From an uncultured Flavobacteriaceae bacterium (GTDB taxonomy: Bacteria > Bacteroidota > Bacteroidia > Flavobacteriales > Flavobacteriaceae), in the NCBI GenBank assembly GCA_947495135.1, contig CANLXN010000003.1:310001-374000 (forward strand): a stretch of 64,000 nt of DNA, written 5' to 3'. The translations under genes were made by a program, and so were the position numbers. Positions 1-64,000 of this stretch are shown in pieces (within the stretch, counting starts at the first letter, position 1; each line of letters opens with the position of its first letter). Below the pieces are notes generated by a model. That model had not been told where the DNA came from. It was given only the letters and a program-made list of their open reading frames with translations, and made no database searches.

Positions 1-2
1 AG

Positions 3-899
3 GAAGTGTTTCCGTTTATTGATACAGATGGAAATTTATACTTCTCAAGTGATGGACATATGGGACTAGGTGGTTTGGATGGTTTTTATGCTGAAGCAAT
101 TGCTACTGGTTTTAAAAGCCCAGTAAACCTTGGAAAAGGAGCTAACTCAGAACAAGATGATTTCGCATTTAGTTACGATCCAACTACAAAAACTGGATTT
201 ATGGCTTCTAACCGAAAAGGTGGAAAAGGAAGTGATGACATATATAGCGTTACGGGCGTGGAACCGCCTTGCGAAGTAAGCATGGATGTAAATGTAATTA
301 ATGAATACACTAAAGAACCTATTTTTGGGGCACGTTTAGATCTTTATGACAATCAAGAAAATAGGTTAAGTACTAAAACTTCAGGCGAAGATGGACACGG
401 AACGCTCTTGGCCGAATGTGAAAAGGAACATATTATTCAAGCCGTATTTACTGGTTTTGAAAGTAATGCACTTACTGTAGAGGCAAGCCCAAATGGATCT
501 ATCACTAGAACGATTGAATTGCGTCCTATCGAAGCAATTATTGTGGACGATAAAATTGAATTAGATCCTATTTTATTCGATTACAACAAGCACAATATTA
601 AGCCGCAGGCAGCATTCGAATTGGATAAGTTAGTTGGTATCATGAAAAAGTATCCAAATATGGTAGTGAAAGTAGAATCGCATACAGACACTCGTGGTAA
701 AGCGAAGTACAACCGAGATCTTTCGGAAAAACGTGCGCAATCTACCGTACAATACGTGATTTCTCAAGGAATAGAAGCGGAGCGAATTAGCGGACAAGGT
801 TTTGGATTAGACAAACCCGCTGTTAACTGCGGTAGTGGATGTACAGATGATGATCACCAAAAGAACAGACGCTCTGAGTTTATTATTGTGAGCAGATAA
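3..899 (+). CDS. OmpA-family outer membrane protein, C-terminal part (5' truncated)
   Basis: The reading frame is open to the left edge, so the first visible GTG at base 6 is not the true start. The first ~75 residues resemble the last of the PD40/WD40-like repeats (FSSDGHMGLGGLD, FMASNRKGGKGSDDIY). A carboxypeptidase-regulatory-like beta domain follows at ~90-180. The C-terminal ~110 residues are an OmpA peptidoglycan-binding domain (ILFDYNKHNI, SHTDTRG, NRDLSEKRAQ, GFGLDKP, KNRRSEFII). Such proteins tether the outer membrane to peptidoglycan and in Bacteroidota often lie next to a PorP/SprF-like gene; that neighbour, if present, is outside the window. Confidence 0.9.
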   Translation, partial: EVFPFIDTDGNLYFSSDGHMGLGGLDGFYAEAIATGFKSPVNLGKGANSEQDDFAFSYDPTTKTGFMASNRKGGKGSDDIYSVTGVEPPCEVSMDVNVINEYTKEPIFGARLDLYDNQENRLSTKTSGEDGHGTLLAECEKEHIIQAVFTGFESNALTVEASPNGSITRTIELRPIEAIIVDDKIELDPILFDYNKHNIKPQAAFELDKLVGIMKKYPNMVVKVESHTDTRGKAKYNRDLSEKRAQSTVQYVISQGIEAERISGQGFGLDKPAVNCGSGCTDDDHQKNRRSEFIIVSR

Positions 900-948
900 G
901 GAGTTTTTAATCCCCGCAAACGGCTAACCAAAAAGAGCCAAAAAAGAG

Positions 949-974
949 CCCTCACTTAATTGTGAGGGTTTTTT
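949..974 (+). terminator. Rho-independent terminator after the OmpA-family gene
   Basis: A perfect 7-bp stem (CCCTCAC / GTGAGGG) with a short loop is followed directly by a T run. It lies about 50 bp after the OmpA-family stop codon. Confidence 0.85.
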
Positions 975-1011
975 GTTTTTGATTGTGACCGATTTATACT
1001 AATTATGCACC

Positions 1012-1575
1012 ATGAAACTATTAAATTTTTATTTTATTCTTTTCTGTTTTGTCCAATTACACGCCCAACCAAAAACTATTAAAACTCCAGATAGCGTTAT
1101 TCCATGGAATGCATCCCTTCAATTGAAATGGATAGACTTTGAGGGTACAGCCAATAAAAATTTGTTTGGAAGAGCATTGACAAGCTATAAGATTGACGTT
1201 ATTCCAGAAAACGTATTAGTTGATGAGGATGACAATATCCAAGGATATGAGCGGCTCACTGTGCAAGCTCGCTTTTATAAAAAACAGTCCTGGACTACAA
1301 CCAAAGTAAATTCCATTCTTGCCCATGAGCAACTTCATTTCGACATCGCCGAATTATTCGCACGCAAGATTCGACAACGATTTATGGATCTTAAGAAAGG
1401 TAATCAGAGAAAATTCTCCGCCTATTGGGAAGCCTATAGTTTGTTCTGGAAACAGTGTAGAATATATCAAAAACGGTTCGATGCAGAGACCAATCATGGT
1501 CGGAACACCAATGCCAGTATAATCTGGGCGGAAAGAATCTCTGGAGAATTAAACCTATTGCAAGCGTTTGAATAG
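1012..1575 (+). CDS. secreted DUF922-like protein with HExxH motif
   Basis: A 187-residue protein with a signal peptide ending near LHAQ (residue 19). It carries an HExxH-type motif, HEQLH at residues 105-109, followed by D111 and E114. This matches my recollection of DUF922, a family of predicted zinc-dependent peptidases. The long helices after the motif (119-150) contain many basic and aromatic residues. Activity and substrate are unknown. It stands alone between a terminator and a convergent lipoprotein gene. The ATG start gives a clean signal peptide. Confidence 0.7.
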   Translation: MKLLNFYFILFCFVQLHAQPKTIKTPDSVIPWNASLQLKWIDFEGTANKNLFGRALTSYKIDVIPENVLVDEDDNIQGYERLTVQARFYKKQSWTTTKVNSILAHEQLHFDIAELFARKIRQRFMDLKKGNQRKFSAYWEAYSLFWKQCRIYQKRFDAETNHGRNTNASIIWAERISGELNLLQAFE

Positions 1576-1625
1576 AGAAAAATCTCAACTTAATTCTTTT
1601 TCGACCCAACCACTTTGAACGGGTT

Positions 1626-2369
1626 TTACAACTTATACTGCACAAAAAGAACCTCCTCGGCATCCGAGTTAAGGTCTAAATCCATACTAAAGCCGTTGTT
1701 TTCAATATCACGGATAAGTGCCCCTGAAATGTGCAGGATTTGCTGTCCCGTTTCTGTTTCTGAAATAGTGTATCCATAAGGAAGAAATTCAGAAATATTC
1801 CCTAATTGTGGTTCTGTTAGGCGTATTTCATTCATCAACTCCTCTTTATCGTAACCAAAGAGTTCATTATTTAAAAGACCTTTGACACCGTCGAGGTTTT
1901 TATTTTTTAGATGACTCACTAGCTTTTGTGCTACCTTCATTCGTTGATCTACTCGTTCTAACTGCTCGGTAGAATAACGGTAACGCTCCTGTGTACCACC
2001 CCAAGGATGCAAAACAGTATGTACTTCATCGTATTTCACCCTTTCTTTTTCATTGAGGTGCTTGTAATATAGGTAAGCTACATTGGACGCTGGCATTTCG
2101 GGTGTTTTCCTGAAATCGTCTACGGCATCACTATCGATCAATTCCAACTGGAAATAATCTCCAGTTTCTTCGCCGGCTGCTCCCAACTTCCCTACTCCAT
2201 ACGTCAATTTCCCAGCGTAGATATCGAGAATCTCTTTGATTCCCTCATCCTCATTACTAGAAGTTACTAACGGAACATCTTTTTCATTGACAGTGGTTTC
2301 CATTTTCTTTTTGTCTCCGCAGGCAATCAAAAGCATCGTACTCAATAATAAAATTCCAAGTTTTTTCAT
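1626..2369 (-). CDS. hypothetical lipoprotein
   Basis: No family recognised. Starting at the MKK methionine (three codons inside the longest frame) gives a textbook lipoprotein signal with lipobox LIAC at about residues 14-17. The mature part (~230 residues) is acidic and helix-rich, with GDYFQLELID and a conserved-looking HPWGGTQERYRYS stretch, and ends in alternating beta segments. It is probably anchored in the envelope. It converges with the DUF922-like gene and is separated from the DUF5689/TonB unit by a terminator, so it is likely a single-gene unit. Confidence 0.75.
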   Translation of the reverse strand: MKKLGILLLSTMLLIACGDKKKMETTVNEKDVPLVTSSNEDEGIKEILDIYAGKLTYGVGKLGAAGEETGDYFQLELIDSDAVDDFRKTPEMPASNVAYLYYKHLNEKERVKYDEVHTVLHPWGGTQERYRYSTEQLERVDQRMKVAQKLVSHLKNKNLDGVKGLLNNELFGYDKEELMNEIRLTEPQLGNISEFLPYGYTISETETGQQILHISGALIRDIENNGFSMDLDLNSDAEEVLFVQYKL

Positions 2370-2436
2370 ATTAAACATTTACGAGGTAATAAAAATAATG
2401 ATTCTAAAACAATCTTAGCGCTGTGAAAATTTCCGC

Positions 2437-2466
2437 AGAAAAAAGGACGCCTACTAAGACGTCCTT
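2437..2466 (-). terminator. terminator of the TonB receptor-DUF5689 unit
   Basis: A 7-bp stem (AAGGACG / CGTCCTT on the + strand) with a 10-base loop lies just past the stop of the DUF5689 gene. Read on the minus strand, the stem is followed by a T run (A run at 2437-2444 on the + strand). Confidence 0.75.
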
Positions 2467-2491
2467 CTTCTATTTATGATAAAACTACTAA

Positions 2492-3952
2492 TTAGTTTCC
2501 AGTAAGTCTAACGTTGTCTACGTGGTAACGAGTTGTAGCGTTAGGATCACTTCCAAGATACCTGAAAGCAAAGTTTACATTTCCATCTACACACGATACA
2601 TTGATAGGCCCTATAGTTTCGAAATCTCCAAATCCACCTTCTGGTCCTGTTGGAATAGAAGCATCTAACAAGTTCCAAGTTGCCGTAGTTGGGTCTCCCG
2701 TAAAGTCGTCTGAAACAAGCACCGATAAGATAGTTCCGTTGTCAAAATTTACTTGTAGGTCGAATAAGAATTCTTCTCCCGTAGTGTTATCCATGTTGAT
2801 CGCTGGTGTAACTAACCAAGTTTGGATATCATCTTCGTTTGAGCTAAATCCGGAGATTTGAGCATAATTGTTGTTGCTGAAATTTCCGATTTCCCAAACC
2901 TCACCGTTGCTCGTTACAACGTTAGCATTGGTCCAACCCGCATCTACGTAATCTTCGATCGCGTTAAAGGCTTCGAAATTTTCAGAATAAAACTCGGCTC
3001 CACCACCGCTTGCTCCCGTACATCCAAATACATCTGGATCACAACGTTCTTCGTTATTGAAATCAAAATCTCCTGGCTCATTAACCACTAAATTAAAGAT
3101 ATCTCCAAAAAAGTTATATGTAAGTATTCCATTAAAAGTTCCTCTTCCTTTTGGAAGTAACACCGCCTTGAAATCTGCAAAAGTACTGGTGCTAAAAATA
3201 GCACTTGCACCACTCTCACAACTCTCTAAAAAGCGCTCACCGTCAAACTGATCACCACTTTCAGCAGCAAAGGTTTTCGCATTTTCGCCTAGCACCTCGT
3301 TACGGTTAAATTGCATATCCGCGAGAGAAATGTACAGATTAGTTTTGTCTGCTGCGAAATCGGCAATTGTAATTGGCAATGGTTCTAAGGTTGCAACTTC
3401 CGCACTTCGTAACAGCGTTTCAGTTAAAAGAGATTCTGCTATTTTATCAAGATTATTTGTGTTCTTAACCCCAACTGTAAACACTCCATTACTCAATCCA
3501 ATGCTCAACCCGTCTAATCGAACATACACTTTTCTACCCAATTCGTACGTAGTAGACAATGGGCTTACATCAATAAGTACTTTAATACCTGTAGTTGGAT
3601 TGGAAGGGGCGTCTTGTAAAATCAATTCTTCGAAGAAATTTCCACCTTCGTCGCTTGAGATAACATATCCCTCTACATAGGTAGTTCCTTCTTCAAAAGT
3701 TACTTGAAGATCTGCTTTAATTTCGTTTAAAACGTCTTCGTCGTTAGGGTCAACACCCAGGTCGTTAGCCTCATCGCGCGCTGCTTGATCGAATAAGCTA
3801 TAAAGAGCTCCAAGGGTGATTGGATCCGACTCCAATACCGGCTGTACAACTTGAAGGTCTGGTGTTTCAAAATCGTCGTCTTGCACACAAGAAGTGACAA
3901 ATGTTACTGCAAAAACCAGTAAAGTGAGTTTGTAAATAAGTGAATTTTTCAT
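2492..3952 (-). CDS. DUF5689 lipoprotein with C-terminal choice-of-anchor J-like domain
   Basis: A 486-residue protein with lipobox VTSC (C22) followed by acidic residues, a common export signature for Bacteroidota surface lipoproteins. Residues ~40-290 fit DUF5689 (YVEGYVISSDEGGNFFEEL, YELGRKVYVRLDGL), a beta-rich, OB-like domain. The C-terminal part (~325-486) resembles a choice-of-anchor J/MAM-like beta-sandwich (YSENFEAF, WLVTPAINM, YHVDNVRL). It lies 35 bp after the TonB receptor in the same direction, so it is probably the receptor's surface partner. Ligand unknown. Confidence 0.85.
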   Translation of the reverse strand: MKNSLIYKLTLLVFAVTFVTSCVQDDDFETPDLQVVQPVLESDPITLGALYSLFDQAARDEANDLGVDPNDEDVLNEIKADLQVTFEEGTTYVEGYVISSDEGGNFFEELILQDAPSNPTTGIKVLIDVSPLSTTYELGRKVYVRLDGLSIGLSNGVFTVGVKNTNNLDKIAESLLTETLLRSAEVATLEPLPITIADFAADKTNLYISLADMQFNRNEVLGENAKTFAAESGDQFDGERFLESCESGASAIFSTSTFADFKAVLLPKGRGTFNGILTYNFFGDIFNLVVNEPGDFDFNNEERCDPDVFGCTGASGGGAEFYSENFEAFNAIEDYVDAGWTNANVVTSNGEVWEIGNFSNNNYAQISGFSSNEDDIQTWLVTPAINMDNTTGEEFLFDLQVNFDNGTILSVLVSDDFTGDPTTATWNLLDASIPTGPEGGFGDFETIGPINVSCVDGNVNFAFRYLGSDPNATTRYHVDNVRLTGN

Positions 3953-3987
3953 GATATATATTTTATTTTTTCTTGCTGAATAATTGA

Positions 3988-6837
3988 TTAAAATCGAACG
4001 TAAACGTTCACGTAATAGGTAGTTCCATTCCCAAAGAAATAGCGGTTTCCAAAAATAGGCCCGTTTTCTCTAGAAGCATCTTCTCTCTTACTTCTGAAGT
4101 TGGTTGTTCTTCCTTGTTCAAAACCACCTGTTACAAAATCTTGTCCTAAAACATTATTGATAGTTGCAAAAAATCCAACAAAGTATTGCTTGACTTTCCA
4201 TGATTTTCCTCCTACTACATTTACCAAGGCATAACCATCAAATTCTTCTTGTGTTAATAATTCACGCGCAACATTTGCGTCGTAATCGTTAAAAGTTTGT
4301 CCGTCGAAGTCACTGCTAAAGTTAGCAGTTCTAGCCAAATTATTTACATCAATATAAGCGTTTGAGAAATAATTTCCTGTCACTCCAACCCACCAAAAGT
4401 TAGGATCTCTATATTCCATTCCAATTTGGTAAGCACGTTCTGGACCACCAGCTACGTGGTAATCTTTTAGTTTAGCCGTTCCATCACCGAAGCTCAAGTT
4501 TCCTTGAAAATCGTCACTCGATAAATAGAGGTTAGGATTGTTTGTGAATGTATATTGTCCTACTGAGGCAGCTCCTTTCAATTTAATGGTTGGTGTTACC
4601 TGTGCTTCAATTCCTAGTTCTGCACCAACTCTTCTAGTGTCGATCCCTGTCATCACCTCTTGTACAAAAGCGCTCTCCTCGATTCCAAGACCTGAAATGT
4701 CTTCTGTAAAGTAGAATCCAATATCTGTTTGATCCTGAATGGTATTATAGAAACCTGTCAATCTAGCTTTTACAATTGGAGATCGATAGATATAGCTCAA
4801 ATCCAAGTTTTGGATTTTTTCTTCCACTAATCCAACCGTTACATCATTGGTTTGTCTCGCATTAGGGAAAGAATTTCTAATGGTTGGAGCCTTTGTGATA
4901 TATCCAGCATTTAGGTCGATCAAGTGACGTCCTGTTACCTTATATACAGCCCCTCCTTTTGCTCCAAATGTTGTGAAGTTCAGTTTCTCGCTATCTCCAA
5001 AAGAGCGTTCTCCTGGGAAGTTACCGTTTTCGTATAGACCTGTTCTTTGGTAGCTAGTTTGTCCTGCTTCTGCAGCAACAAAGAAATCTACCTGATTGTA
5101 TTTAAACTGAGCCTGAGCAAAACCTGAAACAACATCTGCATTGATATCGTAGTTGTATTTGTAACGATCTCCTTCCACTACAACACGGTTTCTGTTACGC
5201 AAGTCACTCTGCGCAAGATCACCTACAATTGTGTTTACATCATCTTCAGCAAAGAAATCGACATCTAAGTATCCAGTACCACCTAAGAGGTCTTTTAGTT
5301 CTGCGAAATTTTCACTCCTTAAACTTCTATAGCTCAGGTTCCCGTTGAACGTAATATTTTCAGTTAAAGTAGTACCAAAGATAGTGTTCACCATGATTTG
5401 TTTATCATCAACTCTATCTTCCTGAATAGCATAAATACTATTTCCTCCGTTGGCAACATTTACCGAATTGGTGTTAGCATTATACAGACCGTCCCAATCC
5501 AATTGCCCATCGTTCACAAATTCTTGCTCGGCCAAATACGCCAATTGGTAATCGTATGGAGACGGATTTTCGTTTCTCAAAGCGTAGCTAGGTAAACGTT
5601 GGTAATAATCTCCAAACGGGTTACGTGCTCCTCCTAAATACGTATCTTGACCATCTATAGTTACCAAACGTGTTCCACCATTATCGATTCTGGTATTACC
5701 AATTTTACCGAATTGATATCCAAAGTTGGTATTCAAAGTAGTATTTTCTGAAATATTCCAGTAGTGATTCAACGTAATAATTGGTTCTTCAATCTCACGA
5801 GTTCTACTATTTCTGATCTCTCCATTCTGCATTCCCCAGTTAGGATTGTATCTAATTCCTTTTAGATCCCGTGCCTCTTGCGTTATGGCTGTAGAACGAC
5901 CTCTTCGATTAGGTGTATAAAATGCGGTAAGGTTAACGCTGTGTTCGTCGTTCAATTTCTTCTCTACCGAAGCAAAAAATGAGTTGGCATCGTACAAAGT
6001 TCCATCGATATATCCTTCATCTCCAAAACGTCTTGAAGCAAGTATCGAATACGCCCAACCGTTTTGATCCATACCACTATTATAACTACCCATAATTCGT
6101 CCAGTATAGCTTCTATTAGCACTGGCATAAGAAACTCGCCCTCCCTTACGGTATTGCGAAGCTCTCATTATTATGTTCGTTGTTCCAGCAACATCACCAA
6201 ATGCATAATCGTTGGCCTTAAGACCCATCGAAAATTCACGGTTACGCTGTGCATCATTTAAGCCTCCCCAGTTTCCCCATTGCGGTCGGCCCGAGAATAT
6301 TTTATTCATTTCAAGACCATTTACAAGTACTTTACCATTGGCATTGTCTAAACCTCTTGGTCTAAAAAATGTAGCGCTAAAGTCGAAAGCGGCAGCATTC
6401 AAAAACACATCTCTAGAAGCCTGAAGCAGTCCCGATATGTTAAACGATGTTCCTTCATCTTGGTTCAATTCGTTGTCTGAAAGGCTAATAATACCTATCT
6501 GAGCTTCTACCTCAGATAAATCCAGTTGAAAAAGAATAGGATCCAAATCGATAGTAGTACCATTTGCAATGGTTATTGGCATGCGCTGATTGATATAATC
6601 ATTTTTACGTACCAATAAAACTTGTTCCCCTTGCGGTAGGTTAGTCCCTGAAATAGAGAATAAACCTTCAGCATTGGTAGTAGTGCTAATGTCACTACCT
6701 TCAATCTGAATGTCCACTTGCGGAACGGGCTCGTTGGAGTTGGTATCCAACACTCTCCCCTTTACAATGGCTTCTTGGGCAATTACCGAAAATGTACCCA
6801 ACAGAACCATGCAAAAGGTGATGAATAATTGTTTCAT
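3988..6837 (-). CDS. TonB-dependent receptor with carboxypeptidase-regulatory-like domain
   Basis: A 949-residue outer-membrane receptor. After a signal peptide ending near VIAQ come a CarboxypepD_reg-like domain at ~23-110 (VKGRVLDTNSNEPVP), a plug at ~125-235 (FFRPRGLDN, VLVNGLEMN, GTTNIIMRAS) and a 22-stranded-type barrel ending in a terminal aromatic strand (YYVNVYVRF). The partner is a DUF5689 lipoprotein instead of SusD. The divergent neighbour is a secreted EEP nuclease/phosphatase, which suggests but does not prove uptake of a phosphodiester-derived or nucleic-acid-derived nutrient. A -7 box lies 48 bp upstream. Confidence 0.9.
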   Translation of the reverse strand: MKQLFITFCMVLLGTFSVIAQEAIVKGRVLDTNSNEPVPQVDIQIEGSDISTTTNAEGLFSISGTNLPQGEQVLLVRKNDYINQRMPITIANGTTIDLDPILFQLDLSEVEAQIGIISLSDNELNQDEGTSFNISGLLQASRDVFLNAAAFDFSATFFRPRGLDNANGKVLVNGLEMNKIFSGRPQWGNWGGLNDAQRNREFSMGLKANDYAFGDVAGTTNIIMRASQYRKGGRVSYASANRSYTGRIMGSYNSGMDQNGWAYSILASRRFGDEGYIDGTLYDANSFFASVEKKLNDEHSVNLTAFYTPNRRGRSTAITQEARDLKGIRYNPNWGMQNGEIRNSRTREIEEPIITLNHYWNISENTTLNTNFGYQFGKIGNTRIDNGGTRLVTIDGQDTYLGGARNPFGDYYQRLPSYALRNENPSPYDYQLAYLAEQEFVNDGQLDWDGLYNANTNSVNVANGGNSIYAIQEDRVDDKQIMVNTIFGTTLTENITFNGNLSYRSLRSENFAELKDLLGGTGYLDVDFFAEDDVNTIVGDLAQSDLRNRNRVVVEGDRYKYNYDINADVVSGFAQAQFKYNQVDFFVAAEAGQTSYQRTGLYENGNFPGERSFGDSEKLNFTTFGAKGGAVYKVTGRHLIDLNAGYITKAPTIRNSFPNARQTNDVTVGLVEEKIQNLDLSYIYRSPIVKARLTGFYNTIQDQTDIGFYFTEDISGLGIEESAFVQEVMTGIDTRRVGAELGIEAQVTPTIKLKGAASVGQYTFTNNPNLYLSSDDFQGNLSFGDGTAKLKDYHVAGGPERAYQIGMEYRDPNFWWVGVTGNYFSNAYIDVNNLARTANFSSDFDGQTFNDYDANVARELLTQEEFDGYALVNVVGGKSWKVKQYFVGFFATINNVLGQDFVTGGFEQGRTTNFRSKREDASRENGPIFGNRYFFGNGTTYYVNVYVRF

Positions 6838-6884
6838 TCTTAGAAGTTGTTTGTTTTGATTAAATTATTATTATTAAAGGCGTG

Positions 6885-6892
6885 CAAAGCTA
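6885..6892 (-). promoter_or_regulatory. -7 promoter box for the TonB receptor-DUF5689 unit
   Basis: The minus strand reads TAGCTTTG followed by CACGC, matching the Bacteroidota sigma-A -7 consensus TAnnTTTG. It is 48 bp before the receptor ATG. I found no clear -33 TTG at the usual spacing. Confidence 0.5.
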
Positions 6893-6912
6893 CATATTTT
6901 CAGCGAAATAAT

Positions 6913-6920
6913 TACTTTTG
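6913..6920 (+). promoter_or_regulatory. -7 promoter box for the EEP nuclease gene
   Basis: The + strand reads TACTTTTG (TAnnTTTG consensus), 48 bp before the ATG at 6969. It lies back to back with the divergent -7 box at 6885-6892, so the two promoters must share the control region. No clear -33 element. Confidence 0.45.
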
Positions 6921-6968
6921 GCCTACCTTTTGTAAAGGACGTAACGGAAACATAATATAATCCCAAAA

Positions 6969-8027
6969 ATGAAATTTAAAATTGCGCTTATCGCTTGGTC
7001 TTTTTTCGTAACCTTCACCTGTTTTTCTCAGGAAGAAAAAAGTTATAAAGTCAATACAGTAGCATTCTACAATGTAGAAAACCTATTCGACTTTGAAGAC
7101 GACCCAATCACTTTTGATGATGATAGAACTCCAGAAGGAAAAGACCATTGGACCGAGGAAATCTACAACGCCAAGCTTAAAAACACGGCAAAGGTAATTG
7201 CTGAAATAGGTAAAGACGTCACTGGAACTGCGCCTGCAGTCATTGGGCTGTGCGAAATTGAAAATAGACGAACACTGGAAGACCTTGTGAACCAGGAAGA
7301 ATTATTGAAGTATGATTACGGAATCATTCAATTCGATTCTCCAGACCGTCGTGGAATCGATGTCGCTTTATTATATCAAAAAAAGCTCTTTACCCCAACA
7401 CATTACGACAAACACGAATTATTGATCTATAATAATGGCGACACAAGTAAGAGGGTTTTTACCCGTGATCAACTTCTAGTGAGTGGTATGCTTGATGGAG
7501 AAGAAATTCATTTAATAGTCAATCACTGGCCTTCGAGAAGTGGAGGAGAAGCCCGTAGTCGATCAAAGCGAATAAAGGCCACTGAGCTCAACAAAAGTAT
7601 CATCGATTCTTTATTTAGTAAAGATCCTTACGCAAAGATCATTACCATGGGTGACCTTAACGATGACCCAACGAGTCCTAGTGTAAAAAAGGTACTTAAG
7701 ACCAAAAAAAATAGGGAAAACATGGAATTAAAGGAACTGTACAACCCTATGGAAAACATGCACAAAAATGGTCTAGGTACACTTGCATATAGGGATGGCT
7801 GGAACTTATTTGATCAAATGATTGTTTCTACAGAACTCGCCAAAAAGGACTATTCTTCTTACAGACTCTATAAAACCGGTATTTTTAATAAAAGCTACTT
7901 GGCAAATCCGAGAGGCCGATATAAAGGTTATCCATACAGAAGTTTTGCTGGAGGAGGATTCACCGGAGGATACAGCGATCACTTTCCGGTATATGTTTAT
8001 TTGATTAAAGAAACTTCTTCCAAGTAG
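6969..8027 (+). CDS. secreted endonuclease/exonuclease/phosphatase (EEP) family protein
   Basis: A 352-residue protein with a signal peptide (cleavage near CFSQ, residue 21). All EEP (DNase I-like) catalytic blocks are visible in order: FYNVENLFD (N35), CEIEN (E96), PDRRGIDVALLY, NHWPSR, GDLNDDP and the terminal SDHFPV. The family cleaves phosphodiester or phosphomonoester bonds in nucleic acids, phosphoinositides or similar substrates using a divalent metal. It should act in the periplasm or outside the cell. It is transcribed divergently from a TonB receptor/DUF5689 pair, suggesting it supplies or processes the imported ligand. The exact substrate cannot be read from sequence. Confidence 0.9.
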   Translation: MKFKIALIAWSFFVTFTCFSQEEKSYKVNTVAFYNVENLFDFEDDPITFDDDRTPEGKDHWTEEIYNAKLKNTAKVIAEIGKDVTGTAPAVIGLCEIENRRTLEDLVNQEELLKYDYGIIQFDSPDRRGIDVALLYQKKLFTPTHYDKHELLIYNNGDTSKRVFTRDQLLVSGMLDGEEIHLIVNHWPSRSGGEARSRSKRIKATELNKSIIDSLFSKDPYAKIITMGDLNDDPTSPSVKKVLKTKKNRENMELKELYNPMENMHKNGLGTLAYRDGWNLFDQMIVSTELAKKDYSSYRLYKTGIFNKSYLANPRGRYKGYPYRSFAGGGFTGGYSDHFPVYVYLIKETSSK

Positions 8028-8260
8028 AGGTGAGGAAAATTGAATTTTCGAACGCTATGATCTATGTTCTTTTTTCTGAAAACTGGCTCATAAAACAACG
8101 AATAAGCAAATAATCATCGTGGCAACGTTCAATGTGTGATTAGTGAAAATGTAAACTATTGTCCTTGCCTTAACTCTACATTTTAAGCTTTGTATCGTTT
8201 CAGTAACTCAACACTAGCCTGCATGTTATTTCCATTTCGACTTCAAATTCGATTTCTGGT

Positions 8261-8316
8261 TTGTCACTTCGAGTGATTTTTAGGAGGCACGAATAAAAAT
8301 TGTATCAAGAGGAGCT
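8261..8316. repeat. possible remnant of an interspersed palindromic repeat
   Basis: The core TCACTTCGAGTGA can pair as a 5-bp stem around TCG. It is followed by ATTTTT, then after a spacer by AAAAAT and TGTATCAAGAG. This resembles, from memory, the short intergenic palindromes built on GTCACTTCGAGTG...GTATCGAGAAG that are scattered through flavobacterial genomes. Only one copy is visible here. Confidence 0.4.
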
Positions 8317-8368
8317 GCTGATCATTGCCTCTAGATCGACTTAAAAAGAATAGCACACTTTATGGAAC

Positions 8369-8405
8369 AAAAAAGCCGTTGAATAAATTTTTCAGCGGCT
8401 TTTTT
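8369..8405. terminator. bidirectional terminator
   Basis: AAAAAAGCCGTTGA and TCAGCGGCTTTTTT form an 8-bp GC-rich stem (one G-U pair) flanked by an A run and a T run, so it can work on both strands. It separates the EEP gene from the convergent membrane-protein gene. Confidence 0.8.
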
Positions 8406-8476
8406 ATGTTTTATTCTGAAATTTTCACACCTCCGAAAGGCGTCTAATAAATCAACTTTGCCAAAGTTACAAGTCA

Positions 8477-8920
8477 TTAAGAAAGCCACTGCCCCCAAGG
8501 AATTCTACTTAGCATCAACAATAGGGTGACTGTATAAAAGATGGCTAACATCTTAAACTTAGGTGTAGACACCAATTTCTTTTTGTGCTTAGAATATCCT
8601 ATCGTAATAAAGACTACAGCCAAAATCATGATCGTTGGATGCTCTACAGCATACAATCGCATCGTCGAATCTTTCATTACTGCTCCCATACCGTTATTCG
8701 AAATTGCTTGTATTCCATTTGGAGAAACAAATAACAAAACCAAACCAATTAAGAGCTGAATGTGTGTAACGATAAGTGCAAACAAAGCCAATCTAAAATC
8801 TTTAGGCGAGTATTCCTTCTTTCCGAAGAAACCAGCCAAGGCATTAATAGTAGCAATAGTGACAATAAAAAGAACTAGATAAGCCCAATATGAGTGAATA
8901 AATTGAAAGGTTGGATACAT
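8477..8920 (-). CDS. four-helix membrane protein, cytochrome b-like in flavobacterial annotations
   Basis: A 147-residue protein with four predicted membrane helices (about residues 12-32, 43-66, 92-110, 124-142). Histidines H9, H53 and H94 sit at or in membrane segments and could ligate heme. Similar small Bacteroidota proteins are often annotated as cytochrome B, but that name rests on weak similarity. Its neighbour upstream is a TonB receptor separated by a terminator, so it is probably monocistronic. A -7 box (8949-8956) precedes it. Function unproven. Confidence 0.65.
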   Translation of the reverse strand: MYPTFQFIHSYWAYLVLFIVTIATINALAGFFGKKEYSPKDFRLALFALIVTHIQLLIGLVLLFVSPNGIQAISNNGMGAVMKDSTMRLYAVEHPTIMILAVVFITIGYSKHKKKLVSTPKFKMLAIFYTVTLLLMLSRIPWGQWLS

Positions 8921-8948
8921 AGTCGATTGGATATTTAAATTTGTTATT

Positions 8949-8956
8949 CAAAGGTA
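8949..8956 (-). promoter_or_regulatory. -7 promoter box for the four-helix membrane protein
   Basis: The minus strand reads TACCTTTG, matching TAnnTTTG, 28 bp before the ATG at 8920. The upstream -33 region would overlap the receptor terminator; no TTG is visible there. Confidence 0.4.
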
Positions 8957-8969
8957 TGCAATATTGCAT

Positions 8970-9001
8970 AAAAAAACCGCCCTTGTTTCCAAGAGCGGTT
9001 C
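8970..9001 (-). terminator. terminator of the second TonB receptor gene
   Basis: ACCGCCCTTG / CAAGAGCGGT forms a hairpin with a tight loop, 19 bp past the stop codon. On the minus strand it is followed by a T run (A run at 8970-8976 on the + strand). Confidence 0.8.
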
Positions 9002-9020
9002 TTAAATAAATTATGATGGC

Positions 9021-11660
9021 TTAGAAGTTGTAACGAATACTCCCGTTATAAGTAGTTCCTGTACCTAAGCTTTGACCAAAGTTGTTTTGACGGCTAATAT
9101 ACTCTTCGTCAAATACGTTGTTCACATTTGCTCTGAAAGTAAGTTTACTTTCTCCGAAAACAAATTTATAAGTAAGACCTGCATCTCCTAGTGTAAACGC
9201 TGGCAAACGCTCTGCTTCGAAACGTTCTCCGCTCTGGGCAGAAGCAATTACTTCGTCTGCATCCACTTGTGCGTATAGATCTGTATAAACATTAAAGTCC
9301 ATATCAATACTCAATCCTTTAGTGATCTTTACATCCAGACCGGCTCCAAAAGAAGTTTGTGGTGCCCGTCCTACATTTACTCCAGATAAATCTAGATTGT
9401 CATCATCTAAGTTGATAAACTCTAATGTTTCTTGATCCTGACGTGTAAATGGTGTTTCACCGTCAAACTTCCAGTTTCCTAATGAACCATATCCTCTTAA
9501 TCTGTAGGCTCTTGAATCTGGACGGAATTCGAAATCGAATTCTAATCCTTGGTGAATTTGAGTTACATCTGTAAAACGATCTGTAAAGAACACCTCTACA
9601 TCATCTTCACCAACGAAACTACCTCCTGAAGAAATAAACCTGTTACCCCATTCTGTTCTGTAAACATCCACATTTACACGTAGATTTCTGTTTTCAAATC
9701 GGTAACCTGCTTCAAATCCTAAAATCTCTTCGTTCTCCACTTCTGGGTTTACGATCGCGTTTGAGTTTCTGATATCAGCAAAGATATTATCTAAGAAAGG
9801 CTGGCGAGAATAGTATCCTGCATTACCAAAGAAAGTGTGGTTATCGTTAATAGAATATGATAAACCTCCCTTTACATTGTATCCTGTTCTGCTAATTTTC
9901 TCCGACTTTCCTAAACCGTCAACTCCATCAATCTCACTTCCTGTAAAACGACCTGTTCTTTGGAATGATTGGGTAGAAAGTGCTGCTTGAACGAATGCTG
10001 AGAAAGAATCAACAGCATATTCTGCTTGACCAAATCCACCAACGTAGTTAATGTTCTCAGAATAGTCAAATTGAGTTCTATTCTCTTCGTCAGCAAAGTT
10101 AAAAAGCGCTGCCCATGGATCTGCTTCGAATTCCTCTGTAAATACATAATCGTCTGGACGATCTGTTCTAAAGTTATCGTTGAATGCAGTTAATCCTAAT
10201 AGATCATTTACTTGTCTAAAGTGATCTCCTTTATATAATCTTCCATCAACTCCAACGCTTAAGTCCCAGTTGTCGTTCATATCAAAACTCAAGTTTGAAA
10301 GAACTCCGTACCAGTTGTGGTTATTAACAGATGATCTTCTAATGTAAGAATCGCTAAAGTTTCCAACTCCGTTGTCTGCTGTTGCGATATTGTTCTCTCT
10401 AATAGTTTCGAAGTCGATTTCTTCTGTTACGTTGTCCAATGGTCCATCGTAGTCTGATAAACGAACTCTACCTCGACCTAAACCACCAGTTCCACCACCA
10501 CGTCCCCAAGAGGCGTAAGCAACAGTTGATAATTCAGTTTTCTCATTAATTTCGAAATCCCAGTTTAAGTTGGCAACTGGTTTATGGTAGTAGTTTCTTC
10601 TTTCTGTGAAACGCTCACCGTCCAAAAATCCTGAATTCGGATTGTATTTACGTCCAAGTGCTTCATAAGTCTCAGGACTTTGTCCAAAGTTTTGATCGTG
10701 AAATTGAGGTGCTCCAGTAACTAAGAAGTTAAAGGTATGCTTTTCGTTTGGCTTGTATCCAACAGAGAACATGTAGGTTTGTCCAGCTCCAGCTGTACCA
10801 ATTGCCCAGTCTCTATGACCTTGCCAGTAATCTAACAATGCAGAAAACGCCCAACCACTTTCGCTAATTCCAGTGTTGTAGTTTAATGTTCCTTTTACGT
10901 AGCTATCATTACCTCCTAAAAGTCTTACAAAACCACCTTCTTTCTTATCGGTTGTTTTAGAGATGATGTTTACAGTACCTCCTACAGACGAAATAGCCAA
11001 TCTAGAAGCTCCAAGTCCTCTTTGAACTTGTACAGCATTTGCTACATCACTCATTCCAGACCAGTTAGACCAGAACATACGTCCATCTTCTTGACTGTTA
11101 ATTGGCTGACCATTTAATAAGAAAGCTGTGTTAGTGTCATCAAATCCTCTTAAGAAAACTTGGCTATCACCAAATCCTCCTACTTGGTTTGCAACGTAAA
11201 CAGATGGAGTGTTTTTAAACGACTCTGTGAATTCTGCGTTACCAGCTACTTTCAGTGTAATTTCTTCAGCAGTAACAGTAGATACCGCTACAGGAGTTCT
11301 TCTACCTTCGGCAACTTGAATAATTCCGCTTCCAACGATAATTACTTCGTCTAAAGCGTTCGCATCTGCCTTAAGTGCAATTGTTCCAACATTTGCCGTA
11401 CCTCCAGATAGAGTGTATGCTATGTTTTGTGTTTCGTACCCTACGTAAGAAATCTCAAGCGTACCTGAGTTTGAACTTACTTCAAGGCTAAAGTTTCCGT
11501 CGAAATCGGCTGCAGTACCATTGCTGGTTCCCGATTCAACAATACTCGCTCCAAGCATTCCACCACCTAAATCGGTGTCGGTAATGTTACCTGAAACGGT
11601 TCCTTGTGAAAAAGCAGTAAGACCGCTTAATAACATTGCAAATAGTAATAGTTGTTTCAT
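9021..11660 (-). CDS. TonB-dependent receptor (no SusD-type partner)
   Basis: An 879-residue outer-membrane receptor: signal peptide ending at AFSQ; CarboxypepD_reg-like domain at ~20-100 (GTVSGNITDTDLGGGM, SYVGYETQNI); plug at ~105-235 with LRGFDDTNTAFLLNGQPIN and GGTVNIISK; then a barrel ending in a terminal aromatic strand (GSIRYNF). Receptors of this architecture without a SusD/DUF5689 partner often import iron complexes, vitamins or peptides, but nothing here fixes the ligand. It is a single-gene unit, bounded by a terminator and a 269-bp upstream region containing a -7 box. Confidence 0.9.
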   Translation of the reverse strand: MKQLLLFAMLLSGLTAFSQGTVSGNITDTDLGGGMLGASIVESGTSNGTAADFDGNFSLEVSSNSGTLEISYVGYETQNIAYTLSGGTANVGTIALKADANALDEVIIVGSGIIQVAEGRRTPVAVSTVTAEEITLKVAGNAEFTESFKNTPSVYVANQVGGFGDSQVFLRGFDDTNTAFLLNGQPINSQEDGRMFWSNWSGMSDVANAVQVQRGLGASRLAISSVGGTVNIISKTTDKKEGGFVRLLGGNDSYVKGTLNYNTGISESGWAFSALLDYWQGHRDWAIGTAGAGQTYMFSVGYKPNEKHTFNFLVTGAPQFHDQNFGQSPETYEALGRKYNPNSGFLDGERFTERRNYYHKPVANLNWDFEINEKTELSTVAYASWGRGGGTGGLGRGRVRLSDYDGPLDNVTEEIDFETIRENNIATADNGVGNFSDSYIRRSSVNNHNWYGVLSNLSFDMNDNWDLSVGVDGRLYKGDHFRQVNDLLGLTAFNDNFRTDRPDDYVFTEEFEADPWAALFNFADEENRTQFDYSENINYVGGFGQAEYAVDSFSAFVQAALSTQSFQRTGRFTGSEIDGVDGLGKSEKISRTGYNVKGGLSYSINDNHTFFGNAGYYSRQPFLDNIFADIRNSNAIVNPEVENEEILGFEAGYRFENRNLRVNVDVYRTEWGNRFISSGGSFVGEDDVEVFFTDRFTDVTQIHQGLEFDFEFRPDSRAYRLRGYGSLGNWKFDGETPFTRQDQETLEFINLDDDNLDLSGVNVGRAPQTSFGAGLDVKITKGLSIDMDFNVYTDLYAQVDADEVIASAQSGERFEAERLPAFTLGDAGLTYKFVFGESKLTFRANVNNVFDEEYISRQNNFGQSLGTGTTYNGSIRYNF

Positions 11661-11774
11661 AGTTTGTGTTTGTTGTTAAAAAAGTAAGTTAGAATAGACG
11701 ACTCAAAATTCTGTATGCCAAATAACAAAATCAGATTTATCTACTCCAACTAGGTTGTTTCATTTAATTGCGTG

Positions 11775-11782
11775 CAAAAGTA
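11775..11782 (-). promoter_or_regulatory. -7 promoter box for the second TonB receptor
   Basis: The minus strand reads TACTTTTG followed by CACGC, the same extended form as the first receptor's box at 6885-6892. It lies 115 bp before the ATG, giving a long 5' leader in which I see no clear structure. Confidence 0.45.
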
Positions 11783-11929
11783 TGGATAGTTAAAAGATAT
11801 TTACTCATGAAGGTGTTAAGAAATTGCAATCAATTAGATTTTCTCAAAAATACAAGAATTCGCGGCAAGTATTTGATAATAGGAGAGTTAGATAAGAACA
11901 ACTTTATTAACAATTAAAATGTAGGAAAA

Positions 11930-13165
11930 TTAATACGTGATGCAGTCTAATTGATCTTTCAATGGCAGCATAAATACGTCAAATTCTTCATGATAAGACT
12001 CATCAAGAGGTTTGGAAGCCGGCAAATCTTGTTTAAAAGGATCTACCTGTTTTCCATTTTTCCAAAAACGGTAGCAAACGTGAGGTCCGCCAGTATTGCC
12101 CGTCATACCCACATAACCAATTACTTCTCCTTGACGCACAAATTCGCCCACTTTCGATTTGCGAGATTTCATGTGTAAGTATTGAGTTTCGTAGGTACCA
12201 TTGTGTTTGATCTTCACATAGTTCCCGTTGCCGCCTCTACGCTCAGATTTGGTAACGATTCCATCGGCCGTTGCCAAAATAGGCGTCCCAACACGAGCAG
12301 CGAAATCTGTTCCCTTGTGCGGACGAAGCTTATAGCCGTAATAAGCAATCCGTCTTTTCAAATTATAGCGAGAAGAGATCCTACTAAACTTAACTGGTGA
12401 CTTCAGAAATGCCCTTCTCAAATTTTGTGCTTTTTCATCGTAAAAGTCGGCAACTGTATTTGTGGAATCATTTTCTGGAGCAAAGTTAAACGCATATAAA
12501 GCGCGACCGCGGTGTTCAAAATAGGCAGCCTTAATTTCATCTACACCAGCCGGTATAGTATCATTGATAAACTTTTCAGTATAAATCACCTTAAAATTAT
12601 CTCCAGCTTGTAAGTGGAAAAAGTTAACCGTCCACGCATAGATATTTGCCAACCGATCTGCCATATAGGGGCTCAAATTATTGTCTGCCATGGTTTCAGA
12701 CAGGGAGCTTGTGATTATTCCAGAGGCTTCTTTTTCAACAAAAGTCACTGGTTTTCTCTTATTAAATACCGCTACACTGTCTCTTAAATCCACTACTGCA
12801 TAGTCGACCTTATTTTTTTCATAGATAAATACTTGGGTGGTGTTGAGGCTATCTTTCGAATTTAGAAGTACATAGGGCTTACCTACATTCATTCGTCTTA
12901 CGTCAAAACTATCTTTAAAAGTAGTCGCAACTTCAAATATTTTTGCTTGAGAAACCCCGTTCTCGTTTAGGATTCCACCAAAGGTAGAACCTGAGCGTAC
13001 TGTGTCTCTAATTACATTAAATTCATTAAAGGTAAATCCATACTCTTCGACAATTACAGGTGCAACATCTTCAACCAGGTCTATTAGTTCTTCAGAATCC
13101 TCGTTCACTTCTTCGCAAGATGCGAAAAAGATGATAGCTAGGGATAGTAATAATACGTTTTTCAA
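11930..13165 (-). CDS. M23-family metallopeptidase lipoprotein
   Basis: A 411-residue protein with lipobox FASC (C17). Residues ~40-260 form a LysM/OapA-like and linker region seen in Gram-negative M23 endopeptidases of the MepM type. The LytM domain at ~265-380 has HKGTD (H283, D287) and YLH (H331). The last motif, usually HxH, reads PHVCYRF (H362, C364), so a cysteine stands where the third zinc ligand normally is. The family cuts peptidoglycan cross-bridges. It starts 15 bp after the tryptophan dioxygenase gene and is probably co-transcribed with it. Confidence 0.85.
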   Translation of the reverse strand: MKNVLLLSLAIIFFASCEEVNEDSEELIDLVEDVAPVIVEEYGFTFNEFNVIRDTVRSGSTFGGILNENGVSQAKIFEVATTFKDSFDVRRMNVGKPYVLLNSKDSLNTTQVFIYEKNKVDYAVVDLRDSVAVFNKRKPVTFVEKEASGIITSSLSETMADNNLSPYMADRLANIYAWTVNFFHLQAGDNFKVIYTEKFINDTIPAGVDEIKAAYFEHRGRALYAFNFAPENDSTNTVADFYDEKAQNLRRAFLKSPVKFSRISSRYNLKRRIAYYGYKLRPHKGTDFAARVGTPILATADGIVTKSERRGGNGNYVKIKHNGTYETQYLHMKSRKSKVGEFVRQGEVIGYVGMTGNTGGPHVCYRFWKNGKQVDPFKQDLPASKPLDESYHEEFDVFMLPLKDQLDCITY

Positions 13166-13180
13166 TATTCTAATTATTTA

Positions 13181-14113
13181 TTAGACGTCTTGGCCCCAAT
13201 CTTCAATTTCTTGTGGAGTCCATACATCGGGAAAGAAAATACGCTTTTGATATTTTGGGAGCATGTATTTTGCCCAATCACTTCCTCCTGTTGCTGCCTC
13301 GGGTTCTTTACCGTGATTGAGATATCTTACTGCGGTATTGTAATGTGCCATTACCCACTTCACATTCACCGTGTAATCGTAATGCCGCATCGCGTTTCTC
13401 AAATCTGAATTTTCCCGTACGTCTTTTGGTAAACTTTTAAACTTCGCGTACAAATTTATGGTATTATATTCTTCTGTGAAGATTATAAACTCATTTTTAT
13501 ACTGTTCTTCAAAAGCACTTAGCAAATAACTCTTTTTGTTGGTTTTAAAATTTTTCCCTGCCGCCTGCCAATACAGGTGCTCTAAGGCGTGTTCATAAGA
13601 AGTATTTCTATCAATAGTTTTTCTGAAACGGGCATCTATCAAATTAATTAGATCTGTAGAAGCAAATTCAATTTTTCGGTATTGCGCGCTTTGAAATCCA
13701 CTAGCGGGTGTAAGTGTGTTTCTGAATTTAAGGTATTGTTCAATCTCCATTCCTTCAGACATGATGTTGAAAGATGAGGTTAACATATCGAAGTAACGAC
13801 TAATACGCATTAACCTTTCAGAAAAAAACTGAACAGTTAGTTCTTCATGGTACGAAACCTGCTTAATTTCCCAAAGTATCATCTTAAACAACAACTCGTT
13901 AATTTGATGATAGATGATAAAAACCATCTCATCTGGCAAATTAGTGCGTTGTATTTGTAAACTAAGCAAGGCATCTGTTTGAATATAATCCCAATACGTA
14001 ATGGGCTCACTGTGGAGTAAGCCCTCTAAATGGGTGTTGAGGTCTTGATCTATGCCATCAAATTTTTGCTGTAGTTGTTCGAGTAATTTTTTGGTTTCTG
14101 GTTGTATTTCCAT
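13181..14113 (-). CDS. kynA: tryptophan 2,3-dioxygenase family protein
   Basis: A 310-residue heme protein family that opens the indole ring of tryptophan to N-formylkynurenine. Visible signatures are FIIYHQINELLFK (distal H69), LTPASGFQSAQYR (135-146), the proximal heme ligand region KWVMAHY (H257) and TGGSDW (275-280). It is a little longer than compact bacterial TDOs (~280 residues). It starts 3 bp after the DUF3108 gene and lies near the tyrosine-degradation genes hppD and hmgA. No kynureninase or formamidase gene is visible in the window, so the fate of the product is open. Confidence 0.85.
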   Translation of the reverse strand: MEIQPETKKLLEQLQQKFDGIDQDLNTHLEGLLHSEPITYWDYIQTDALLSLQIQRTNLPDEMVFIIYHQINELLFKMILWEIKQVSYHEELTVQFFSERLMRISRYFDMLTSSFNIMSEGMEIEQYLKFRNTLTPASGFQSAQYRKIEFASTDLINLIDARFRKTIDRNTSYEHALEHLYWQAAGKNFKTNKKSYLLSAFEEQYKNEFIIFTEEYNTINLYAKFKSLPKDVRENSDLRNAMRHYDYTVNVKWVMAHYNTAVRYLNHGKEPEAATGGSDWAKYMLPKYQKRIFFPDVWTPQEIEDWGQDV

Positions 14114-14116
14114 AGT

Positions 14117-14887
14117 CTAATCAACTTGTATCTTAAATGGATTCTTCAATCCTTTAAATTCGGCCAAAGAAGCTTTTAGCGATCCTATAGCCAAATCTGC
14201 TTTAATAAGCAGTGGCATTCTGTTGTCGTCATCGGTGACCCAGACGGTTAAGCTTTCTTTTTCTTTAAAAACTCTCCCCGATTGCACATATGGCCGAAAT
14301 TTTAAGGTAGCAATCTTTCCGAAATCGGTTTCCAGTGTTTCTCTACCTAAAAATTTTAATCGAAACTTATAGTTCTCTTTGTCGAAGAACATATTCATAT
14401 CGATGGTCTGTCCTTCTTTAATATTGGAGACGTCCAAACGATTGCGAAGATAGTAAAAGGCAGAAACCATATCCTGTACTTGGTCAGGAAAATCTACTTC
14501 CTCTGTTCTATTGTGTTTCTTATTTTGAACAATGGCTCGATGAGTGGCGTGATTAAAATCAATTTGAATATCTTTGGTATGGCCACCCTCATCGATTTTT
14601 CGAATAAAACGATATGGAATATCTTTTTTCTTATCTACGTAACTCTGGTAATCATCTTCTACCTTAAAAAACGCTCGCGAAAGTCCTGTAGTCTTTCCAT
14701 ATCCTTTAATATGGTATACTTCTGTTCCATTGAGCACTTCGTCGTTGACCTCAAGTGTAGCATATCCAGCCGTTACGAAGCCGTAGTGAACTCTAAACTT
14801 AAAATATTCTCCTCCTTCATATGCCTGCGTCTGCGCAAAAGTCACGGCAGAACTGCATAAAATAAGTACTATTATTAATCGTTTCAT
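14117..14887 (-). CDS. DUF3108 secreted protein
   Basis: The longest frame starts at 14935, but the extra 16 residues (MEQSLQTTPCNPKKGK) look like leader sequence and overlap a hairpin. The methionine at 14887 gives a proper signal peptide (MKRLIIVLILCSSAVTFAQ), so I use it. The mature ~235 residues fit DUF3108: YEGGEYFKFRVHYGFVTAGY near the start and DDDNRMPLLIKADLAIGSL near the end, an all-beta envelope domain related to lipoprotein-carrier-like folds. No enzymatic role is known. It overlaps nothing and is followed within 3 bp by the TDO gene. Confidence 0.8.
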   Translation of the reverse strand: MKRLIIVLILCSSAVTFAQTQAYEGGEYFKFRVHYGFVTAGYATLEVNDEVLNGTEVYHIKGYGKTTGLSRAFFKVEDDYQSYVDKKKDIPYRFIRKIDEGGHTKDIQIDFNHATHRAIVQNKKHNRTEEVDFPDQVQDMVSAFYYLRNRLDVSNIKEGQTIDMNMFFDKENYKFRLKFLGRETLETDFGKIATLKFRPYVQSGRVFKEKESLTVWVTDDDNRMPLLIKADLAIGSLKASLAEFKGLKNPFKIQVD

Positions 14888-14943
14888 TTTACCTTTTTTG
14901 GGGTTACAAGGTGTAGTTTGCAAGGACTGTTCCAAAAAGACAA

Positions 14944-14971
14944 AACTCCACCTTTTTTAGACGATGGAGTT
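14944..14971 (-). terminator. weak hairpin after hppD
   Basis: AACTCCA / TGGAGTT forms a 7-bp stem with a 14-base loop, 16 bp past the hppD stop. On the minus strand only a short T-rich tract (TTTTG) follows, so it may attenuate and not fully terminate. Confidence 0.4.
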
Positions 14972-14987
14972 ATTATTTCGTTACATG

Positions 14988-16151
14988 TTAAAGGGTTCCT
15001 CGTCTGGCTTGCTGTCTTTCAATTGCCTCAAACAAGGCTTTGAAATTTCCTACTCCAAAAGATTGTGCTCCCTTACGTTGTATAATCTCAATAAACATAG
15101 TAGGTCTGTCTAAAACATTATTTGTAAATAATTGCAACAGGTAACCTTCTTCATCTCTATCAATAAGAATCCCATGTTTTTTAAGCACTTCTACATCTTC
15201 ATCAATCTCACCAACACGTTCGGCAATATCATCGTAGTAGGTATCTGGGACGTATAAAAATTCTACACCACGATCTCTCATGGCAGAAACCGTCGCCACA
15301 ATATCGTCTGTTGCCAGTGCCAAGTGTTGCACTCCTGCACCGTTATAAAAATCTAAATACTCTTCAATCTGGGATTTCTTTTCCGCCTCTGCTGGCTCGT
15401 TGATTGGAAACTTAATTCTACCATTCCCATTGCTCATTACTTTACTCATCAAAGCGGTAAATTCTGTGGCAATATCGTCATCGGCAAAAGAAATAATTTG
15501 AGCAAATCCCATTACTTCTGCATAGAATTTACACCATTTATTCATTTCATTCCAACCAACATTTCCTACAATGTGATCGATAAATTTAAGCCCAACGGGC
15601 TCTGGGTTATAATGTGACTCCCATTTTTCAAATCCAGGAAGGAAAATTCCGTTATAATTTTTTCTTTCGATAAACATATGGACTGTTTCGCCATACGTAT
15701 AGATTCCAGATTTTATGATGTAACCATGTTCATCTTCTTCTCGGGTAGGTTCCAAATAAGGCTTGGCACCTCGCTTTGTGGTTTCTTCAAATGATTTGGT
15801 CGCGTCGTCCACCCAGAGAGCGATTACTTTAGCCGCATCGCCGTGCTCATCAATATGCCTGTTGATCTCACCGCCTTTGTTAAGCGGAGTGGTAAGCACC
15901 AAGCGTATTTTATCTTGTTTGAGAACGTACGAAACCCGATCTTTTAATCCAGTCTCCAACCCAGCATATGCTTCAGATTGAAATCCGAAGGCTGTTTTGT
16001 AATAAAAAGCTGCTTGTTTGGCGTTACCCACATAGAGTTCGACATAGTCTGTTCCCAATAGCGGAAGGAAATCCTCAGCATCACTAAAGAGTTTCTTTAA
16101 ACCATACTCTGTATTCTGTAAATCTTTTAAATTCTTTATTTCTTTTGCCAT
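14988..16151 (-). CDS. hppD: 4-hydroxyphenylpyruvate dioxygenase
   Basis: A 387-residue, two-domain vicinal-oxygen-chelate enzyme that converts 4-hydroxyphenylpyruvate to homogentisate with Fe(II) and O2. The iron ligands are visible in the C-terminal half: H in FIDHIVGNV, H in GVQHLAL, and E in TMFIEIIQRKG. The C-terminal gating helix GNFKALFEAIERQQ is also present. The length is typical. It sits 129 bp after homogentisate dioxygenase in the same direction, giving two consecutive steps of Tyr/Phe breakdown. Confidence 0.95.
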   Translation of the reverse strand: MAKEIKNLKDLQNTEYGLKKLFSDAEDFLPLLGTDYVELYVGNAKQAAFYYKTAFGFQSEAYAGLETGLKDRVSYVLKQDKIRLVLTTPLNKGGEINRHIDEHGDAAKVIALWVDDATKSFEETTKRGAKPYLEPTREEDEHGYIIKSGIYTYGETVHMFIERKNYNGIFLPGFEKWESHYNPEPVGLKFIDHIVGNVGWNEMNKWCKFYAEVMGFAQIISFADDDIATEFTALMSKVMSNGNGRIKFPINEPAEAEKKSQIEEYLDFYNGAGVQHLALATDDIVATVSAMRDRGVEFLYVPDTYYDDIAERVGEIDEDVEVLKKHGILIDRDEEGYLLQLFTNNVLDRPTMFIEIIQRKGAQSFGVGNFKALFEAIERQQARRGTL

Positions 16152-16280
16152 CGTTTTGTTTTTTAAATGCTATTCTTATTTTCTTCTGAAATAGGAATAA
16201 CCAATTACCACATGGCTCGAAGATGAGGGGTAATATCTATTCTGGGTTTGTGTGCTGTCATTTTTAATAAAATCACTTAA

Positions 16281-17444
16281 CTAGTTATCTTCTAACCAAC
16301 TTTGATGATAGGTTTCATCTGCAATTTTCATTGCGTCTTCTGTAACCATCAAGGGTTTGAATGTATCTACCATTACGGCTAACTCGTCTGTTTTTTTCTT
16401 GCCAATACTTCGCTCCGTAGCTCCTGGATGTGGTCCATGCGGAATTCCCGCAGGATGCAATGATATATGACCAGCGTCCACATCATTTCTACTCATAAAA
16501 TCTCCGTCTACATAATATAACACCTCATCGCTATCAATATTGCTGTGATTATATGGTGCTGGTATACTATCTGGGTGATAATCGTATAAGCGCGGGCAAA
16601 ACGAACAAACTACAAACGTATTTGTTTCAAATGTTTGATGAACGGGTGGTGGCTGATGAATTCGTCCAGTAATAGGCTCAAAATCGTGAATTGAAAAAGC
16701 ATACGGAAAATTATAGCCATCATATCCTACTACATCAAAGGGATGCGTAGCGTACACCATATCAAAAATTTCGTCGTTCTTTTTAATTTTAATTAGAAAC
16801 TCCCCCTTTTCGTCATAGGTTTCTAATTCCTGTGGCTTCCTAATATCTCGTTCGCAAAAAGGAGAATGTTCCAATAACTGTCCAAACCAATTTCGATAAC
16901 GTTTAGGTGTGTAAATAGGACTTCTCGACTCTACAATAAAGAGACGATTATCTTCATCGTCAAATTGCAATTTATAAATCATCCCTCTGGGGATTAACAA
17001 ATAATCACCGTATTTAAAGTCTAGGTTCCCCATATGGGTGCGTAATTTCCCCGTTCCTTTATGGATGAATAAGAGTTCATCGGCATCGGTATTCTTATAA
17101 AAATAATCTTCTTGCGAATGTTTTGGAGCAGATAAAATGATGTTGCAATCACTATTGGTAAGAACCACCTTTCTACTTTCTAAATAATCGTCTTCCGGAG
17201 GAACTTGAAATCCACGAAAGCGATAGGAGTGCATATTATTGGTCTTCGCAATCTTTGGAGCCACACTGTACTGTCTTTTAATTTCTTTAACCTGTGTGGG
17301 TCTATGTTCATGATATAAATTGCTATACATTCCATCGAAACCGATAGTCCCAAATAATTGTTCAGCATATAACGAGCCATCTGGCTTGCGAAATTGTGTA
17401 TGTCTTTTAGGAGGTATTTTTCCTAGAGAATGATAAAATGGCAT
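16281..17444 (-). CDS. hmgA: homogentisate 1,2-dioxygenase
   Basis: A 387-residue cupin-type ring-cleavage enzyme that converts homogentisate to maleylacetoacetate. Family signatures are FGTIGFDGMYSNLYH near the N-terminus, FEPITGRIHQPPPVHQTFE, the DSDEVLYYVDGDF acid-ligand region and SLHPAGIPHGPHPG with the iron-ligand histidine. It acts directly after HppD in the pathway and lies upstream of hppD in the same transcription direction. Maleylacetoacetate isomerase and fumarylacetoacetase genes are not visible in the window. Confidence 0.93.
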   Translation of the reverse strand: MPFYHSLGKIPPKRHTQFRKPDGSLYAEQLFGTIGFDGMYSNLYHEHRPTQVKEIKRQYSVAPKIAKTNNMHSYRFRGFQVPPEDDYLESRKVVLTNSDCNIILSAPKHSQEDYFYKNTDADELLFIHKGTGKLRTHMGNLDFKYGDYLLIPRGMIYKLQFDDEDNRLFIVESRSPIYTPKRYRNWFGQLLEHSPFCERDIRKPQELETYDEKGEFLIKIKKNDEIFDMVYATHPFDVVGYDGYNFPYAFSIHDFEPITGRIHQPPPVHQTFETNTFVVCSFCPRLYDYHPDSIPAPYNHSNIDSDEVLYYVDGDFMSRNDVDAGHISLHPAGIPHGPHPGATERSIGKKKTDELAVMVDTFKPLMVTEDAMKIADETYHQSWLEDN

Positions 17445-17606
17445 GGTAATAAATTTAGGTTAGTACTCGTTTTTCAGTAAAACAGAAGTGTACTATTCAG
17501 GGTTCCTTTTTACTAGGAACTTGAGAAGAAGTAATAAATATTTCCAAGTTTTAACTGCCATATTACAAATATCGTAAAAATTTGGCATGAAACCCTTAAG
17601 GAACCC

Positions 17607-19847
17607 CTAAAAACGGAAACCAACATTTACATACCACTCGTCTGTACTACGCTCGGGAGAAAAGGAGTATTTTAACTCTATTGGACCTAGTAAGGTTTCT
17701 AGTCCATATCCAACTGCGAAGCCACTGTAGTCTATTCCATCAATCCACTCGCCCCGCTCCAGTAATCCATTGCCTATATTCGCAATATTACCAGAAACAT
17801 TGACGTGATGATGCCTGAAAATCTCGTAGTCGAATGTGAGCTCAGATTTTAGATAGGTATCGCCTCTTATGCTCAATGCTTCATACCCATAAAATGGTAT
17901 GATGTTATTTAACGGTTTAAAACCATACCCTCCAGCAAAAAAATCGAAAGAAGTGGTTTCTCTACCCCCAATTTTAACACCTCCCTCGGAAGTGAAAATA
18001 AGCGATAATTTATCCGTAAACGCCGCGGCATAAGACAACTCAGCTTTTGCAACTGAAAAAGGACTAAAGTCTTCATTGATCCCTTGAGAAAACAAGTACC
18101 AATGGAAATCGCCTTCAAAATACAAGCCACTCTTTGGAAAATACTTATTGTCGAAAGTATCATACTTTAAAATTCCGTAAGCACTAAAATAGTTGTTGTT
18201 CTCAAAAATAGTTCTAGGTAAGTTATTTTCATCTTGCCCTATGGTCTCAGACAGATAACGCAACCATTTATGTTCTCCGCCAAAGCGTAATAAGAAACTC
18301 CTTTTAAACACTGTTTGCATAAAAAGAGTATTCGTAAAATCCTCATAAGCCAGACTAATCTTATTAAGTCCAGCGGGCGGCTCGGTTAGTTCTAAATCGC
18401 GCAGTATAAAATTTACTGATACATCGCTCTTAAATGTGTTGAACGATGAAGAACCACCATAACTCCAATAATACCCCTTGTCTATGTAATAGTCTAGGTT
18501 ATAGCGCAGGTTGTCACCTACTATAAAATCAACAGACGCAACATCGTTACTTGTTAGCAGTCTTTTGGTCGTAATATTAATGAGCCCCGCAGTTCTAAAA
18601 AGTCCATCATGATGTACTCCAAGTCTTAAGACCGTTTTTGAATCACTCTCCTTTACTAAAAATCGGATAATATATTCTCCTGTATTATCCGGATCTTCTA
18701 CTAGGTTATAATCTATTCCGTCAAAATTTCCCGTTGCCGAGAGATTATTCACTCCTTGATTAAACTCCTCGTAGGTAATTTCTGCTGGAACTTTGAGCTT
18801 TAATTTACCAAGGATGTAAGCCTTTGTATAATTCTCATTTCCTTCAATATTTACGTGCCTAACATACAATGGTTTTTGGGAGTCGAACTCAACGTTTCGA
18901 CGCTCTTTTGGGAGTTGGCGTGATGCCAAGTCTTCTAAGTCGGTTTTCTTCATAGAAGCCGCATCTATTCCAGCCTCAATAATTTTCCTTCCTTCGTCGA
19001 AAGAAACTACCGTAAAATCGTCTATTAATGGATTGATGTAAATATCGGTTTTCTTCTTCTTTTCAATCATATCCTCAATGGTTCGATAATTATTTATCTG
19101 CACCATAAGGTCCAAAGCCGACTTCAATTCTTTTCGGCCTCTTAGTGTGTCCTGTACATCTATCCCAATCACAATATCTGCGCCTAAGGCCTTCACTCTA
19201 TCTACTGGATAGTTATTCACAATACCTCCATCCACATACATAATATCTCCTATGGTTACAGGGGATAATAAAGAAGGGAGCGCGGCGCTCGCGGTAACAG
19301 CTCTAGGCAAATAGCCCTTATCCAAAACAACTTCCTGTCCAGTCTCTACATTAGTCGCAATGCAGAAAAAAGGAATTGGAAGCTCGTTAAAATCATCTTC
19401 GTCCTTTACATGGATAAGCAGCCTAGAAAGTAAATTGTAAATATTCTGTCCTTTAGAAATGCCACTTGGAAAACTAACGTGAAACTTGTCGAACGGCAGT
19501 GTGAGCGCATATTTTTCGGCATCCTCTTTTTCGTAAAACGTTTTAGCCTGCCTAGGAACTTCATCACGGATTAGGGTTTCAAAATCTACCGCTCCAAAAA
19601 TCGAATCCAATTGGCGTGTACTATATCCCGCCGCATAAAGGGACCCAATAACAGCTCCCATACTGGTTCCTCCAATATAATCAATTCTTACTCCAGATTC
19701 TTCAATTACACGCAAGGCTCCAATATGAGCTAACCCTTTTGCACCACCTCCACTTAGAACAAGCCCTACTTTGAGGTCTTCCTGCTGCTCCTGTCCAAAG
19801 GAAACAATGGAAAATAAAAAGAACCATATGGTGACTATTTGTTTCAA
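17607..19847 (-). CDS. patatin-like phospholipase fused to POTRA and Omp85-type barrel
   Basis: A 746-residue protein with signal peptide (SFGQ, ~18). The patatin domain at ~25-300 has the oxyanion loop GGGAKG (33-38), nucleophile elbow GTSMG (S62) and catalytic DGG (D206). A POTRA-like segment follows at ~325-395 (VRHVNIEGNENYTKAYI). The C-terminal ~350 residues form a BamA/TamA-like 16-strand barrel ending in a terminal Phe (YVNVGFRF). This is the PlpD-like type Vd architecture, in which a lipase is presented at or released from the outer membrane. It lies upstream of hmgA with a 160-bp gap and downstream of uvrC. Confidence 0.9.
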   Translation of the reverse strand: MKQIVTIWFFLFSIVSFGQEQQEDLKVGLVLSGGGAKGLAHIGALRVIEESGVRIDYIGGTSMGAVIGSLYAAGYSTRQLDSIFGAVDFETLIRDEVPRQAKTFYEKEDAEKYALTLPFDKFHVSFPSGISKGQNIYNLLSRLLIHVKDEDDFNELPIPFFCIATNVETGQEVVLDKGYLPRAVTASAALPSLLSPVTIGDIMYVDGGIVNNYPVDRVKALGADIVIGIDVQDTLRGRKELKSALDLMVQINNYRTIEDMIEKKKKTDIYINPLIDDFTVVSFDEGRKIIEAGIDAASMKKTDLEDLASRQLPKERRNVEFDSQKPLYVRHVNIEGNENYTKAYILGKLKLKVPAEITYEEFNQGVNNLSATGNFDGIDYNLVEDPDNTGEYIIRFLVKESDSKTVLRLGVHHDGLFRTAGLINITTKRLLTSNDVASVDFIVGDNLRYNLDYYIDKGYYWSYGGSSSFNTFKSDVSVNFILRDLELTEPPAGLNKISLAYEDFTNTLFMQTVFKRSFLLRFGGEHKWLRYLSETIGQDENNLPRTIFENNNYFSAYGILKYDTFDNKYFPKSGLYFEGDFHWYLFSQGINEDFSPFSVAKAELSYAAAFTDKLSLIFTSEGGVKIGGRETTSFDFFAGGYGFKPLNNIIPFYGYEALSIRGDTYLKSELTFDYEIFRHHHVNVSGNIANIGNGLLERGEWIDGIDYSGFAVGYGLETLLGPIELKYSFSPERSTDEWYVNVGFRF

Positions 19848-19912
19848 TTTTGTCTTCTGAAAGTTGATGATTTATTTATTAGGCTCGTTATAACTCTTCT
19901 TGTTACAACTCA

Positions 19913-21709
19913 TTATTTTCGTTGCTGAAAATGTGTTACTATCTTCTTTGCTCTGCTAGCTCCTACTACTTTTTCTAACGCATCAAAACCTGCATCTTCT
20001 ATTCTTTTTGTGCTTTTAAAATGTTTTAAAAGCTCCATTACCGTCTTCTCTCCAATTCCCGGAATACTCTCCAATGCAGAGTCTAATGCTTCTTTACTTC
20101 GTTTATCCCTATGAAAAGTAATTCCAAAACGATGCGCTTCGTTCCTTAATTGTTGGATAATCTTTAAGGTCTCCGATTTTTTATCGAGGTACAACGGAAT
20201 AGGATCATCTGGATAAAACAATTCTTCCAATCGCTTCGCTATACCAATAATAGCGATTTTCCCTCTTAAATTGAGTTTATCAAGACTTTTTAAGGATGAC
20301 GATAACTGACCCTTCCCCCCATCTATGATGATTAGCTGAGGCAATGGTTGCTTCTCATCCAGCAGTCTTTTATAACGTCTGTAGACCACTTCTTCCATAG
20401 AAGCAAAATCGTCTGGTCCTACAACTGTTTTAATATTGAACTTTCGGTAATCTTTTTTGCTAGGCTTTCCATTCTTAAAAACTACGCAAGCCGCCACCGG
20501 ATTAGTTCCTTGAATATTACTATTGTCAAAACATTCAATATGTCTTGGTTCTTCGCTTAAGCGCAAATCCTTTTTCATTTGAGCCATAATACGCTTTTCA
20601 TGCCTATCTGGATCGACAATCCTCGCTTGTTTAAAGCGCTCCATTCTAAAATACTTGGCGTTTCTAAGTGAGAGATCAAGAATTTTCTTTTTGTCTCCAA
20701 GTTTAGGAATATGCACTTTTAATCCCTCTTCTGTTTTAATCGAAAAAGGAACATAGATTTCTTTACAAATGGAATTAAAACGCTGGCGCAGTTCAACCAC
20801 TGCCAATTCCAGAAGTTCTCGATCTGTTTCCTCTAATTTCTTCCTAATTTCGAGTGTATGAGAACGAATAATACTTCCGTAAGACACCTGTAAATAATTT
20901 ACATAGGCATAAGTTTCGTCACTGGTAATAGAGAAAACATCTACATTGTTAATCTTAGGGTTCACTACCGTAGATTTGGCCTGATAGTTTTCTAAAATAT
21001 CAATCTTTTCTTTGATTCGTTGTGCATCTTCAAACTGTAAATTAGCCGAAAATTGATGCATTTGCTCTTTAAAACGAACCAACGACTCTTTGAAGTTTCC
21101 CTTAAAGATATTTCGGATTGCCTCTACATTCTCATTATATAAAGTTTCTGTTTGTAAACCTTCGCAAGGTCCCACGCAATTGCCTAAATGATATTCTAAA
21201 CACACTTTGTATTTATCTGCTCTTATCTTTTCTTCAGATAGATCGTATTTACAAGTCCGCAAGGGATATAACCCTTTCACCAAATCCATTAAGGTGTAGA
21301 CCGTTTTCATACTTGTATACGGACCAAAGTACTCACTTCCATCTTTAACGAGTCTTCTTGTAGGAAATACCCGTGGAAAACGTTCCTTCTTAATACATAA
21401 CCAAGGATATGTCTTATCATCCTTGAGCATCACATTGTATTTTGGTTGGTATTTTTTTATCAGATTATTTTCGAGTAAAAGAGCATCAGTTTCGGTGGCA
21501 ACTACAATATGTTTTATATGTGCAATCCTTTTTACCAATAAGCGAGTCCGGGCGTTATCGTGTTGCTTATTAAAGTAAGATGAGACCCGCTTTTTTAAAT
21601 TAATAGCCTTTCCTATATATAGTAATTTATCCTCCTTGTCGTAGTATTGATAGACACCTGGATTACTAGGTAAGGTAGAAATTTGAAGTTTTACGGAGGC
21701 CTCGGTCAT
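19913..21709 (-). CDS. uvrC: excinuclease ABC subunit C
   Basis: A 598-residue nucleotide-excision-repair endonuclease that makes both incisions with UvrB. Domains: GIY-YIG nuclease at ~12-92 (NPGVYQYYD, LLYIGKAINLKKR), a cysteine-containing segment at ~150-185, UVR/UvrB-binding helix at ~200-240, the RNase H-like nuclease with CFDNSNIQG and IIDGGKGQL, and C-terminal helix-hairpin-helix repeats (ALESIPGIGEKTV). A -7 box sits only four bases before the ATG, so the transcript may be almost leaderless. Confidence 0.95.
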   Translation of the reverse strand: MTEASVKLQISTLPSNPGVYQYYDKEDKLLYIGKAINLKKRVSSYFNKQHDNARTRLLVKRIAHIKHIVVATETDALLLENNLIKKYQPKYNVMLKDDKTYPWLCIKKERFPRVFPTRRLVKDGSEYFGPYTSMKTVYTLMDLVKGLYPLRTCKYDLSEEKIRADKYKVCLEYHLGNCVGPCEGLQTETLYNENVEAIRNIFKGNFKESLVRFKEQMHQFSANLQFEDAQRIKEKIDILENYQAKSTVVNPKINNVDVFSITSDETYAYVNYLQVSYGSIIRSHTLEIRKKLEETDRELLELAVVELRQRFNSICKEIYVPFSIKTEEGLKVHIPKLGDKKKILDLSLRNAKYFRMERFKQARIVDPDRHEKRIMAQMKKDLRLSEEPRHIECFDNSNIQGTNPVAACVVFKNGKPSKKDYRKFNIKTVVGPDDFASMEEVVYRRYKRLLDEKQPLPQLIIIDGGKGQLSSSLKSLDKLNLRGKIAIIGIAKRLEELFYPDDPIPLYLDKKSETLKIIQQLRNEAHRFGITFHRDKRSKEALDSALESIPGIGEKTVMELLKHFKSTKRIEDAGFDALEKVVGASRAKKIVTHFQQRK

Positions 21710-21713
21710 ATCT

Positions 21714-21721
21714 CAAAGATA
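21714..21721 (-). promoter_or_regulatory. -7 promoter box abutting uvrC
   Basis: The minus strand reads TATCTTTG (TAnnTTTG), then AGAT, then the uvrC ATG. Transcription would begin at or within a few bases of the start codon. No clear -33 TTG. Confidence 0.45.
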
Positions 21722-21876
21722 ATTGATGTTTTTAATTCTAACGAAGCTATTGAAGATGAAATTGCTGTTAAAATATTCAATTTATTCTGAAATTTTGTTC
21801 CTCACAACTGTTGCCAAACAAATGAACGCATAGGCATAAACTTTTTTAACTAAATTGCACTTACTAAAAAGCCATC

Positions 21877-22761
21877 ATGAACATTGCCGTTATATCACGC
21901 GGAGAAAACTTATACTCTACCCAAAGTCTTCTTAAGGCTGGACTCGCTAGAGACCATGAAATGGAAGTTTTGGAACCCTCGAATTGCACCTTAGCCATAG
22001 AGGGTGGCAAGCCAACGCTGTATTATTGTGATGAAATTGTAGACGACTTACACGCTGTAATTCCAAGAATAGGCGCCTCCAACACCGAATTTGGATCTTC
22101 CTTAGTAAGACACTTTCAATCAATGGGCGTTTTTTGCGTAGCGGAAGCAGACCCCATACTTCGATCTCGTAATAAATGGACTAGTTTTCAGATTCTGGCG
22201 CAGGCAGCAATTCCGTTACCAAAGACTTTTCTAGGCAATGCTTTTAGCGAAGAACACATGCTAGATCAGATGGGAAAAGCACCTGTAATCATTAAATTAC
22301 TAGAAGGAACACATGGTCAAGGGGTAATCCTGGCCGAAACTTACAAATCTGCTTTGTCTATCATAGAAACCTTAAATGCCTCGAGAGTGAAGTTTGTGGT
22401 CCAGGAATTTATTGCCGAATCTAATGGTACAGATCTACGTGCTATTGTTGTAGATGGTAAAGTGGTTGCTGCCATGAAAAGAGCCAGTAAAAATGGAGAT
22501 TTTAGATCTAATCTTCACCGAGGTGGCTCTTCAGAAATAATTACCCTGAGTCAACAAGAAGAGCTCATCGCTATTAAAGCTGCCAAAGCCTTGCAACTGG
22601 GAGTCTGCGGCGTAGATATTCTTCAAAGCTCCCGAGGGCCATTAGTTTTAGAAATTAATTCGACACCTGGTCTTGAGGGAATAGAAACCACTACCAAAGT
22701 GAATATTTCAGAAAAAATCATCCAATATATCGAAAGAAATAAGCCCACTTCTTTTAAATAA
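21877..22761 (+). CDS. RimK-family ATP-grasp glutamate ligase, divergent paralogue
   Basis: A 294-residue ATP-grasp ligase. It shares with the RimK two genes downstream the PRIGAS motif, the [21 protein letters not shown] nucleotide-binding block, FRSNLHRGG, and the metal-binding end EINSTPGLEGIE. The substrate-facing N-terminal part differs more (SNTEFGSSLVRHFQSMGVF versus the E. coli-like sequence of the second copy). RimK-family enzymes add glutamates to the C-terminus of ribosomal protein S6 or, in relatives, to other carboxylates. This copy probably has a different acceptor. First gene of a same-strand cluster of five. Confidence 0.85.
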   Translation: MNIAVISRGENLYSTQSLLKAGLARDHEMEVLEPSNCTLAIEGGKPTLYYCDEIVDDLHAVIPRIGASNTEFGSSLVRHFQSMGVFCVAEADPILRSRNKWTSFQILAQAAIPLPKTFLGNAFSEEHMLDQMGKAPVIIKLLEGTHGQGVILAETYKSALSIIETLNASRVKFVVQEFIAESNGTDLRAIVVDGKVVAAMKRASKNGDFRSNLHRGGSSEIITLSQQEELIAIKAAKALQLGVCGVDILQSSRGPLVLEINSTPGLEGIETTTKVNISEKIIQYIERNKPTSFK

Positions 22762-22829
22762 TAATTAGCCGTTCACATTTTTTTAGATGAGTGGTTTTGT
22801 ATCTTTCTCACCAAAAATTAACACAACTC

Positions 22830-23261
22830 TTGAAACGAAATATAGGTAGAATAGACAAGGCGGATTTTCCTCTATTAAAACTATTTAATATTGATGTGAA
22901 AATTGATACAGGAGCATACACTTCAACTATTCATTGTAAAAATGTAGTGGTGGAAGAAAACTATCTCAAATGTATTTTTCTTGATGAAGAACATCCAGCA
23001 TACCATCGCAAGCAGTTTAAATTTGACACGTACGACGTGCGTGTGGTAAAGAGTAGCAATGGCGAAACACAAGCCAGGTACAGGATTTTAACTGAAATCG
23101 AACTCTTTGGAAAGCGTTATCCCATATTTTTGACTCTTAGCGACCGAGAAGAGATGAAATATCCCGTACTTTTAGGTCGTAAATTTCTGACGAAAAGGTT
23201 TAATGTTGACATAAATAAAACAAACCTATCCTACAAACTAAAACAAAAGAATGAACATTAA
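22830..23261 (+). CDS. RimB-like retropepsin-fold protease (ATP-dependent zinc protease family)
   Basis: A 143-residue protein from the TTG at 22830 ([14 protein letters not shown]); the longer frame from GTG at 22791 adds 13 residues that look non-coding. It shows the aspartic-protease-like motif [13 protein letters not shown] and a late [10 protein letters not shown] strand, typical of PF05618, the family of RimB in the Pseudomonas RimABK system and of proteins annotated as ATP-dependent zinc protease. It lies between two RimK paralogues and overlaps the second by 11 bp, which implies tight translational coupling and a shared modification pathway. Confidence 0.8.
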
Positions 23262-24123
23262 GATCCTTTCGGCAAATCCAAATTTGTATTCTACCAACAG
23301 GCTTATTGAAGCGGCCACAAATCGCGGTCACACAATAGAGGTGATCAATCACACCAAGTGCGATATTGTTATAGAAAAGAAAAACCCCTGTATCTATTAC
23401 AAAGGAAGGAAAATTGAAAACGTAGATGCCGTTATTCCTAGAATTGGAGCTTCCGTAACCTATTACGGTACAGCGGTAGTACGACAGTTCGAGATGATGC
23501 ATTGCTTCACCACCACAGAGTCTGTTGCCTTGGTGAGGTCTAGAGATAAATTACGAAGTCTTCAAATATTGTCTCGAGCCGGATTGGGATTGCCTAAAAC
23601 AGTTTTTACAAATTACTCGAAAAATGTAGAAAATATTGTTTCTCAAGCTGGTGGAGCGCCAGTAATCATTAAATTGTTAGAGGGCACACAGGGTATTGGA
23701 GTAATCCTTGCCGAAACAACAAAAGCCGCAGAGTCTGTTATCGAAGCATTTAATAATTTGCAGGCTCGAGTAATTGTACAAGAATTTATTAAAGAAGCTG
23801 GTGGTGCAGATATTAGAGCCTTTATAATCGACGGTCAGGTAGTGGGAGCCATGAAGAGACAAGGGAAAGAAGGAGAATTTAGAAGTAACCTGCACCGAGG
23901 AGGCTCCGCAGAAGTAATTACTTTAACCGATGAAGAAGAAACCGCAGCACTCAAGGCTGCCAAAGCAATGGGGCTTGGAATTGCCGGGGTAGATATGTTA
24001 CAATCGTCTCGAGGTCCGCTTATCTTGGAAGTAAATTCGTCGCCAGGATTAGAAGGAATTGAAAAAGCGACTGGTAAGGATATTGCAAATGCGATCATAA
24101 AATATATAGAGCGAAACGTCTAA
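23251..24123 (+). CDS. rimK: ribosomal protein S6--L-glutamate ligase
   Basis: A 290-residue ATP-grasp ligase very close to E. coli RimK along its length: [85 protein letters not shown] and [17 protein letters not shown]. RimK ligates glutamate residues to the S6 C-terminus. It overlaps the RimB-like protease gene by 11 bp upstream and the deacylase gene follows after 3 bp, so the three genes are very likely one operon. Confidence 0.92.
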
Positions 24124-24126
24124 AAC

Positions 24127-25125
24127 ATGGGATTAGAAGTCAACGACATGATTATTTTAGGAGAAAAAATTTCTCTTGGGGAAAGTAAAACCATCAATTT
24201 TAGCTTCGCAAAATTGTACACCGCCACTAGAGTAGAAATCCCAGTGATTGTGGAACGCGCCAACGAACCAGGGCCTACGGTGTTAATAACTGGTGGTATC
24301 CACGGAGATGAAATAAATGGTGTTGAAATTGTGCGCCAGTTAATTGCAAGAAAAATAAACAAACCGGCTAAGGGAACTACTATTTGCATTCCCATCCTGA
24401 ACATTTTTGGCTTTCTAAATGCCGAGCGCGCATTTCCAGATGGCCGAGACTTGAATCGGGTTTTTCCTGGAACAAAAACAGGCTCCTTAGCAAGTAGGGT
24501 AGCTTATCATTTTTCAAAAAAGATATTGCCTCATGCAGATTACTGCTTAGACTTTCATACTGGTGGAGCGCAACGATTCAATGCAGCGCAAATTAGAATT
24601 GCACCAGACAACGAAGAACTGCTAGAGTTGGCAACCGTATTTAATAGTCCTTTTACGGTATTTTCAAAGAATTTGAGTAAGTCTTATCGAAATACTTGTG
24701 AAGAAATGGGTATTCCAATTCTATTATTTGAAGGAGGAAAATCGCTTGAGAGTAATAAGCATATTGTGAAAGAAGGAGTAGATGGTGTTATTCGCGTGTT
24801 AAATCATTTAAATGTACTGTCCAGCAAACATGAGGTTCCGCAGGTAAAAACAACTCCAGTAATTATCAAAAATAGTAGATGGATTCGCGCCCAAAAGAGT
24901 GGATTACTTCATATCAAAATAGAGTGTAACAAGCATGTTGTAAAAGGTGAGTTTCTTGCCACCATTACCGATCCTTATGGTACCATGCGATTTAAAGTAC
25001 TGGCGCCAAACGAAGGGTACATAATTAATGTGAATCAAGCTCCCATTGTGAACCAAGGCGATGCAATCTTTCATATTTCGTATGAAAATCCTTCAAATAA
25101 AAACAAACAGAGTCTTGCAGGTTAA
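24127..25125 (+). CDS. succinylglutamate desuccinylase/aspartoacylase (AstE/AspA) family zinc hydrolase
   Basis: A 332-residue M14-like hydrolase. Zinc and substrate motifs are visible: GGIHGDEINGVEI (H, E), PDGRDLNRVFPG (R), CLDFHTGG (H) and LLFEGGKS (catalytic-type E). A C-terminal ~80-residue barrel-like domain ends the protein. The family removes acyl groups from N-acyl amino acids or cleaves C-terminal amino acids. Its position 3 bp behind rimK suggests a role in trimming or supplying the glutamate modification, but an unrelated deacylase role is possible. It overlaps the next start by one base (TAATG). Confidence 0.85.
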   Translation: MGLEVNDMIILGEKISLGESKTINFSFAKLYTATRVEIPVIVERANEPGPTVLITGGIHGDEINGVEIVRQLIARKINKPAKGTTICIPILNIFGFLNAERAFPDGRDLNRVFPGTKTGSLASRVAYHFSKKILPHADYCLDFHTGGAQRFNAAQIRIAPDNEELLELATVFNSPFTVFSKNLSKSYRNTCEEMGIPILLFEGGKSLESNKHIVKEGVDGVIRVLNHLNVLSSKHEVPQVKTTPVIIKNSRWIRAQKSGLLHIKIECNKHVVKGEFLATITDPYGTMRFKVLAPNEGYIINVNQAPIVNQGDAIFHISYENPSNKNKQSLAG

Positions 25126-25685
25126 TGGACAAAGCTACCCTTAGAAAAAAATACAAGTCATTACGAGAAGAACTCTCAGATTCGACGGTGGACGACTGGA
25201 GCCTATTGATCGCTAATCAAGCGCTACAACTCCCTATCTGGGATAAAACCTATTACCATATTTTTTTACCTATTTCAGAAAAAAAAGAAGTGAATACAGA
25301 ATACCTTCTTCACATTCTTCAGGGTAGAGATAAAAGTGTAATTGTTTCTAAAACTAATTTTGAAAGTTTAGAATTGAAACATTATTTGTTACAAGAAAAT
25401 ACAGAGATTAGAATTTCTAACTATGGCATCCCAGAACCCGTAAATGGCATCGAAGTATCCCCTTCTCAATTAGAAGTTGTATTTGTTCCATTATTAGCTT
25501 TTGACACAAAAGGTAACCGAATTGGATACGGTAAAGGCTTCTATGATAGATTTTTAGCACAGTGTCCCGAAAAGTGTCTCAAAATAGGGTTATCCTTCTT
25601 TGAGGCCGAAGAAAAAATTATCCATGAATTCATGGATTTTCCCCTCGATTATTGCATTACTACTAAAAATGTCTACTCATTTTAA
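25125..25685 (+). CDS. 5-formyltetrahydrofolate cyclo-ligase
   Basis: A 186-residue protein that converts 5-formyl-THF to 5,10-methenyl-THF with ATP. Signatures: the basic N-terminal KATLRKKYKSLREEL, VVFVPLLAFDTKGNRIGYGKGFYDRFL and the C-terminal ITTKNVYSF. Its start overlaps the preceding stop by one base, so it is co-translated with the RimK cluster, although a functional link between folate salvage and RimK is not established. Confidence 0.92.
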   Translation: MDKATLRKKYKSLREELSDSTVDDWSLLIANQALQLPIWDKTYYHIFLPISEKKEVNTEYLLHILQGRDKSVIVSKTNFESLELKHYLLQENTEIRISNYGIPEPVNGIEVSPSQLEVVFVPLLAFDTKGNRIGYGKGFYDRFLAQCPEKCLKIGLSFFEAEEKIIHEFMDFPLDYCITTKNVYSF

Positions 25686-25735
25686 AAAAAACGTTTTATA
25701 TTGGGCCTTTATTAACCAATATCAACCATAAAAGT

Positions 25736-26011
25736 ATGGAAAATCAAAATACTCCAGCAGGAAGTCCTCCAGACAATAATTTAGTTTGGGCGATCATATG
25801 CACTGTTGCTTGTTGTCTACCACTAGGTATCATAGCAATTATTAAATCTACTAAAGTAAAAGAACTTTGGCTTCAAGGTGACCATGCAGGTGCCCAAAAG
25901 GCTGCTGATGATGCTAAGAAATTCTCTCTATGGGGAATTGGTGTTGGTGTTGTCTTCTTAGTTATCTACTTCATCCTTGTAGGAATAGGAGTAGCTTCTA
26001 ATGGATTCTAA
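25736..26011 (+). CDS. CD225/dispanin-family membrane protein (copy 1)
   Basis: A 91-residue protein with the CD225 core: NLVWAIICTVACCLPLGIIAI (helix 1 with CC pair), charged K-rich loop with W (KVKELWLQGDHAGAQKAADDAKK), then a second membrane helix. Bacterial CD225 proteins are small re-entrant/transmembrane proteins of unknown function, related to the interferon-induced transmembrane family. A near-identical copy follows after a terminator. Confidence 0.85.
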   Translation: MENQNTPAGSPPDNNLVWAIICTVACCLPLGIIAIIKSTKVKELWLQGDHAGAQKAADDAKKFSLWGIGVGVVFLVIYFILVGIGVASNGF

Positions 26012-26022
26012 AAAAAAATGTC

Positions 26023-26060
26023 AAAACCCTTAGAAAATCGAATTTTTTAAGGGTTTTTTA
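26023..26060 (+). terminator. terminator between the two CD225 genes
   Basis: AAAACCCTTA / TAAGGGTTTT forms a 10-bp stem followed by T residues, 12 bp after the first CD225 stop. Confidence 0.8.
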
Positions 26061-26076
26061 TGCCCTAAAATTAACT

Positions 26077-26349
26077 ATGGATACAAATCAAAGGCCACCA
26101 GACAACAATCTAGTTTGGGCGATATTAGCCACCGTTATGTGTTGTTTGCCTCTTGGCGTTGTAGCAATCATTAAATCTTCTAAAGTGGACCAACTCTGGT
26201 ATCAGGGAAGGCATGAAGAAGCAATTAAAGCAGCAGAAGATGCAAAAAAGTGGTCTATTTACAGTGCTGTTAGTATTGGAATCATTGTGGTGTTATACAT
26301 CCTCTTTGCCGTCATTATAATCGCTTTTGAAGGTGCCTCAAACATATAA
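26077..26349 (+). CDS. CD225/dispanin-family membrane protein (copy 2)
   Basis: A 90-residue paralogue of the preceding gene, with matching PPDNNLVWAI, CCLPLGVVAIIKSSKV, loop LWYQGRHEEAIKAAEDAKKW and a second helix. Tandem duplication is evident. Its last 23 bases overlap the TTG start of the DUF2752 gene, so the two are coupled. Role unknown. Confidence 0.85.
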   Translation: MDTNQRPPDNNLVWAILATVMCCLPLGVVAIIKSSKVDQLWYQGRHEEAIKAAEDAKKWSIYSAVSIGIIVVLYILFAVIIIAFEGASNI

Positions 26350-26752
26350 AAGAGCCGGAATAGTTGTTGCCATATTCGCAGTAATTGGAGTCGCCCTTGG
26401 CTTTTATTACAATTACAATCCTTCTCAACACTCCTTTTTCCTTCCTTGCCCGTTTAAATTTACTACAGGCTATCACTGTCCAGGTTGCGGATCGCAAAGA
26501 GCCATTCACCAACTTTTGCATCTAGATTTTGTTGCTGCTTTCAGACTTAATCCACTCTTTATACTTTCTATTCCTTTAATTATCTACGGAGTAGGTGTAA
26601 AAATTGCTAATTATATCTTTAAAACATCTTACAGGGTAGAATTCTTCTACAGTAGGTTCTTTATTTACGGGTATTTTTCTATAGCACTGATTTACTGGGT
26701 AGTACGAAATATTCCTTATATGCCTTTTTCTTGGTTGGCCCCAACAGAATAG
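26327..26752 (+). CDS. DUF2752 membrane protein
   Basis: A 141-residue protein starting at TTG (MKVPQTYKRAG) inside the end of the CD225 gene. It has three likely membrane helices and the DUF2752 cysteine signature PCPFKFTTGYHCPGCGSQRA, followed by HQLLHLDFVAAFRLNP. The CPGCG block is the diagnostic part of the family. CD225 and DUF2752 genes often occur together in Bacteroidota, as far as I recall, but no function is established for either. Confidence 0.85.
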   Translation: MKVPQTYKRAGIVVAIFAVIGVALGFYYNYNPSQHSFFLPCPFKFTTGYHCPGCGSQRAIHQLLHLDFVAAFRLNPLFILSIPLIIYGVGVKIANYIFKTSYRVEFFYSRFFIYGYFSIALIYWVVRNIPYMPFSWLAPTE

Positions 26753-26822
26753 CCTGAATTACAGAATTTTCGCACGTTTCGGATTATTTTTTTTATCTTG
26801 GACATCCCAAAACTAACTATAA

Positions 26823-27959
26823 ATGAACTTTTTAACGCAAAAGAGCAAGAATCATCTTTTGAAGAAAGAGACATCCAAACCACCTGAAGAAACACCCTTC
26901 GATAATTTTTATTACAAGGATGTTGCTCAGCTCACAGGAGCTGGGGGATGGGCTGTAAATTTCAAGAAGAAAAAAAGCTTTTTTGATCCACAGGCAAGAG
27001 CTATCCTAAAAACCCCTGAAGATTATCGCCCTTCTATTAGAACAGGTTTAGATTTCTATACAGAAGAATATGCTCCCAAAGCCGCAGAAATTTTCATGGC
27101 TTGCAGTATGGGAGAACCTTTTTCTACCATCCTTAAAATGAAAACCTATGAAGGAAAGGAGTTTTGGGCCAAAGCAGTAGGACGCCCTATTTATGAGGGG
27201 AATGAAATAATTGGTATTCAAGGAACTTTTCAGGATATCAATCAGGAAAAATTGAAAGAAATTGGGCTAGAATCGTCTATCAAGGTAATAGAGTCTCAAA
27301 ATTCACGCCTTTTTAATTTTGCTCATATTGTATCTCACAACCTAAGATCGCATGCAAGTAATTTGCATCTTACCCTAGAATTACTCCAATCGATCAATTC
27401 GCCTGCAGAAGAAGAAGAATTAAAGACAAGTCTCTACGATATTTCATTAAGCTTGAACGAAACTATCAATCATCTCAATGAAATTGTAACTACCCAATCC
27501 AAGTCATTAAGTGAACGCAAAATCATTAAATTTGAAGAGGTACTAAAAAATGTGCTAAATTCTATTAATCGCTTAGTGATTGATACTGAGACAGAAATAT
27601 ACAGCGACTTCTCGGAAGTTCCAGAAATTAATTATATCCCATCGTATTTAGATAGTATTTTCTTAAATTTAGTAACAAATGCGATCAAATATCGTCATGA
27701 GGAAAGAACTCCAGTGATCGATATTTGCTCCTACGCTGAGAATGGAAAAACGTGTTTAATGATAAAGGATAATGGATTAGGTATTGACCTTGAAAAGCAC
27801 AAAGACAAAATTTTTAACATGTATCAAACCTTCCATCCAGGCAAAGAATCGGTTGGAATAGGATTATTTATAACTAAAAATCAAATTGAAACCCTTCAGG
27901 GCTCTATATTAGTCGAGAGTGCTGTAGGTATAGGAACCACTTTTAAAATTACGTTTTAA
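26823..27959 (+). CDS. PAS-domain sensor histidine kinase (soluble)
   Basis: A 378-residue kinase without membrane segments. A PAS fold spans ~30-145 (WAVNFKKKKSFFDPQ; GTFQDINQEK as the PAC end). The dimerisation box has VSHNLRS (phospho-acceptor H172). The ATPase domain shows the N box NLVTNAIKY (N286), G1 DNGLGI and G2 SVGIGLFI. The VSHNLR variant of the H box is common in Bacteroidota. A single-domain response regulator follows after 26 bp, presumably its partner. Confidence 0.9.
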   Translation: MNFLTQKSKNHLLKKETSKPPEETPFDNFYYKDVAQLTGAGGWAVNFKKKKSFFDPQARAILKTPEDYRPSIRTGLDFYTEEYAPKAAEIFMACSMGEPFSTILKMKTYEGKEFWAKAVGRPIYEGNEIIGIQGTFQDINQEKLKEIGLESSIKVIESQNSRLFNFAHIVSHNLRSHASNLHLTLELLQSINSPAEEEELKTSLYDISLSLNETINHLNEIVTTQSKSLSERKIIKFEEVLKNVLNSINRLVIDTETEIYSDFSEVPEINYIPSYLDSIFLNLVTNAIKYRHEERTPVIDICSYAENGKTCLMIKDNGLGIDLEKHKDKIFNMYQTFHPGKESVGIGLFITKNQIETLQGSILVESAVGIGTTFKITF

Positions 27960-27985
27960 CCCACCATAAAATACCAAAAACTCCC

Positions 27986-28408
27986 TTGAAGACTCCCCTC
28001 TCTAAAATAAAACTCTCTTGTATTATTGACGACGACGACGTATATATCAACCTCATCAAAAAAATAATTGATATTAAGAAGTTATCCGAAAATCTACTCG
28101 TGTTCAAAAACGGGCAAGAAGCACTCGACTACTTCAAACCAATAATGGAGAATATATCGGAAGAAAATTTCCCTGAGATCATACTTTTGGATCTCAATAT
28201 GCCTGTAATGGATGGTTGGAAATTCTTGAACGAGTTCACGCAAATAAAGACGAAGAAAAAAATAATGCCTACTATATATATTGTGAGTAGTTCAATTAAC
28301 CCTTACGATGTGGAAAAGGCTAAATCTTATTCGTTAGTTACAGATTATCTTATTAAACCAATCGATATTGCCCAGTTTGAAGCATTGTTCTTGAAAGCAT
28401 CTGCCTAA
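27986..28408 (+). CDS. single-domain response regulator
   Basis: A 140-residue receiver domain with no output domain. The start is TTG (MKTPLSKIKL). Acidic triad IIDDDD (~13-18), phospho-acceptor D69 in LLDLNMPVMDGW, signalling Ser in IYIVSSS and K124 in YLIKPID are all present. It is probably phosphorylated by the adjacent PAS kinase and passes the signal by protein-protein contact or phosphotransfer. Its last four bases overlap the end of lspA on the other strand. Confidence 0.9.
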   Translation: MKTPLSKIKLSCIIDDDDVYINLIKKIIDIKKLSENLLVFKNGQEALDYFKPIMENISEENFPEIILLDLNMPVMDGWKFLNEFTQIKTKKKIMPTIYIVSSSINPYDVEKAKSYSLVTDYLIKPIDIAQFEALFLKASA

Positions 28409-29007
28409 ATAGTCTTTTCACCGCCAAGCTCATCGTCTATAACCTCTGTAGCCTCATCTTCTTTGGCTTTCTTCGGAAATGCTTTTTTATTGAATACAAT
28501 TAAAATTCCAACACCAACACTAATGGCAAAGTCGGCCACGTTGAACACTGGATCGAAAAACGAAAAGGCAAACATATCTACTACTTTTCCGTAGAAAATA
28601 CCTTCGTAACCACCTTCTGGAGGAAACGCTCTCGCTACTTGCCCATAACTATCCTCAAAAATAAGTCCGTAAAATACAGAGTCGATAATATTTCCAAAGG
28701 CTCCAGCAAAAATAAGGGCAATAGAGACCATTAGGACCTTAGGAGCATGTTTACGTGCAGAATCCCATAACCAATAACCAATTCCAATAATAGCCCCCAA
28801 TCTAAACAAGGTTAAAATGAGCTTGCCGTATTCACCCGGAATTTTAGCTCCCCAGGCCATTCCTTCATTTTCGACAAATAGCAACTTGAAAAAGGGAAGC
28901 ACTTCGATACTCTCTCCCAACACAAAGTTTGTTTTGATATAAACTTTCAGAATTTGATCTATTAATAAGACCACAATAATTAGGAAGACTGCTTTTTTTA
29001 AAGACAT
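28405..29007 (-). CDS. lspA: lipoprotein signal peptidase (signal peptidase II)
   Basis: A 200-residue, four-helix inner-membrane aspartyl protease that cleaves prolipoprotein signal peptides. Catalytic aspartates are D109 in GNIIDSVFYG and D159 in FNVADFAIS; VENEGMAWG is the family loop. A larger periplasmic insertion (~113-145) and an acidic C-terminal tail are typical for Bacteroidota. The order lspA, DksA-like, ileS is a conserved neighbourhood; here a DUF2807 gene is inserted between. Confidence 0.95.
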   Translation of the reverse strand: MSLKKAVFLIIVVLLIDQILKVYIKTNFVLGESIEVLPFFKLLFVENEGMAWGAKIPGEYGKLILTLFRLGAIIGIGYWLWDSARKHAPKVLMVSIALIFAGAFGNIIDSVFYGLIFEDSYGQVARAFPPEGGYEGIFYGKVVDMFAFSFFDPVFNVADFAISVGVGILIVFNKKAFPKKAKEDEATEVIDDELGGEKTI

Positions 29008-29121
29008 CTATTAGGTAGGTTTTAACTTTAATGTTGATGACCAAACCGTCGTACAGAGTCGTAAATAATACAATTTTTAGAATTTCTGTACTTCGATTAA
29101 GTGTGCGAAGGTAAAAAATTA

Positions 29122-29748
29122 TTATTGGCTTTTTAATAAAGTTATGTCGCCATTAACACTTTCGACTATCATCTTGAATTTTCCAGCCGTTCCAAGTTGG
29201 TTGACCACCAATCCATTCTTGGAAGTAGCTTTCGCACCTATGCTTAGTGCTAACGCTTCTACTTTTATATCCCCTTCCTTAGTGCTAAGATGTGCATTTC
29301 CGCTAAAATCAATTAATGCTATCATCCCTTTATCCAGACCTATACGCAACTCTTTGAAGCTTCCACTACCTTCCACCGAGGCCAAATTAGACAAAATAGA
29401 AACATTCAAATCTAAAGGAATCACTAATTCCATTTCTATTGCCAACACCTTATGCGCCGCTAACTTATCGTTTGGGGGTTCAAAAAATGGTGTGTAATTA
29501 TGCCCTAAAACCAACGTGCCGTTCTTGTCTTTTAGTTGCAGGAGAATGTTCTCAAATCCTTCCCCATTTACTTGTGATTTCACCATAATGGTTGGCGTAT
29601 CTCGAGCACTCACTTTTATATTGAAAACTCCAGATCCTTCTATCAAAATTTGACCAATTCCCTCCCCTGGATACGACTTTTGGATGGTCTTCTGCCCGAG
29701 CATATTCCATGCCAGCAGCAATAATAAAAAGGGAGAAAATTTCAGCAT
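29122..29748 (-). CDS. DUF2807-like secreted beta-helix protein (putative auto-transporter adhesin head type)
   Basis: A 208-residue protein with signal peptide (MLKFSPFLLLLLAWNMLGQ). The mature part has repeated short beta segments: IEGSGVFNIKVSARD, LNVSILSNLASVEGSGSF, FSGNAHLSTKEGDI and GKFKMIVESVNGDITLL, the pattern of DUF2807/DUF4097 beta-helix proteins. In Bacteroidota these occur in the periplasm, function unknown. A short hairpin with a T run (CCCT-AGGG) lies immediately before the ATG. It sits between the DksA-like gene and lspA. Confidence 0.7.
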   Translation of the reverse strand: MLKFSPFLLLLLAWNMLGQKTIQKSYPGEGIGQILIEGSGVFNIKVSARDTPTIMVKSQVNGEGFENILLQLKDKNGTLVLGHNYTPFFEPPNDKLAAHKVLAIEMELVIPLDLNVSILSNLASVEGSGSFKELRIGLDKGMIALIDFSGNAHLSTKEGDIKVEALALSIGAKATSKNGLVVNQLGTAGKFKMIVESVNGDITLLKSQ

Positions 29749-29888
29749 AAAAAAACCCTAAAACAGGGCCAACTTCTTAATGGAATGTACATTTCGTGTG
29801 GAGCGTTCTACACATCCTATAAAACCATACAATTTTATAAGACTTTCATGTCTATATCAACCTTCACGGAGGAATCTAACAATCACAA

Positions 29889-29912
29889 GTTCCCTCTACG
29901 TATGGAGGGAAC
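29889..29912. other. stable hairpin downstream of the DksA-like gene
   Basis: GTTCCCTC / GAGGGAAC form a perfect 8-bp stem around TACGTATG. No T run follows on either strand, so it is not a standard terminator; it could stabilise the 3' end of the ileS-dksA transcript. Confidence 0.4.
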
Positions 29913-29928
29913 CTAGGATTGAGTCTTT

Positions 29929-30312
29929 TTATTTTTGCATATTCTTAGCCTCTATACTTAAAGTGGCATGCGGCACAAGTTTTAATCGCTCCGGATTAAT
30001 TAACTTATTAGTTACACGACAAATACCATACGTTTTATTCTCAATTCGAATAATCGCGTTTTTGAGGTCACGTATAAACTTTTCTTGACGTATCGCAAGT
30101 TGAGATGAAGTCTCCTTGCTCATCACTTCGCTTCCTTCATCGAAGGCCTTAAATGTAGGGGAAGTATCATCTGTACCGTTATTACTGTCGTTTTTGTATG
30201 CACTTTGAATTAGTTGCAACTGTTCCTGCGCTTTCTCAATTTTTTCGAGAATAAGCACTCTAAATTCCTCTAGTTGTGCGTCGCTGTATCGATTGTTTAC
30301 TTCGTTGGACAT
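29929..30312 (-). CDS. TraR/DksA-family protein with a degenerate zinc finger
   Basis: A 127-residue protein with an N-terminal coiled-coil (~10-40 and 65-95) and the C-terminal DksA/TraR segment TYGICRVTNKLINPERL...VPHATLSIEAK. The canonical finger has four cysteines; here only C98 remains and the second pair is replaced (ATLSIEA). DksA binds the RNA polymerase secondary channel with ppGpp. The lost zinc site is, in my recollection, frequent in Bacteroidota homologues. The gene begins 4 bp after the ileS stop, so it is co-transcribed with ileS. Confidence 0.85.
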   Translation of the reverse strand: MSNEVNNRYSDAQLEEFRVLILEKIEKAQEQLQLIQSAYKNDSNNGTDDTSPTFKAFDEGSEVMSKETSSQLAIRQEKFIRDLKNAIIRIENKTYGICRVTNKLINPERLKLVPHATLSIEAKNMQK

Positions 30313-30316
30313 AGTT

Positions 30317-33300
30317 TTAGTGTTTTTTAATACTCAATTTGGTTTCGATATCATCAAAAGCAATTTCCGTTCCATTTGACAAATCATCATCAAATTGTAG
30401 TACCTCGGTTAAGGTTTCTTGTTTTATGTAAGCTAAATTCTGCTCAATGGCAGCTTTCAGGTTTTCGTTACTTTGTAGGGTTACTTCCACACGATCAGTA
30501 ACTTCAAAACCAGAATCTTTTCTCAAATTCTGAATTCGATTTACCAATTCGCGAGCAATTCCCTCATTCTTTAATGTTTCATCTATAGTAACATCCAGTG
30601 CTACTGTCATTCCATCTGCATTGGCAACTAACCATCCTTCAATATCTTGGGAGCTAATCACCACATCATCCAGTGTCAATGTAATATTTTTTTCACTAAC
30701 CAGTATAGAAATGGCGCGCTCTTTTTCAAGAATTCCAATTTCTTCCTGTCCAAATTGCTGAATTGCAGCTGCTACCGATTTCATATCTTTTCCAAAGCGA
30801 GGACCCAACTTTTTGAAATCGGGTTTGATTTGCTTCACTAAAATACCCGAACCTTCATCTATAAGTTCGATTTCCTTCACATTTACTTCAGATTTAATCA
30901 ATTCTGAAACAGCTTCAATCTCTTTTCTCGCAGCTTCATCCAACACAGGAATCATTATTTTCTGCAGTGGTTGACGCACTTTGATCTTCTCTCGTTGACG
31001 TAACGACAATACCAAAGAAGATATTGTTTGGGCCTTCTGCATTTTGCGCTCCAACCCCTTGTCAATGTATGACGTATCTGCTTTAGGAAAGTTACTCAAA
31101 TGAACAGATAATTCGCTTTTTAGAACTGTTCCTTCACTTAAGTCCTTGTACAAACGATCCATAAAAAACGGAGCAATAGGAGCTCCCAGCTTGGCAACCG
31201 TTAGCAAACAAGTGTGTAATGTTTGGTAGGCAGAAATCTTATCCTCTGCATAACTACCCTTCCAGTAACGTCTTCGGCTTAATCGAACAAACCAATTACT
31301 TAGATTCTCTCCAACAAAATTCTGAATAGCTCTCGCCGCTTTTGTAGGTTCATAATCTGTATATGCATCCTCTACTGTCTGAATTAGCGTGTTCAATTCT
31401 GAAAGAATCCAGCGGTCAATCTCTGGCCTTTTCTCCAACTCAATGTCTGCTTCAGAGTAATCGAAACCATCAAGGTTGGCATATAGACTGAAGAAGCTAT
31501 AGGTATTATATAAGGTTCCAAAGAACTTATTACGAACCTCCCCAATTCCGTCCAAATCAAATTTAAGGTTGTCCCAGGGGTTGGCATTGCTAATCATGTA
31601 CCAGCGCGTTGCATCTGGTCCATACGTATCTAAAGTCTCGAATGGATCTGCGGCATTTCCAAGACGTTTAGACATTTTTTGTCCGTTTTTGTCCAGAACA
31701 AGTCCGTTAGAAACGACATTCTTATAAGCCACATCATCAAAGATCATGGTGCCAATAGCGTGCAAGGTGTAAAACCAACCTCGCGTTTGATCCACCCCTT
31801 CGGCAATAAAATCGGCTTTACGCCATGTTTTTTCAACTTTCTCTTTGTTTTCGAAAGGATAGTGCCATTGTGCATAGGGCATAGATCCGCTATCGAACCA
31901 AACGTCGATTAGGTCAGCCTCACGGTGCATTGGTCGTCCACTTTCAGAAACAAGAACAATTCCGTCAACAATGTTTTTATGAAGGTCAATTTTGCCGTAG
32001 TTTTCTTCTGAAAAGTTGCCCACCACAAATTCTTCGAAAATATCATTGGACATTAGTCCTGCTGCTACAGATTTTTTCATTTCCGCTTTCAGTTCCTCAA
32101 CCGAACCAATACAAATTTCTTCTTTCCCGTCTTCACTGCGCCATAAAGGAAGTGGAATTCCCCAATAACGCGAACGAGAAAGATTCCAATCGTTCGCATT
32201 TGCAAGCCAGTTCCCAAAACGACCTTCTCCAGTTGCCTTCGGCTTCCAGTTAATACTTTGGTTAAGCTCGTGCATACGGTCTTTGAATTCGGTTACTTTA
32301 ATAAACCAAGAATCCAACGGATAATATAAAATAGGTTTATCGGTACGCCAGCAGTTTGGATAACTGTGTACATACTTCTCTACCTTAAATGCTTTGTTTT
32401 CTGTCTTTAATTTGATGGCAAGCTCCACATCAATACTCTTCTCTGGTGCTTCACCACTGTTATAGTATTCGTTCTTGACGTACTTACCAGCAAACTCTCC
32501 CATTTCTGAGCGGAAACGTCCCTGTAAGTCTACTAAGGGTACTAAATTTCCATTTTCGTCTTTTACCAATAGCGGTGGAACTTCAGGTGTAGCTTCTTTG
32601 GCAACTTTCGCATCATCTGCACCAAAAGTGGGCGCTGTATGTACGATTCCCGTACCATCTTCAGTAGTCACAAAATCGCCCGAAATTACCCTAAACGCGT
32701 TTTCAGGATGATCGTTTGGCAATGCATAATCTAATAATTGCTCGTACCGAATTCCTACTAGGTCGGCTCCCTTGAACTCAGCAACTACTTCATAAGGAAT
32801 CTTTTTATTTTCCTTAGAATAGTTCACAAATACATCTGCATTTTCAGCAACTTCGTATTTCCCTGCAAATTGTTTTCCAACTAAACTTTTAGCCACTACA
32901 ACATGAATTGGCTCAAAAGTATATTGGTTAAAGGTCTTCACTAAAACATAGTCGATCTTTGGCCCAACGGTTAACGCTGTATTACTTGGCAACGTCCAAG
33001 GAGTGGTAGTCCAAGCAATGAAGTGAACATCGTCAAAACCTTTTAAAAAGTTGGGTAGTGTATCCTCAATTGCTTTAAATTGTGCTACCACTGTTGTATC
33101 GGTAACATCCTGATAGGTTCCTGGTTGATTCAGTTCGTGCGAACTCAATCCAGTTCCAGCTTTTGGCGAATACGGTTGTATAGTGTATCCTTTGTATAAT
33201 AAATTCTTGTTGTAAATCTCTTTTAGCAACCACCAAACCGTTTCCATATACTTGGGCTCGTAGGTTACATATGGGTCTTCCATATCTACCCAATATCCAG

Positions 33301-33718
33301 CGCGCTCTGTAAGTTTATTCCAAACATCGGTATAACGCATTACGGCTTTTCTACAGGCTGCGTTGTATTCTTCTACTGAAATTTTCTTACCGATATCTTC
33401 TTTAGTAATTCCTAATTCCTTCTCCACGCCCAATTCGATCGGCAAGCCATGGGTATCCCATCCAGCTTTGCGATCAACTTTGAATCCTTTTTGTGTCTTA
33501 AAACGGCAAAAAATATCTTTAATGGCCCGCGCCATTACATGATGAATTCCTGGTAATCCATTAGCCGAAGGTGGGCCTTCAAAAAAGACAAAAGGCTCAT
33601 TACCTTCACGAATGGCAATACTCTTTTCGAAAATTTGTTCATCCTTCCAAAAATCGAGTACTTCGTTCGCCAGTTGAGGGAGGTTAAGGCCCTTGTATTC
33701 CTTAAATTTTGTGCTCAT
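30317..33718 (-). CDS. ileS: isoleucyl-tRNA synthetase, long type-2 form with GIHH signature
   Basis: An 1133-residue class I synthetase that charges tRNA-Ile. N-terminal KEYKGLNLPQLANEV is typical. The catalytic signature at residues 57-60 reads GIHH (in ANGLPGIHHVM) where the family consensus is HIGH. The KMSKS loop is KMSKR at ~681-685. The editing domain has TTPWTLPSN. Length and features fit the eukaryote-like type-2 IleRS. This is the only ileS in the window. It is followed 4 bp later by the DksA-like gene. Confidence 0.95.
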   Translation of the reverse strand: MSTKFKEYKGLNLPQLANEVLDFWKDEQIFEKSIAIREGNEPFVFFEGPPSANGLPGIHHVMARAIKDIFCRFKTQKGFKVDRKAGWDTHGLPIELGVEKELGITKEDIGKKISVEEYNAACRKAVMRYTDVWNKLTERAGYWVDMEDPYVTYEPKYMETVWWLLKEIYNKNLLYKGYTIQPYSPKAGTGLSSHELNQPGTYQDVTDTTVVAQFKAIEDTLPNFLKGFDDVHFIAWTTTPWTLPSNTALTVGPKIDYVLVKTFNQYTFEPIHVVVAKSLVGKQFAGKYEVAENADVFVNYSKENKKIPYEVVAEFKGADLVGIRYEQLLDYALPNDHPENAFRVISGDFVTTEDGTGIVHTAPTFGADDAKVAKEATPEVPPLLVKDENGNLVPLVDLQGRFRSEMGEFAGKYVKNEYYNSGEAPEKSIDVELAIKLKTENKAFKVEKYVHSYPNCWRTDKPILYYPLDSWFIKVTEFKDRMHELNQSINWKPKATGEGRFGNWLANANDWNLSRSRYWGIPLPLWRSEDGKEEICIGSVEELKAEMKKSVAAGLMSNDIFEEFVVGNFSEENYGKIDLHKNIVDGIVLVSESGRPMHREADLIDVWFDSGSMPYAQWHYPFENKEKVEKTWRKADFIAEGVDQTRGWFYTLHAIGTMIFDDVAYKNVVSNGLVLDKNGQKMSKRLGNAADPFETLDTYGPDATRWYMISNANPWDNLKFDLDGIGEVRNKFFGTLYNTYSFFSLYANLDGFDYSEADIELEKRPEIDRWILSELNTLIQTVEDAYTDYEPTKAARAIQNFVGENLSNWFVRLSRRRYWKGSYAEDKISAYQTLHTCLLTVAKLGAPIAPFFMDRLYKDLSEGTVLKSELSVHLSNFPKADTSYIDKGLERKMQKAQTISSLVLSLRQREKIKVRQPLQKIMIPVLDEAARKEIEAVSELIKSEVNVKEIELIDEGSGILVKQIKPDFKKLGPRFGKDMKSVAAAIQQFGQEEIGILEKERAISILVSEKNITLTLDDVVISSQDIEGWLVANADGMTVALDVTIDETLKNEGIARELVNRIQNLRKDSGFEVTDRVEVTLQSNENLKAAIEQNLAYIKQETLTEVLQFDDDLSNGTEIAFDDIETKLSIKKH

Positions 33719-33765
33719 GAGCTGTTGCCTTTGAATTAGGTGCTAAGTCTTTTGTTAGCAGGGTG

Positions 33766-33773
33766 CGAAAGTA
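33766..33773 (-). promoter_or_regulatory. possible -7 box for ileS
   Basis: The minus strand reads TACTTTCG followed by CACCC, one mismatch from TAnnTTTG, 47 bp before the ileS ATG. The same TTCGCAC variant occurs 98 bp before lspA (29106-29113). Confidence 0.3.
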
Positions 33774-33844
33774 ATAAATTTTGATGAAAAAGACCATAAA
33801 AGCTATCCTGGCCAAAGTCGAATTAACATAGATTTGGTGAAAAC

Positions 33845-33870
33845 AAAAAAACCCACGGAAAACCGTGGGT
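33845..33870 (-). terminator. terminator of the lipocalin-like lipoprotein gene
   Basis: ACCCACGG / CCGTGGGT forms a perfect 8-bp stem with an AAAA loop, 27 bp past the lipoprotein stop; on the minus strand a T run follows (A run at 33845-33850 on the + strand). Confidence 0.85.
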
Positions 33871-33897
33871 TTATATCAATATATATATACCAAGAAT

Positions 33898-34413
33898 TTA
33901 GTTCTTAGTCATACGTAATTCTTCTTCGTAAACTGTAGTAACGCCATTAGAAACTTCTGTTTCTTCTAATTTCAATCTTACCTCGTTACTATTAAACAAA
34001 GTAACTTCGTAAGTGTCTCCTCCAACAGTAAGCAATTGTGGAGTTGCAGTAGTGGAATATGTTGAAACTTCATCATCAGCGTCAACGATTTCTGTATCCT
34101 CTTCCTGAGTTTCTCCGTTTACAACAAGCTTATAGTTAAGAACATACTGTCCATCTACGGTTACATTTCCACTTTCAGCAAAAGTAAATTGCATTTGAAA
34201 TGTTTCTCCGTCTAAAGTAGTAGTTGAAACTACATCCAATCCGTTTACATTTACAGTTTCCACTTCAGTCGCTTGGTAAAAAGTTAGATTATAGACTCCT
34301 GCAAGGTTCGCGTTGTTGAATTCTAAGGTGGTATCTCCATCATCATCACTTTTACAGCTTACAACAGACAAGGCAACCATTGCCAAAATAAGTAGGGTGT
34401 TTAATTTTTTCAT
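33898..34413 (-). CDS. lipocalin-like lipoprotein, hypothetical
   Basis: A 171-residue lipoprotein with lipobox VVSC (~C20) followed by KSDDDGD, an acidic stretch typical of surface-exported lipoproteins. The remainder is rich in beta strands: LAGVYNLTFYQA near the start, FQMQFTFAESGNVTVDGQY, VRLKLEETEV at the end. This resembles the small lipocalin-like lipoproteins of Bacteroidota, with no known ligand. It has its own promoter (34438-34469) and terminator. Confidence 0.75.
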   Translation of the reverse strand: MKKLNTLLILAMVALSVVSCKSDDDGDTTLEFNNANLAGVYNLTFYQATEVETVNVNGLDVVSTTTLDGETFQMQFTFAESGNVTVDGQYVLNYKLVVNGETQEEDTEIVDADDEVSTYSTTATPQLLTVGGDTYEVTLFNSNEVRLKLEETEVSNGVTTVYEEELRMTKN

Positions 34414-34437
34414 TTTTCGGGTTTTTTAAAATTTGGG

Positions 34438-34469
34438 CAAATATAGTATCTTTTTTCTAGGAAATTCAA
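34438..34469 (-). promoter_or_regulatory. promoter of the lipocalin-like lipoprotein gene
   Basis: On the minus strand, -33 TTG (34467-34469), a 21-bp spacer, then -7 TATATTTG (34438-34445). This fits the flavobacterial TTG-N17-23-TAnnTTTG consensus. The ATG is 25 bp downstream of the box. Confidence 0.6.
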
Positions 34470-34685
34470 GACTCTTGACACTTTTTAGTTATCAAAACAA
34501 TCATTTCATCGAAACAATAGCTTAAAATATCTTAAAAGGTAACCAACTAATTGTCTTATGGTTAACATTTAAATTCCAAAAGAACAATTTACCGATCTTT
34601 AAACCAAGCAATCCACCAGAAAACAAAATCTTTTTTCAAAATTTGTGAACCAAGCAGCAAGTGAAGACAACTAAAAAAAATCTAG

Positions 34686-34693
34686 TACTTTTG
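34686..34693 (+). promoter_or_regulatory. -7 box upstream of the zinc-ribbon gene
   Basis: TACTTTTG matches TAnnTTTG. It would give a leader of about 80 bases that contains the 16-codon upstream ORF. No -33 TTG at the usual distance. Confidence 0.4.
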
Positions 34694-34734
34694 TTATTAG
34701 ACTTCAACTACCTAATTTCTAACTCCCCAATACA

Positions 34735-34785
34735 ATGAAGGTTTGTTCCATGAGAGCAAAATCATTTAACACTGTTTATCTATGA
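34735..34785 (+). CDS. possible 16-residue upstream ORF
   Basis: ATG at 34735 reads MKVCSMRAKSFNTVYL and stops with TGA at 34783-34785, overlapping the zinc-ribbon gene's ATG by an ATGA junction. The arrangement is that of a translationally coupled leader, but a 16-codon ORF can arise by chance. Confidence 0.3.
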   Translation: MKVCSMRAKSFNTVYL

Positions 34786-35132
34786 ATAAAACCTGTCCAG
34801 AATGTGGTGATAAGATTGTTGGGCGCGCAGACAAGAAGTTTTGCAGCGACGCCTGTCGCAATGCACACAACAATGCATTAAACAGCGATCGAAAAAACAT
34901 CATTAGAAACACCAATAACCGATTGCGTAAAAATCATCGCATTCTAGAAGCCCTCAATACTAATGAAAAAACCAAAGTGACTAAGAAAACACTCATAAAA
35001 CACGGTTTTCTATTCGACTATTGCACTGGAACCTACACCACCAAAACCGGAAGCATGTATTACTATGTGTACGATCAAGGGTATTTAGCCTTGGACAATG
35101 ATTTTTATTTGTTGGTGAAACGGGATTTGTAA
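34782..35132 (+). CDS. small zinc-ribbon protein
   Basis: A 116-residue protein whose N-terminus has four cysteines in a CPEC...FCSDAC arrangement (C5, C8, C21, C25), a treble-clef-like ribbon, followed by a basic helical stretch (NRLRKNHRILEAL) and a C-terminal domain with FDYCTGTYTTKTG and YYYVYDQGYLALD. Homologues are common hypothetical proteins in flavobacteria. DNA or RNA binding is plausible from the basic linker but not shown. Confidence 0.8.
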   Translation: MNKTCPECGDKIVGRADKKFCSDACRNAHNNALNSDRKNIIRNTNNRLRKNHRILEALNTNEKTKVTKKTLIKHGFLFDYCTGTYTTKTGSMYYYVYDQGYLALDNDFYLLVKRDL

Positions 35133-35238
35133 GCTTACGCATACTTCAAAAACAAGTCTTCAACCCAAAGACTATTTAAGCCAATTTCAAATAGAATTAC
35201 TGCTGCTTACTACGCCTGTCAACAGCCTACTAGCTACA

Positions 35239-35703
35239 CTACTTCCAACTACTGCCTTTTAATTCCAAGGCCGCTTTTAAAACATCTTTTTGACTAATCT
35301 GACCTACTAATTTTCCGTTTTCAACGATGGGAAACCTACGTCTTTTCGAGGCCAGAAACTTGTCCGCAGCATCAAAAACGTTCATGTCGCCATCAATAGT
35401 TTCAACTTCCGTGGCCATATGTTGCTCCACGATGATATCTGCCATTGGTTGATTGTAATATCTACTGTTGCTTATTTGTTTCATACAATCTCCTTCGCTA
35501 ATAATTCCCACCAATTCATTTTTTTCGTTTATAACTGGGCCTCCAGAAATCTTCTTTTTAATGAGTGTATTCATTACTTCTAAGACAGATTGATTAGGAG
35601 TGAAAGTGATCAACTTGGTACACATATAATCCGATACCTTGATATTCTCTGAAGAGCCTTTAGCCGGTTTTGCCCGCCGCCCCATATAATTCTTAATTGC
35701 CAT
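35239..35703 (-). CDS. CBS-domain-pair protein
   Basis: The longest frame starts at 35775, but the methionine at 35703 (MAIKNYMGRRAKPAKG) matches how homologues begin and is used here; M at 35721 is a second option. Two CBS motifs follow, ~20-80 (VSDYMCTKLITFTPNQS, KISGGPVINEKNELVGIISEGD) and ~90-150 (ATEVETIDGDM, RRRFPIVENGKLVGQISQKDV). CBS pairs bind adenine nucleotides and act as sensors. No effector domain is attached, so its target is unknown. Confidence 0.85.
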   Translation of the reverse strand: MAIKNYMGRRAKPAKGSSENIKVSDYMCTKLITFTPNQSVLEVMNTLIKKKISGGPVINEKNELVGIISEGDCMKQISNSRYYNQPMADIIVEQHMATEVETIDGDMNVFDAADKFLASKRRRFPIVENGKLVGQISQKDVLKAALELKGSSWK

Positions 35704-35879
35704 ATTTTCAAGTTTTTGCATCTTAAAGATAAGTAAAAAAAAGGAAGGATCCCGAAGCCTCAAAAACCAGTCCATTGGCTATTCAACAGTCCCAAATTAG
35801 AAATACCGAAGTTGAGTACGCATAAAACCAATGCTATTTTCAGAATAATACGTACATTTAAAAACCAACCAATCCATTT

Positions 35880-38228
35880 ATGAAAAGAATCCAAGTTTTT
35901 CTGTCACTTGTCCTTATTTTAGGGCTCATTTACTACAGTTTTTATAGTTTAATGCCACGAGAAGGAACTCCTGCTTCTATTCCCAAAACAGAGTTCTCTA
36001 CAGAAAGAGCACTCGTACCTCTTAAAGAAATTACCAAAGCACCCCACTTTACTGGTAATGATGAACACCAACGAGTACGAGAGTATATAATGGATCAACT
36101 CGCCGCACTTGGCTTAAAACCACAGGTACAAGAAGGGTTTATTTATAACAACTGGGGAGGCCTCATTAAACCGGCTAATATTGTAGCGAAAATTCCTGGA
36201 TCAGAATCTGGAAATGCCTTGCTCATCTTCTCTCATTACGACAGCGCTCTGGTTCCATCTTTTGGGGCGAGTGATGCAGGTAGCGGGGTAGTAACCATAT
36301 TGGAAAGTCTTAGAGCCTACAAAGCAAGTGGAAAAACACCCAAAAATGACATTGTTATTCTCTTTACGGATGGAGAAGAAATTGGCTTGGATGGAGCTGA
36401 ACTTTTCGTAAACGAACACCCATGGGCTAAAGACATAAAATTAGCCCTCAACTTTGAAGCGAGAGGAAGTGGTGGCCCCAGCAATATGATCCTCGAATCC
36501 AACCAAGGAAATCACAATATTGTTCAGGGTTTTATTGATGCAGATGTAGACTATCCAGTTGCCTCTTCTTTGATGTATAGCATCTATAAAATGCTTCCCA
36601 ACGATACCGATTCTACTGTTTTACGCGAGGATGCAGATATTGATGGACTATTCTTCGCTTTTATCGACGATCATTTCGATTATCATACCGCCAATGACAA
36701 TTTTGAAAATTTAGATAGAAATACGCTCCAGCACCAGGGAAGTTATCTACTTCCATTATTGCATCACTTTGCAGATGCCGATCTCGCCAACATAAAAAGC
36801 GATCAAGACGATGTGTATTTCAACATCCCATTCGTAAAAATGCTGAGCTATCCGTTCGCATGGATTCTACCCATGCTCATTTTAGCAATTGTGCTTTTTA
36901 TCGCACTCATTATTTTCGGAATGAGAAAAAGAACACTTCACCCTAAAGAAATAGGAAAAGGGTTTGGAGCATTATTGCTATCTCTTGCAGTTTCTGGACT
37001 CATCGGCTTTTTTGGATGGACGCTTTTATTAAAAATTTATCCACAATACACCGAAATCCAGCATGGTTTCACTTACAATGGCCATACCTACATCGCGTTC
37101 TTTGTAGTCTTGTCTTTGGCCATCACTTTTATGGTTTACAGACGCTTTAAATTTACAAGCGTTGCTAGTTCTTATGTGGCTCCATTGCTTTTATGGATTA
37201 TTATCAACGCCATCGTTTTTACCATTCTCAAAGGAGCAGCTTACTTTATTATTCCTGTGTTCTTTGGCCTCCTTGCTTTCTTTTTAATGCTCCGTCAAGA
37301 AAAGCCAAATTTAATTCTCATGGCACTGCTAGGTGCGCCAGCCATTTTCATATTTGCACCCCTTATTCAATTTTTTCCGGTAGGACTCGGACTTAAAATG
37401 CTGGTTGCTAGCGCTGCCTTTACTGTTTTGTTATTCGGTCTTCTGCTCCCAGTATTCGGATTCTATAAACACAAAAGATTCTTTTCCATCACCTTTTTTA
37501 TATTGGCTTTCGGGTTTTTCATCAGTGCCCATTTCAGTAGTGATTATTCTGAAACACAACAACGACCCAATAGTCTTCTATACTATCAAAATGCAGACGA
37601 TGCGACCTCCTTTTGGGTGACTTATGATCAAAAATTAGATGAATGGACCAAAGGGTATCTTGGTGAAGATCCAGAAGAAGCATCCAAATTTGTAGTCAGT
37701 TCTTCCGGTAGTAAATACAATAGCGGATACAGCTACGCCGCTCCAGCACCTTCTATTTCATTACCGCAATTTGAAGTGCGTCTGGACAGAGATACCATTG
37801 TTGGTGATAATCAAGAAGTGACTTTTACCATTATCCCAAAGCGGGACGTTCATATTATTAGATTGTACGCAGATACTACTGCTATTTTCAACGAATTAGC
37901 CTATAATGGAATGGGTGTTGAAAAAGACAGTCTCGGGAAGGTACTGAGCGACAGGGACAACAAATTCTTAATGCATTACAATGTTTCTGGAACCGATTCC
38001 CTTGAAGTGAAATATTCACTAAATGCCTCTTTAGACCCAAAATTTAGTGTCTTAGAATACTCACTCGATCTTATAGAAAACCCCTTGTTCACGGTTAATA
38101 AAAGACCTAAAACGACCATGCCGAAACCATTTATTACCACAGATGCAGTGATCGTGAAAAGAAACATCGATCTTAAAAAAATGTTGGCATCAAAAAATGA
38201 TTCGTTAATCCCTGTTATGAATGAGTAA
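35880..38228 (+). CDS. M28-family zinc aminopeptidase with multi-helix membrane domain
   Basis: A 782-residue protein. One N-terminal membrane helix (5-25) is followed by an M28 peptidase domain (~40-300) with zinc ligands in SHYDS (H119), GASDAGSG (D132), TDGEEIGLDG (E166/E167), NFEARG (E193) and DYHTANDNFEN. About eight to nine membrane helices span ~315-550, and a C-terminal beta-rich domain (~620-780) follows. The layout resembles the ER metallopeptidase-type M28 proteins. It probably trims peptides on the periplasmic side. Its last 8 bases overlap the next gene. Confidence 0.88.
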   Translation: MKRIQVFLSLVLILGLIYYSFYSLMPREGTPASIPKTEFSTERALVPLKEITKAPHFTGNDEHQRVREYIMDQLAALGLKPQVQEGFIYNNWGGLIKPANIVAKIPGSESGNALLIFSHYDSALVPSFGASDAGSGVVTILESLRAYKASGKTPKNDIVILFTDGEEIGLDGAELFVNEHPWAKDIKLALNFEARGSGGPSNMILESNQGNHNIVQGFIDADVDYPVASSLMYSIYKMLPNDTDSTVLREDADIDGLFFAFIDDHFDYHTANDNFENLDRNTLQHQGSYLLPLLHHFADADLANIKSDQDDVYFNIPFVKMLSYPFAWILPMLILAIVLFIALIIFGMRKRTLHPKEIGKGFGALLLSLAVSGLIGFFGWTLLLKIYPQYTEIQHGFTYNGHTYIAFFVVLSLAITFMVYRRFKFTSVASSYVAPLLLWIIINAIVFTILKGAAYFIIPVFFGLLAFFLMLRQEKPNLILMALLGAPAIFIFAPLIQFFPVGLGLKMLVASAAFTVLLFGLLLPVFGFYKHKRFFSITFFILAFGFFISAHFSSDYSETQQRPNSLLYYQNADDATSFWVTYDQKLDEWTKGYLGEDPEEASKFVVSSSGSKYNSGYSYAAPAPSISLPQFEVRLDRDTIVGDNQEVTFTIIPKRDVHIIRLYADTTAIFNELAYNGMGVEKDSLGKVLSDRDNKFLMHYNVSGTDSLEVKYSLNASLDPKFSVLEYSLDLIENPLFTVNKRPKTTMPKPFITTDAVIVKRNIDLKKMLASKNDSLIPVMNE

Positions 38229-39024
38229 AACTATCGCAATTGCAGGAATGGGCTGGCTGGGCTTACCGCTAGCGCAACGATTAAAAACTCTAGGATACCA
38301 CGTAAAAGGAAGTGTGACCCAATTAGAGAAAGCAACCATGCTTCAACAGAATGGGTTAGAGGTATTTCAAGTAACTATTACAGAGGATGGTGTGCAGGGA
38401 AGTGCGCGTGGTTTTCTTAAAAATGCAGACGTCATTATTGTGATGATTCCGCCCGGTTTAAGACGAAACACGGGCTCCGATTATGTTTTAAAAATGTCTC
38501 ACTTTTTAGCTGAAATAGAGCAAGCTAAAATCGCCAACTGTATTTTTGTAAGTAGTATTTCGGTATATGGAGATGACCAAGGTCTTGTGACCGAAAAAGA
38601 CATTCCGAAACCAGAAAATGAGGCAGGAAGGCAAATTTTCCAGACCGAACAACTTTTCTTTACATCCACTTGCAAAACCAGTATCCTTAGGTTTGGCGGC
38701 CTGTTTGGAGGAAGCAGACAACCTGCCCGTTACCTAGCCGGTCGTGAAAATTTAAACGGGGCAGATGCTCCAGTTAATTTGATTCATAGAAACGACTGTA
38801 TTGGTATTATTGCGGAAATCATTAAACAAGATGCATACGGCCATATTTTTAACGCAGTACATCCAGACCATCCTGTGAAAGCCGATTATTACACTCAAAA
38901 AACGAAAGATTTAAGATTAGAAGCACCCAATTTTTCTAAACCCGATGGAACAGAGTTATACAAGCAAATTAATTCAGTCAATCTAACCGACATCTTGGCC
39001 TACTCTTTTAAAAACTCTTTATAA
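38221..39024 (+). CDS. NAD(P)-binding Rossmann protein, epimerase-like
   Basis: A 267-residue protein with an N-terminal dinucleotide-binding loop AGMGWLGLPLA (residues 8-18), VIVMIPPG, FVSSISVYGDDQG (SDR-like active-site region with a Y in SVYG) and ILRFGGLFGGSRQPAR. It belongs to the extended SDR/epimerase group related to YeeZ-like proteins. The substrate is unknown. It overlaps the M28 gene by 8 bp (ATGAGTAA junction), so the two are translationally coupled. Confidence 0.85.
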   Translation: MSKTIAIAGMGWLGLPLAQRLKTLGYHVKGSVTQLEKATMLQQNGLEVFQVTITEDGVQGSARGFLKNADVIIVMIPPGLRRNTGSDYVLKMSHFLAEIEQAKIANCIFVSSISVYGDDQGLVTEKDIPKPENEAGRQIFQTEQLFFTSTCKTSILRFGGLFGGSRQPARYLAGRENLNGADAPVNLIHRNDCIGIIAEIIKQDAYGHIFNAVHPDHPVKADYYTQKTKDLRLEAPNFSKPDGTELYKQINSVNLTDILAYSFKNSL

Positions 39025-39071
39025 CACGTTGGATAATTCTTATCTTTAAGCATCCATACAAAACTATACCA

Positions 39072-42000
39072 ATGAAAAAGTTACCTCACTCCTTATTATT
39101 CATCGTTTGTATTCTATTCTTTGGAATTTCTTCGGAAATTTTAACCGCCCAGACCTATGATGAACAATTATACGACGCGCTCGAATATCGGCTCATCGGT
39201 CCCTTTCGAGGTGGTCGTAGTGCAGCAGTAACAGGCGTACCGAATAAACCGAACCTTTTCTACTTCGGTGCAACTGGTGGAGGTGTTTGGAAAACCAAAG
39301 ACGGAGGTAGAAAATGGGAAAATATAAGCGATGGCTTTTTTGGAGGCTCTATTGGAGCCATTGAAGTTGCCGAGAGCGACCCCAATGTGATCTATGTAGG
39401 TGGTGGAGAAACCACGGTAAGAGGAAACGTTTCCTCTGGTTATGGAGTTTGGAAAACTGAAGACGCTGGAAAAACCTGGACACAAAGCGGACTGGAGAAA
39501 GGAAGGCATATTCCACGCATCGCAGTACATCCCAAAAACCATGATATAGTCTATGCTGCGGTGCTAGGAAATATCTACAAACCCACCCAAGAACGAGGTG
39601 TGTATAAAAGTACCGATGGCGGTAAAACTTGGAGAAGAACTCTTTTTGCCAATGAAGATGCGGGGGCTGTAGACCTTACACTCGACCCTAACAATCCAAG
39701 AATTCTATACGCAGCTACCTGGAACGTGAGACGAACTCCCTACAGCTTAAGCAGCGGTGGTGACGGGTCTGCGCTTTGGAAAAGTACAGACAGCGGAGAA
39801 ACTTGGAAAGAGATTTCAAAGAACAAAGGATTCCCAAGCGATACTTTAGGAATTATAGGAGTTACCGTTTCGCCTGCCAATAGCGAACGCGTTTGGGCCA
39901 TTGTAGAAAATAAAGAAAAAGGAGGAGTATATCGCAGTGACGATGGAGGAGAAACTTGGGATCAAATAAACAGCGAACGAAAATTACGTCAACGCGCTTG
40001 GTACTATACCCGTATTTACGCCGATTCCAAAGATGAAGATGTAGTCTATGTCTTAAACGTGCGTTACCACAAAAGTAGTGATGGAGGAAAAACATACGAA
40101 ACCTATAACGCACCTCACGGAGATCATCACGATTTATGGATTGCACCAGAAAATCCAGATAGAATGATTATTGGAGATGATGGTGGCGCGCAAGTAACCT
40201 ACGATGGAGGGGAAACCTGGAGCACCTATCACAATCAACCTACTGCCCAATTTTATAGAGTGACCACAGATAATTCTTTTCCATACAGAATCTATGTCGC
40301 ACAACAGGACAATTCGACCATTCGAATACCGCATCGTACGGAAGGATGGAGCATTGGTGAAGACGACTGGGAATCAACCGCAGGAGGGGAAAGTGCTCAT
40401 ATCGCTATTGATCCAGAAAATAATGACATCGTTTATGGTGGAAGTTATGACGGATTCCTAACTCGCTACAATCATAAAAACAACACCGTACGTAGTATTA
40501 GCGTTTGGCCAGACAATCCTATGGGACATGGAGCCGAAGATATGAAGTACCGCTTCCAATGGAACTTCCCTATTTTCTTTTCGCCCCACAATCCAAAGAA
40601 ACTGTATACAGCATCCAATCACTTACATTCTACCACTAATGAAGGTGAAAGCTGGGACGTAATTAGTCCAGATCTTACCAGAAACGATCCTACTAAATTG
40701 GGGTCTTCTGGAGGGCCTATTACACAAGACAATACGTCTGTAGAATATTACTGCACTATTTTTGCTGCGGCAGAATCACCAGTGACTGAAGGCCTGCTCT
40801 GGACTGGAAGTGACGACGGACTCGTAAACGTCTCTAGAGATGGCGGGAAGAACTGGACCAATGTAACGCCAAAGGGAATGCCAGAGTGGATGATGATCAA
40901 CAGCATAGAACCATCTCGCTTTGATGCAGGAACCTGCTACATCGCTGGGACCAAATACAAAACTGGCGACTTTGCACCATACTTATACAAAACCAACGAC
41001 TACGGAAAGTCATGGAAAAAGATCACCAATGGTATTGCTGCAGAACACTTTACAAGAGTTTTGAGAGAAGATCCCGCGAAAAAAGGTATGCTATATGCAG
41101 GAACCGAGACGGGAATGTATGTTTCTTATAATGATGGAAGTAACTGGCAACCGCTTCAACTTAATTTGCCCATTGTTCCTATAACAGACCTTGCAGTAAA
41201 AGACAATAACCTAATTGTTGCTACCCAGGGAAGAAGCCTTTGGATTATTGATGATCTAACAGTGCTTCATCAATTAGCGGTGGCAAAAGGAAAGCAGAAC
41301 TATCTTTTTAAGCCCAAAGAAACCTATCGCATGGGAGGAAATGGCCGGAAAGGATCGCTAACAGATGGAACCAACCATCCAGCGGGAGTGATTACCTATT
41401 TCAATTTGGCAGATCCCACAGATAAGGAAGTAAAGCTAAGTTACCTCAATAGTAAGAACGATACCATTAAAAGTTTTAGCACCAAGGCAAAGGAAAAAAA
41501 GGACAAGCTTACGGTAGAAAAAGGATCCAATATGTTTGCTTGGGACACTCGAGGACAAGGTGCAGAACGTCTCAAAGGAATGATCTTGTGGTGGGCAAGC
41601 ACCAATGCTCCAAAAGCAGTTCCAGGAACATATAAAGTAGTACTAGAAGTGGACGACGAAGTGCAAACACAGAATTTCACTATTTCTCCCAATAAGAACG
41701 CCGAGGCAGATTTAGCAGGAATGCAACGACAATTTGACTTTATTACAGACGTTAATACAACCGTAGACAAAGCGCATAAATCGATTAAAAAGATTCGGAA
41801 AATTAATGAGCAATTAGGTGCTTTTCAGAAACAATACAAAGAAAATGAGCAAGTAAAGGACTTGGTCGAAAAAGCAAAAACTCTAAGTGAGCAATTTTCA
41901 GAAATAGAAAAGGCACTCTATCAAACTAAGAACAAAAGTGGACAGGATCCGCTCAATTTTCCTATCAAATTAACCAATAAACTAGCACACCTCAATAGCT

Positions 42001-42185
42001 TAGTAGGGATGGGCGACTTCCCACCTACGCAGCAGGATATCGCCGTAAAAAATGAGCTAAGTGAGAAAATAAATGCTGAATTGGTGAAGTTTGATCAACT
42101 GATTTCGGATGAGATTTCTGCTTTTAATAATTCGTTTAATACTCTAAAGCTCAATTATCTTTTTATTGAGGATGATTCTAAGTAA
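39072..42185 (+). CDS. secreted Asp-box (BNR) beta-propeller protein, VPS10/sortilin-like
   Basis: A 1037-residue secreted protein (signal peptide ending at LTAQ, ~27). At least ten Asp-box repeats are readable (KTKDGGRKW, KTEDAGKTW, KSTDGGKTW, KSTDSGETW, RSDDGGETW, VTYDGGETW, VSRDGGKNW, KTNDYGKSW), giving two tandem propellers. Residues ~740-880 form a beta-sandwich-like region and ~890-1030 a helical tail. Annotated relatives are called glycosyl hydrolase or sortilin-like, but no catalytic residues can be assigned. No T9SS C-terminal signal is seen, so it is probably periplasmic. Confidence 0.85.
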   Translation: MKKLPHSLLFIVCILFFGISSEILTAQTYDEQLYDALEYRLIGPFRGGRSAAVTGVPNKPNLFYFGATGGGVWKTKDGGRKWENISDGFFGGSIGAIEVAESDPNVIYVGGGETTVRGNVSSGYGVWKTEDAGKTWTQSGLEKGRHIPRIAVHPKNHDIVYAAVLGNIYKPTQERGVYKSTDGGKTWRRTLFANEDAGAVDLTLDPNNPRILYAATWNVRRTPYSLSSGGDGSALWKSTDSGETWKEISKNKGFPSDTLGIIGVTVSPANSERVWAIVENKEKGGVYRSDDGGETWDQINSERKLRQRAWYYTRIYADSKDEDVVYVLNVRYHKSSDGGKTYETYNAPHGDHHDLWIAPENPDRMIIGDDGGAQVTYDGGETWSTYHNQPTAQFYRVTTDNSFPYRIYVAQQDNSTIRIPHRTEGWSIGEDDWESTAGGESAHIAIDPENNDIVYGGSYDGFLTRYNHKNNTVRSISVWPDNPMGHGAEDMKYRFQWNFPIFFSPHNPKKLYTASNHLHSTTNEGESWDVISPDLTRNDPTKLGSSGGPITQDNTSVEYYCTIFAAAESPVTEGLLWTGSDDGLVNVSRDGGKNWTNVTPKGMPEWMMINSIEPSRFDAGTCYIAGTKYKTGDFAPYLYKTNDYGKSWKKITNGIAAEHFTRVLREDPAKKGMLYAGTETGMYVSYNDGSNWQPLQLNLPIVPITDLAVKDNNLIVATQGRSLWIIDDLTVLHQLAVAKGKQNYLFKPKETYRMGGNGRKGSLTDGTNHPAGVITYFNLADPTDKEVKLSYLNSKNDTIKSFSTKAKEKKDKLTVEKGSNMFAWDTRGQGAERLKGMILWWASTNAPKAVPGTYKVVLEVDDEVQTQNFTISPNKNAEADLAGMQRQFDFITDVNTTVDKAHKSIKKIRKINEQLGAFQKQYKENEQVKDLVEKAKTLSEQFSEIEKALYQTKNKSGQDPLNFPIKLTNKLAHLNSLVGMGDFPPTQQDIAVKNELSEKINAELVKFDQLISDEISAFNNSFNTLKLNYLFIEDDSK

Positions 42186-42237
42186 GAGGGGTTAGAATTT
42201 GTTTGTTTTTAGAAGACCCAACCATTGAACGAGTGAC

Positions 42238-42268
42238 TTTGGGGAATCACCGTGAAGAACTATCTTTG
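42238..42268 (+). promoter_or_regulatory. promoter of hemJ
   Basis: -33 TTTG (42238-42241), a 19-bp spacer and -7 TATCTTTG (42261-42268): a complete match to the Bacteroidota consensus. The box ends 7 bases before the ATG at 42276, which rules out the longer frame starting at GTG 42252 and gives a nearly leaderless mRNA. Confidence 0.7.
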
Positions 42269-42275
42269 CGGCTGC

Positions 42276-42809
42276 ATGGAATACTATTACATCAAATCTC
42301 TTCACCTCATCTTTGTGATTACTTGGTTCGCCGGGTTGTTTTACATTGTGCGCCTTTTTGTATACCAGATCGAGGCCACGCAAAAGCCATCACCTGAAAA
42401 GGAAATTTTGGGGGAACAGTTTAAGATTATGGCAAAACGCCTTTGGTATATCATTACTTGGCCCTCGATGGTTTTGGCCGTTGGATTTGCCATATGGCTA
42501 CTGGCAATTCGTCCATTTTATTTGGCCGATGCTTGGATGCAGGTTAAATTATGCTTTGTATTCTTGCTTTTGATCTACCATTTAAAATGTCACCTTATTT
42601 TTAAGCAGCTCCAAAACGGAGAGGTAAAACACTCTTCTAATTTTATGCGATTATTCAACGAAGGGGCGACTATTATTCTTTTTTCCGTGGTTTTTTTGGT
42701 GACTTTGAAAAATGCTGTAAACTGGATCTATGGAACCCTTGGAATTATTGTTTTTGCTATATTGCTGATGCTAGGATTTAAGTTTTACAAGCGCCTACGG
42801 AATCGTTAG
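42276..42809 (+). CDS. hemJ: HemJ-type protoporphyrinogen IX oxidase (CopD family)
   Basis: A 177-residue inner-membrane protein with four or five helices that oxidises protoporphyrinogen IX to protoporphyrin IX in heme synthesis. With this start the conserved histidine is H10 (KSLHLIFVITWFAGLFYIVR) and the conserved lysine is K91 (MQVKLCF), matching the essential His/Lys pair described for cyanobacterial HemJ. The promoter position also supports ATG 42276 over GTG 42252. It stands alone between the propeller gene and a kinase gene. Confidence 0.92.
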   Translation: MEYYYIKSLHLIFVITWFAGLFYIVRLFVYQIEATQKPSPEKEILGEQFKIMAKRLWYIITWPSMVLAVGFAIWLLAIRPFYLADAWMQVKLCFVFLLLIYHLKCHLIFKQLQNGEVKHSSNFMRLFNEGATIILFSVVFLVTLKNAVNWIYGTLGIIVFAILLMLGFKFYKRLRNR

Positions 42810-42993
42810 AAACCAAAAATTCTTTCTTCTTTTTATTCCTCTGTGTTTTTTTATATCACAAATCGTTTTTCAAAATAGAAACCTTTCAATTACGGTTAGA
42901 TAGTCATCGCTAACAACGACCCAAATCTCTAAACTATCTCTTGATAATTAAAATGGCGTAATTATTGCTATCTTCCCATAACAAATTCAATTC

Positions 42994-44451
42994 ATGAGAA
43001 TATACCGGTCGTTACGTTTTCGTATTTTTTTATCCATGTTACTCTTAGTAGTGATCGCTTCCATTCTTATTGCTATAGTAACGATCTATCAATACCGTGA
43101 AGAGGCCAAAGACTACCACCGCGATCGTTTGCTTAGAAAGGAAACCTCAATTACCAAAAACATTGAGTACGTTTTAAAGAACACCACTTTTCCAGTGGAG
43201 ACAGAATACATTCCGCTTATTTTTAAGAACAAAATCTATGAGATCAAGGATGTCAATAACTTGGAAATTATATTTTTTGACTTGGATGGAAAACTACTCA
43301 AATCTTCCAAAGCTTCGTTTTTAAAAGATACTTCTCAAGTTAAATTGCCTAAACATGTTCTTGGATCGCTACAAAATTCGGCCGACAAACGATACTTAGA
43401 AGAATTTAACGAAGACGGTCAGAAATACCAGTCGTCGTATTCCTACATCACAGATTCCTCTTTTAAACCGTTGGCCATCCTCAATCTTCCGTATATTGAA
43501 GACGACGATTTCATCAATAAGGAGCTCAAAGAAAATTTAATGCGCCTTGGAATTGCATATTTCTTTATGCTGCTGATAGCAGTCGCATTGGCGTATTTCT
43601 TATCCAAGTTTATTACTAGAACCCTTAATGATGTAAGTAAAAAAATTACCGAAACACGTCTCGACAAGCGCAACAACAGAATTGAGTTGGATTCGAACAC
43701 CACGCAAGAAATTTCAAATCTAGTGGTGGCCTATAACGGAATGGTGGACGAACTAGAAAGCAGTGCTGCTCAATTGGCGGCAAGCGAGCGAGAGGCGGCT
43801 TGGCGAGAAATGGCGAAACAGGTGGCGCACGAGATTAAGAATCCGTTGACTCCCATGCGACTCACCGTTCAAAGTTTTCAACGCAAGTTTGATCCAACAG
43901 ACGAACACATACATGAAAAACTAAGCGAATACAGTAATACACTTATCCAACAAATTGATACCATGAGTTCAATCGCCTCCGCTTTTTCTGCCTATGCAGA
44001 TATGCCGGCGCAGCAAGATGAAAACCTGAATGTGGTTAGAATCACCAAACTAGCATTGGATATTTTTAACGAAGATTATATCTATTTTACTTCTGAAGAG
44101 GAAGAAATCATTTCTTCTTTTGATCGCACCCAACTCATTCGAGTGGTTACCAACCTTATCAAGAATAGTATCCAAGCAATTAATCAGAAAAAGCCTGATA
44201 ATCCTAGAATTAACGTAACAGTTTTGTCTGAAAACGGCAATGCTATTATCAAGGTGAACGACAATGGAATTGGAGTGAGTGAGGCTAATTCGTCTAAGAT
44301 TTTTGAGCCTAAATTTACGACCAAATCGAGTGGAATGGGCTTGGGGTTAGCCATGGTCAAAAACATTGTGGATAATCACCAAGGTACTATTTCGTTTACT
44401 TCTTCGGAGGACGCTGGAACTACTTTTACGGTTCTATTTCCGAAGAAATAA
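42994..44451 (+). CDS. NtrY-like membrane sensor histidine kinase
   Basis: A 485-residue kinase with membrane helices at ~9-31 and ~184-205, an extracytoplasmic sensor region (~32-183), HAMP at ~205-258, H box VAHEIKNPLTPMRL (H279), and ATPase motifs NLIKNSIQAIN, DNGIGV and GMGLGLAMV. The KNPLTP H box and the REAAWREMA linker are typical of NtrY-type kinases. No response regulator gene is adjacent, so it is an orphan in this window; the ligand is unknown. Confidence 0.92.
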   Translation: MRIYRSLRFRIFLSMLLLVVIASILIAIVTIYQYREEAKDYHRDRLLRKETSITKNIEYVLKNTTFPVETEYIPLIFKNKIYEIKDVNNLEIIFFDLDGKLLKSSKASFLKDTSQVKLPKHVLGSLQNSADKRYLEEFNEDGQKYQSSYSYITDSSFKPLAILNLPYIEDDDFINKELKENLMRLGIAYFFMLLIAVALAYFLSKFITRTLNDVSKKITETRLDKRNNRIELDSNTTQEISNLVVAYNGMVDELESSAAQLAASEREAAWREMAKQVAHEIKNPLTPMRLTVQSFQRKFDPTDEHIHEKLSEYSNTLIQQIDTMSSIASAFSAYADMPAQQDENLNVVRITKLALDIFNEDYIYFTSEEEEIISSFDRTQLIRVVTNLIKNSIQAINQKKPDNPRINVTVLSENGNAIIKVNDNGIGVSEANSSKIFEPKFTTKSSGMGLGLAMVKNIVDNHQGTISFTSSEDAGTTFTVLFPKK

Positions 44452-44517
44452 ATAGCAACTCTATAAAAAAAGACCCGCATACATCGTACACGAGTCCTGA
44501 TTTTTTTCTAAAGATAA

Positions 44518-46518
44518 TTACCTTTTTACGATCTGAACTATTTTTTGACCGTTTTCCGTTTCCAGTTTCAAGAAATACGCAGCAGGACTTAAGTCGCTTA
44601 CTGGAATTATTTGTTCCATCGAATTCCCTGCCGCTAAATTCTTCACAATTCTTCCGGCCACATCATAAATAACAACGCCTTTTAATTCTAGACCATTAGG
44701 ATTATTAATAAATAAGGCATCACCAAATGGGTTTGGAGCGATATTTAAGCTACTTAGCTCGTTCAGAAATTCGGTTGTACCTAACAATTCTTCCACTTCT
44801 AGTTCAAAAGTGCATGTACTTTCAACCCCGCTTGCGTCTGTAGCAGCTAGTTCGATAGTGAACGTTCCTACGTCTAAAGTCGTTCCTGGAGGGGGATTCT
44901 GGTTGAAAATAGTAACAGGATCTGTACAATTATCGGTTGCAGTGGCTGCTCCTGTCGCAAAATAATCTGGTAAAACATACGGCAGCGTTACCGTAATAGT
45001 TTGGTTGGCAGGGCAACTAATTTCAGGTGCTATCTCGTCGATAACCGTAACCGTTGCGGTACAGGTATCTGTATTGTTGTCATCATCGGTTACAGTAAGC
45101 GTAACGGTATTAGTTCCAAGATCATCACAATTGAAATTGGCCGTACTGAGCGATAAAGTGATAGATCCTTCAAGATCACCGGACCCATTATCGATGTCTT
45201 CTGGAGTAATGGTCGCATTACCTGACGCGTCCAATGAAACTGTAATGTCTTGACAAATCGCGATTGGATCCTGAGATGGAGGAATCGGTCTTCTAAAAGC
45301 ACGTGTACTTCCTTGCGGGATGCTAGTTCCGGATTGATTGTAGTAATCTCCCGCTGCAATGGTGGATCGATCACCACTCACTGAGGTTGAAAACCCGAAA
45401 TATTGGGTTTCTGTTTGCCCATTATCTTCGGCTTCAATATTATCACCGTCTTGTACCCAGCTAACTCCATTATAATCCAAGACTTGCACATATCCGTCAT
45501 TACCTGGGGCACCAACAATGATCGTATTTCCCGAATTATCTAAATGAAGAGACTCTCCGTAATCTTGGCTACTAGCTGTCCCATTTAGATCTTGTCCTCT
45601 TTGCACCCAGTCTGTACCATCGAACTCGAATATTTTAACCTGTCCACCAGAAACTCCGTTTCCATTGAACATTGGAGCTCCTACTGCCACGATATCCCCA
45701 CTGTTATTTAATGCTACACTTTGTCCAAACCTTCCAGAATTATCGGTTCCTTCCAAGATGCTTCCTTTTAAAATCCAATCGTTACTAGTCGCATCGTACG
45801 TAAATATGCTTGCCACACCAAGGGTAGTACCTCCAATTTTCGCTCCAGAAGATCCTATAGCAATGGTAAGTCCGTCTGCACTCATGGCCAAAGACGAGCT
45901 AAAAAATTCGTCCTCAACACTAGGAATTAAAGGATTGCCAAAAGTCTCCCAGGTATTACCGTTGAGCTGATATACCTTGATATAACCATTTACAACACCA
46001 TTCGATGATCCAACCATAATTCTATTTCCTGCATCGTTGATCGCCACATCATTTCCAAACCGATCTTGGTTAGTCTCACCCGTCAATGTCTGCCCAACTT
46101 GCTCCCAGTTACCCCCATTGAGTTCAAAAACTTGCCCATAACCTGGACCATCAGCGTTAGTTCCACCCTGAGGCGCTCCTACAATGTATCTACTGCCATC
46201 GGCGTTTAACTCGAGTGAAGCTCCTAACTTATCGCTAGAAAGAAAACCTTGCACTGCACTTCCATAGGGTTGCCAATTACTCCCATCCCATTGAAAGCAT
46301 CTAACTTGTCCAAAATTACTTCCACTACCGCTTCCAGATTGTCCCATATTATCGAAACGTTCTCCAATACAGAGCACATTTCCATCTTCACTAAGACTAC
46401 AAGAATAGCCAGAAAAATCTCCGGGAGATTCTCCATCAATATCTGCTCCTAATTGCGTGAGCTGTGCATGACCTATGATGGTAAAAAACAAAATTAAAAT
46501 TGAGATACTATTTTTCAT
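44518..46518 (-). CDS. T9SS type A cargo protein with FG-GAP-like repeats and HYR-like domains
   Basis: A 666-residue secreted protein (signal peptide ending near GHAQ, ~18). Residues ~20-400 carry seven or so FG-GAP-like repeats (LSEDGNVLCIGERFDN, ALNNSGDIVAVGAPMFN, LDNSGNTIIVGAPGND). Residues ~415-580 hold two Ig/HYR-like segments (DITVSLDASGNATITPEDIDNGS; ISCPANQTI). The end is a T9SS type A sorting domain: LNIAPNPFGDALFI ... VVIYDVAGRIV ... YFLKLETENGQ. It should be exported by the gliding-type secretion system and attached at the surface. Role unknown. Confidence 0.9.
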   Translation of the reverse strand: MKNSISILILFFTIIGHAQLTQLGADIDGESPGDFSGYSCSLSEDGNVLCIGERFDNMGQSGSGSGSNFGQVRCFQWDGSNWQPYGSAVQGFLSSDKLGASLELNADGSRYIVGAPQGGTNADGPGYGQVFELNGGNWEQVGQTLTGETNQDRFGNDVAINDAGNRIMVGSSNGVVNGYIKVYQLNGNTWETFGNPLIPSVEDEFFSSSLAMSADGLTIAIGSSGAKIGGTTLGVASIFTYDATSNDWILKGSILEGTDNSGRFGQSVALNNSGDIVAVGAPMFNGNGVSGGQVKIFEFDGTDWVQRGQDLNGTASSQDYGESLHLDNSGNTIIVGAPGNDGYVQVLDYNGVSWVQDGDNIEAEDNGQTETQYFGFSTSVSGDRSTIAAGDYYNQSGTSIPQGSTRAFRRPIPPSQDPIAICQDITVSLDASGNATITPEDIDNGSGDLEGSITLSLSTANFNCDDLGTNTVTLTVTDDDNNTDTCTATVTVIDEIAPEISCPANQTITVTLPYVLPDYFATGAATATDNCTDPVTIFNQNPPPGTTLDVGTFTIELAATDASGVESTCTFELEVEELLGTTEFLNELSSLNIAPNPFGDALFINNPNGLELKGVVIYDVAGRIVKNLAAGNSMEQIIPVSDLSPAAYFLKLETENGQKIVQIVKR

Positions 46519-46651
46519 TTGGGGTTATTTTTTTGCGAAATTAAGGAATTGAAGCTTATTTTTTCTCCCTTTGACAGAAAATGAATTTTGCGGGACTAGG
46601 CTACTTTTAGTAAATTGCGTTAAATAAAACCCCCAATCAAATCTCAAGACC

Positions 46652-47434
46652 ATGAAGTTCGAAAATGTACTTAGCAGCACTCAAGGTGCAATTACTATTA
46701 TTACTGTTAATAGACCAAATAAGCTCAACGCGCTTAATGTAGAAACCATCAAGGAATTGCACGATGCCATTTTAGAAGCGGATCAAAATCCAGAAACTAA
46801 AGTTATTATTTTAACTGGAAGTGGAGAAAAAGCCTTTGTTGCTGGAGCCGACATTAGTGAATTCGCAGATTTCTCCGTAAAACAAGGAGAAGGTCTCGCA
46901 GCTCAAGGGCAAGCATTATTGTTCGATTTTGTTGCGCATTTGGGAACACCTGTAATTGCAGCTATTAACGGCTTTGCTTTAGGTGGTGGTCTAGAATTAG
47001 CTATGGCTGCACATTTTAGACTTGCCAGTGACAACGCAAAAATGGGACTTCCGGAAGTATCTTTAGGTGTAATTCCAGGGTATGGTGGAACTCAGCGTTT
47101 ACCTCAACTTATAGGAAAAGGCCGCGCCATGGAGTTGATCATGACCGCAGGTATGATAGATGCACAACAAGCGTTGCAATACGGTTTGGTAAATCATGTC
47201 ACCACACAGGAAGAATTACTGCCAATGGCTGAAAAGATTGCTTCCAAGATAGCACGAAATTCATCGGTTGCCATAGGAGCGGCGATTGAAGCAATTAATG
47301 CTGGTTATGAAGATGGCGAAAATGGTTTTGATGCAGAAATTAATGCATTCGGTAAATGTTTTGGAACCGCAGATTTCCAAGAAGGGACACAGGCATTTTT
47401 AGAAAAAAGAAAACCAGCTTTTCCTGGAAACTAA
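46652..47434 (+). CDS. enoyl-CoA hydratase/isomerase family protein (crotonase)
   Basis: A 260-residue crotonase. Oxyanion-hole segments AFVAGADISEF and NGFALGGGLELAMA and catalytic-type glutamates in LELAMA and LPEVSLGVIPGYGGTQRL are present, consistent with hydration of trans-2-enoyl-CoA in beta-oxidation or a related pathway. No other fatty-acid or CoA-ester gene lies next to it, so the physiological substrate is not fixed. A TMEM175 gene follows 21 bp later. Confidence 0.92.
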   Translation: MKFENVLSSTQGAITIITVNRPNKLNALNVETIKELHDAILEADQNPETKVIILTGSGEKAFVAGADISEFADFSVKQGEGLAAQGQALLFDFVAHLGTPVIAAINGFALGGGLELAMAAHFRLASDNAKMGLPEVSLGVIPGYGGTQRLPQLIGKGRAMELIMTAGMIDAQQALQYGLVNHVTTQEELLPMAEKIASKIARNSSVAIGAAIEAINAGYEDGENGFDAEINAFGKCFGTADFQEGTQAFLEKRKPAFPGN

Positions 47435-47455
47435 ACACTAACACAACCACTTTAT

Positions 47456-48073
47456 TTGAAACAATTCAACTTTCCTACAGATCGCGTTTTTACTTTTACC
47501 GACGCTGTCTTCTCTATTGCTATTACCATTTTAGTGTTAGAAATTGGCGTTCCATCTCGGGCGCTTATTAAAAAAATTGGTTTCATGGGTGCGCTAGAAA
47601 ACCTGATCCCCAGTTTTATAGGCTTCTTTGTAAGCTTTATGGTAATTGCTCTTTATTGGAAATTTTATTTATCCTATTCGCGTTATATCACACAGTTTGA
47701 TGGAAAGCTATTTTGGTACAATATCTTTTTATTACTTTTTGTAGCGTTGCTTCCCTTTTCAACTGGCTTCTTTGTGGATAGTGTGTTTTATTTGGAACCT
47801 TATCTTTTCTACTGCGGAAATTTGATACTTCTGAGTTTTGTTCAATACCTGATGTTACGGTTAGTACTGAAACGAGCGAAACTCAAAATAGATCACCTTA
47901 GTTCAAAATGGCTTCGATACAGGGCGTTTACTACTTTTTTGGTTTGGGTAATGGCCTTTGTTTTGGCATTCTTTTTTCCTTTCATGGCACGAGTTTGTAT
48001 TGTTTTTATTTTTGTCTTTCAATTCTTCGGAAAGATTTATTTTCGAAGAAAAGCGCGCAAACAACTCGCATAA
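47456..48073 (+). CDS. TMEM175-family (DUF1211) membrane protein, putative K+ channel
   Basis: A 205-residue protein from a TTG start (MKQFNFPTDR) with six likely helices. The family signature is in helix 1: RVFTFTDAVFSIAITILVLEI (the FSD motif reads FTD here). Bacterial TMEM175 proteins form tetrameric potassium channels with weak K+/Na+ selectivity. It follows the crotonase gene by 21 bp, possibly co-transcribed without a functional link. Confidence 0.85.
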   Translation: MKQFNFPTDRVFTFTDAVFSIAITILVLEIGVPSRALIKKIGFMGALENLIPSFIGFFVSFMVIALYWKFYLSYSRYITQFDGKLFWYNIFLLLFVALLPFSTGFFVDSVFYLEPYLFYCGNLILLSFVQYLMLRLVLKRAKLKIDHLSSKWLRYRAFTTFLVWVMAFVLAFFFPFMARVCIVFIFVFQFFGKIYFRRKARKQLA

Positions 48074-48141
48074 AAGGCCAATGGCTATTAATCACTCAGC
48101 AAACTAAAAGTCCGTACAGCGTAGTTTAATTTCAAATACTA

Positions 48142-48173
48142 GGAATTATTCCAAATAAATATGGAATTATTCC
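48142..48173. promoter_or_regulatory. twin near-palindromes, probable operator of the radical SAM gene
   Basis: The 11-mer GGAATTATTCC occurs at 48142-48152 and again at 48163-48173, 21 bp apart centre to centre (two helical turns). Each is a near-palindrome. They lie just upstream of a -7 box at 48185-48192, where the -33 contact would normally be. Confidence 0.6.
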
Positions 48174-48184
48174 TAATTATAAAT

Positions 48185-48192
48185 TAACTTTG
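48185..48192 (+). promoter_or_regulatory. -7 promoter box for the radical SAM gene
   Basis: TAACTTTG matches TAnnTTTG, 26 bp before the ATG at 48219. No -33 TTG is present; the twin palindromes take that place, suggesting activator dependence. Confidence 0.5.
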
Positions 48193-48218
48193 ATAAAGTT
48201 CTCCTTTTTCAATGTTTT

Positions 48219-49286
48219 ATGCCTCAACAAATCAAGGGCCGTGGAGCCCAAAAGAAAGTACACAACCGGTTTTTTAAACTGGAACATGAGGTTCTAGACG
48301 AATTTCTCAATTTTTGTGAAACGGAAGGAGAATTGGTAGATCTTAATAAAACCAAATACATAGATGTATTCCCTAAGAGTTTTGTGAATGAAGTAAAAAG
48401 CCCTGATGTGGGGATGGAATTCTCCGCCAATCCTTATCAGGGTTGCGAACATGGCTGTGTTTACTGTTATGCCCGCAACAGCCATGAATACTGGGGTTAC
48501 GGAGCAGGGATTGATTTCGAAAGAAATATTCTGGTTAAAAAAAATGCTGCAAACTTGCTAGAGAAAAAAATAACGAGCAAGAACTGGCAAGGCAAGACCA
48601 TTGTGTTTTCCGGAAATACCGATTGCTACCAACCTATAGAACGCACATTAAAAATTACGCGGCAGTGCCTTGAAGTAATGCTTAAATGGAAACATCCTAC
48701 AGGCATTATCACTAAAAATTCGCTCATCCTCAGAGACCTTGATATTTTAAAAGAGCTAGCAGCCTTGAACGCTATTATTGTAAATATTTCAATCACTTCA
48801 CTGTCAGAAGATACGCGACGCTTGTTGGAACCGAGAACCGCTACCATTAAAAACAGGTTAAAAGCGGTCGAGATCCTCTCAGCAAACAACATTCCTGTGA
48901 ATGTAATGATGGCGCCCATTATACCTTCTCTCAACAGTCATGAAGTTCTACCCTTAGTTAAAAAAGTGTCCGAACTTGGTGCCAGAAGTGTGATCCATAC
49001 TATTGTGAGACTAAACGGACAAGTAGCGAGCCTTTTCGAAGATTGGGCGAAGAAAACCATGCCAGATCGAGCAGATCGAATGTTGCATCAAATTGCACAA
49101 TGTCATGGTGGTAGCCTCAACGATAGCAGATGGAGTTTGCGAATGAAAGGAGATGGTGTTATCTCAAAACAAATTGCAGATACCATGAAGCTTGCTAGAG
49201 CAAAGTATCTAAAAGACCGTAAAATGCCAACGCTGGATCGATCTCATTATTTACAATTAAAAAATCCTCAAACCAAGTTGTTTTAG
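48219..49286 (+). CDS. PA0069-type radical SAM protein
   Basis: A 355-residue radical SAM enzyme of the spore-photoproduct-lyase-like group. The [4Fe-4S] motif is CEHGCVYC (C76, C80, C83) within NPYQGCEHGCVYCYARNSHEYW. Other family segments are IVFSGNTDCYQPIE, SITSLSEDTRRLLEPRTA and VMMAPIIPSLNSHEV. N-terminal KGRGAQKKVHNRF is also typical. The reaction is unknown. Its stop touches the convergent HD gene's stop. The upstream twin palindromes imply specific regulation. Confidence 0.9.
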   Translation: MPQQIKGRGAQKKVHNRFFKLEHEVLDEFLNFCETEGELVDLNKTKYIDVFPKSFVNEVKSPDVGMEFSANPYQGCEHGCVYCYARNSHEYWGYGAGIDFERNILVKKNAANLLEKKITSKNWQGKTIVFSGNTDCYQPIERTLKITRQCLEVMLKWKHPTGIITKNSLILRDLDILKELAALNAIIVNISITSLSEDTRRLLEPRTATIKNRLKAVEILSANNIPVNVMMAPIIPSLNSHEVLPLVKKVSELGARSVIHTIVRLNGQVASLFEDWAKKTMPDRADRMLHQIAQCHGGSLNDSRWSLRMKGDGVISKQIADTMKLARAKYLKDRKMPTLDRSHYLQLKNPQTKLF

Positions 49287-49952
49287 TTACCGTTTCCCAT
49301 CCCACTCAGCAAAAAATTGATGAAGAAATCCTTCGAGATAAGCATGGCGTTCTTCCGCTAGTTTTTTACCTGTTTTAGTATTCATTCTATCCTTTAAAAG
49401 AAGTAGTTTTTCGTAAAAATGGTTAATGGTTGGCGCCGTAGACTTTTTGTACTCTTCAGGTGTCATATTTAACTGAAATGGAATACTCGGATCGTGAATC
49501 GCTCTGTTTTTAAATCCTCCATAATGAAAAGTACGCGCTATTCCTATTGCTCCCAATGCATCTAGTCTATCTGCATCTTGTACTACATCTAATTCTGGAG
49601 AAGTAAAAACCACCTTTTTATTACCTCCTTTGAATGAAATATTTTCAATAATATTTATAATATGTTCCTTGTTTTCTTCGGAAATATCCTCGTCGTGTAG
49701 AAATTCGCGTGCTTTTAAGGGGCCTATGGTCTCATCCCCATTATGAAACTTGGAGTCTGCAATATCGTGTAGGAGTGCACCAAGAGCAACTACTTCTTCA
49801 TTGACCTCTTCATATGCAGAAATTAGGAGCGCATTTTTATACACCCGTTCTATATGAAACCAGTCATGGCCTCCTTCGGCATCTTTAAGTTCTTCTTTTA
49901 CAAAAGCGATGGTATTTAAAATTAAAGATGAAGGAGTGGATGTCTTACTCAT
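49287..49952 (-). CDS. HD-domain phosphohydrolase
   Basis: A 221-residue HD-superfamily metal hydrolase: GGHDWFHIERVYKNAL (H29/H33), LLHDIADSKFH (H62-D63) and the distal D in VVQDADRLDALGAIG. Family members hydrolyse nucleotides or phosphorylated metabolites. Its ATG overlaps the plsC stop by 4 bp (ATGA-type), so it is translated with plsC. Substrate unknown. Confidence 0.88.
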   Translation of the reverse strand: MSKTSTPSSLILNTIAFVKEELKDAEGGHDWFHIERVYKNALLISAYEEVNEEVVALGALLHDIADSKFHNGDETIGPLKAREFLHDEDISEENKEHIINIIENISFKGGNKKVVFTSPELDVVQDADRLDALGAIGIARTFHYGGFKNRAIHDPSIPFQLNMTPEEYKKSTAPTINHFYEKLLLLKDRMNTKTGKKLAEERHAYLEGFLHQFFAEWDGKR

Positions 49953-50683
49953 ATTACAATGGCCTCGGTAATTTGTTGTTCTACTATTTTGATGAGCTCG
50001 AGAGGTTCGTACTCGCTTACTTTAAGTGGAGCATGTGCTTCAAATTTAACGTGTGATCCCAATCCCATTGGGAATTTCCCGTAGCGAATAGTCTTCCATG
50101 AGTTATTCACAGTAATTGGAATAACAATTGCGGACGGTATTTCAGCAAACAACGTTAGCAAACCCTTCGTCTGAAAAGGTTTGGGCACTCCATTTCTACT
50201 GCGGGTACCTTCTGGAAAAATAACAGCTGCCCGTTTATTAGTTTCAATATAATGCGCAAACTTTTTAATTGCCTTTATTGCTTCTACCGGTTTTTTACGA
50301 TCAATCAAAACAGAACCCCCATGTCTCAGATTATAAGAAACACTCGGAATTCCTTTACCCAACTCCTTTTTGCTTATGAATTTAGGGTGAAATTTGCGCA
50401 TAAACCATATAATTGGAGGAATATCGAACATGCTTTGATGGTTCGAAACTATAATCACTGGTTGACCGGTTGGGATGGGGTAATTATATTTAAAAGAGAA
50501 TCTAGTTCCAAGAATATTTTGACATCTCATCAAGAAGAATTGCAAAATATCAACGGTAGTCTTATGTGTTTGATAACCGAAAATATGAAGCGCCAACCAT
50601 TGAATAGGGTGAAAAATAACAAGCGTCATCCCGAAAAAAACGAAATAAATAATCGTAAGTGGATATGACAACAGTTTTAACAT
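49949..50683 (-). CDS. plsC: 1-acyl-sn-glycerol-3-phosphate acyltransferase
   Basis: A 244-residue membrane-associated acyltransferase that makes phosphatidic acid. The HX4D motif is NHQSMFD (H82, D87), followed by KKELGKGIPSV and FPEGTRSRNG, and the P/V-rich block PSAIVIPITVNNSWK. N-terminal hydrophobic segment ~5-30. It overlaps the HD gene by four bases. A bacilliredoxin gene lies upstream with a terminator between. Confidence 0.92.
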   Translation of the reverse strand: MLKLLSYPLTIIYFVFFGMTLVIFHPIQWLALHIFGYQTHKTTVDILQFFLMRCQNILGTRFSFKYNYPIPTGQPVIIVSNHQSMFDIPPIIWFMRKFHPKFISKKELGKGIPSVSYNLRHGGSVLIDRKKPVEAIKAIKKFAHYIETNKRAAVIFPEGTRSRNGVPKPFQTKGLLTLFAEIPSAIVIPITVNNSWKTIRYGKFPMGLGSHVKFEAHAPLKVSEYEPLELIKIVEQQITEAIVI

Positions 50684-50695
50684 CTTTCAAAAATA

Positions 50696-50726
50696 AAAAA
50701 CCGTTCCTTATAATTGTAAAGAACGG
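50696..50726 (-). terminator. terminator of the bacilliredoxin gene
   Basis: CCGTTC / GAACGG with flanking A/T pairs form the stem, 28 bp past the stop; the minus strand continues with T residues (A run at 50695-50700 on the + strand). Confidence 0.75.
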
Positions 50727-50753
50727 TTTAAATTTTATGTATTGTGTATTTAT

Positions 50754-51167
50754 CTACGAGCAAAACTCGTCGTAAGCACTCTTTAGGTTTTCTGAAATCA
50801 TATCTGCAGAACGTCCTTCAATATGATGACGCTCTAACATATGCACCAATTCACCATCTTTAAACAACGCCATAGAAGGCGAGCTTGGCGGAAAAGGAAC
50901 CATAGCAGAGCGAGCAGCGTCTACTGCTTCGCGATCAACACCTGCAAAAACGGTTACGAGGTTATTAGGAGTGTTTGCGTTTTGCAACGACATGCGAGCA
51001 CCTGGACGTGCATTTGCAGCCGCACATCCACAAACCGAATTTACAACTACTAAAGTCGTTCCTTCTTTTGCCAACGCATCAGCTACGTCTTGAGCTGTAT
51101 ATAATTCGGCGAAACCAATCTTTGTAAGATCTTCTCGCATTGGTTTTACTAATTCTGCTGGGTACAT
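50754..51167 (-). CDS. BrxA/BrxB-family bacilliredoxin
   Basis: A 137-residue thioredoxin-fold protein with the CGC motif in VVNSVCGCAAANARPG (C46, C48), the family hallmark. Other signatures: FAGVDREAV, MVPFPPSSPSMALFKDGELVHMLERH. In Firmicutes these proteins remove bacillithiol from oxidised proteins. Flavobacteria of this type are reported to have the family; whether this organism makes bacillithiol cannot be seen here. A -7 box lies 34 bp upstream. Confidence 0.92.
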   Translation of the reverse strand: MYPAELVKPMREDLTKIGFAELYTAQDVADALAKEGTTLVVVNSVCGCAAANARPGARMSLQNANTPNNLVTVFAGVDREAVDAARSAMVPFPPSSPSMALFKDGELVHMLERHHIEGRSADMISENLKSAYDEFCS

Positions 51168-51201
51168 ATTCTTCGATTTTTAGGGTAATACAATTTTGAG
51201 A

Positions 51202-51209
51202 CAAAGATA
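51202..51209 (-). promoter_or_regulatory. -7 promoter box for the bacilliredoxin gene
   Basis: The minus strand reads TATCTTTG (TAnnTTTG), 34 bp before the ATG at 51167. No -33 TTG at the usual spacing. Confidence 0.45.
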
Positions 51210-51342
51210 CGCCATTTTTCATTGTAAAATAAATGCATCGCCTTAAAATCAAGGAGTCCGCGCTACCTTTGAAGACAACAAATTGGAAGGATTAGAAAAA
51301 ATCCCCCAAGTGAAGCGTAACAATATTGATCTGCAGTTTACT

Positions 51343-51350
51343 TATCTTTG
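51343..51350 (+). promoter_or_regulatory. -7 promoter box for the TerB/DnaJ gene
   Basis: TATCTTTG followed by CACG, 31 bp before the ATG at 51382. A TTG lies upstream but with only a 14-bp spacer. Confidence 0.45.
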
Positions 51351-51381
51351 CACGTTTACGCATTAAAACTTTTACCACCAT

Positions 51382-52119
51382 ATGATTCGTTGGATTTTAG
51401 CACTTGTTGGACTCACATTATACAGATTCCCTGGTGCCGCCATAGGTTTTATCTTAGGCAGTATTATTGACAATATGATGGCGGGCAAAACCAAATCTAC
51501 AAGAAGAACCATCTTTAGTGAACCAAGGCAGAGAGTAACTCCAGCCGATTTCGAACTGAACCTCCTCTCCTTAGCGTCTTTAGTAATTAAAGCCGACGGT
51601 AATGTGAGCCAAACCGAGCTCGACTATGTTCGCAGATATTTCGTACAAGCCTATGGAAAAGAGAGAGCCAATGCTACGTTTAGAATGTTCAATGAGGTTA
51701 TTAAGAAACGAGAGGTATCTTCTCAACGCATCGGAGGTCTGCTTAGGCAAAGGATGCGATACGAATCCCGTCTTCAAGTAATTCACTTTTTATTTAGTAT
51801 CGCCAATGCAGACGGACATGTATCTCCTCCTGAAGTACAGGAGATCCATAAGATTGCCTCCTATCTTGGCATTCAATCCCGAGACCTGGAAAGTATCAAA
51901 GCAATGTTCTTCAAGAACCCAGATAGTGCCTATAAAATTTTGGAAATTGAACGTACAGCGACTCCAACCGAAATTAAAAAAGCGTACCGCCAAATGGTTA
52001 AAAAATATCACCCCGATAAGCTTACCCATATGGATGAAGCCTATAGAAAAGGAGCCGAAGAAAAATTCAAAAAGGTACAGGAAGCCTATGAGCAGTTGCA
52101 AAAAGAACGTAATTTCTAA
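51382..52119 (+). CDS. DjlA-like protein: membrane anchor, TerB domain, C-terminal J domain
   Basis: A 245-residue protein with an N-terminal membrane segment (~3-27, [16 protein letters not shown]), a TerB-like helical domain at ~55-165 ([40 protein letters not shown]), and a J domain at ~178-245 with the HPD tripeptide in KKYHPDKL. It should recruit a DnaK to the membrane, as DjlA does in E. coli. Length and order match DjlA. Confidence 0.9.
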
Positions 52120-52229
52120 TGGGTCGATTTCTTCGTCATGTGCCTAAACTTTTTCAAATTCTTTTAACTTTCTAGTTATCTTCCTTCACTTCTTGTAAGG
52201 AAATTTAAATTTCAACAACTAACATTCTT

Positions 52230-52676
52230 ATGAAATCAATCCTATTATTATTCGTATTTGTGATCAGTTCTATTTCGGTAAACGCCCAAGAACATGTCAA
52301 TCTTAAAAAAGGTTATGCTGCAGAAGGCTACGATGTAGTTTCCTATTTTCAGAATAAAGCCCAGGAGGGGGATAAAAAATATGTTGGTGAGCACGATGGT
52401 ATTAAATACAAGTTCAGCAGTGCAGAAAACCTCGCGACCTTTTCCAATAATCCAGAAAAATTTATTCCTCAGTACGGAGGTTTCTGTGCCTACGCAGTTG
52501 CTAAAAATGGCAAGAAAGTAGGTGTAGATCCAAAGACATTTGTAATCACAGATGGTAAATTATACTTATTTTATAATAGTTGGGGTGTTAATACCCTTGA
52601 AAAGTGGAATGAGGAAGACCCGTCGTCTCTTCAGCAAAAAGCCGACAAGAAATGGGATGTGATTCTCGATAATTAA
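52230..52676 (+). CDS. secreted YHS-domain protein
   Basis: A 148-residue protein with signal peptide (ending at VNAQ, ~20). The YHS-like domain spans ~25-95: KKGYAAEGYDVVSYFQNKA, YKFSSAENLATFSNNPEKFIPQYGGFCAYAVA. The C-terminal part (VDPKTFVITDGKLYLFYN) is typical of this periplasmic subgroup. YHS domains may bind metal; its neighbour downstream is a metal-uptake operon, but a link is only suggestive. Confidence 0.88.
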   Translation: MKSILLLFVFVISSISVNAQEHVNLKKGYAAEGYDVVSYFQNKAQEGDKKYVGEHDGIKYKFSSAENLATFSNNPEKFIPQYGGFCAYAVAKNGKKVGVDPKTFVITDGKLYLFYNSWGVNTLEKWNEEDPSSLQQKADKKWDVILDN

Positions 52677-52772
52677 GTTTTTGTTTTCAGGAATTTTAAC
52701 TATTCACAGAATGTGTGTTTCAGTTTTTAGGCAAGGCTAAAAATAAAAACAGTACATATCAAAAAATAGTTT

Positions 52773-52780
52773 TACCTTTG
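52773..52780 (+). promoter_or_regulatory. -7 promoter box for the metal-uptake operon
   Basis: TACCTTTG (TAnnTTTG), followed by CCGTCT and the mntR-like ATG at 52787. It lies inside the longest possible frame (from 52715), so that longer start is unlikely. No -33 TTG seen. Confidence 0.5.
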
Positions 52781-52786
52781 CCGTCT

Positions 52787-53443
52787 ATGTTTTCATTGGC
52801 AGAAGAGAATTATTTAAAGACCATTTATCATTTGGAGCAGGATTCTGTGGGAGGTGTAAGCACAAACGCTATTGCCGAACGCATGGAGACCAAGCCTTCA
52901 TCTGTTACAGACATGGTGCAGAAGCTAGCCGAAAAGGAATTGCTTCTTTACAAAAAATACAAAGGAACTGCACTTACCCCAAGCGGTAGAAAAATTGCTG
53001 CTAGTGTAATTCGCAAACACCGTCTTTGGGAAGTTTTTCTTGTAGATAAACTAGACTTCCATTGGGATGAGGTTCATGAAATAGCAGAACAGCTAGAGCA
53101 TATTCATTCCGAAAAACTCATTACCAGATTAGATAACTTTCTGGGTAACCCAGACTTCGATCCACACGGTGATCCTATTCCAGATAAGAACGGAAATTTC
53201 AAAGCCACCGAAAAAAAGCTCCTCTCCGAATTGAGAAAAAAACAACGCGGAGTATGCGTTGGAGTGAGAGAGACCGGTAGCGAGTTTCTTCAGTACCTCG
53301 ACAAGCGGAATATTACCATTGGCACAAAAATCTTAGTGCTAGGGAAGGAGTTTTTCGATGGTTCTATGATTATTCAAGTGGGACAAGATCAATACTTCAT
53401 TTCAAATAAAATAGCCGAAAATTTATACGTACAAACTACATAA
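52787..53443 (+). CDS. mntR: DtxR/MntR-family metal-dependent repressor
   Basis: A 218-residue regulator from ATG 52787 (MFSLAEENYLKTIYHLE); the longer frame adds 24 residues that overlap the promoter. It has a winged helix (TNAIAERMETKPSSVTDMVQKLAEK), a dimerisation/metal domain (RKHRLWEVFL; VHEIAEQLEHI) and a C-terminal FeoA/SH3-like domain. At the position of DtxR Cys102 it has Glu, as in MntR, which points to Mn(II) sensing. It is the first gene of the operon, one base before the first barrel gene, so it probably represses its own operon. Confidence 0.88.
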   Translation: MFSLAEENYLKTIYHLEQDSVGGVSTNAIAERMETKPSSVTDMVQKLAEKELLLYKKYKGTALTPSGRKIAASVIRKHRLWEVFLVDKLDFHWDEVHEIAEQLEHIHSEKLITRLDNFLGNPDFDPHGDPIPDKNGNFKATEKKLLSELRKKQRGVCVGVRETGSEFLQYLDKRNITIGTKILVLGKEFFDGSMIIQVGQDQYFISNKIAENLYVQTT

Positions 53444-53444
53444 C

Positions 53445-54236
53445 ATGAAACAAACACACCTTTATTTTGCTCTTTTCTTCTTCGGAAGTATGTTCAGCTC
53501 CTTCGCTCAAGACGGAGAAACAACACCTGCTCTTATCACAGATCGACCAGGGAATACCGAAGCGGCTGCAACTGTTCCAATTGGAAGCCTGCAAATTGAA
53601 ACCGGAGCGTATTATACAAGTTTTGAGAAAGACGAACTAAAGCTCGAATCACTTGGATATAACGGTACCGTTTTACGTTATGGAATTTTAAAAAATCTTG
53701 AAATGCGGCTTGCATGGAGTTTTGAAGAGGGTCGAGCTTCCTTCATGGGAGATAGATTCGATAATGTAACTAGTGGTTTTTCTCCTTTATTAGCTGGAGT
53801 TAAAGTTGGTATTACCGAAGAAAACGGACTCCTCCCAACTATTGGGTTTGTTGGATATTTAGTGTTGCCATTTACCGCCTCAACAGATTATCGCCCAGAG
53901 AACACTGGTGTTGATTTTACTTTTGCTTTCAATCATACACTTAGCGAGAACTCAAGTTTGGCCTATAACTTAGGTGCCGAATGGGGAAATGATTCTCCCG
54001 AGGCCGCCTACACCTATACCCTACTTTATGGATACAGCATCTCCGATCGATTTGGCGCCTTTGCAGAAATCTACGGAGATTTCCCAGAAGACAACAAAGC
54101 AAATCATCTATGGGATGCCGGAATTACCTATTTAGTAAAGGACAATTTACAACTAGATGCCGCGGTTGGTACTAGTATTACTGAAGGTCAAGACCTTCTC
54201 GTAAGCGTTGGACTATCCTATCGCATACCAAAATAA
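53445..54236 (+). CDS. outer-membrane beta-barrel, MetA/phenol-degradation transporter-like (copy 1)
   Basis: A 263-residue protein with signal peptide (ending SFAQ, ~22). The mature part begins with LITDRPGNTEAAATVPIGSLQIETG, a hallmark of the PF13557-type small outer-membrane barrels, followed by 12 or so amphipathic strands and GLSYRIPK at the end. It starts one base after the repressor stop and has a close paralogue of equal length next to it. Its operon suggests passage of a metal ion or metal complex across the outer membrane, which is inference. Confidence 0.85.
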   Translation: MKQTHLYFALFFFGSMFSSFAQDGETTPALITDRPGNTEAAATVPIGSLQIETGAYYTSFEKDELKLESLGYNGTVLRYGILKNLEMRLAWSFEEGRASFMGDRFDNVTSGFSPLLAGVKVGITEENGLLPTIGFVGYLVLPFTASTDYRPENTGVDFTFAFNHTLSENSSLAYNLGAEWGNDSPEAAYTYTLLYGYSISDRFGAFAEIYGDFPEDNKANHLWDAGITYLVKDNLQLDAAVGTSITEGQDLLVSVGLSYRIPK

Positions 54237-54298
54237 CAGAGAGCCTATTTGGGCATACTCTATAAGAAATAGCGAACAAACTATACAAACTACTTCAT

Positions 54299-55090
54299 AT
54301 GAGACTTACTTACTTAAAATTTGCAATGGTGCTTTTTGGAGGTATTTGGTGTTCTTTTGCCCAAGAAACAGACGTTTCACCAGAATTAATTACTGATAGA
54401 CCAGATGCTACCGAAGCACCCTCCACTGTTCCTTTAGGGACTTTGCAAATTGAAACTGGGGCGTTTTACACCAGCTTCGAAAAAGAATCAATTAAACAAG
54501 AAGTACTTGCTTACAACACCACTTTATTGCGTTATGGAATCCTTAAAAACCTCGAATTACGTTTAGGTTGGAATTTTGAGGAAGGTCGCACCTCTTTTAA
54601 CGGAGCGCAATTAGACAATATAAGTAGCGGCTTGTCACCACTTTTAGCAGGTGTTAAAATTAACATCACCGAAGAAAACGGCGCCATGCCTACGATTGGA
54701 TTAATAGGTCATATTTTTCTTCCATTTTCAGCAGCAACAGACTATCGCCCAGAAACTACTGGAGTGGATTTTAGATTCGCTTTCGATCACACCTTGAGTG
54801 AGAAATCCACTATTGCTTATAATATTGGAGCACAATGGGGGAACGACTCGCCAGAAGCTGCTTACATCTATACGGTTGCTTATGGATACAGTATGACCGA
54901 TAAACTCGGTTTTTATGCAGAATTGTACGGGGATTTTCCTGAAGACAACAAAGCAAATCATCTCTGGGATGCGGGGGTTACCTATTTAGTGAAAAATAAT
55001 TTACAGTTGGACGCCACCATAGGAACCAGCATTACGGAAGGTCAAGACCTTTTAATAAGTGCAGGTTTGAGCTATCGAATACCTAAATAA
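54299..55090 (+). CDS. outer-membrane beta-barrel, MetA/phenol-degradation transporter-like (copy 2)
   Basis: A 263-residue paralogue of the previous gene with the same blocks in the same places: LITDRPDATEAPSTVPLGTLQIETG, LRYGILKNLELRLGWNFEEGR, GDFPEDNKANHLWDAGVTYLV and GLSYRIPK. Identical length and near-collinear sequence show a recent tandem duplication. The spacing (62 bp before, 28 bp after) keeps it within the metal-uptake operon. Confidence 0.85.
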   Translation: MRLTYLKFAMVLFGGIWCSFAQETDVSPELITDRPDATEAPSTVPLGTLQIETGAFYTSFEKESIKQEVLAYNTTLLRYGILKNLELRLGWNFEEGRTSFNGAQLDNISSGLSPLLAGVKINITEENGAMPTIGLIGHIFLPFSAATDYRPETTGVDFRFAFDHTLSEKSTIAYNIGAQWGNDSPEAAYIYTVAYGYSMTDKLGFYAELYGDFPEDNKANHLWDAGVTYLVKNNLQLDATIGTSITEGQDLLISAGLSYRIPK

Positions 55091-55118
55091 TAAGAATATA
55101 TACCAAGAACTGAAGTGT

Positions 55119-56030
55119 ATGAAAAAGGCAGGAATATTAATTATTACCCTACTCACATTAGTAGGCTGTAAGAATGATCAAAAGAAGCTGGACAAACTCA
55201 ATGTAGTGACTACCACTTCCATGATCACCGACATGGTTAAAAACATTGGAGGGGATCTTATAGAAATAAATGGCCTCATGGGAGCTGGTGTGGATCCTCA
55301 CCTATACAAAGCAAGTGAGGGAGATGTGTCGAAATTATTCAATGCAGATATTATTTTCTATAATGGTTTGCACTTGGAAGGGAAATTGGTAGAAGTATTC
55401 GAAAAAATGGAAGGTACTTCTAAAAAGCAAGTTGCTTTGGGAGAGGTCTTGGACAAAAGTGGCCTTATTGGGTCTGAATATTTTGCATCTAATTACGATC
55501 CACATGTTTGGTTCAATATTCAATATTTTAAGGAGTTTGCGAAAACAGTGACTTCGACGCTTTCAGAAGAAGATCCTAAGAATGCAATTAATTATATTGA
55601 AAATGAAAAGTTATTTATAGCAAAACTAGACACCTTGGAAGCGGAAATAAAAGAGACCATTAATACGTTGGCCAAAGAGAAAAGAATCTTAGTAACCGCG
55701 CATGATGCTTTTAATTACTTCGGAAAAGCCTACAACTTTGAGGTAGTCGGGCTTCAGGGACTCTCGACGGCTACTGAAGCAGGAGTTAAAGACGTTCAAA
55801 GGCTTTCAGAATTTATTATTGAAAATGAGGTAAAAGCTATTTTCGTTGAAAGTTCAGTTCCCAGAAGAACAATTGAAGCCCTTCAGCAGGCCGTAAAGTC
55901 TAAAGGCCACGAGGTAATTATTGGAGGTTCTCTTTACAGCGACGCATTAGGAGACACCGGAACCGAAGAAGGGACCTATATTGGGATGTTTAGATATAAT
56001 GTAAACACCATTGTCAACGCCCTAAAATAA
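55119..56030 (+). CDS. metal ABC transporter substrate-binding lipoprotein (TroA/ZnuA type)
   Basis: A 303-residue lipoprotein (lipobox LVGC, C17). The metal ligands of the cluster A-I family are visible: H61 in [10 protein letters not shown]129 in YDPHVWF, H195 in [10 protein letters not shown] and D275 in LYSDALG. His at the third position is TroA/ZnuA-like; typical manganese-only proteins such as PsaA have Glu there. [13 protein letters not shown] and VESSVPRRT are family segments. It overlaps the ATPase start by one base. Confidence 0.9.
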
Positions 56031-56764
56031 TGGAAAAAATAGCTGTTCAAATAGACGATCTGACGGTAGCTTATAATTATAAGCCCGTGTTGTGGGATAT
56101 AGACTTAACTATCCCTGAAGGGGTTTTAATGGCAATTGTAGGTCCAAACGGCGCTGGCAAATCTACCTTAATTAAAGCTATTTTAGGAATTATCAAACCC
56201 ATAGCGGGCAGTGTAACCATTTACGGTAAAGCCTATACAGATCAACGAAAGCTAGTAGCTTACGTTCCTCAAAAAGGTAGTGTAGATTGGGACTTTCCAA
56301 CAACCGCATTAGACGTTGTAATGATGGGAACTTACGGCCAACTGGGTTGGATAAGACGCCCAGGGCAAAAAGAAAAGAAGGCTTCATTAGAGGCCTTAGA
56401 AAAAGTAGGAATGCTCTCTTTTAAGAATAGACAAATTAGCCAGCTAAGTGGAGGGCAGCAGCAGCGGGTGTTTTTAGCAAGAGCATTGGTTCAAAACGCT
56501 TCCATTTATTTTATGGATGAACCCTTTCAAGGCGTTGATGCTACTACAGAAATTGCAATTATTAATATCCTTAAGGAACTTCGAAAAGCAGGAAAAACAG
56601 TTATTGTAGTACATCACGACCTACAAACTGTTCCGGAATATTTCGATTGGGTAACTTTTTTAAATGTAAAAAAGATCGCTACCGGTCCAGTAAAACAGAT
56701 TTTTAATGACGATAACCTTACCAAAACCTATGGGATCAATTACAAGGTGGCGGTAAATAAATAA
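56030..56764 (+). CDS. metal ABC transporter ATP-binding protein
   Basis: A 244-residue ATPase: Walker [10 protein letters not shown] (38-46), Q loop in [13 protein letters not shown], signature [15 protein letters not shown], Walker B IYFMDEPF and switch VVHHDL. The YVPQ...DWDFP Q-loop region is typical of Mn/Zn/Fe transporters (MntB/TroB/ZnuC). It follows the binding-protein gene with a one-base overlap and precedes two permease genes. Confidence 0.95.
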
Positions 56765-56805
56765 TCAAAAATTGAATCACAACAAGTGGTTTTAGCAATT
56801 TTAAA

Positions 56806-57930
56806 ATGACAATAACAGAATACTTCGAACTTGTCTTCACAGATTACACCCTAAGGACCATTACTTTGGGCACAGCTGTCTTGGGAGCTATTTCGGGTAT
56901 GCTAGGTAGTTTTGCAGTCTTGAGAAAGCAAAGTTTATTAGGGGATGCTATTTCCCATGCCGCCCTTCCCGGAATTGCCATTGCTTTTTTGATAACAGGA
57001 ACAAAAGACACTAATATCCTTATGCTGGGAGCCTTGGTTAGCGGACTTATTGGCACCTTTTGGATTCGTGGAATTATCACGAAAACACATCTTAAAACAG
57101 ACACAGCCCTAGGGCTTATACTTTCGCTCTTTTTCGGATTCGGGATGCTTTTACTCACCTTCATTCAGAAACAACCCAATGCGAATCAGGCAGGGCTGGA
57201 TAAGTATTTATTTGGCCAGGCTGCTACTTTGGTTGAAAAAGATGTCATTCTCATGGTAATTGTTACGGCTATTTGTTTGTTTATTTTGCTTCTTTTTTGG
57301 AAAGAGTTTAAAATCTTGTTATTTGATGAAGACTATACTAGAACACTTGGCTTTAACACCCGTTTTATAGATATTCTCATTACCTTCTTTATTGTCTTAG
57401 CAATTGTTCTAGGACTACAAACCGTAGGGGTAGTTTTGATGAGTGCATTGTTATTAGCTCCTGCCGCTGCGGCAAGGCAATGGACTAATAAATTGAGCGT
57501 AATGGTGACGCTTGCGGCTATATTTGGAGCATTTTCTGGAGTCTTTGGAACTGCCATTAGCGCAAGTCAGAACAACCTATCTACCGGGCCTGTTGTAGTA
57601 CTTGTTGCGGCAGTATTCGTTTTGTTCTCATTTATTTTCTCTCCTGAAAGGGGAATTTTATTTAGAGAACTTCGCTTTAGAAAGAACAGAAGAGACCTTC
57701 AGTTACAGAAAACCTTACAGTTTATGTACGGTATCGCTAAAACGCATGAAAATATCTCCCATCCGCACGCCATTAAGATTCTGAATAATTTTCAAGGTTT
57801 TACTAAAAAAACACTACAAGAATTGGAAGAAAAGGACTGGATTGAACTTAACGGCCAACAATGGGCTATGACCAACGAAGGTTTTACTGCTGCAGAAAAT
57901 TTGTACAACCAACAAGTTCCCAATGTCTAG
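56806..57930 (+). CDS. metal ABC transporter permease with C-terminal winged-helix-like tail (1)
   Basis: A 374-residue permease. About eight to nine helices span ~15-285 with ABC-3 family blocks GMLGSFAVLRKQSLLGDAISH, HAALPGIAIAFL and LGLQTVGVVLMSALLLAPAA. The last ~85 residues are soluble: LQFMYGIAKTHENISHPHAI, LQELEEKDWIELNGQQWAMTNEG. This tail looks like the winged-helix end of a DtxR-type regulator. Its last 8 bases overlap the second permease. Confidence 0.9.
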   Translation: MTITEYFELVFTDYTLRTITLGTAVLGAISGMLGSFAVLRKQSLLGDAISHAALPGIAIAFLITGTKDTNILMLGALVSGLIGTFWIRGIITKTHLKTDTALGLILSLFFGFGMLLLTFIQKQPNANQAGLDKYLFGQAATLVEKDVILMVIVTAICLFILLLFWKEFKILLFDEDYTRTLGFNTRFIDILITFFIVLAIVLGLQTVGVVLMSALLLAPAAAARQWTNKLSVMVTLAAIFGAFSGVFGTAISASQNNLSTGPVVVLVAAVFVLFSFIFSPERGILFRELRFRKNRRDLQLQKTLQFMYGIAKTHENISHPHAIKILNNFQGFTKKTLQELEEKDWIELNGQQWAMTNEGFTAAENLYNQQVPNV

Positions 57931-59086
57931 CCCGCAAATAGAAATACAACTAATAGCTGCGGTTGTTGCAGTAGCCTGTGCTATTCCAGGTGTGTTTTTG
58001 GTGCTTCGCAAAATGGCACTTATAAGCGATGCTATTAGTCATTCCATCCTTCCTGGTATTGTTTTAGGGTTCTTCATTACTCAGGACCTTAATTCTCCAT
58101 TATTAATTTTACTAGCTGCCTTTTCAGGTGTAATTACAGTGGTGTTGGTAGAGTGGATTCAAAAAACAGGGCTGGTAAAAGAAGATACTGCCATTGGCTT
58201 GGTCTTTCCCGCTTTGTTCAGTATTGGTGTGATTATGATTGCAAAAAATGCCAACGACGTACATCTAGATGTAGATGCGGTTTTGCTAGGAGAACTTGCC
58301 TTTGCTCCTTTTGACCGCCTCTTACTATGGGAAATGGATTTAGGTCCAAAATCTCTTTGGATTATGGGTATTATTCTATTCACAACTCTTATCCTCTTTT
58401 TTACTTTTTTTAAAGAACTAAAAGTGAGCACATTTGATGCAGGCCTCTCCTCCGCATTAGGAATTTCACCTATAATTATGCATTATGGCCTCATGTCTGT
58501 TTCTTCCGTGACGGTAGTAGGTGCTTTCGACGCTGTTGGGGCTATTTTAGTAGTTGCCCTTATGATTGCACCTGCAGCAACGGCTTATTTACTAACCAGT
58601 GATCTTAAAAAATTAACTTTATTAGCTGTAGCCATTGGAGTCTTTTCAGCCATTGGCGGATATTGGATGGCACATTGGCTGGACGCATCCATTTCTGGCT
58701 CCATGACCACCGTTCTGGGAATTGTATTTCTACTGGTCTACCTATTTGCTCCGCGTAGAGGACTTATTTCAGTACTTTACAGGCAAAAACAGCAACGTAC
58801 GGAGGTTTCATTACTCACCTTTCTCCTTCATTTAAACAATCATTCTGAAGAAGAAAACGAACGGCACATTAACCATCACAACGAACATATTAATTGGCAA
58901 AAAGTGAGGTCCAAAACTGTTTTAGACTTGGCCCTTAAAAACAATATGGTCTCTGTAGAAAATTCGATTGTATCTCTCACCATAAAGGGAAAAGAATTTA
59001 CAGATTTGGCTTTAGAATACATCATCACCAATAAGAACGAGAATATAGAACACATGAAAGACGACTTCTTCCTTTTTCGAGGTTGA
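57923..59086 (+). CDS. metal ABC transporter permease with His-rich, winged-helix-like tail (2)
   Basis: A 387-residue permease with ABC-3 blocks GVFLVLRKMALISDAISHSILPGIVLG, VGAFDAVGAILVVALMIAPAATAY. After ~285 residues a soluble tail begins with a His-rich stretch (HLNNHSEEENERHINHHNEH, seven His in 20 residues), then KVRSKTVLDLALKNNMV and IVSLTIKGKEFTDLAL, resembling a winged helix. Two different permeases in one operon are usual for heterodimeric transporters of this type (e.g. TroCD). Confidence 0.9.
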   Translation: MSSPQIEIQLIAAVVAVACAIPGVFLVLRKMALISDAISHSILPGIVLGFFITQDLNSPLLILLAAFSGVITVVLVEWIQKTGLVKEDTAIGLVFPALFSIGVIMIAKNANDVHLDVDAVLLGELAFAPFDRLLLWEMDLGPKSLWIMGIILFTTLILFFTFFKELKVSTFDAGLSSALGISPIIMHYGLMSVSSVTVVGAFDAVGAILVVALMIAPAATAYLLTSDLKKLTLLAVAIGVFSAIGGYWMAHWLDASISGSMTTVLGIVFLLVYLFAPRRGLISVLYRQKQQRTEVSLLTFLLHLNNHSEEENERHINHHNEHINWQKVRSKTVLDLALKNNMVSVENSIVSLTIKGKEFTDLALEYIITNKNENIEHMKDDFFLFRG

Positions 59087-59136
59087 TTAATTTGGCACAG
59101 TTTTTCCAGTATCTTTAACAAATTAAATCTATCATC

Positions 59137-59544
59137 ATGAAAAAATTATTCTTCACTCTACTGTTTTTATGCTCGGCACTGCTGGTTGCTCAAGAAAAAA
59201 GTGCAGTTGCTCCCCAAATTGGTATAAAAGTTCCATTAGGAGATACGGTGATTCTAGACGGTCTCCATATTCAGTTTATGGAGGTGCTTGAAGACTCTCG
59301 TTGTCCATCAGATGTTCAATGCGTTTGGGCGGGACAAGCTAAAGTGAAAGTCTTGGTAACTCGTGGGGATAAGACCTCAGACATTTCAGAAATTATTTTC
59401 GGAGGAAAATCAGATCGTAGATTAGGTACGATAGATGGTTTTCATATTGAAGCCATTGCCCTTAGTCCCTATCCAGAATCTTCTACAGTAGGAAAATTAG
59501 ATTACGCTTTAATTATCAAGAAGAGTGCTATTGTGGAAGACTAG
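59137..59544 (+). CDS. secreted small protein with CPxxxxCxWxG motif
   Basis: A 135-residue secreted protein (signal peptide ending at LLVAQ, ~19). The mature part is beta-rich with a clear conserved block EDSRCPSDVQCVWAGQAKVKV, seen in many small bacterial envelope proteins of unknown function; the two cysteines probably form a disulfide. Its tail overlaps the short FeoB-associated gene on the other strand by 4 bp. It could be the last gene of the metal-uptake unit (50-bp gap), but it may have its own promoter. Confidence 0.75.
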   Translation: MKKLFFTLLFLCSALLVAQEKSAVAPQIGIKVPLGDTVILDGLHIQFMEVLEDSRCPSDVQCVWAGQAKVKVLVTRGDKTSDISEIIFGGKSDRRLGTIDGFHIEAIALSPYPESSTVGKLDYALIIKKSAIVED

Positions 59545-59699
59545 TGACATCCACAATCTTTGTTTCCACATTTTGTTTTACCACCATCTAACGTCCCTGT
59601 GGATTTTCCGCGAGTTTCGAAAATAGGGTTCCACACAAATTTTTTCAGTAAAAAACCTGCGGCAATACAAAAGGTGCTAATAACAAGGATAGTTTGCAT
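59541..59699 (-). CDS. FeoB-associated Cys-rich membrane protein
   Basis: A 52-residue protein: one N-terminal membrane helix (MQTILVISTFCIAAGFLL), basic KK, then a soluble tail ending in CGNKDCGCH. This is the pattern of the short FeoB-associated Cys-rich membrane proteins found next to feoB in Bacteroidota. Its start is 16 bp after the FeoB stop and its last four bases overlap the convergent secreted-protein gene. It is likely co-transcribed with feoAB and may bind iron or electrons through the cysteines; that role is inferred. Confidence 0.8.
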   Translation of the reverse strand: MQTILVISTFCIAAGFLLKKFVWNPIFETRGKSTGTLDGGKTKCGNKDCGCH

Positions 59700-59715
59700 A
59701 GACTAAATTTACAAA

Positions 59716-61815
59716 TTATTTTAGTATCTGGTAAGCCGCCAAGGCCACTGCATACGCAATAGCACTCATTACAAATAACTGCCAAAGCGGCCACTTCCAA
59801 CTATTGGTTTCTCTTCTTACAACAGCGAGTGTACTTGCACATTGCATGGCAAATGCATAAAAAAGCAGCAGAGATATTCCACTCGCAAAGTTAAACCGCG
59901 GAGTTCCTAAAATAGGATTCACTTCTGCAGCCATTCTATTCTTAATGGTTTCTTCCTCCTCACTACCCACACTATAAATGGTAGCTAGGGTTCCAACAAA
60001 TACTTCTCTTGCCGCAAAAGAACTCACAATAGCAATACCAATTTTCCAATCGTATCCCAGTGGTTCAACAGCAGGCTCAATGGCTTTACCTACAATACCT
60101 ATATAAGATTTTTCCAACTTGAAAGCTGCAATTTTTGTGTGCATCTCTTCTTCGGAAATGTTCACATCTATGTTTTCGCTGCGCACAATCTCTTCCGCCT
60201 TATTAAAATCTCCAGGGCCATAAGACGCCAATACCCACAGTACAATAGAGATAGCCAAAATGATCTTTCCCGCACCAAGTACAAAAGATTTTGTTTTCTC
60301 GACTACGGTAATTAGTACATTTTTAGGCATAGGTAATTTATAGTTGGGCATTTCAATTACGAAAAACGTCCTACTCTTTATTTTTAAAATCCTATCCAAG
60401 AGATAAGCAGAAAAAATAGCTGCTCCAAAGCCCAGTAGGTATAAAAACATGAGTGTGAGTCCCTGATAACTAAAAATTCCAAGAACCCGTCTTTCTGGAA
60501 TAACTAAAGAAATAATAATAAGATAAACAGGTAACCTAGCCGAACAAGTAGTAAATGGGGTTACTAAAATAGTAATGAGACGTTCCTTCCAGTTCTCAAT
60601 ATTACGCGTGGCCATAATCGCAGGAATTGCACATGCCGTTCCAGAAACCAAGGGCACAACACTTTTTCCGCTTAATCCAAATCTACGCATCACTCGGTCC
60701 ATTAGGAAAACTACCCGACTCATATAACCCGATTCCTCAAGGACAGCAATGAACAGAAACAAAAAGGCGATTTGAGGAATAAAAATAATAATTCCGCCTA
60801 AACCAGGAACAATTCCTTCGGCTATGAGATTACTAAAATCTCCTGGAGGCAATGTGGTTTTACACCATTCGCTGAGTGAGGCGAAAGAAGAATCGATAAA
60901 GTCCATGGGGTAGTTACTCCAGTCAAAAATAGCTTGAAACATGAGTAATAAAATTCCGAAGAAAATAAAATAGCCCCACACTTTGTGCGTGAGAACACGA
61001 TCTAATCTCGACCGTAAATCTTTTGCATTGGCCGTATCTACTATTAACGTCTCTTTAAGCGTTTCATTAATAAATTGATACCTCTTAATTGTTTCTTGTT
61101 GCTGCAGACGCTTGAGACGACTGGTTGATTCGGTTTTAAAAGATGCCACTCCTTTAAATTGGTTTCGATCTAGTTTTCCAAAGTTAACATCCTGAGTAAT
61201 TACCAACCAAAGTTTGTACAAATCTTGATTTGGGAATGTTTTTGTAAGACGTTCAAAATATTCTGGAGCAATGATAGAGGCGTCTAAACAAGGTTTGGTC
61301 GAGATCTGTTTATAATTAGATATGAGGGTACGTAATTCTTCAAACCCAAGATTTTTTCTAGAGCTAATAAGTGCTACTCTCGTTTCTAATTTCTTTTCTA
61401 GCGCCTCTACATCCACCGAAATCGCTTTGCGTTTCATTCGATCGGACATATTGAGCGCTAAAATAGTTGGGATTCCTAAATCCTTTATTTGGGTAAAGAG
61501 CAATAAGTTTCTCTTCAAATTTTCAATATCACAAACCACCACCGCTACATCGGGGTAGTCTTTGTCATTTTTATTTAAAAGCACTTCAATCACTACGTTT
61601 TCATCCAAAGAGGAAGCGTTTAAACTGTAGGTGCCTGGCAAGTCTAAAACATGTGCTTTTACACCGCGATCAAGTTTACAGATTCCTTCTTTTTTTTCGA
61701 CCGTGATTCCTGGGTAATTACCTACTTTCTGGTTGAGACCAGTTAGTCTATTAAATACTGAGGTCTTTCCAGTATTCGGATTTCCGAGAAGTGCAACATT
61801 AAGCTGTTTTGCCAT
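59716..61815 (-). CDS. feoB: ferrous iron transport protein B
   Basis: A 699-residue inner-membrane Fe(II) transporter. The G domain has G1 GNPNTGKTS (11-19), G3 DLPGTYSL (58-65) and G4 NMSD. The membrane part carries the two Gate motifs and ERRVLG...; typical segments are VPLVSGTACAIPAIMATRN and PFTTCSARLPVYLI with the conserved cysteines. The last ~35 residues are membranous. It begins 3 bp after feoA and is followed by the Cys-rich partner gene. Confidence 0.95.
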   Translation of the reverse strand: MAKQLNVALLGNPNTGKTSVFNRLTGLNQKVGNYPGITVEKKEGICKLDRGVKAHVLDLPGTYSLNASSLDENVVIEVLLNKNDKDYPDVAVVVCDIENLKRNLLLFTQIKDLGIPTILALNMSDRMKRKAISVDVEALEKKLETRVALISSRKNLGFEELRTLISNYKQISTKPCLDASIIAPEYFERLTKTFPNQDLYKLWLVITQDVNFGKLDRNQFKGVASFKTESTSRLKRLQQQETIKRYQFINETLKETLIVDTANAKDLRSRLDRVLTHKVWGYFIFFGILLLMFQAIFDWSNYPMDFIDSSFASLSEWCKTTLPPGDFSNLIAEGIVPGLGGIIIFIPQIAFLFLFIAVLEESGYMSRVVFLMDRVMRRFGLSGKSVVPLVSGTACAIPAIMATRNIENWKERLITILVTPFTTCSARLPVYLIIISLVIPERRVLGIFSYQGLTLMFLYLLGFGAAIFSAYLLDRILKIKSRTFFVIEMPNYKLPMPKNVLITVVEKTKSFVLGAGKIILAISIVLWVLASYGPGDFNKAEEIVRSENIDVNISEEEMHTKIAAFKLEKSYIGIVGKAIEPAVEPLGYDWKIGIAIVSSFAAREVFVGTLATIYSVGSEEEETIKNRMAAEVNPILGTPRFNFASGISLLLFYAFAMQCASTLAVVRRETNSWKWPLWQLFVMSAIAYAVALAAYQILK

Positions 61816-61818
61816 AAG

Positions 61819-62046
61819 TTAAGGGGTCAATTCAATTTCGATGAGGGCGGCGGTCTCTTTCCGTATGGCTAGGTGGCTTCCGTTGATATTTAAATACAGT
61901 GGATCTTCAAATGGTGCAAGTTGTACCAATGTTACTTCGTTGCCCGGAAGACAGCCCATTTCAAGAAGTTTTAATGGCACCAAATCCACTGAGAACTCTT
62001 TGATAATAGCTCGTTCTCCTTTCTTCAACTGGGCAATTGTTGGCAT
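61819..62046 (-). CDS. feoA: ferrous iron transport protein A
   Basis: A 75-residue SH3-like protein (IAQLKKGERAIIKEF, LLEMGCLPGNEVTLVQLAPF, HLAIRKETAALIEI) that assists FeoB at the cytoplasmic face. It lies 3 bp upstream of feoB. A good promoter is found 31 bp before its ATG. Confidence 0.95.
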   Translation of the reverse strand: MPTIAQLKKGERAIIKEFSVDLVPLKLLEMGCLPGNEVTLVQLAPFEDPLYLNINGSHLAIRKETAALIEIELTP

Positions 62047-62076
62047 TATCTTTATTTAGATTGATTTTAAACAATA

Positions 62077-62107
62077 CAAATGTAGGGCAAAATGAAATGA
62101 ACTGCAA
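62077..62107 (-). promoter_or_regulatory. promoter of feoAB
   Basis: On the minus strand, -33 TTG (62105-62107), a 20-bp spacer and -7 TACATTTG (62077-62084). It is a full match to TTG-N17-23-TAnnTTTG and lies in a 218-bp gap after the SCO gene. Confidence 0.65.
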
Positions 62108-62264
62108 GAATAAAATTACTGGGCGATTCACGAAGATGGTAATTCTTCTTTTGACACCATATGGCCGATATCAAGTTACGTGCATTTGATGATTCTCTAT
62201 TATCTTTTGAATTATTCCAAACTAAAACTTCAGACCTCTTCAATTTCGGTTTTGGCATAAATCT

Positions 62265-62933
62265 TTAATTCTCCTCTTTCAAAACTTCAATGTCGACCAG
62301 CAAGCGCTCTATTTCCTCCGTTTGGGTACCATCGTACATGCCTCGAATGCGTCTTTTTTTGTCCACCAACACAAAATTCTCTGTATGAATCATACCGTAC
62401 TCCTCTCCATCGGGAAGATCCTTTACCGCAAGGTAAGACTTGCGTGCTAGTGCGTAAATTTCTTTTTTATTACCCGTAACCAGATTCCATTTTTTGGAAT
62501 CTACTCCCTTTTCTAACGCATATTTTTTGAGTTGGGCAACCGAATCAATTTCAGGAGTAACCGAGTGCGAAAGTAAGAGTACCTCGCGATCTTCTTTAAG
62601 CGCTTCTTGGATTTGCTTCATATGATCGGTCATTATCGGGCAAATAGTTTGGCAGGTAGTGAAAAAGAAATCGGCCACATAGATCTTATCCTGATAATTC
62701 TCTTGAGTGATCTGCTCTCCATTCTGATTTATTAAACTGAAATCTGCGATGGTGTGGTATTTTTTAACATGTTGCAAGGTAGAGTCGACCAACTCTTCAT
62801 TAATATCTACAGGGGCGTAGACCTTAAGTTTAGGAGTTGGTTTTAAGACCGAGTAGATAGCTGTTATAATAATCACAGAGAGTACCAGAAGTACTATTGC
62901 GAAGAATTTATATTTTGCGAAAAATTTCAGCAT
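62265..62933 (-). CDS. SCO1/SenC-family thioredoxin-fold protein
   Basis: A 222-residue protein from the ATG at 62933 (MLKFFAKYKFF); the longer frame starts at a TTG seven codons earlier. One N-terminal membrane helix (~9-30), then a thioredoxin fold with the copper-binding CxxxC in TTCQTICPIM and the conserved His in MIHTENFVLVD. SCO proteins deliver copper to or reduce the CuA site of cytochrome oxidase. It lies upstream of feoAB in the same direction, separated by the feo promoter. Confidence 0.9.
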   Translation of the reverse strand: MLKFFAKYKFFAIVLLVLSVIIITAIYSVLKPTPKLKVYAPVDINEELVDSTLQHVKKYHTIADFSLINQNGEQITQENYQDKIYVADFFFTTCQTICPIMTDHMKQIQEALKEDREVLLLSHSVTPEIDSVAQLKKYALEKGVDSKKWNLVTGNKKEIYALARKSYLAVKDLPDGEEYGMIHTENFVLVDKKRRIRGMYDGTQTEEIERLLVDIEVLKEEN

Positions 62934-63055
62934 AAATAGAAAGATTTTCAGCAAAATTAATACCTAAAAAAAGATTGTAAGCCTTGTAACAGTTAAAAGT
63001 TTTCTAATACTAACGCCTAGAAAGTTATTAATTTTTTTACCCGCTTCGAATCAGT

Positions 63056-63063
63056 TACTTTTG
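63056..63063 (+). promoter_or_regulatory. -7 promoter box for rseP
   Basis: TACTTTTG (TAnnTTTG), 24 bp before the ATG at 63088. No -33 TTG at the usual spacing. Confidence 0.45.
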
Positions 63064-63087
63064 TCGCACAAATTTTGAGAACTATTT

Positions 63088-64000
63088 ATGGATATTGTTG
63101 TACAAGTTGCTCAGTTTTTACTGAGTTTATCATTACTCATCGTTTTACATGAGTTTGGACATTTTCTTCCAGCGCGGCTATTTGGTACACGTGTTGAAAA
63201 ATTCTTCCTCTTTTTCGATGTAAAGTTCGCGCTATTCAAGAAGAAGATTGGTGAAACCGTTTATGGAATAGGATGGCTCCCACTTGGAGGGTACGTAAAA
63301 ATTTCAGGAATGATCGATGAGAGTATGGACAAGGAGCAAATGGCTCTTCCACCTCAACCGTATGAATTTAGAAGCAAGCCAGCCTGGCAAAGGCTTATTA
63401 TTATGCTTGGAGGAGTTATTGTTAATTTCTTAATTGCACTTTTTATATACATTTTAGGTTCCGCCTATTATGGAGACACCACTATTGCTATTGACAGTTT
63501 AAAGGATGGATTCTTAGTAGAAAATCCCATTTTAACCGATGTTGGTTTTCGCACAGGAGACAAGATAAAATCTGTTGATGGAGAAGTATTCGACAATTAT
63601 ACGGACCTCAGAAATGGGTTAATCGTGGCAGATCAAGTAACGGTAGATCGTGACGGAGTTGAAATGTCTTTTGATCTTCCAGAAGACTTCCTCGGAAAGT
63701 TGAGTACAAGTGACAATCGTGATTTGTTTGAATTGCGTGAGCCATTTTTTGTAGGGCAGGTAACCGATTCGTCTGCGAATAAAGGAGCAGGATTACAAGA
63801 AAAAGACTATTTGGTAGCTATTAATGGTGAGGAACTGCGCTACTTTGATGAATTTGTAGAAAAACTAAATACGCTGAAAGGACAAACTGTATCAACTTCT
63901 ATACTTAGAGATGGAAATAGGATTGAAGTTCCATTGGTAGTAAGCAATGAAGGAAAACTCGACATCTACAGGCTAAATGATCTTAAGTTAATGGAAGAGT
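63088..64000 (+). CDS. rseP: site-2 protease RseP (3' truncated by window end)
   Basis: The frame runs to the right edge with no stop (304 codons visible). It has an N-terminal helix with the zinc motif HEFGH (residues 21-25), the GGYVKISGM loop, and a membrane helix in IMLGGVIVNFLIALFIYILG. Two PDZ domains follow (GFRTGDKIKSVDGEVF; GLQEKDYLVAINGEEL). The family cleaves anti-sigma factors and cleared signal peptides inside the membrane. The C-terminal catalytic LDG motif lies beyond the window. Confidence 0.93.
   Translation, partial: MDIVVQVAQFLLSLSLLIVLHEFGHFLPARLFGTRVEKFFLFFDVKFALFKKKIGETVYGIGWLPLGGYVKISGMIDESMDKEQMALPPQPYEFRSKPAWQRLIIMLGGVIVNFLIALFIYILGSAYYGDTTIAIDSLKDGFLVENPILTDVGFRTGDKIKSVDGEVFDNYTDLRNGLIVADQVTVDRDGVEMSFDLPEDFLGKLSTSDNRDLFELREPFFVGQVTDSSANKGAGLQEKDYLVAINGEELRYFDEFVEKLNTLKGQTVSTSILRDGNRIEVPLVVSNEGKLDIYRLNDLKLMEE

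Follow-up and report, generated by a model that had tools for sequence, protein, structure and literature searches.

RimK is routinely annotated as the ligase that modifies ribosomal protein S6, and the gene for its partner RimA is present in the operon of only some members of Pseudomonas. In two reports (PMC11957791, PMC10092738), the Pseudomonas RimABK and RimBK systems are linked to S6 polyglutamylation and to the synthesis of poly-α-glutamate. The first of these describes free poly-α-glutamate as a product of the RimK enzymes of P. fluorescens and Escherichia coli, and it credits RimB with cutting poly-Glu and with a stimulating effect on the P. fluorescens RimK (PMC11957791). P. aeruginosa RimK, by contrast, is depressed, not stimulated, by RimB (PMC10092738). 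According to PMC12239564, deletion of rimB in P. aeruginosa caused no change in hypo-osmotic medium.

The window analyzed here, a 64,000-nucleotide stretch of DNA from an uncultured member of the (mostly marine) family Flavobacteriaceae, carries two RimK genes (RimK1 and RimK2), a gene for a RimB-like retropepsin (B), and a gene for an AstE/AspA-fold hydrolase (A) (Table 1). The arrangement RimK1-B-RimK2-A is referred to below as the quartet, and B-RimK-A is referred to as the trio. The four genes, the 11-bp overlap between B and RimK2, and the 3-bp gap between RimK2 and A, all listed in the initial annotation, were confirmed on the plus strand; RimK1 is separated by 29 bp from the GTG start of B. 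An ATG start is absent from the B gene, and the N termini of its relatives point to the alternative TTG start. At its 3′ end, A overlaps by 1 bp with a cyclo-ligase gene on the same strand, which is probably not part of the system. Searches against Pfam and NCBIfam found no RimA (EAL phosphodiesterase) among the five plus-strand genes between positions 21877 and 25685.

Table 1. Genes of the RimK locus and its downstream neighbor
Gene	Predicted product	Coordinates	Strand	Details
RimK1	ATP-grasp α-L-glutamate ligase	21877..22761	+	294 aa; PF08443, PF18030
B	RimB/RloA-like retropepsin-fold aspartic endopeptidase	22791..23261	+	PF05618; start GTG 22791 or TTG 22830
RimK2	ATP-grasp α-L-glutamate ligase, RimB-associated type	23251..24123	+	290 aa; PF08443, PF18030
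A	AstE/AspA/DoeB/CphZ-fold zinc hydrolase	24127..25125	+	332 aa; PF24827
Neighbor gene	5-formyltetrahydrofolate cyclo-ligase	25125..25685	+	TIGR02727 123.1 > 84.9 (NCBIfam)

Our preferred reading, to which we assign a probability of roughly 45%, is that this locus encodes an S6-independent cycle that builds and recycles α-linked glutamate chains. In such a cycle, RimK1 and RimK2 would use ATP to join glutamate to glutamate or to some acceptor, and B would cut the glutamate chain internally. The single hydrolase A, common to both ligases, would release glutamate from the resulting short fragments, or from short chains made by a RimK that works without RimB. RimK2 would be the RimB-coupled ligase and RimK1 a second type, elsewhere encoded without an adjoining RimB. 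The evidence consists of gene order, conservation, co-occurrence, conserved residues for catalysis and poly-Glu binding, fold predictions, and the non-acidic S6 of the host; what the cycle produces, which bond A cuts, and what purpose it all serves (glutamate, ion, or osmotic balance) are what we infer.

This set of four genes, in identical order, recurs in 30 of the 80 related loci, which puts the quartet beyond chance. The conservation that the initial annotation had proposed checking is thus seen for the complete quartet in part of the Flavobacteriaceae (Ulvibacter and Aequorivita among them) and, far more widely, for its B-RimK-A core, which is the older unit and is found across Bacteroidota. 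Plasmids of Vibrio, Salinivibrio, Photobacterium, Acaryochloris, and Phaeobacter (P. inhibens P78, L268) also carry the trio, and either this gene order or RimK-A-B is seen again in Gammaproteobacteria, Alphaproteobacteria, and Cyanobacteria. Fusions of RimB and RimK are encoded in related genomes (L215 and L291). Six haloarchaeal plasmid loci were opened: three encode a RimK-RimB fusion, with RimK first, adjoining A, and the other three (L269, L298, and L299) have the A gene with RimK not found within the fetched stretch. RimK was likewise not found within the stretches fetched around the plasmid-borne A of Pukyongiella (L294), Legionella lytica (L296), and Vibrio parahaemolyticus (L297), the last of these being an A match in two frames. 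Among 247 Bacteroidota genomes, A is found in 74 of the 81 with RimK (7 lack it); of the 166 without RimK, a single one (G133, a weak match) has it at E ≤ 1e-30. RimK lies immediately upstream of A in 54 of these 74 genomes and is not adjacent to it in the other 20. Many RimK loci have no RimB.

RimK1 matches PF08443 with a score of 214.8 bits (Pfam). RimK2 scores above the cutoff of the S6-ligase equivalog PRK10446 (382.8 versus 331; NCBIfam), whereas RimK1 falls below it (293.4); the NCBIfam MptN and LysX models match both proteins, in each case under the cutoff. The two RimKs share 40 to 42% identity in the first 96 aligned columns and 52 to 69% in the following 192, and their mean identity in the 30 quartets is 0.448 for residues 1 to 95 and 0.539 for residues 96 to 289. 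The earlier proposal was that RimK1 differs mainly in its N-terminal half; the contrast is mild, and RimK2 proteins compared with each other likewise have a more variable N terminus (0.859 versus 0.925). Its corollary, that a divergent acceptor half may direct RimK1 to another target, is weakened: of the seven residues reported to contact poly-Glu in P. aeruginosa RimK, each is kept by RimK1 in 46 or 47 of 47 sequences, though more distant members of its clade vary (R8 and S68 are each kept in 2 of 7). The notion that RimK1 has lost its active site was rejected. RimK2 keeps the contacts except at position 8, which is Arg in 35 of 72 sequences and Ala in 34, and is Ala in the window.

RimK1 is a member of an old RimK clade whose single-RimK loci are without RimB (0 of 24 have it). 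A recent duplication of RimK2 as the source of RimK1 was rejected. A strict coupling of RimB to RimK2 is refuted by RimK2-like loci without B. Four genomes (G013, G014, G016, and G017) encode A and a RimK2-like RimK, assigned as such by tree in two cases and by 67 to 68% identity in the other two, with no match to B; among the 80 loci, B is missing from 3 of the 37 with a single RimK2, one of the three being cut by a contig end. RimB-free RimK1-type loci are also found in genomes that have RimB: three of these (G009, G010, and G019) encode proteins of the size of a RimB-RimK fusion, and G196 carries an additional B-RimK pair.

By its sequence, B is best described as a member of the RimB family (Pfam ID PF05618; 58.3 bits, cutoff 27) outside the curated RimB equivalog (NCBIfam NF052261), scoring 53.9 bits, far under the cutoff of 200. 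It has the DTG motif, the fold, and the basic poly-Glu-binding residues of the RimB/RloA retropepsins. D39-T40-G41, K37, R96, and R119 are kept at 0.97 to 1.00 across 119 sequences, and the three basic residues align with K46, R114, and R137 of RloA, a correspondence drawn here, with the 23-residue spacing preserved. The top structural matches of its predicted structure (AF2 pLDDT, 91.9) are Lpg0085, RloA, and RloA2, and its profile matches 9g59 (E 5.6e-22).

A conforms to the AstE/AspA family (Pfam ID PF24827; 125.5 bits, cutoff 25) in both residue pattern and fold. Residues H59, E62, H144, E202, N110, and R111, which we take to be the H-x-x-E ... H zinc site, the general-base Glu, and the Asn-Arg pair of this family, are kept at 0.99 to 1.00 in 158 sequences. 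The protein scores under the NCBIfam equivalog cutoffs for DoeB (106 versus 402.7), AstE (23.2 versus 305.65), and aspartoacylase (23.2 versus 180). DoeB-like structures are the closest to A, and the cyanophycin dipeptide hydrolase CphZ comes next (Z 26.8). Since A is nearer to the DoeB-type deacylases (24 to 26% identity) than to CphZ (16 to 17%), the bond that it cuts is uncertain; its predicted activity is the release of glutamate from short α-Glu peptides. No mention of A as a partner of RimK was found in literature listings or in the texts of PMC10092738, PMC11957791, and PMC4431377.

The S6 protein of the host has a basic C terminus (...RRRARNNKQKA) that lacks the terminal E/EE of its E. 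coli counterpart (...GDSEE). In the host family and order, none of the 20 RimK-bearing genomes read, host included, encodes an S6 ending in Glu or Asp. Unlike its textbook version, the four-gene set probably does not act on the ribosome. An S6 ending in Glu or Asp is found in 12 of the 50 RimK-bearing genomes read, all belonging to three families (f37, f43, and f35), which makes S6 a possible target in those genomes. The complete tagging system of the initial annotation, which had suggested inspecting the rpsF C terminus, thus survives as a ligase-plus-hydrolase unit, in which A travels with RimK and keeps its catalytic residues and B keeps its motif and poly-Glu residues, and loses S6 as the carrier of the tag.

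Reversible polyglutamylation of the C terminus of a protein other than S6, with RimK writing the tail and B and A (which has an M14-like fold) erasing it, appears somewhat unlikely. It would resemble the modification of tubulin by the TTLL ligases and CCP deglutamylases, and a Foldseek search matches A with one of the latter, CCP5 (8v3p, E 2.3e-9). Two acceptors are conceivable for two RimK types, and protein glutamylation by RimK is described for E. coli and Pseudomonas in PMC11957791 and PMC10092738. However, S6 is excluded as an E/EE-ended acceptor in this host, and no neighbor that could serve as an acceptor recurs across families: clustering of the flanking open reading frames from 60 regions yielded, instead of a recurrent fifth gene, synteny within families and seven multifamily clusters of no more than 4 loci each.

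The position of the DoeB-type deacylases as the nearest relatives of A, in sequence and in structure, would suit a small-molecule pathway in which RimK adds Glu to a metabolite or a folate tail, while A takes off either this Glu or an acyl cap. MptN and CofF ligate Glu to metabolites, and animal RIMKL enzymes make NAAG or β-citrylglutamate. We consider this pathway unlikely, despite the MptN and LysX matches of both RimKs and the 5-formyltetrahydrofolate cyclo-ligase gene next to A in 79 of the 80 close loci. Because that gene is absent from the trio loci of other families, its adjacency is best seen as family synteny, and the folate link was dropped. Moreover, it is not obvious where a poly-Glu endopeptidase would fit into this kind of pathway, and most or all of the poly-Glu contacts are kept in both RimKs.

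A system that glutamylates S6 in the classical manner of Pseudomonas RimABK, to which A would add a trimming step, is very doubtful: RimK2 passes the S6-ligase cutoff, B adjoins RimK as it does in Pseudomonas, and some trio-bearing families have acidic S6 tails, but those of the host family and order do not, and the RimK-RimB fusion adjoins A in haloarchaea, which to our knowledge have no S6 (it had no match in any of the four archaeal control genomes). The idea that A is a CphZ serving cyanophycin recycling, its adjacency to RimK being incidental, is highly improbable and was dropped on co-occurrence. CphZ is among the best fold matches of A and the host encodes cyanophycin synthetase and cyanophycinase, but here A and cphA, though on one contig, are ~235 kb apart and, of the 74 genomes with A, all have RimK and 14 have a cyanophycin synthetase over the cutoff.

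For the poly-α-glutamate cycle, an osmotic or ionic role is hinted at by plasmid trios, because these lie near mechanosensitive channels and ion transporters. In the seven annotated bacterial plasmid trios, from four genera, an ion channel or transport gene lies within 5 kb in all seven (a raw count, uncorrected for background), and an MscS-type gene does so in five. Among nine recurrent Bacteroidota neighbors (family f37), Pfam searches found no ion channel or transporter; seven matched DUF952, peroxiredoxin, D-serine-dehydratase-like, response regulator, ferredoxin, diacylglycerol-kinase-like, and TonB families, and two had no match. The unchanged P. aeruginosa rimB mutant in hypo-osmotic medium, and the depression of P. 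aeruginosa RimK by RimB, also speak against the cycle. A broader version of the cycle, possible if rather doubtful, is an S6-independent poly-α-glutamate bank shared widely by marine and halophilic members of the Bacteria and Archaea, in which RimK would store glutamate as polymer, RimB and A would release it as an intracellular anion and osmolyte upon ionic change, and the RimB-coupled and RimB-free RimK types would tune chain length.

Such a bank would represent a second amino acid polymer cycle beside cyanophycin, and the poly-Glu cycle, if true, would bring a glutamate polymer into the storage and osmotic physiology of prokaryotes; a protein tail would instead give prokaryotes a counterpart to the glutamylation and deglutamylation of tubulin. 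A RimK system with A as its regular third partner persists where S6 offers no acceptor tail, and an archaeal relative exists. A role of RimK and RimB besides S6, a question raised in the RimB and Rlo papers, is now directly testable through one extra enzyme.

Among the described systems, Pseudomonas RimABK/RimBK (PMC11957791, PMC10092738) shares with this locus a RimK with poly-Glu contacts and an adjoining gene of the RimB family. The window adds the AstE/AspA-fold hydrolase and a second RimK, its B is far under the RimB equivalog cutoff, and the host S6 has no acidic C terminus. The P. aeruginosa rloABC locus, as described in PMC12239564, likewise combines a retropepsin of the same family with an ATP-grasp protein and has the common poly-Glu-binding residues, but it alone has a membrane transglutaminase-like protein, signal peptides on its proteases, and an ATP-grasp protein 24% identical to RimK. 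In the cyanophycin cycle of CphA, CphB, and CphZ, as presented in PMC12661447, an ATP-grasp polymerase is similarly followed by a first hydrolase and a dipeptide hydrolase with an A-like fold. The polymer is different, however, RimK lacks the Mur-ligase domain, and A is a distant relative of CphZ. The first hydrolase of that cycle belongs to a class other than the retropepsins. Finally, the RimBK hybrid enzyme of D. psychrophila (PMC11957791) resembles the RimB-RimK fusions of L215 and L291, whereas the window has separate, overlapping genes with A adjoining and the haloarchaeal fusions have RimK first.

Four plus-strand genes of the window, encoding two ATP-grasp alpha-L-glutamate ligases (RimK1 and RimK2), a RimB-like retropepsin-fold protein (B), and an AstE/AspA-fold zinc hydrolase (A), occur in the order RimK1-B-RimK2-A on contig C3 of the 4.29-Mb host genome, with a divergent uvrC-like gene on one side and a 5-formyl-THF cyclo-ligase gene on the other. 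RimK1 and RimK2 share 54% identity and are, by a wide margin, the strongest RimK-domain matches in the whole genome; weaker ones are a glutathione-synthetase-like enzyme, a cyanophycin synthetase, and a biotin-carboxylase-like protein (the last named from sequence reading). After the glutathione-synthetase-like gene comes an N-formylglutamate-amidohydrolase-like one (PF05013, 47.3 bits), forming a second ligase-plus-amidase arrangement in the host. A few genes downstream of the quartet lie histidine-kinase-like and response-regulator-like ORFs, assigned from their translations.

When the genome collection was scanned with A, the best 80 loci were retained, a sample therefore of close relatives; every one of them has a RimK directly upstream of A. 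The four-gene order noted in the initial annotation recurs in 30 of these loci; the others are B-RimK2-A (34), RimK1-A (13), and RimK2-A (3, one of them ending at a contig end). The quartet is thus real, though confined to part of Flavobacteriaceae. Within the window's genus, two of nine genomes carry it (G000, the host, and G001). G002, G003, G004, G006, G007, and G008 encode a single RimK with A and yield no B match genome-wide, and the sole A of G005 is a cut copy at a contig edge. Tree placement assigns the RimKs of G003 and G007 to the RimK1 clade; those of G002, G004, G006, and G008, outside the trees, are called RimK1-type from their 50 to 52% identity to RimK2.

The association of A with RimK extends much further. 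In an evenly drawn sample of 247 Bacteroidota genomes (threshold for A, E <= 1e-30), 81 carry RimK and 75 carry A, the latter count including a weak match in G133. Both are present in 74 and neither in 165; the weak A stands alone in 1, and 7 have RimK without A (G041, G095, G123, G168, G227, G271, and G276). Fisher's exact test gives p = 1e-53, a guide only, since the genomes are related; counted by genus, A is found in 36 of 122 and RimK in 39. Among the 74 genomes with both, 54 have the two genes on one strand, with RimK no more than 1 kb upstream of A. Of the remaining 20, 13 come from a single genus (g33) with a RimK reading frame of 456 to 472 aa, and the one case checked (L291) is a RimB-RimK fusion. 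Sixty neighborhoods of A or a RimK, most of them from lineages other than the window's own group, show that the B-RimK-A order, the older unit, spans several families and extends beyond the class, there in the absence of cyclo-ligase and uvrC. B-RimK without an adjoining A (L284 to L290) and A alone (L200 to L202, L204, L211, and L213) are also found. At locus L208, the RimK directly upstream of A carries ~200 extra N-terminal residues; this extension has no Pfam match, and no RimB domain was found in the protein.

The two ligases represent distinct types. In a careful tree of 62 RimKs (L208 excluded as a long branch), all 15 RimK1 rows form one clade (support 100/100), whose grouping with RimKs of other families (91/90) is below the starred level; RimK2 rows form one clade (99/95) that lies among trio-type (B-RimK-A) RimKs. 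The same grouping emerges from a quick tree of 126 rows. B is found beside none of the 24 single-RimK loci on the RimK1 side (13 of the best 80; L206, L208, L209, L214, L216, L220, L221, L222, L232, and L233; and L277) and beside 34 of the 37 on the RimK2 side among the best 80, with four further genomes having a RimK2-side RimK and no B. The window thus unites RimB-free and RimB-coupled RimK types, served by a single A. This split matches published RimK behavior in part. Stimulation by RimB is described for Pseudomonas fluorescens RimK, and no such stimulation, only short chains, for that of Escherichia coli, whose genome lacks rimB (PMC11957791); the match does not extend to P. aeruginosa RimK, described as depressed by RimB (PMC10092738).

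P. aeruginosa RimK is described as contacting the Glu chain via S7, R8, S14, R64, S68, R189, and N262 (PMC10092738). RimK1 keeps these seven contacts in 46 to 47 of 47 sequences, and D248, E260, and N262 are invariant across all RimK groups compared; on this evidence, RimK1 appears fully active toward Glu chains. Its N-terminal divergence, from which a different acceptor had been proposed, is accordingly weak evidence for one. RimK2 keeps the contacts except at position 8 (R in 35 and A in 34 of 72; A in the window), and seven RimK1-like sequences of other families have R8 in 2 and S68 in 2.

The AlphaFold2 model of B (pLDDT 91.9) matches Lpg0085, RloA, and RloA2, followed by retroviral proteases. 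D39-T40-G41, K37, R96, and R119 are conserved at 0.97 to 1.00 in 119 sequences. By our alignment, which preserves the 23-residue spacing, the last three correspond to RloA K46, R114, and R137, modeled by the authors as poly-Glu contacts common to RimB; R114A and R137A are the substitutions described as impairing cleavage most (PMC12239564). The model of A (pLDDT 92.1) best matches 3cdx (Z 34.8) and DoeB (6twm, Z 34.3), then CphZ (8eip, Z 26.8), AstE (2g9d, Z 18.9), and aspartoacylase (2gu2, Z 17.8); Foldseek matches include the deglutamylase CCP5, and A passes no curated equivalog cut-off. AstE frees Glu from succinyl-Glu, breaking an amide bond of the same kind as the one cut when a Glu peptide gives up its terminal residue.

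The known RimK target, ribosomal protein S6, lacks in the host the EE end that the initial annotation had suggested looking for: it has 113 aa and ends in ...AERRRARNNKQKA, with no E or EE, unlike the E. coli tail (...DAEAGDSEE). S6 tails were read from 60 genomes, 50 with RimK and 10 without, a tally that leaves out the RimK-bearing G006 and G023 and 10 of 40 named genomes (no S6 locus returned). S6 ends in E or D in 12 of the 50 (9 in family f37, 2 in f43, and 1 in f35). Within the family and order of the window, S6 ends in some other residue in all 20 genomes carrying RimK, the host among them; one of the 10 without RimK (G034) ends in E. In this sample, the tail tracks lineage, not presence of the locus. 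Families f37, f43, and f35 (loci among L234 to L263) have acidic S6 tails, and the window's family has a short, basic end. Four archaeal control genomes, all positive for RimK, gave no S6 match.

A tblastn search of 72,556 plasmids with A as query hit 579 records; 17 of the hits, picked from the best bacterial ones and from the archaeal ones, were opened. Each of the seven annotated plasmid trios has an ion gene no more than 5 kb away: an MscS-type channel in 5, an Mg transporter in 4, CorA or ZntB in 2, and a cation:proton antiporter in 1. This proximity, seen in trios of four genera, is only a hint of an ionic link. In three of six haloarchaeal plasmid loci opened, a RimK domain and then a Zn_protease domain form one protein of 440 to 461 aa, an order opposite to that in the bacterial RimB-RimK fusions L215 and L291.

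Positions of further genes, trios of RimK, B, and A, and fusions in the host and compared loci
Feature	Position	Strand	Detail
Cyanophycin synthetase, host	G000:C3:96802-99393	-	1249 bits, cut-off 850
Cyanophycinase, host	L005:2545-3309	+	217.1, cut-off 126.6; divergent from cyanophycin synthetase
Glutathione-synthetase-like ATP-grasp gene with N-formylglutamate-amidohydrolase-like gene, host	G000:C1:706177-709710 (L004:1084-2973)		447.8 bits, PRK12458 (ligase)
Histidine-kinase-like and response-regulator-like ORFs	window 26823-28408
RimK with N-terminal extension	L208:3524-5008	+	495 aa
Vibrio plasmid trio	L264, L266		order RimK-A-B
Salinivibrio plasmid trio	L265, L270, L295		order B-RimK-A
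Acaryochloris plasmid trio	L267
Phaeobacter plasmid trio	L268
Photobacterium plasmid trio	L293		from ORFs alone
Haloarchaeal RimK-RimB fusion	L271:3467-4813	-	divergent from AstE-like gene
Haloarchaeal RimK-RimB fusion	L300:2522-3841	-	divergent from AstE-like gene
Haloarchaeal RimK-RimB fusion	L301:2467-3849	-	divergent from AstE-like gene

RimK, B, and A have conserved catalytic and binding residues and are co-inherited. In the proposed cycle, RimK would build Glu chains, B would cut them, and A would return the pieces to glutamate. The most tentative part of this proposal is its osmotic or ionic purpose; the authors of the Rlo study raise glutamate-polyglutamate homeostasis and glutamate as an osmolyte as possibilities (PMC12239564). 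A is not tied to CphA and CphB: cyanophycin synthetase is over the cut-off in 14 of 74 A-bearing genomes. In the host, two amino-acid polymer systems may run side by side.

RimK, RimB, the RimB-RimK fusion, and AstE-like enzymes are already known families. The literature searched, with the 2009 amidoligase survey outside its coverage, does not name an AstE-like gene as a RimK partner. The RimK/RimB system of the window stands out by an added hydrolase, two RimK types in one locus, and an S6 without a tail to modify. The nearest working parallel to the proposed cycle is that of cyanophycin, described as a polymer made by CphA, from which CphB yields beta-Asp-Arg that is split by CphZ (PMC12661447).
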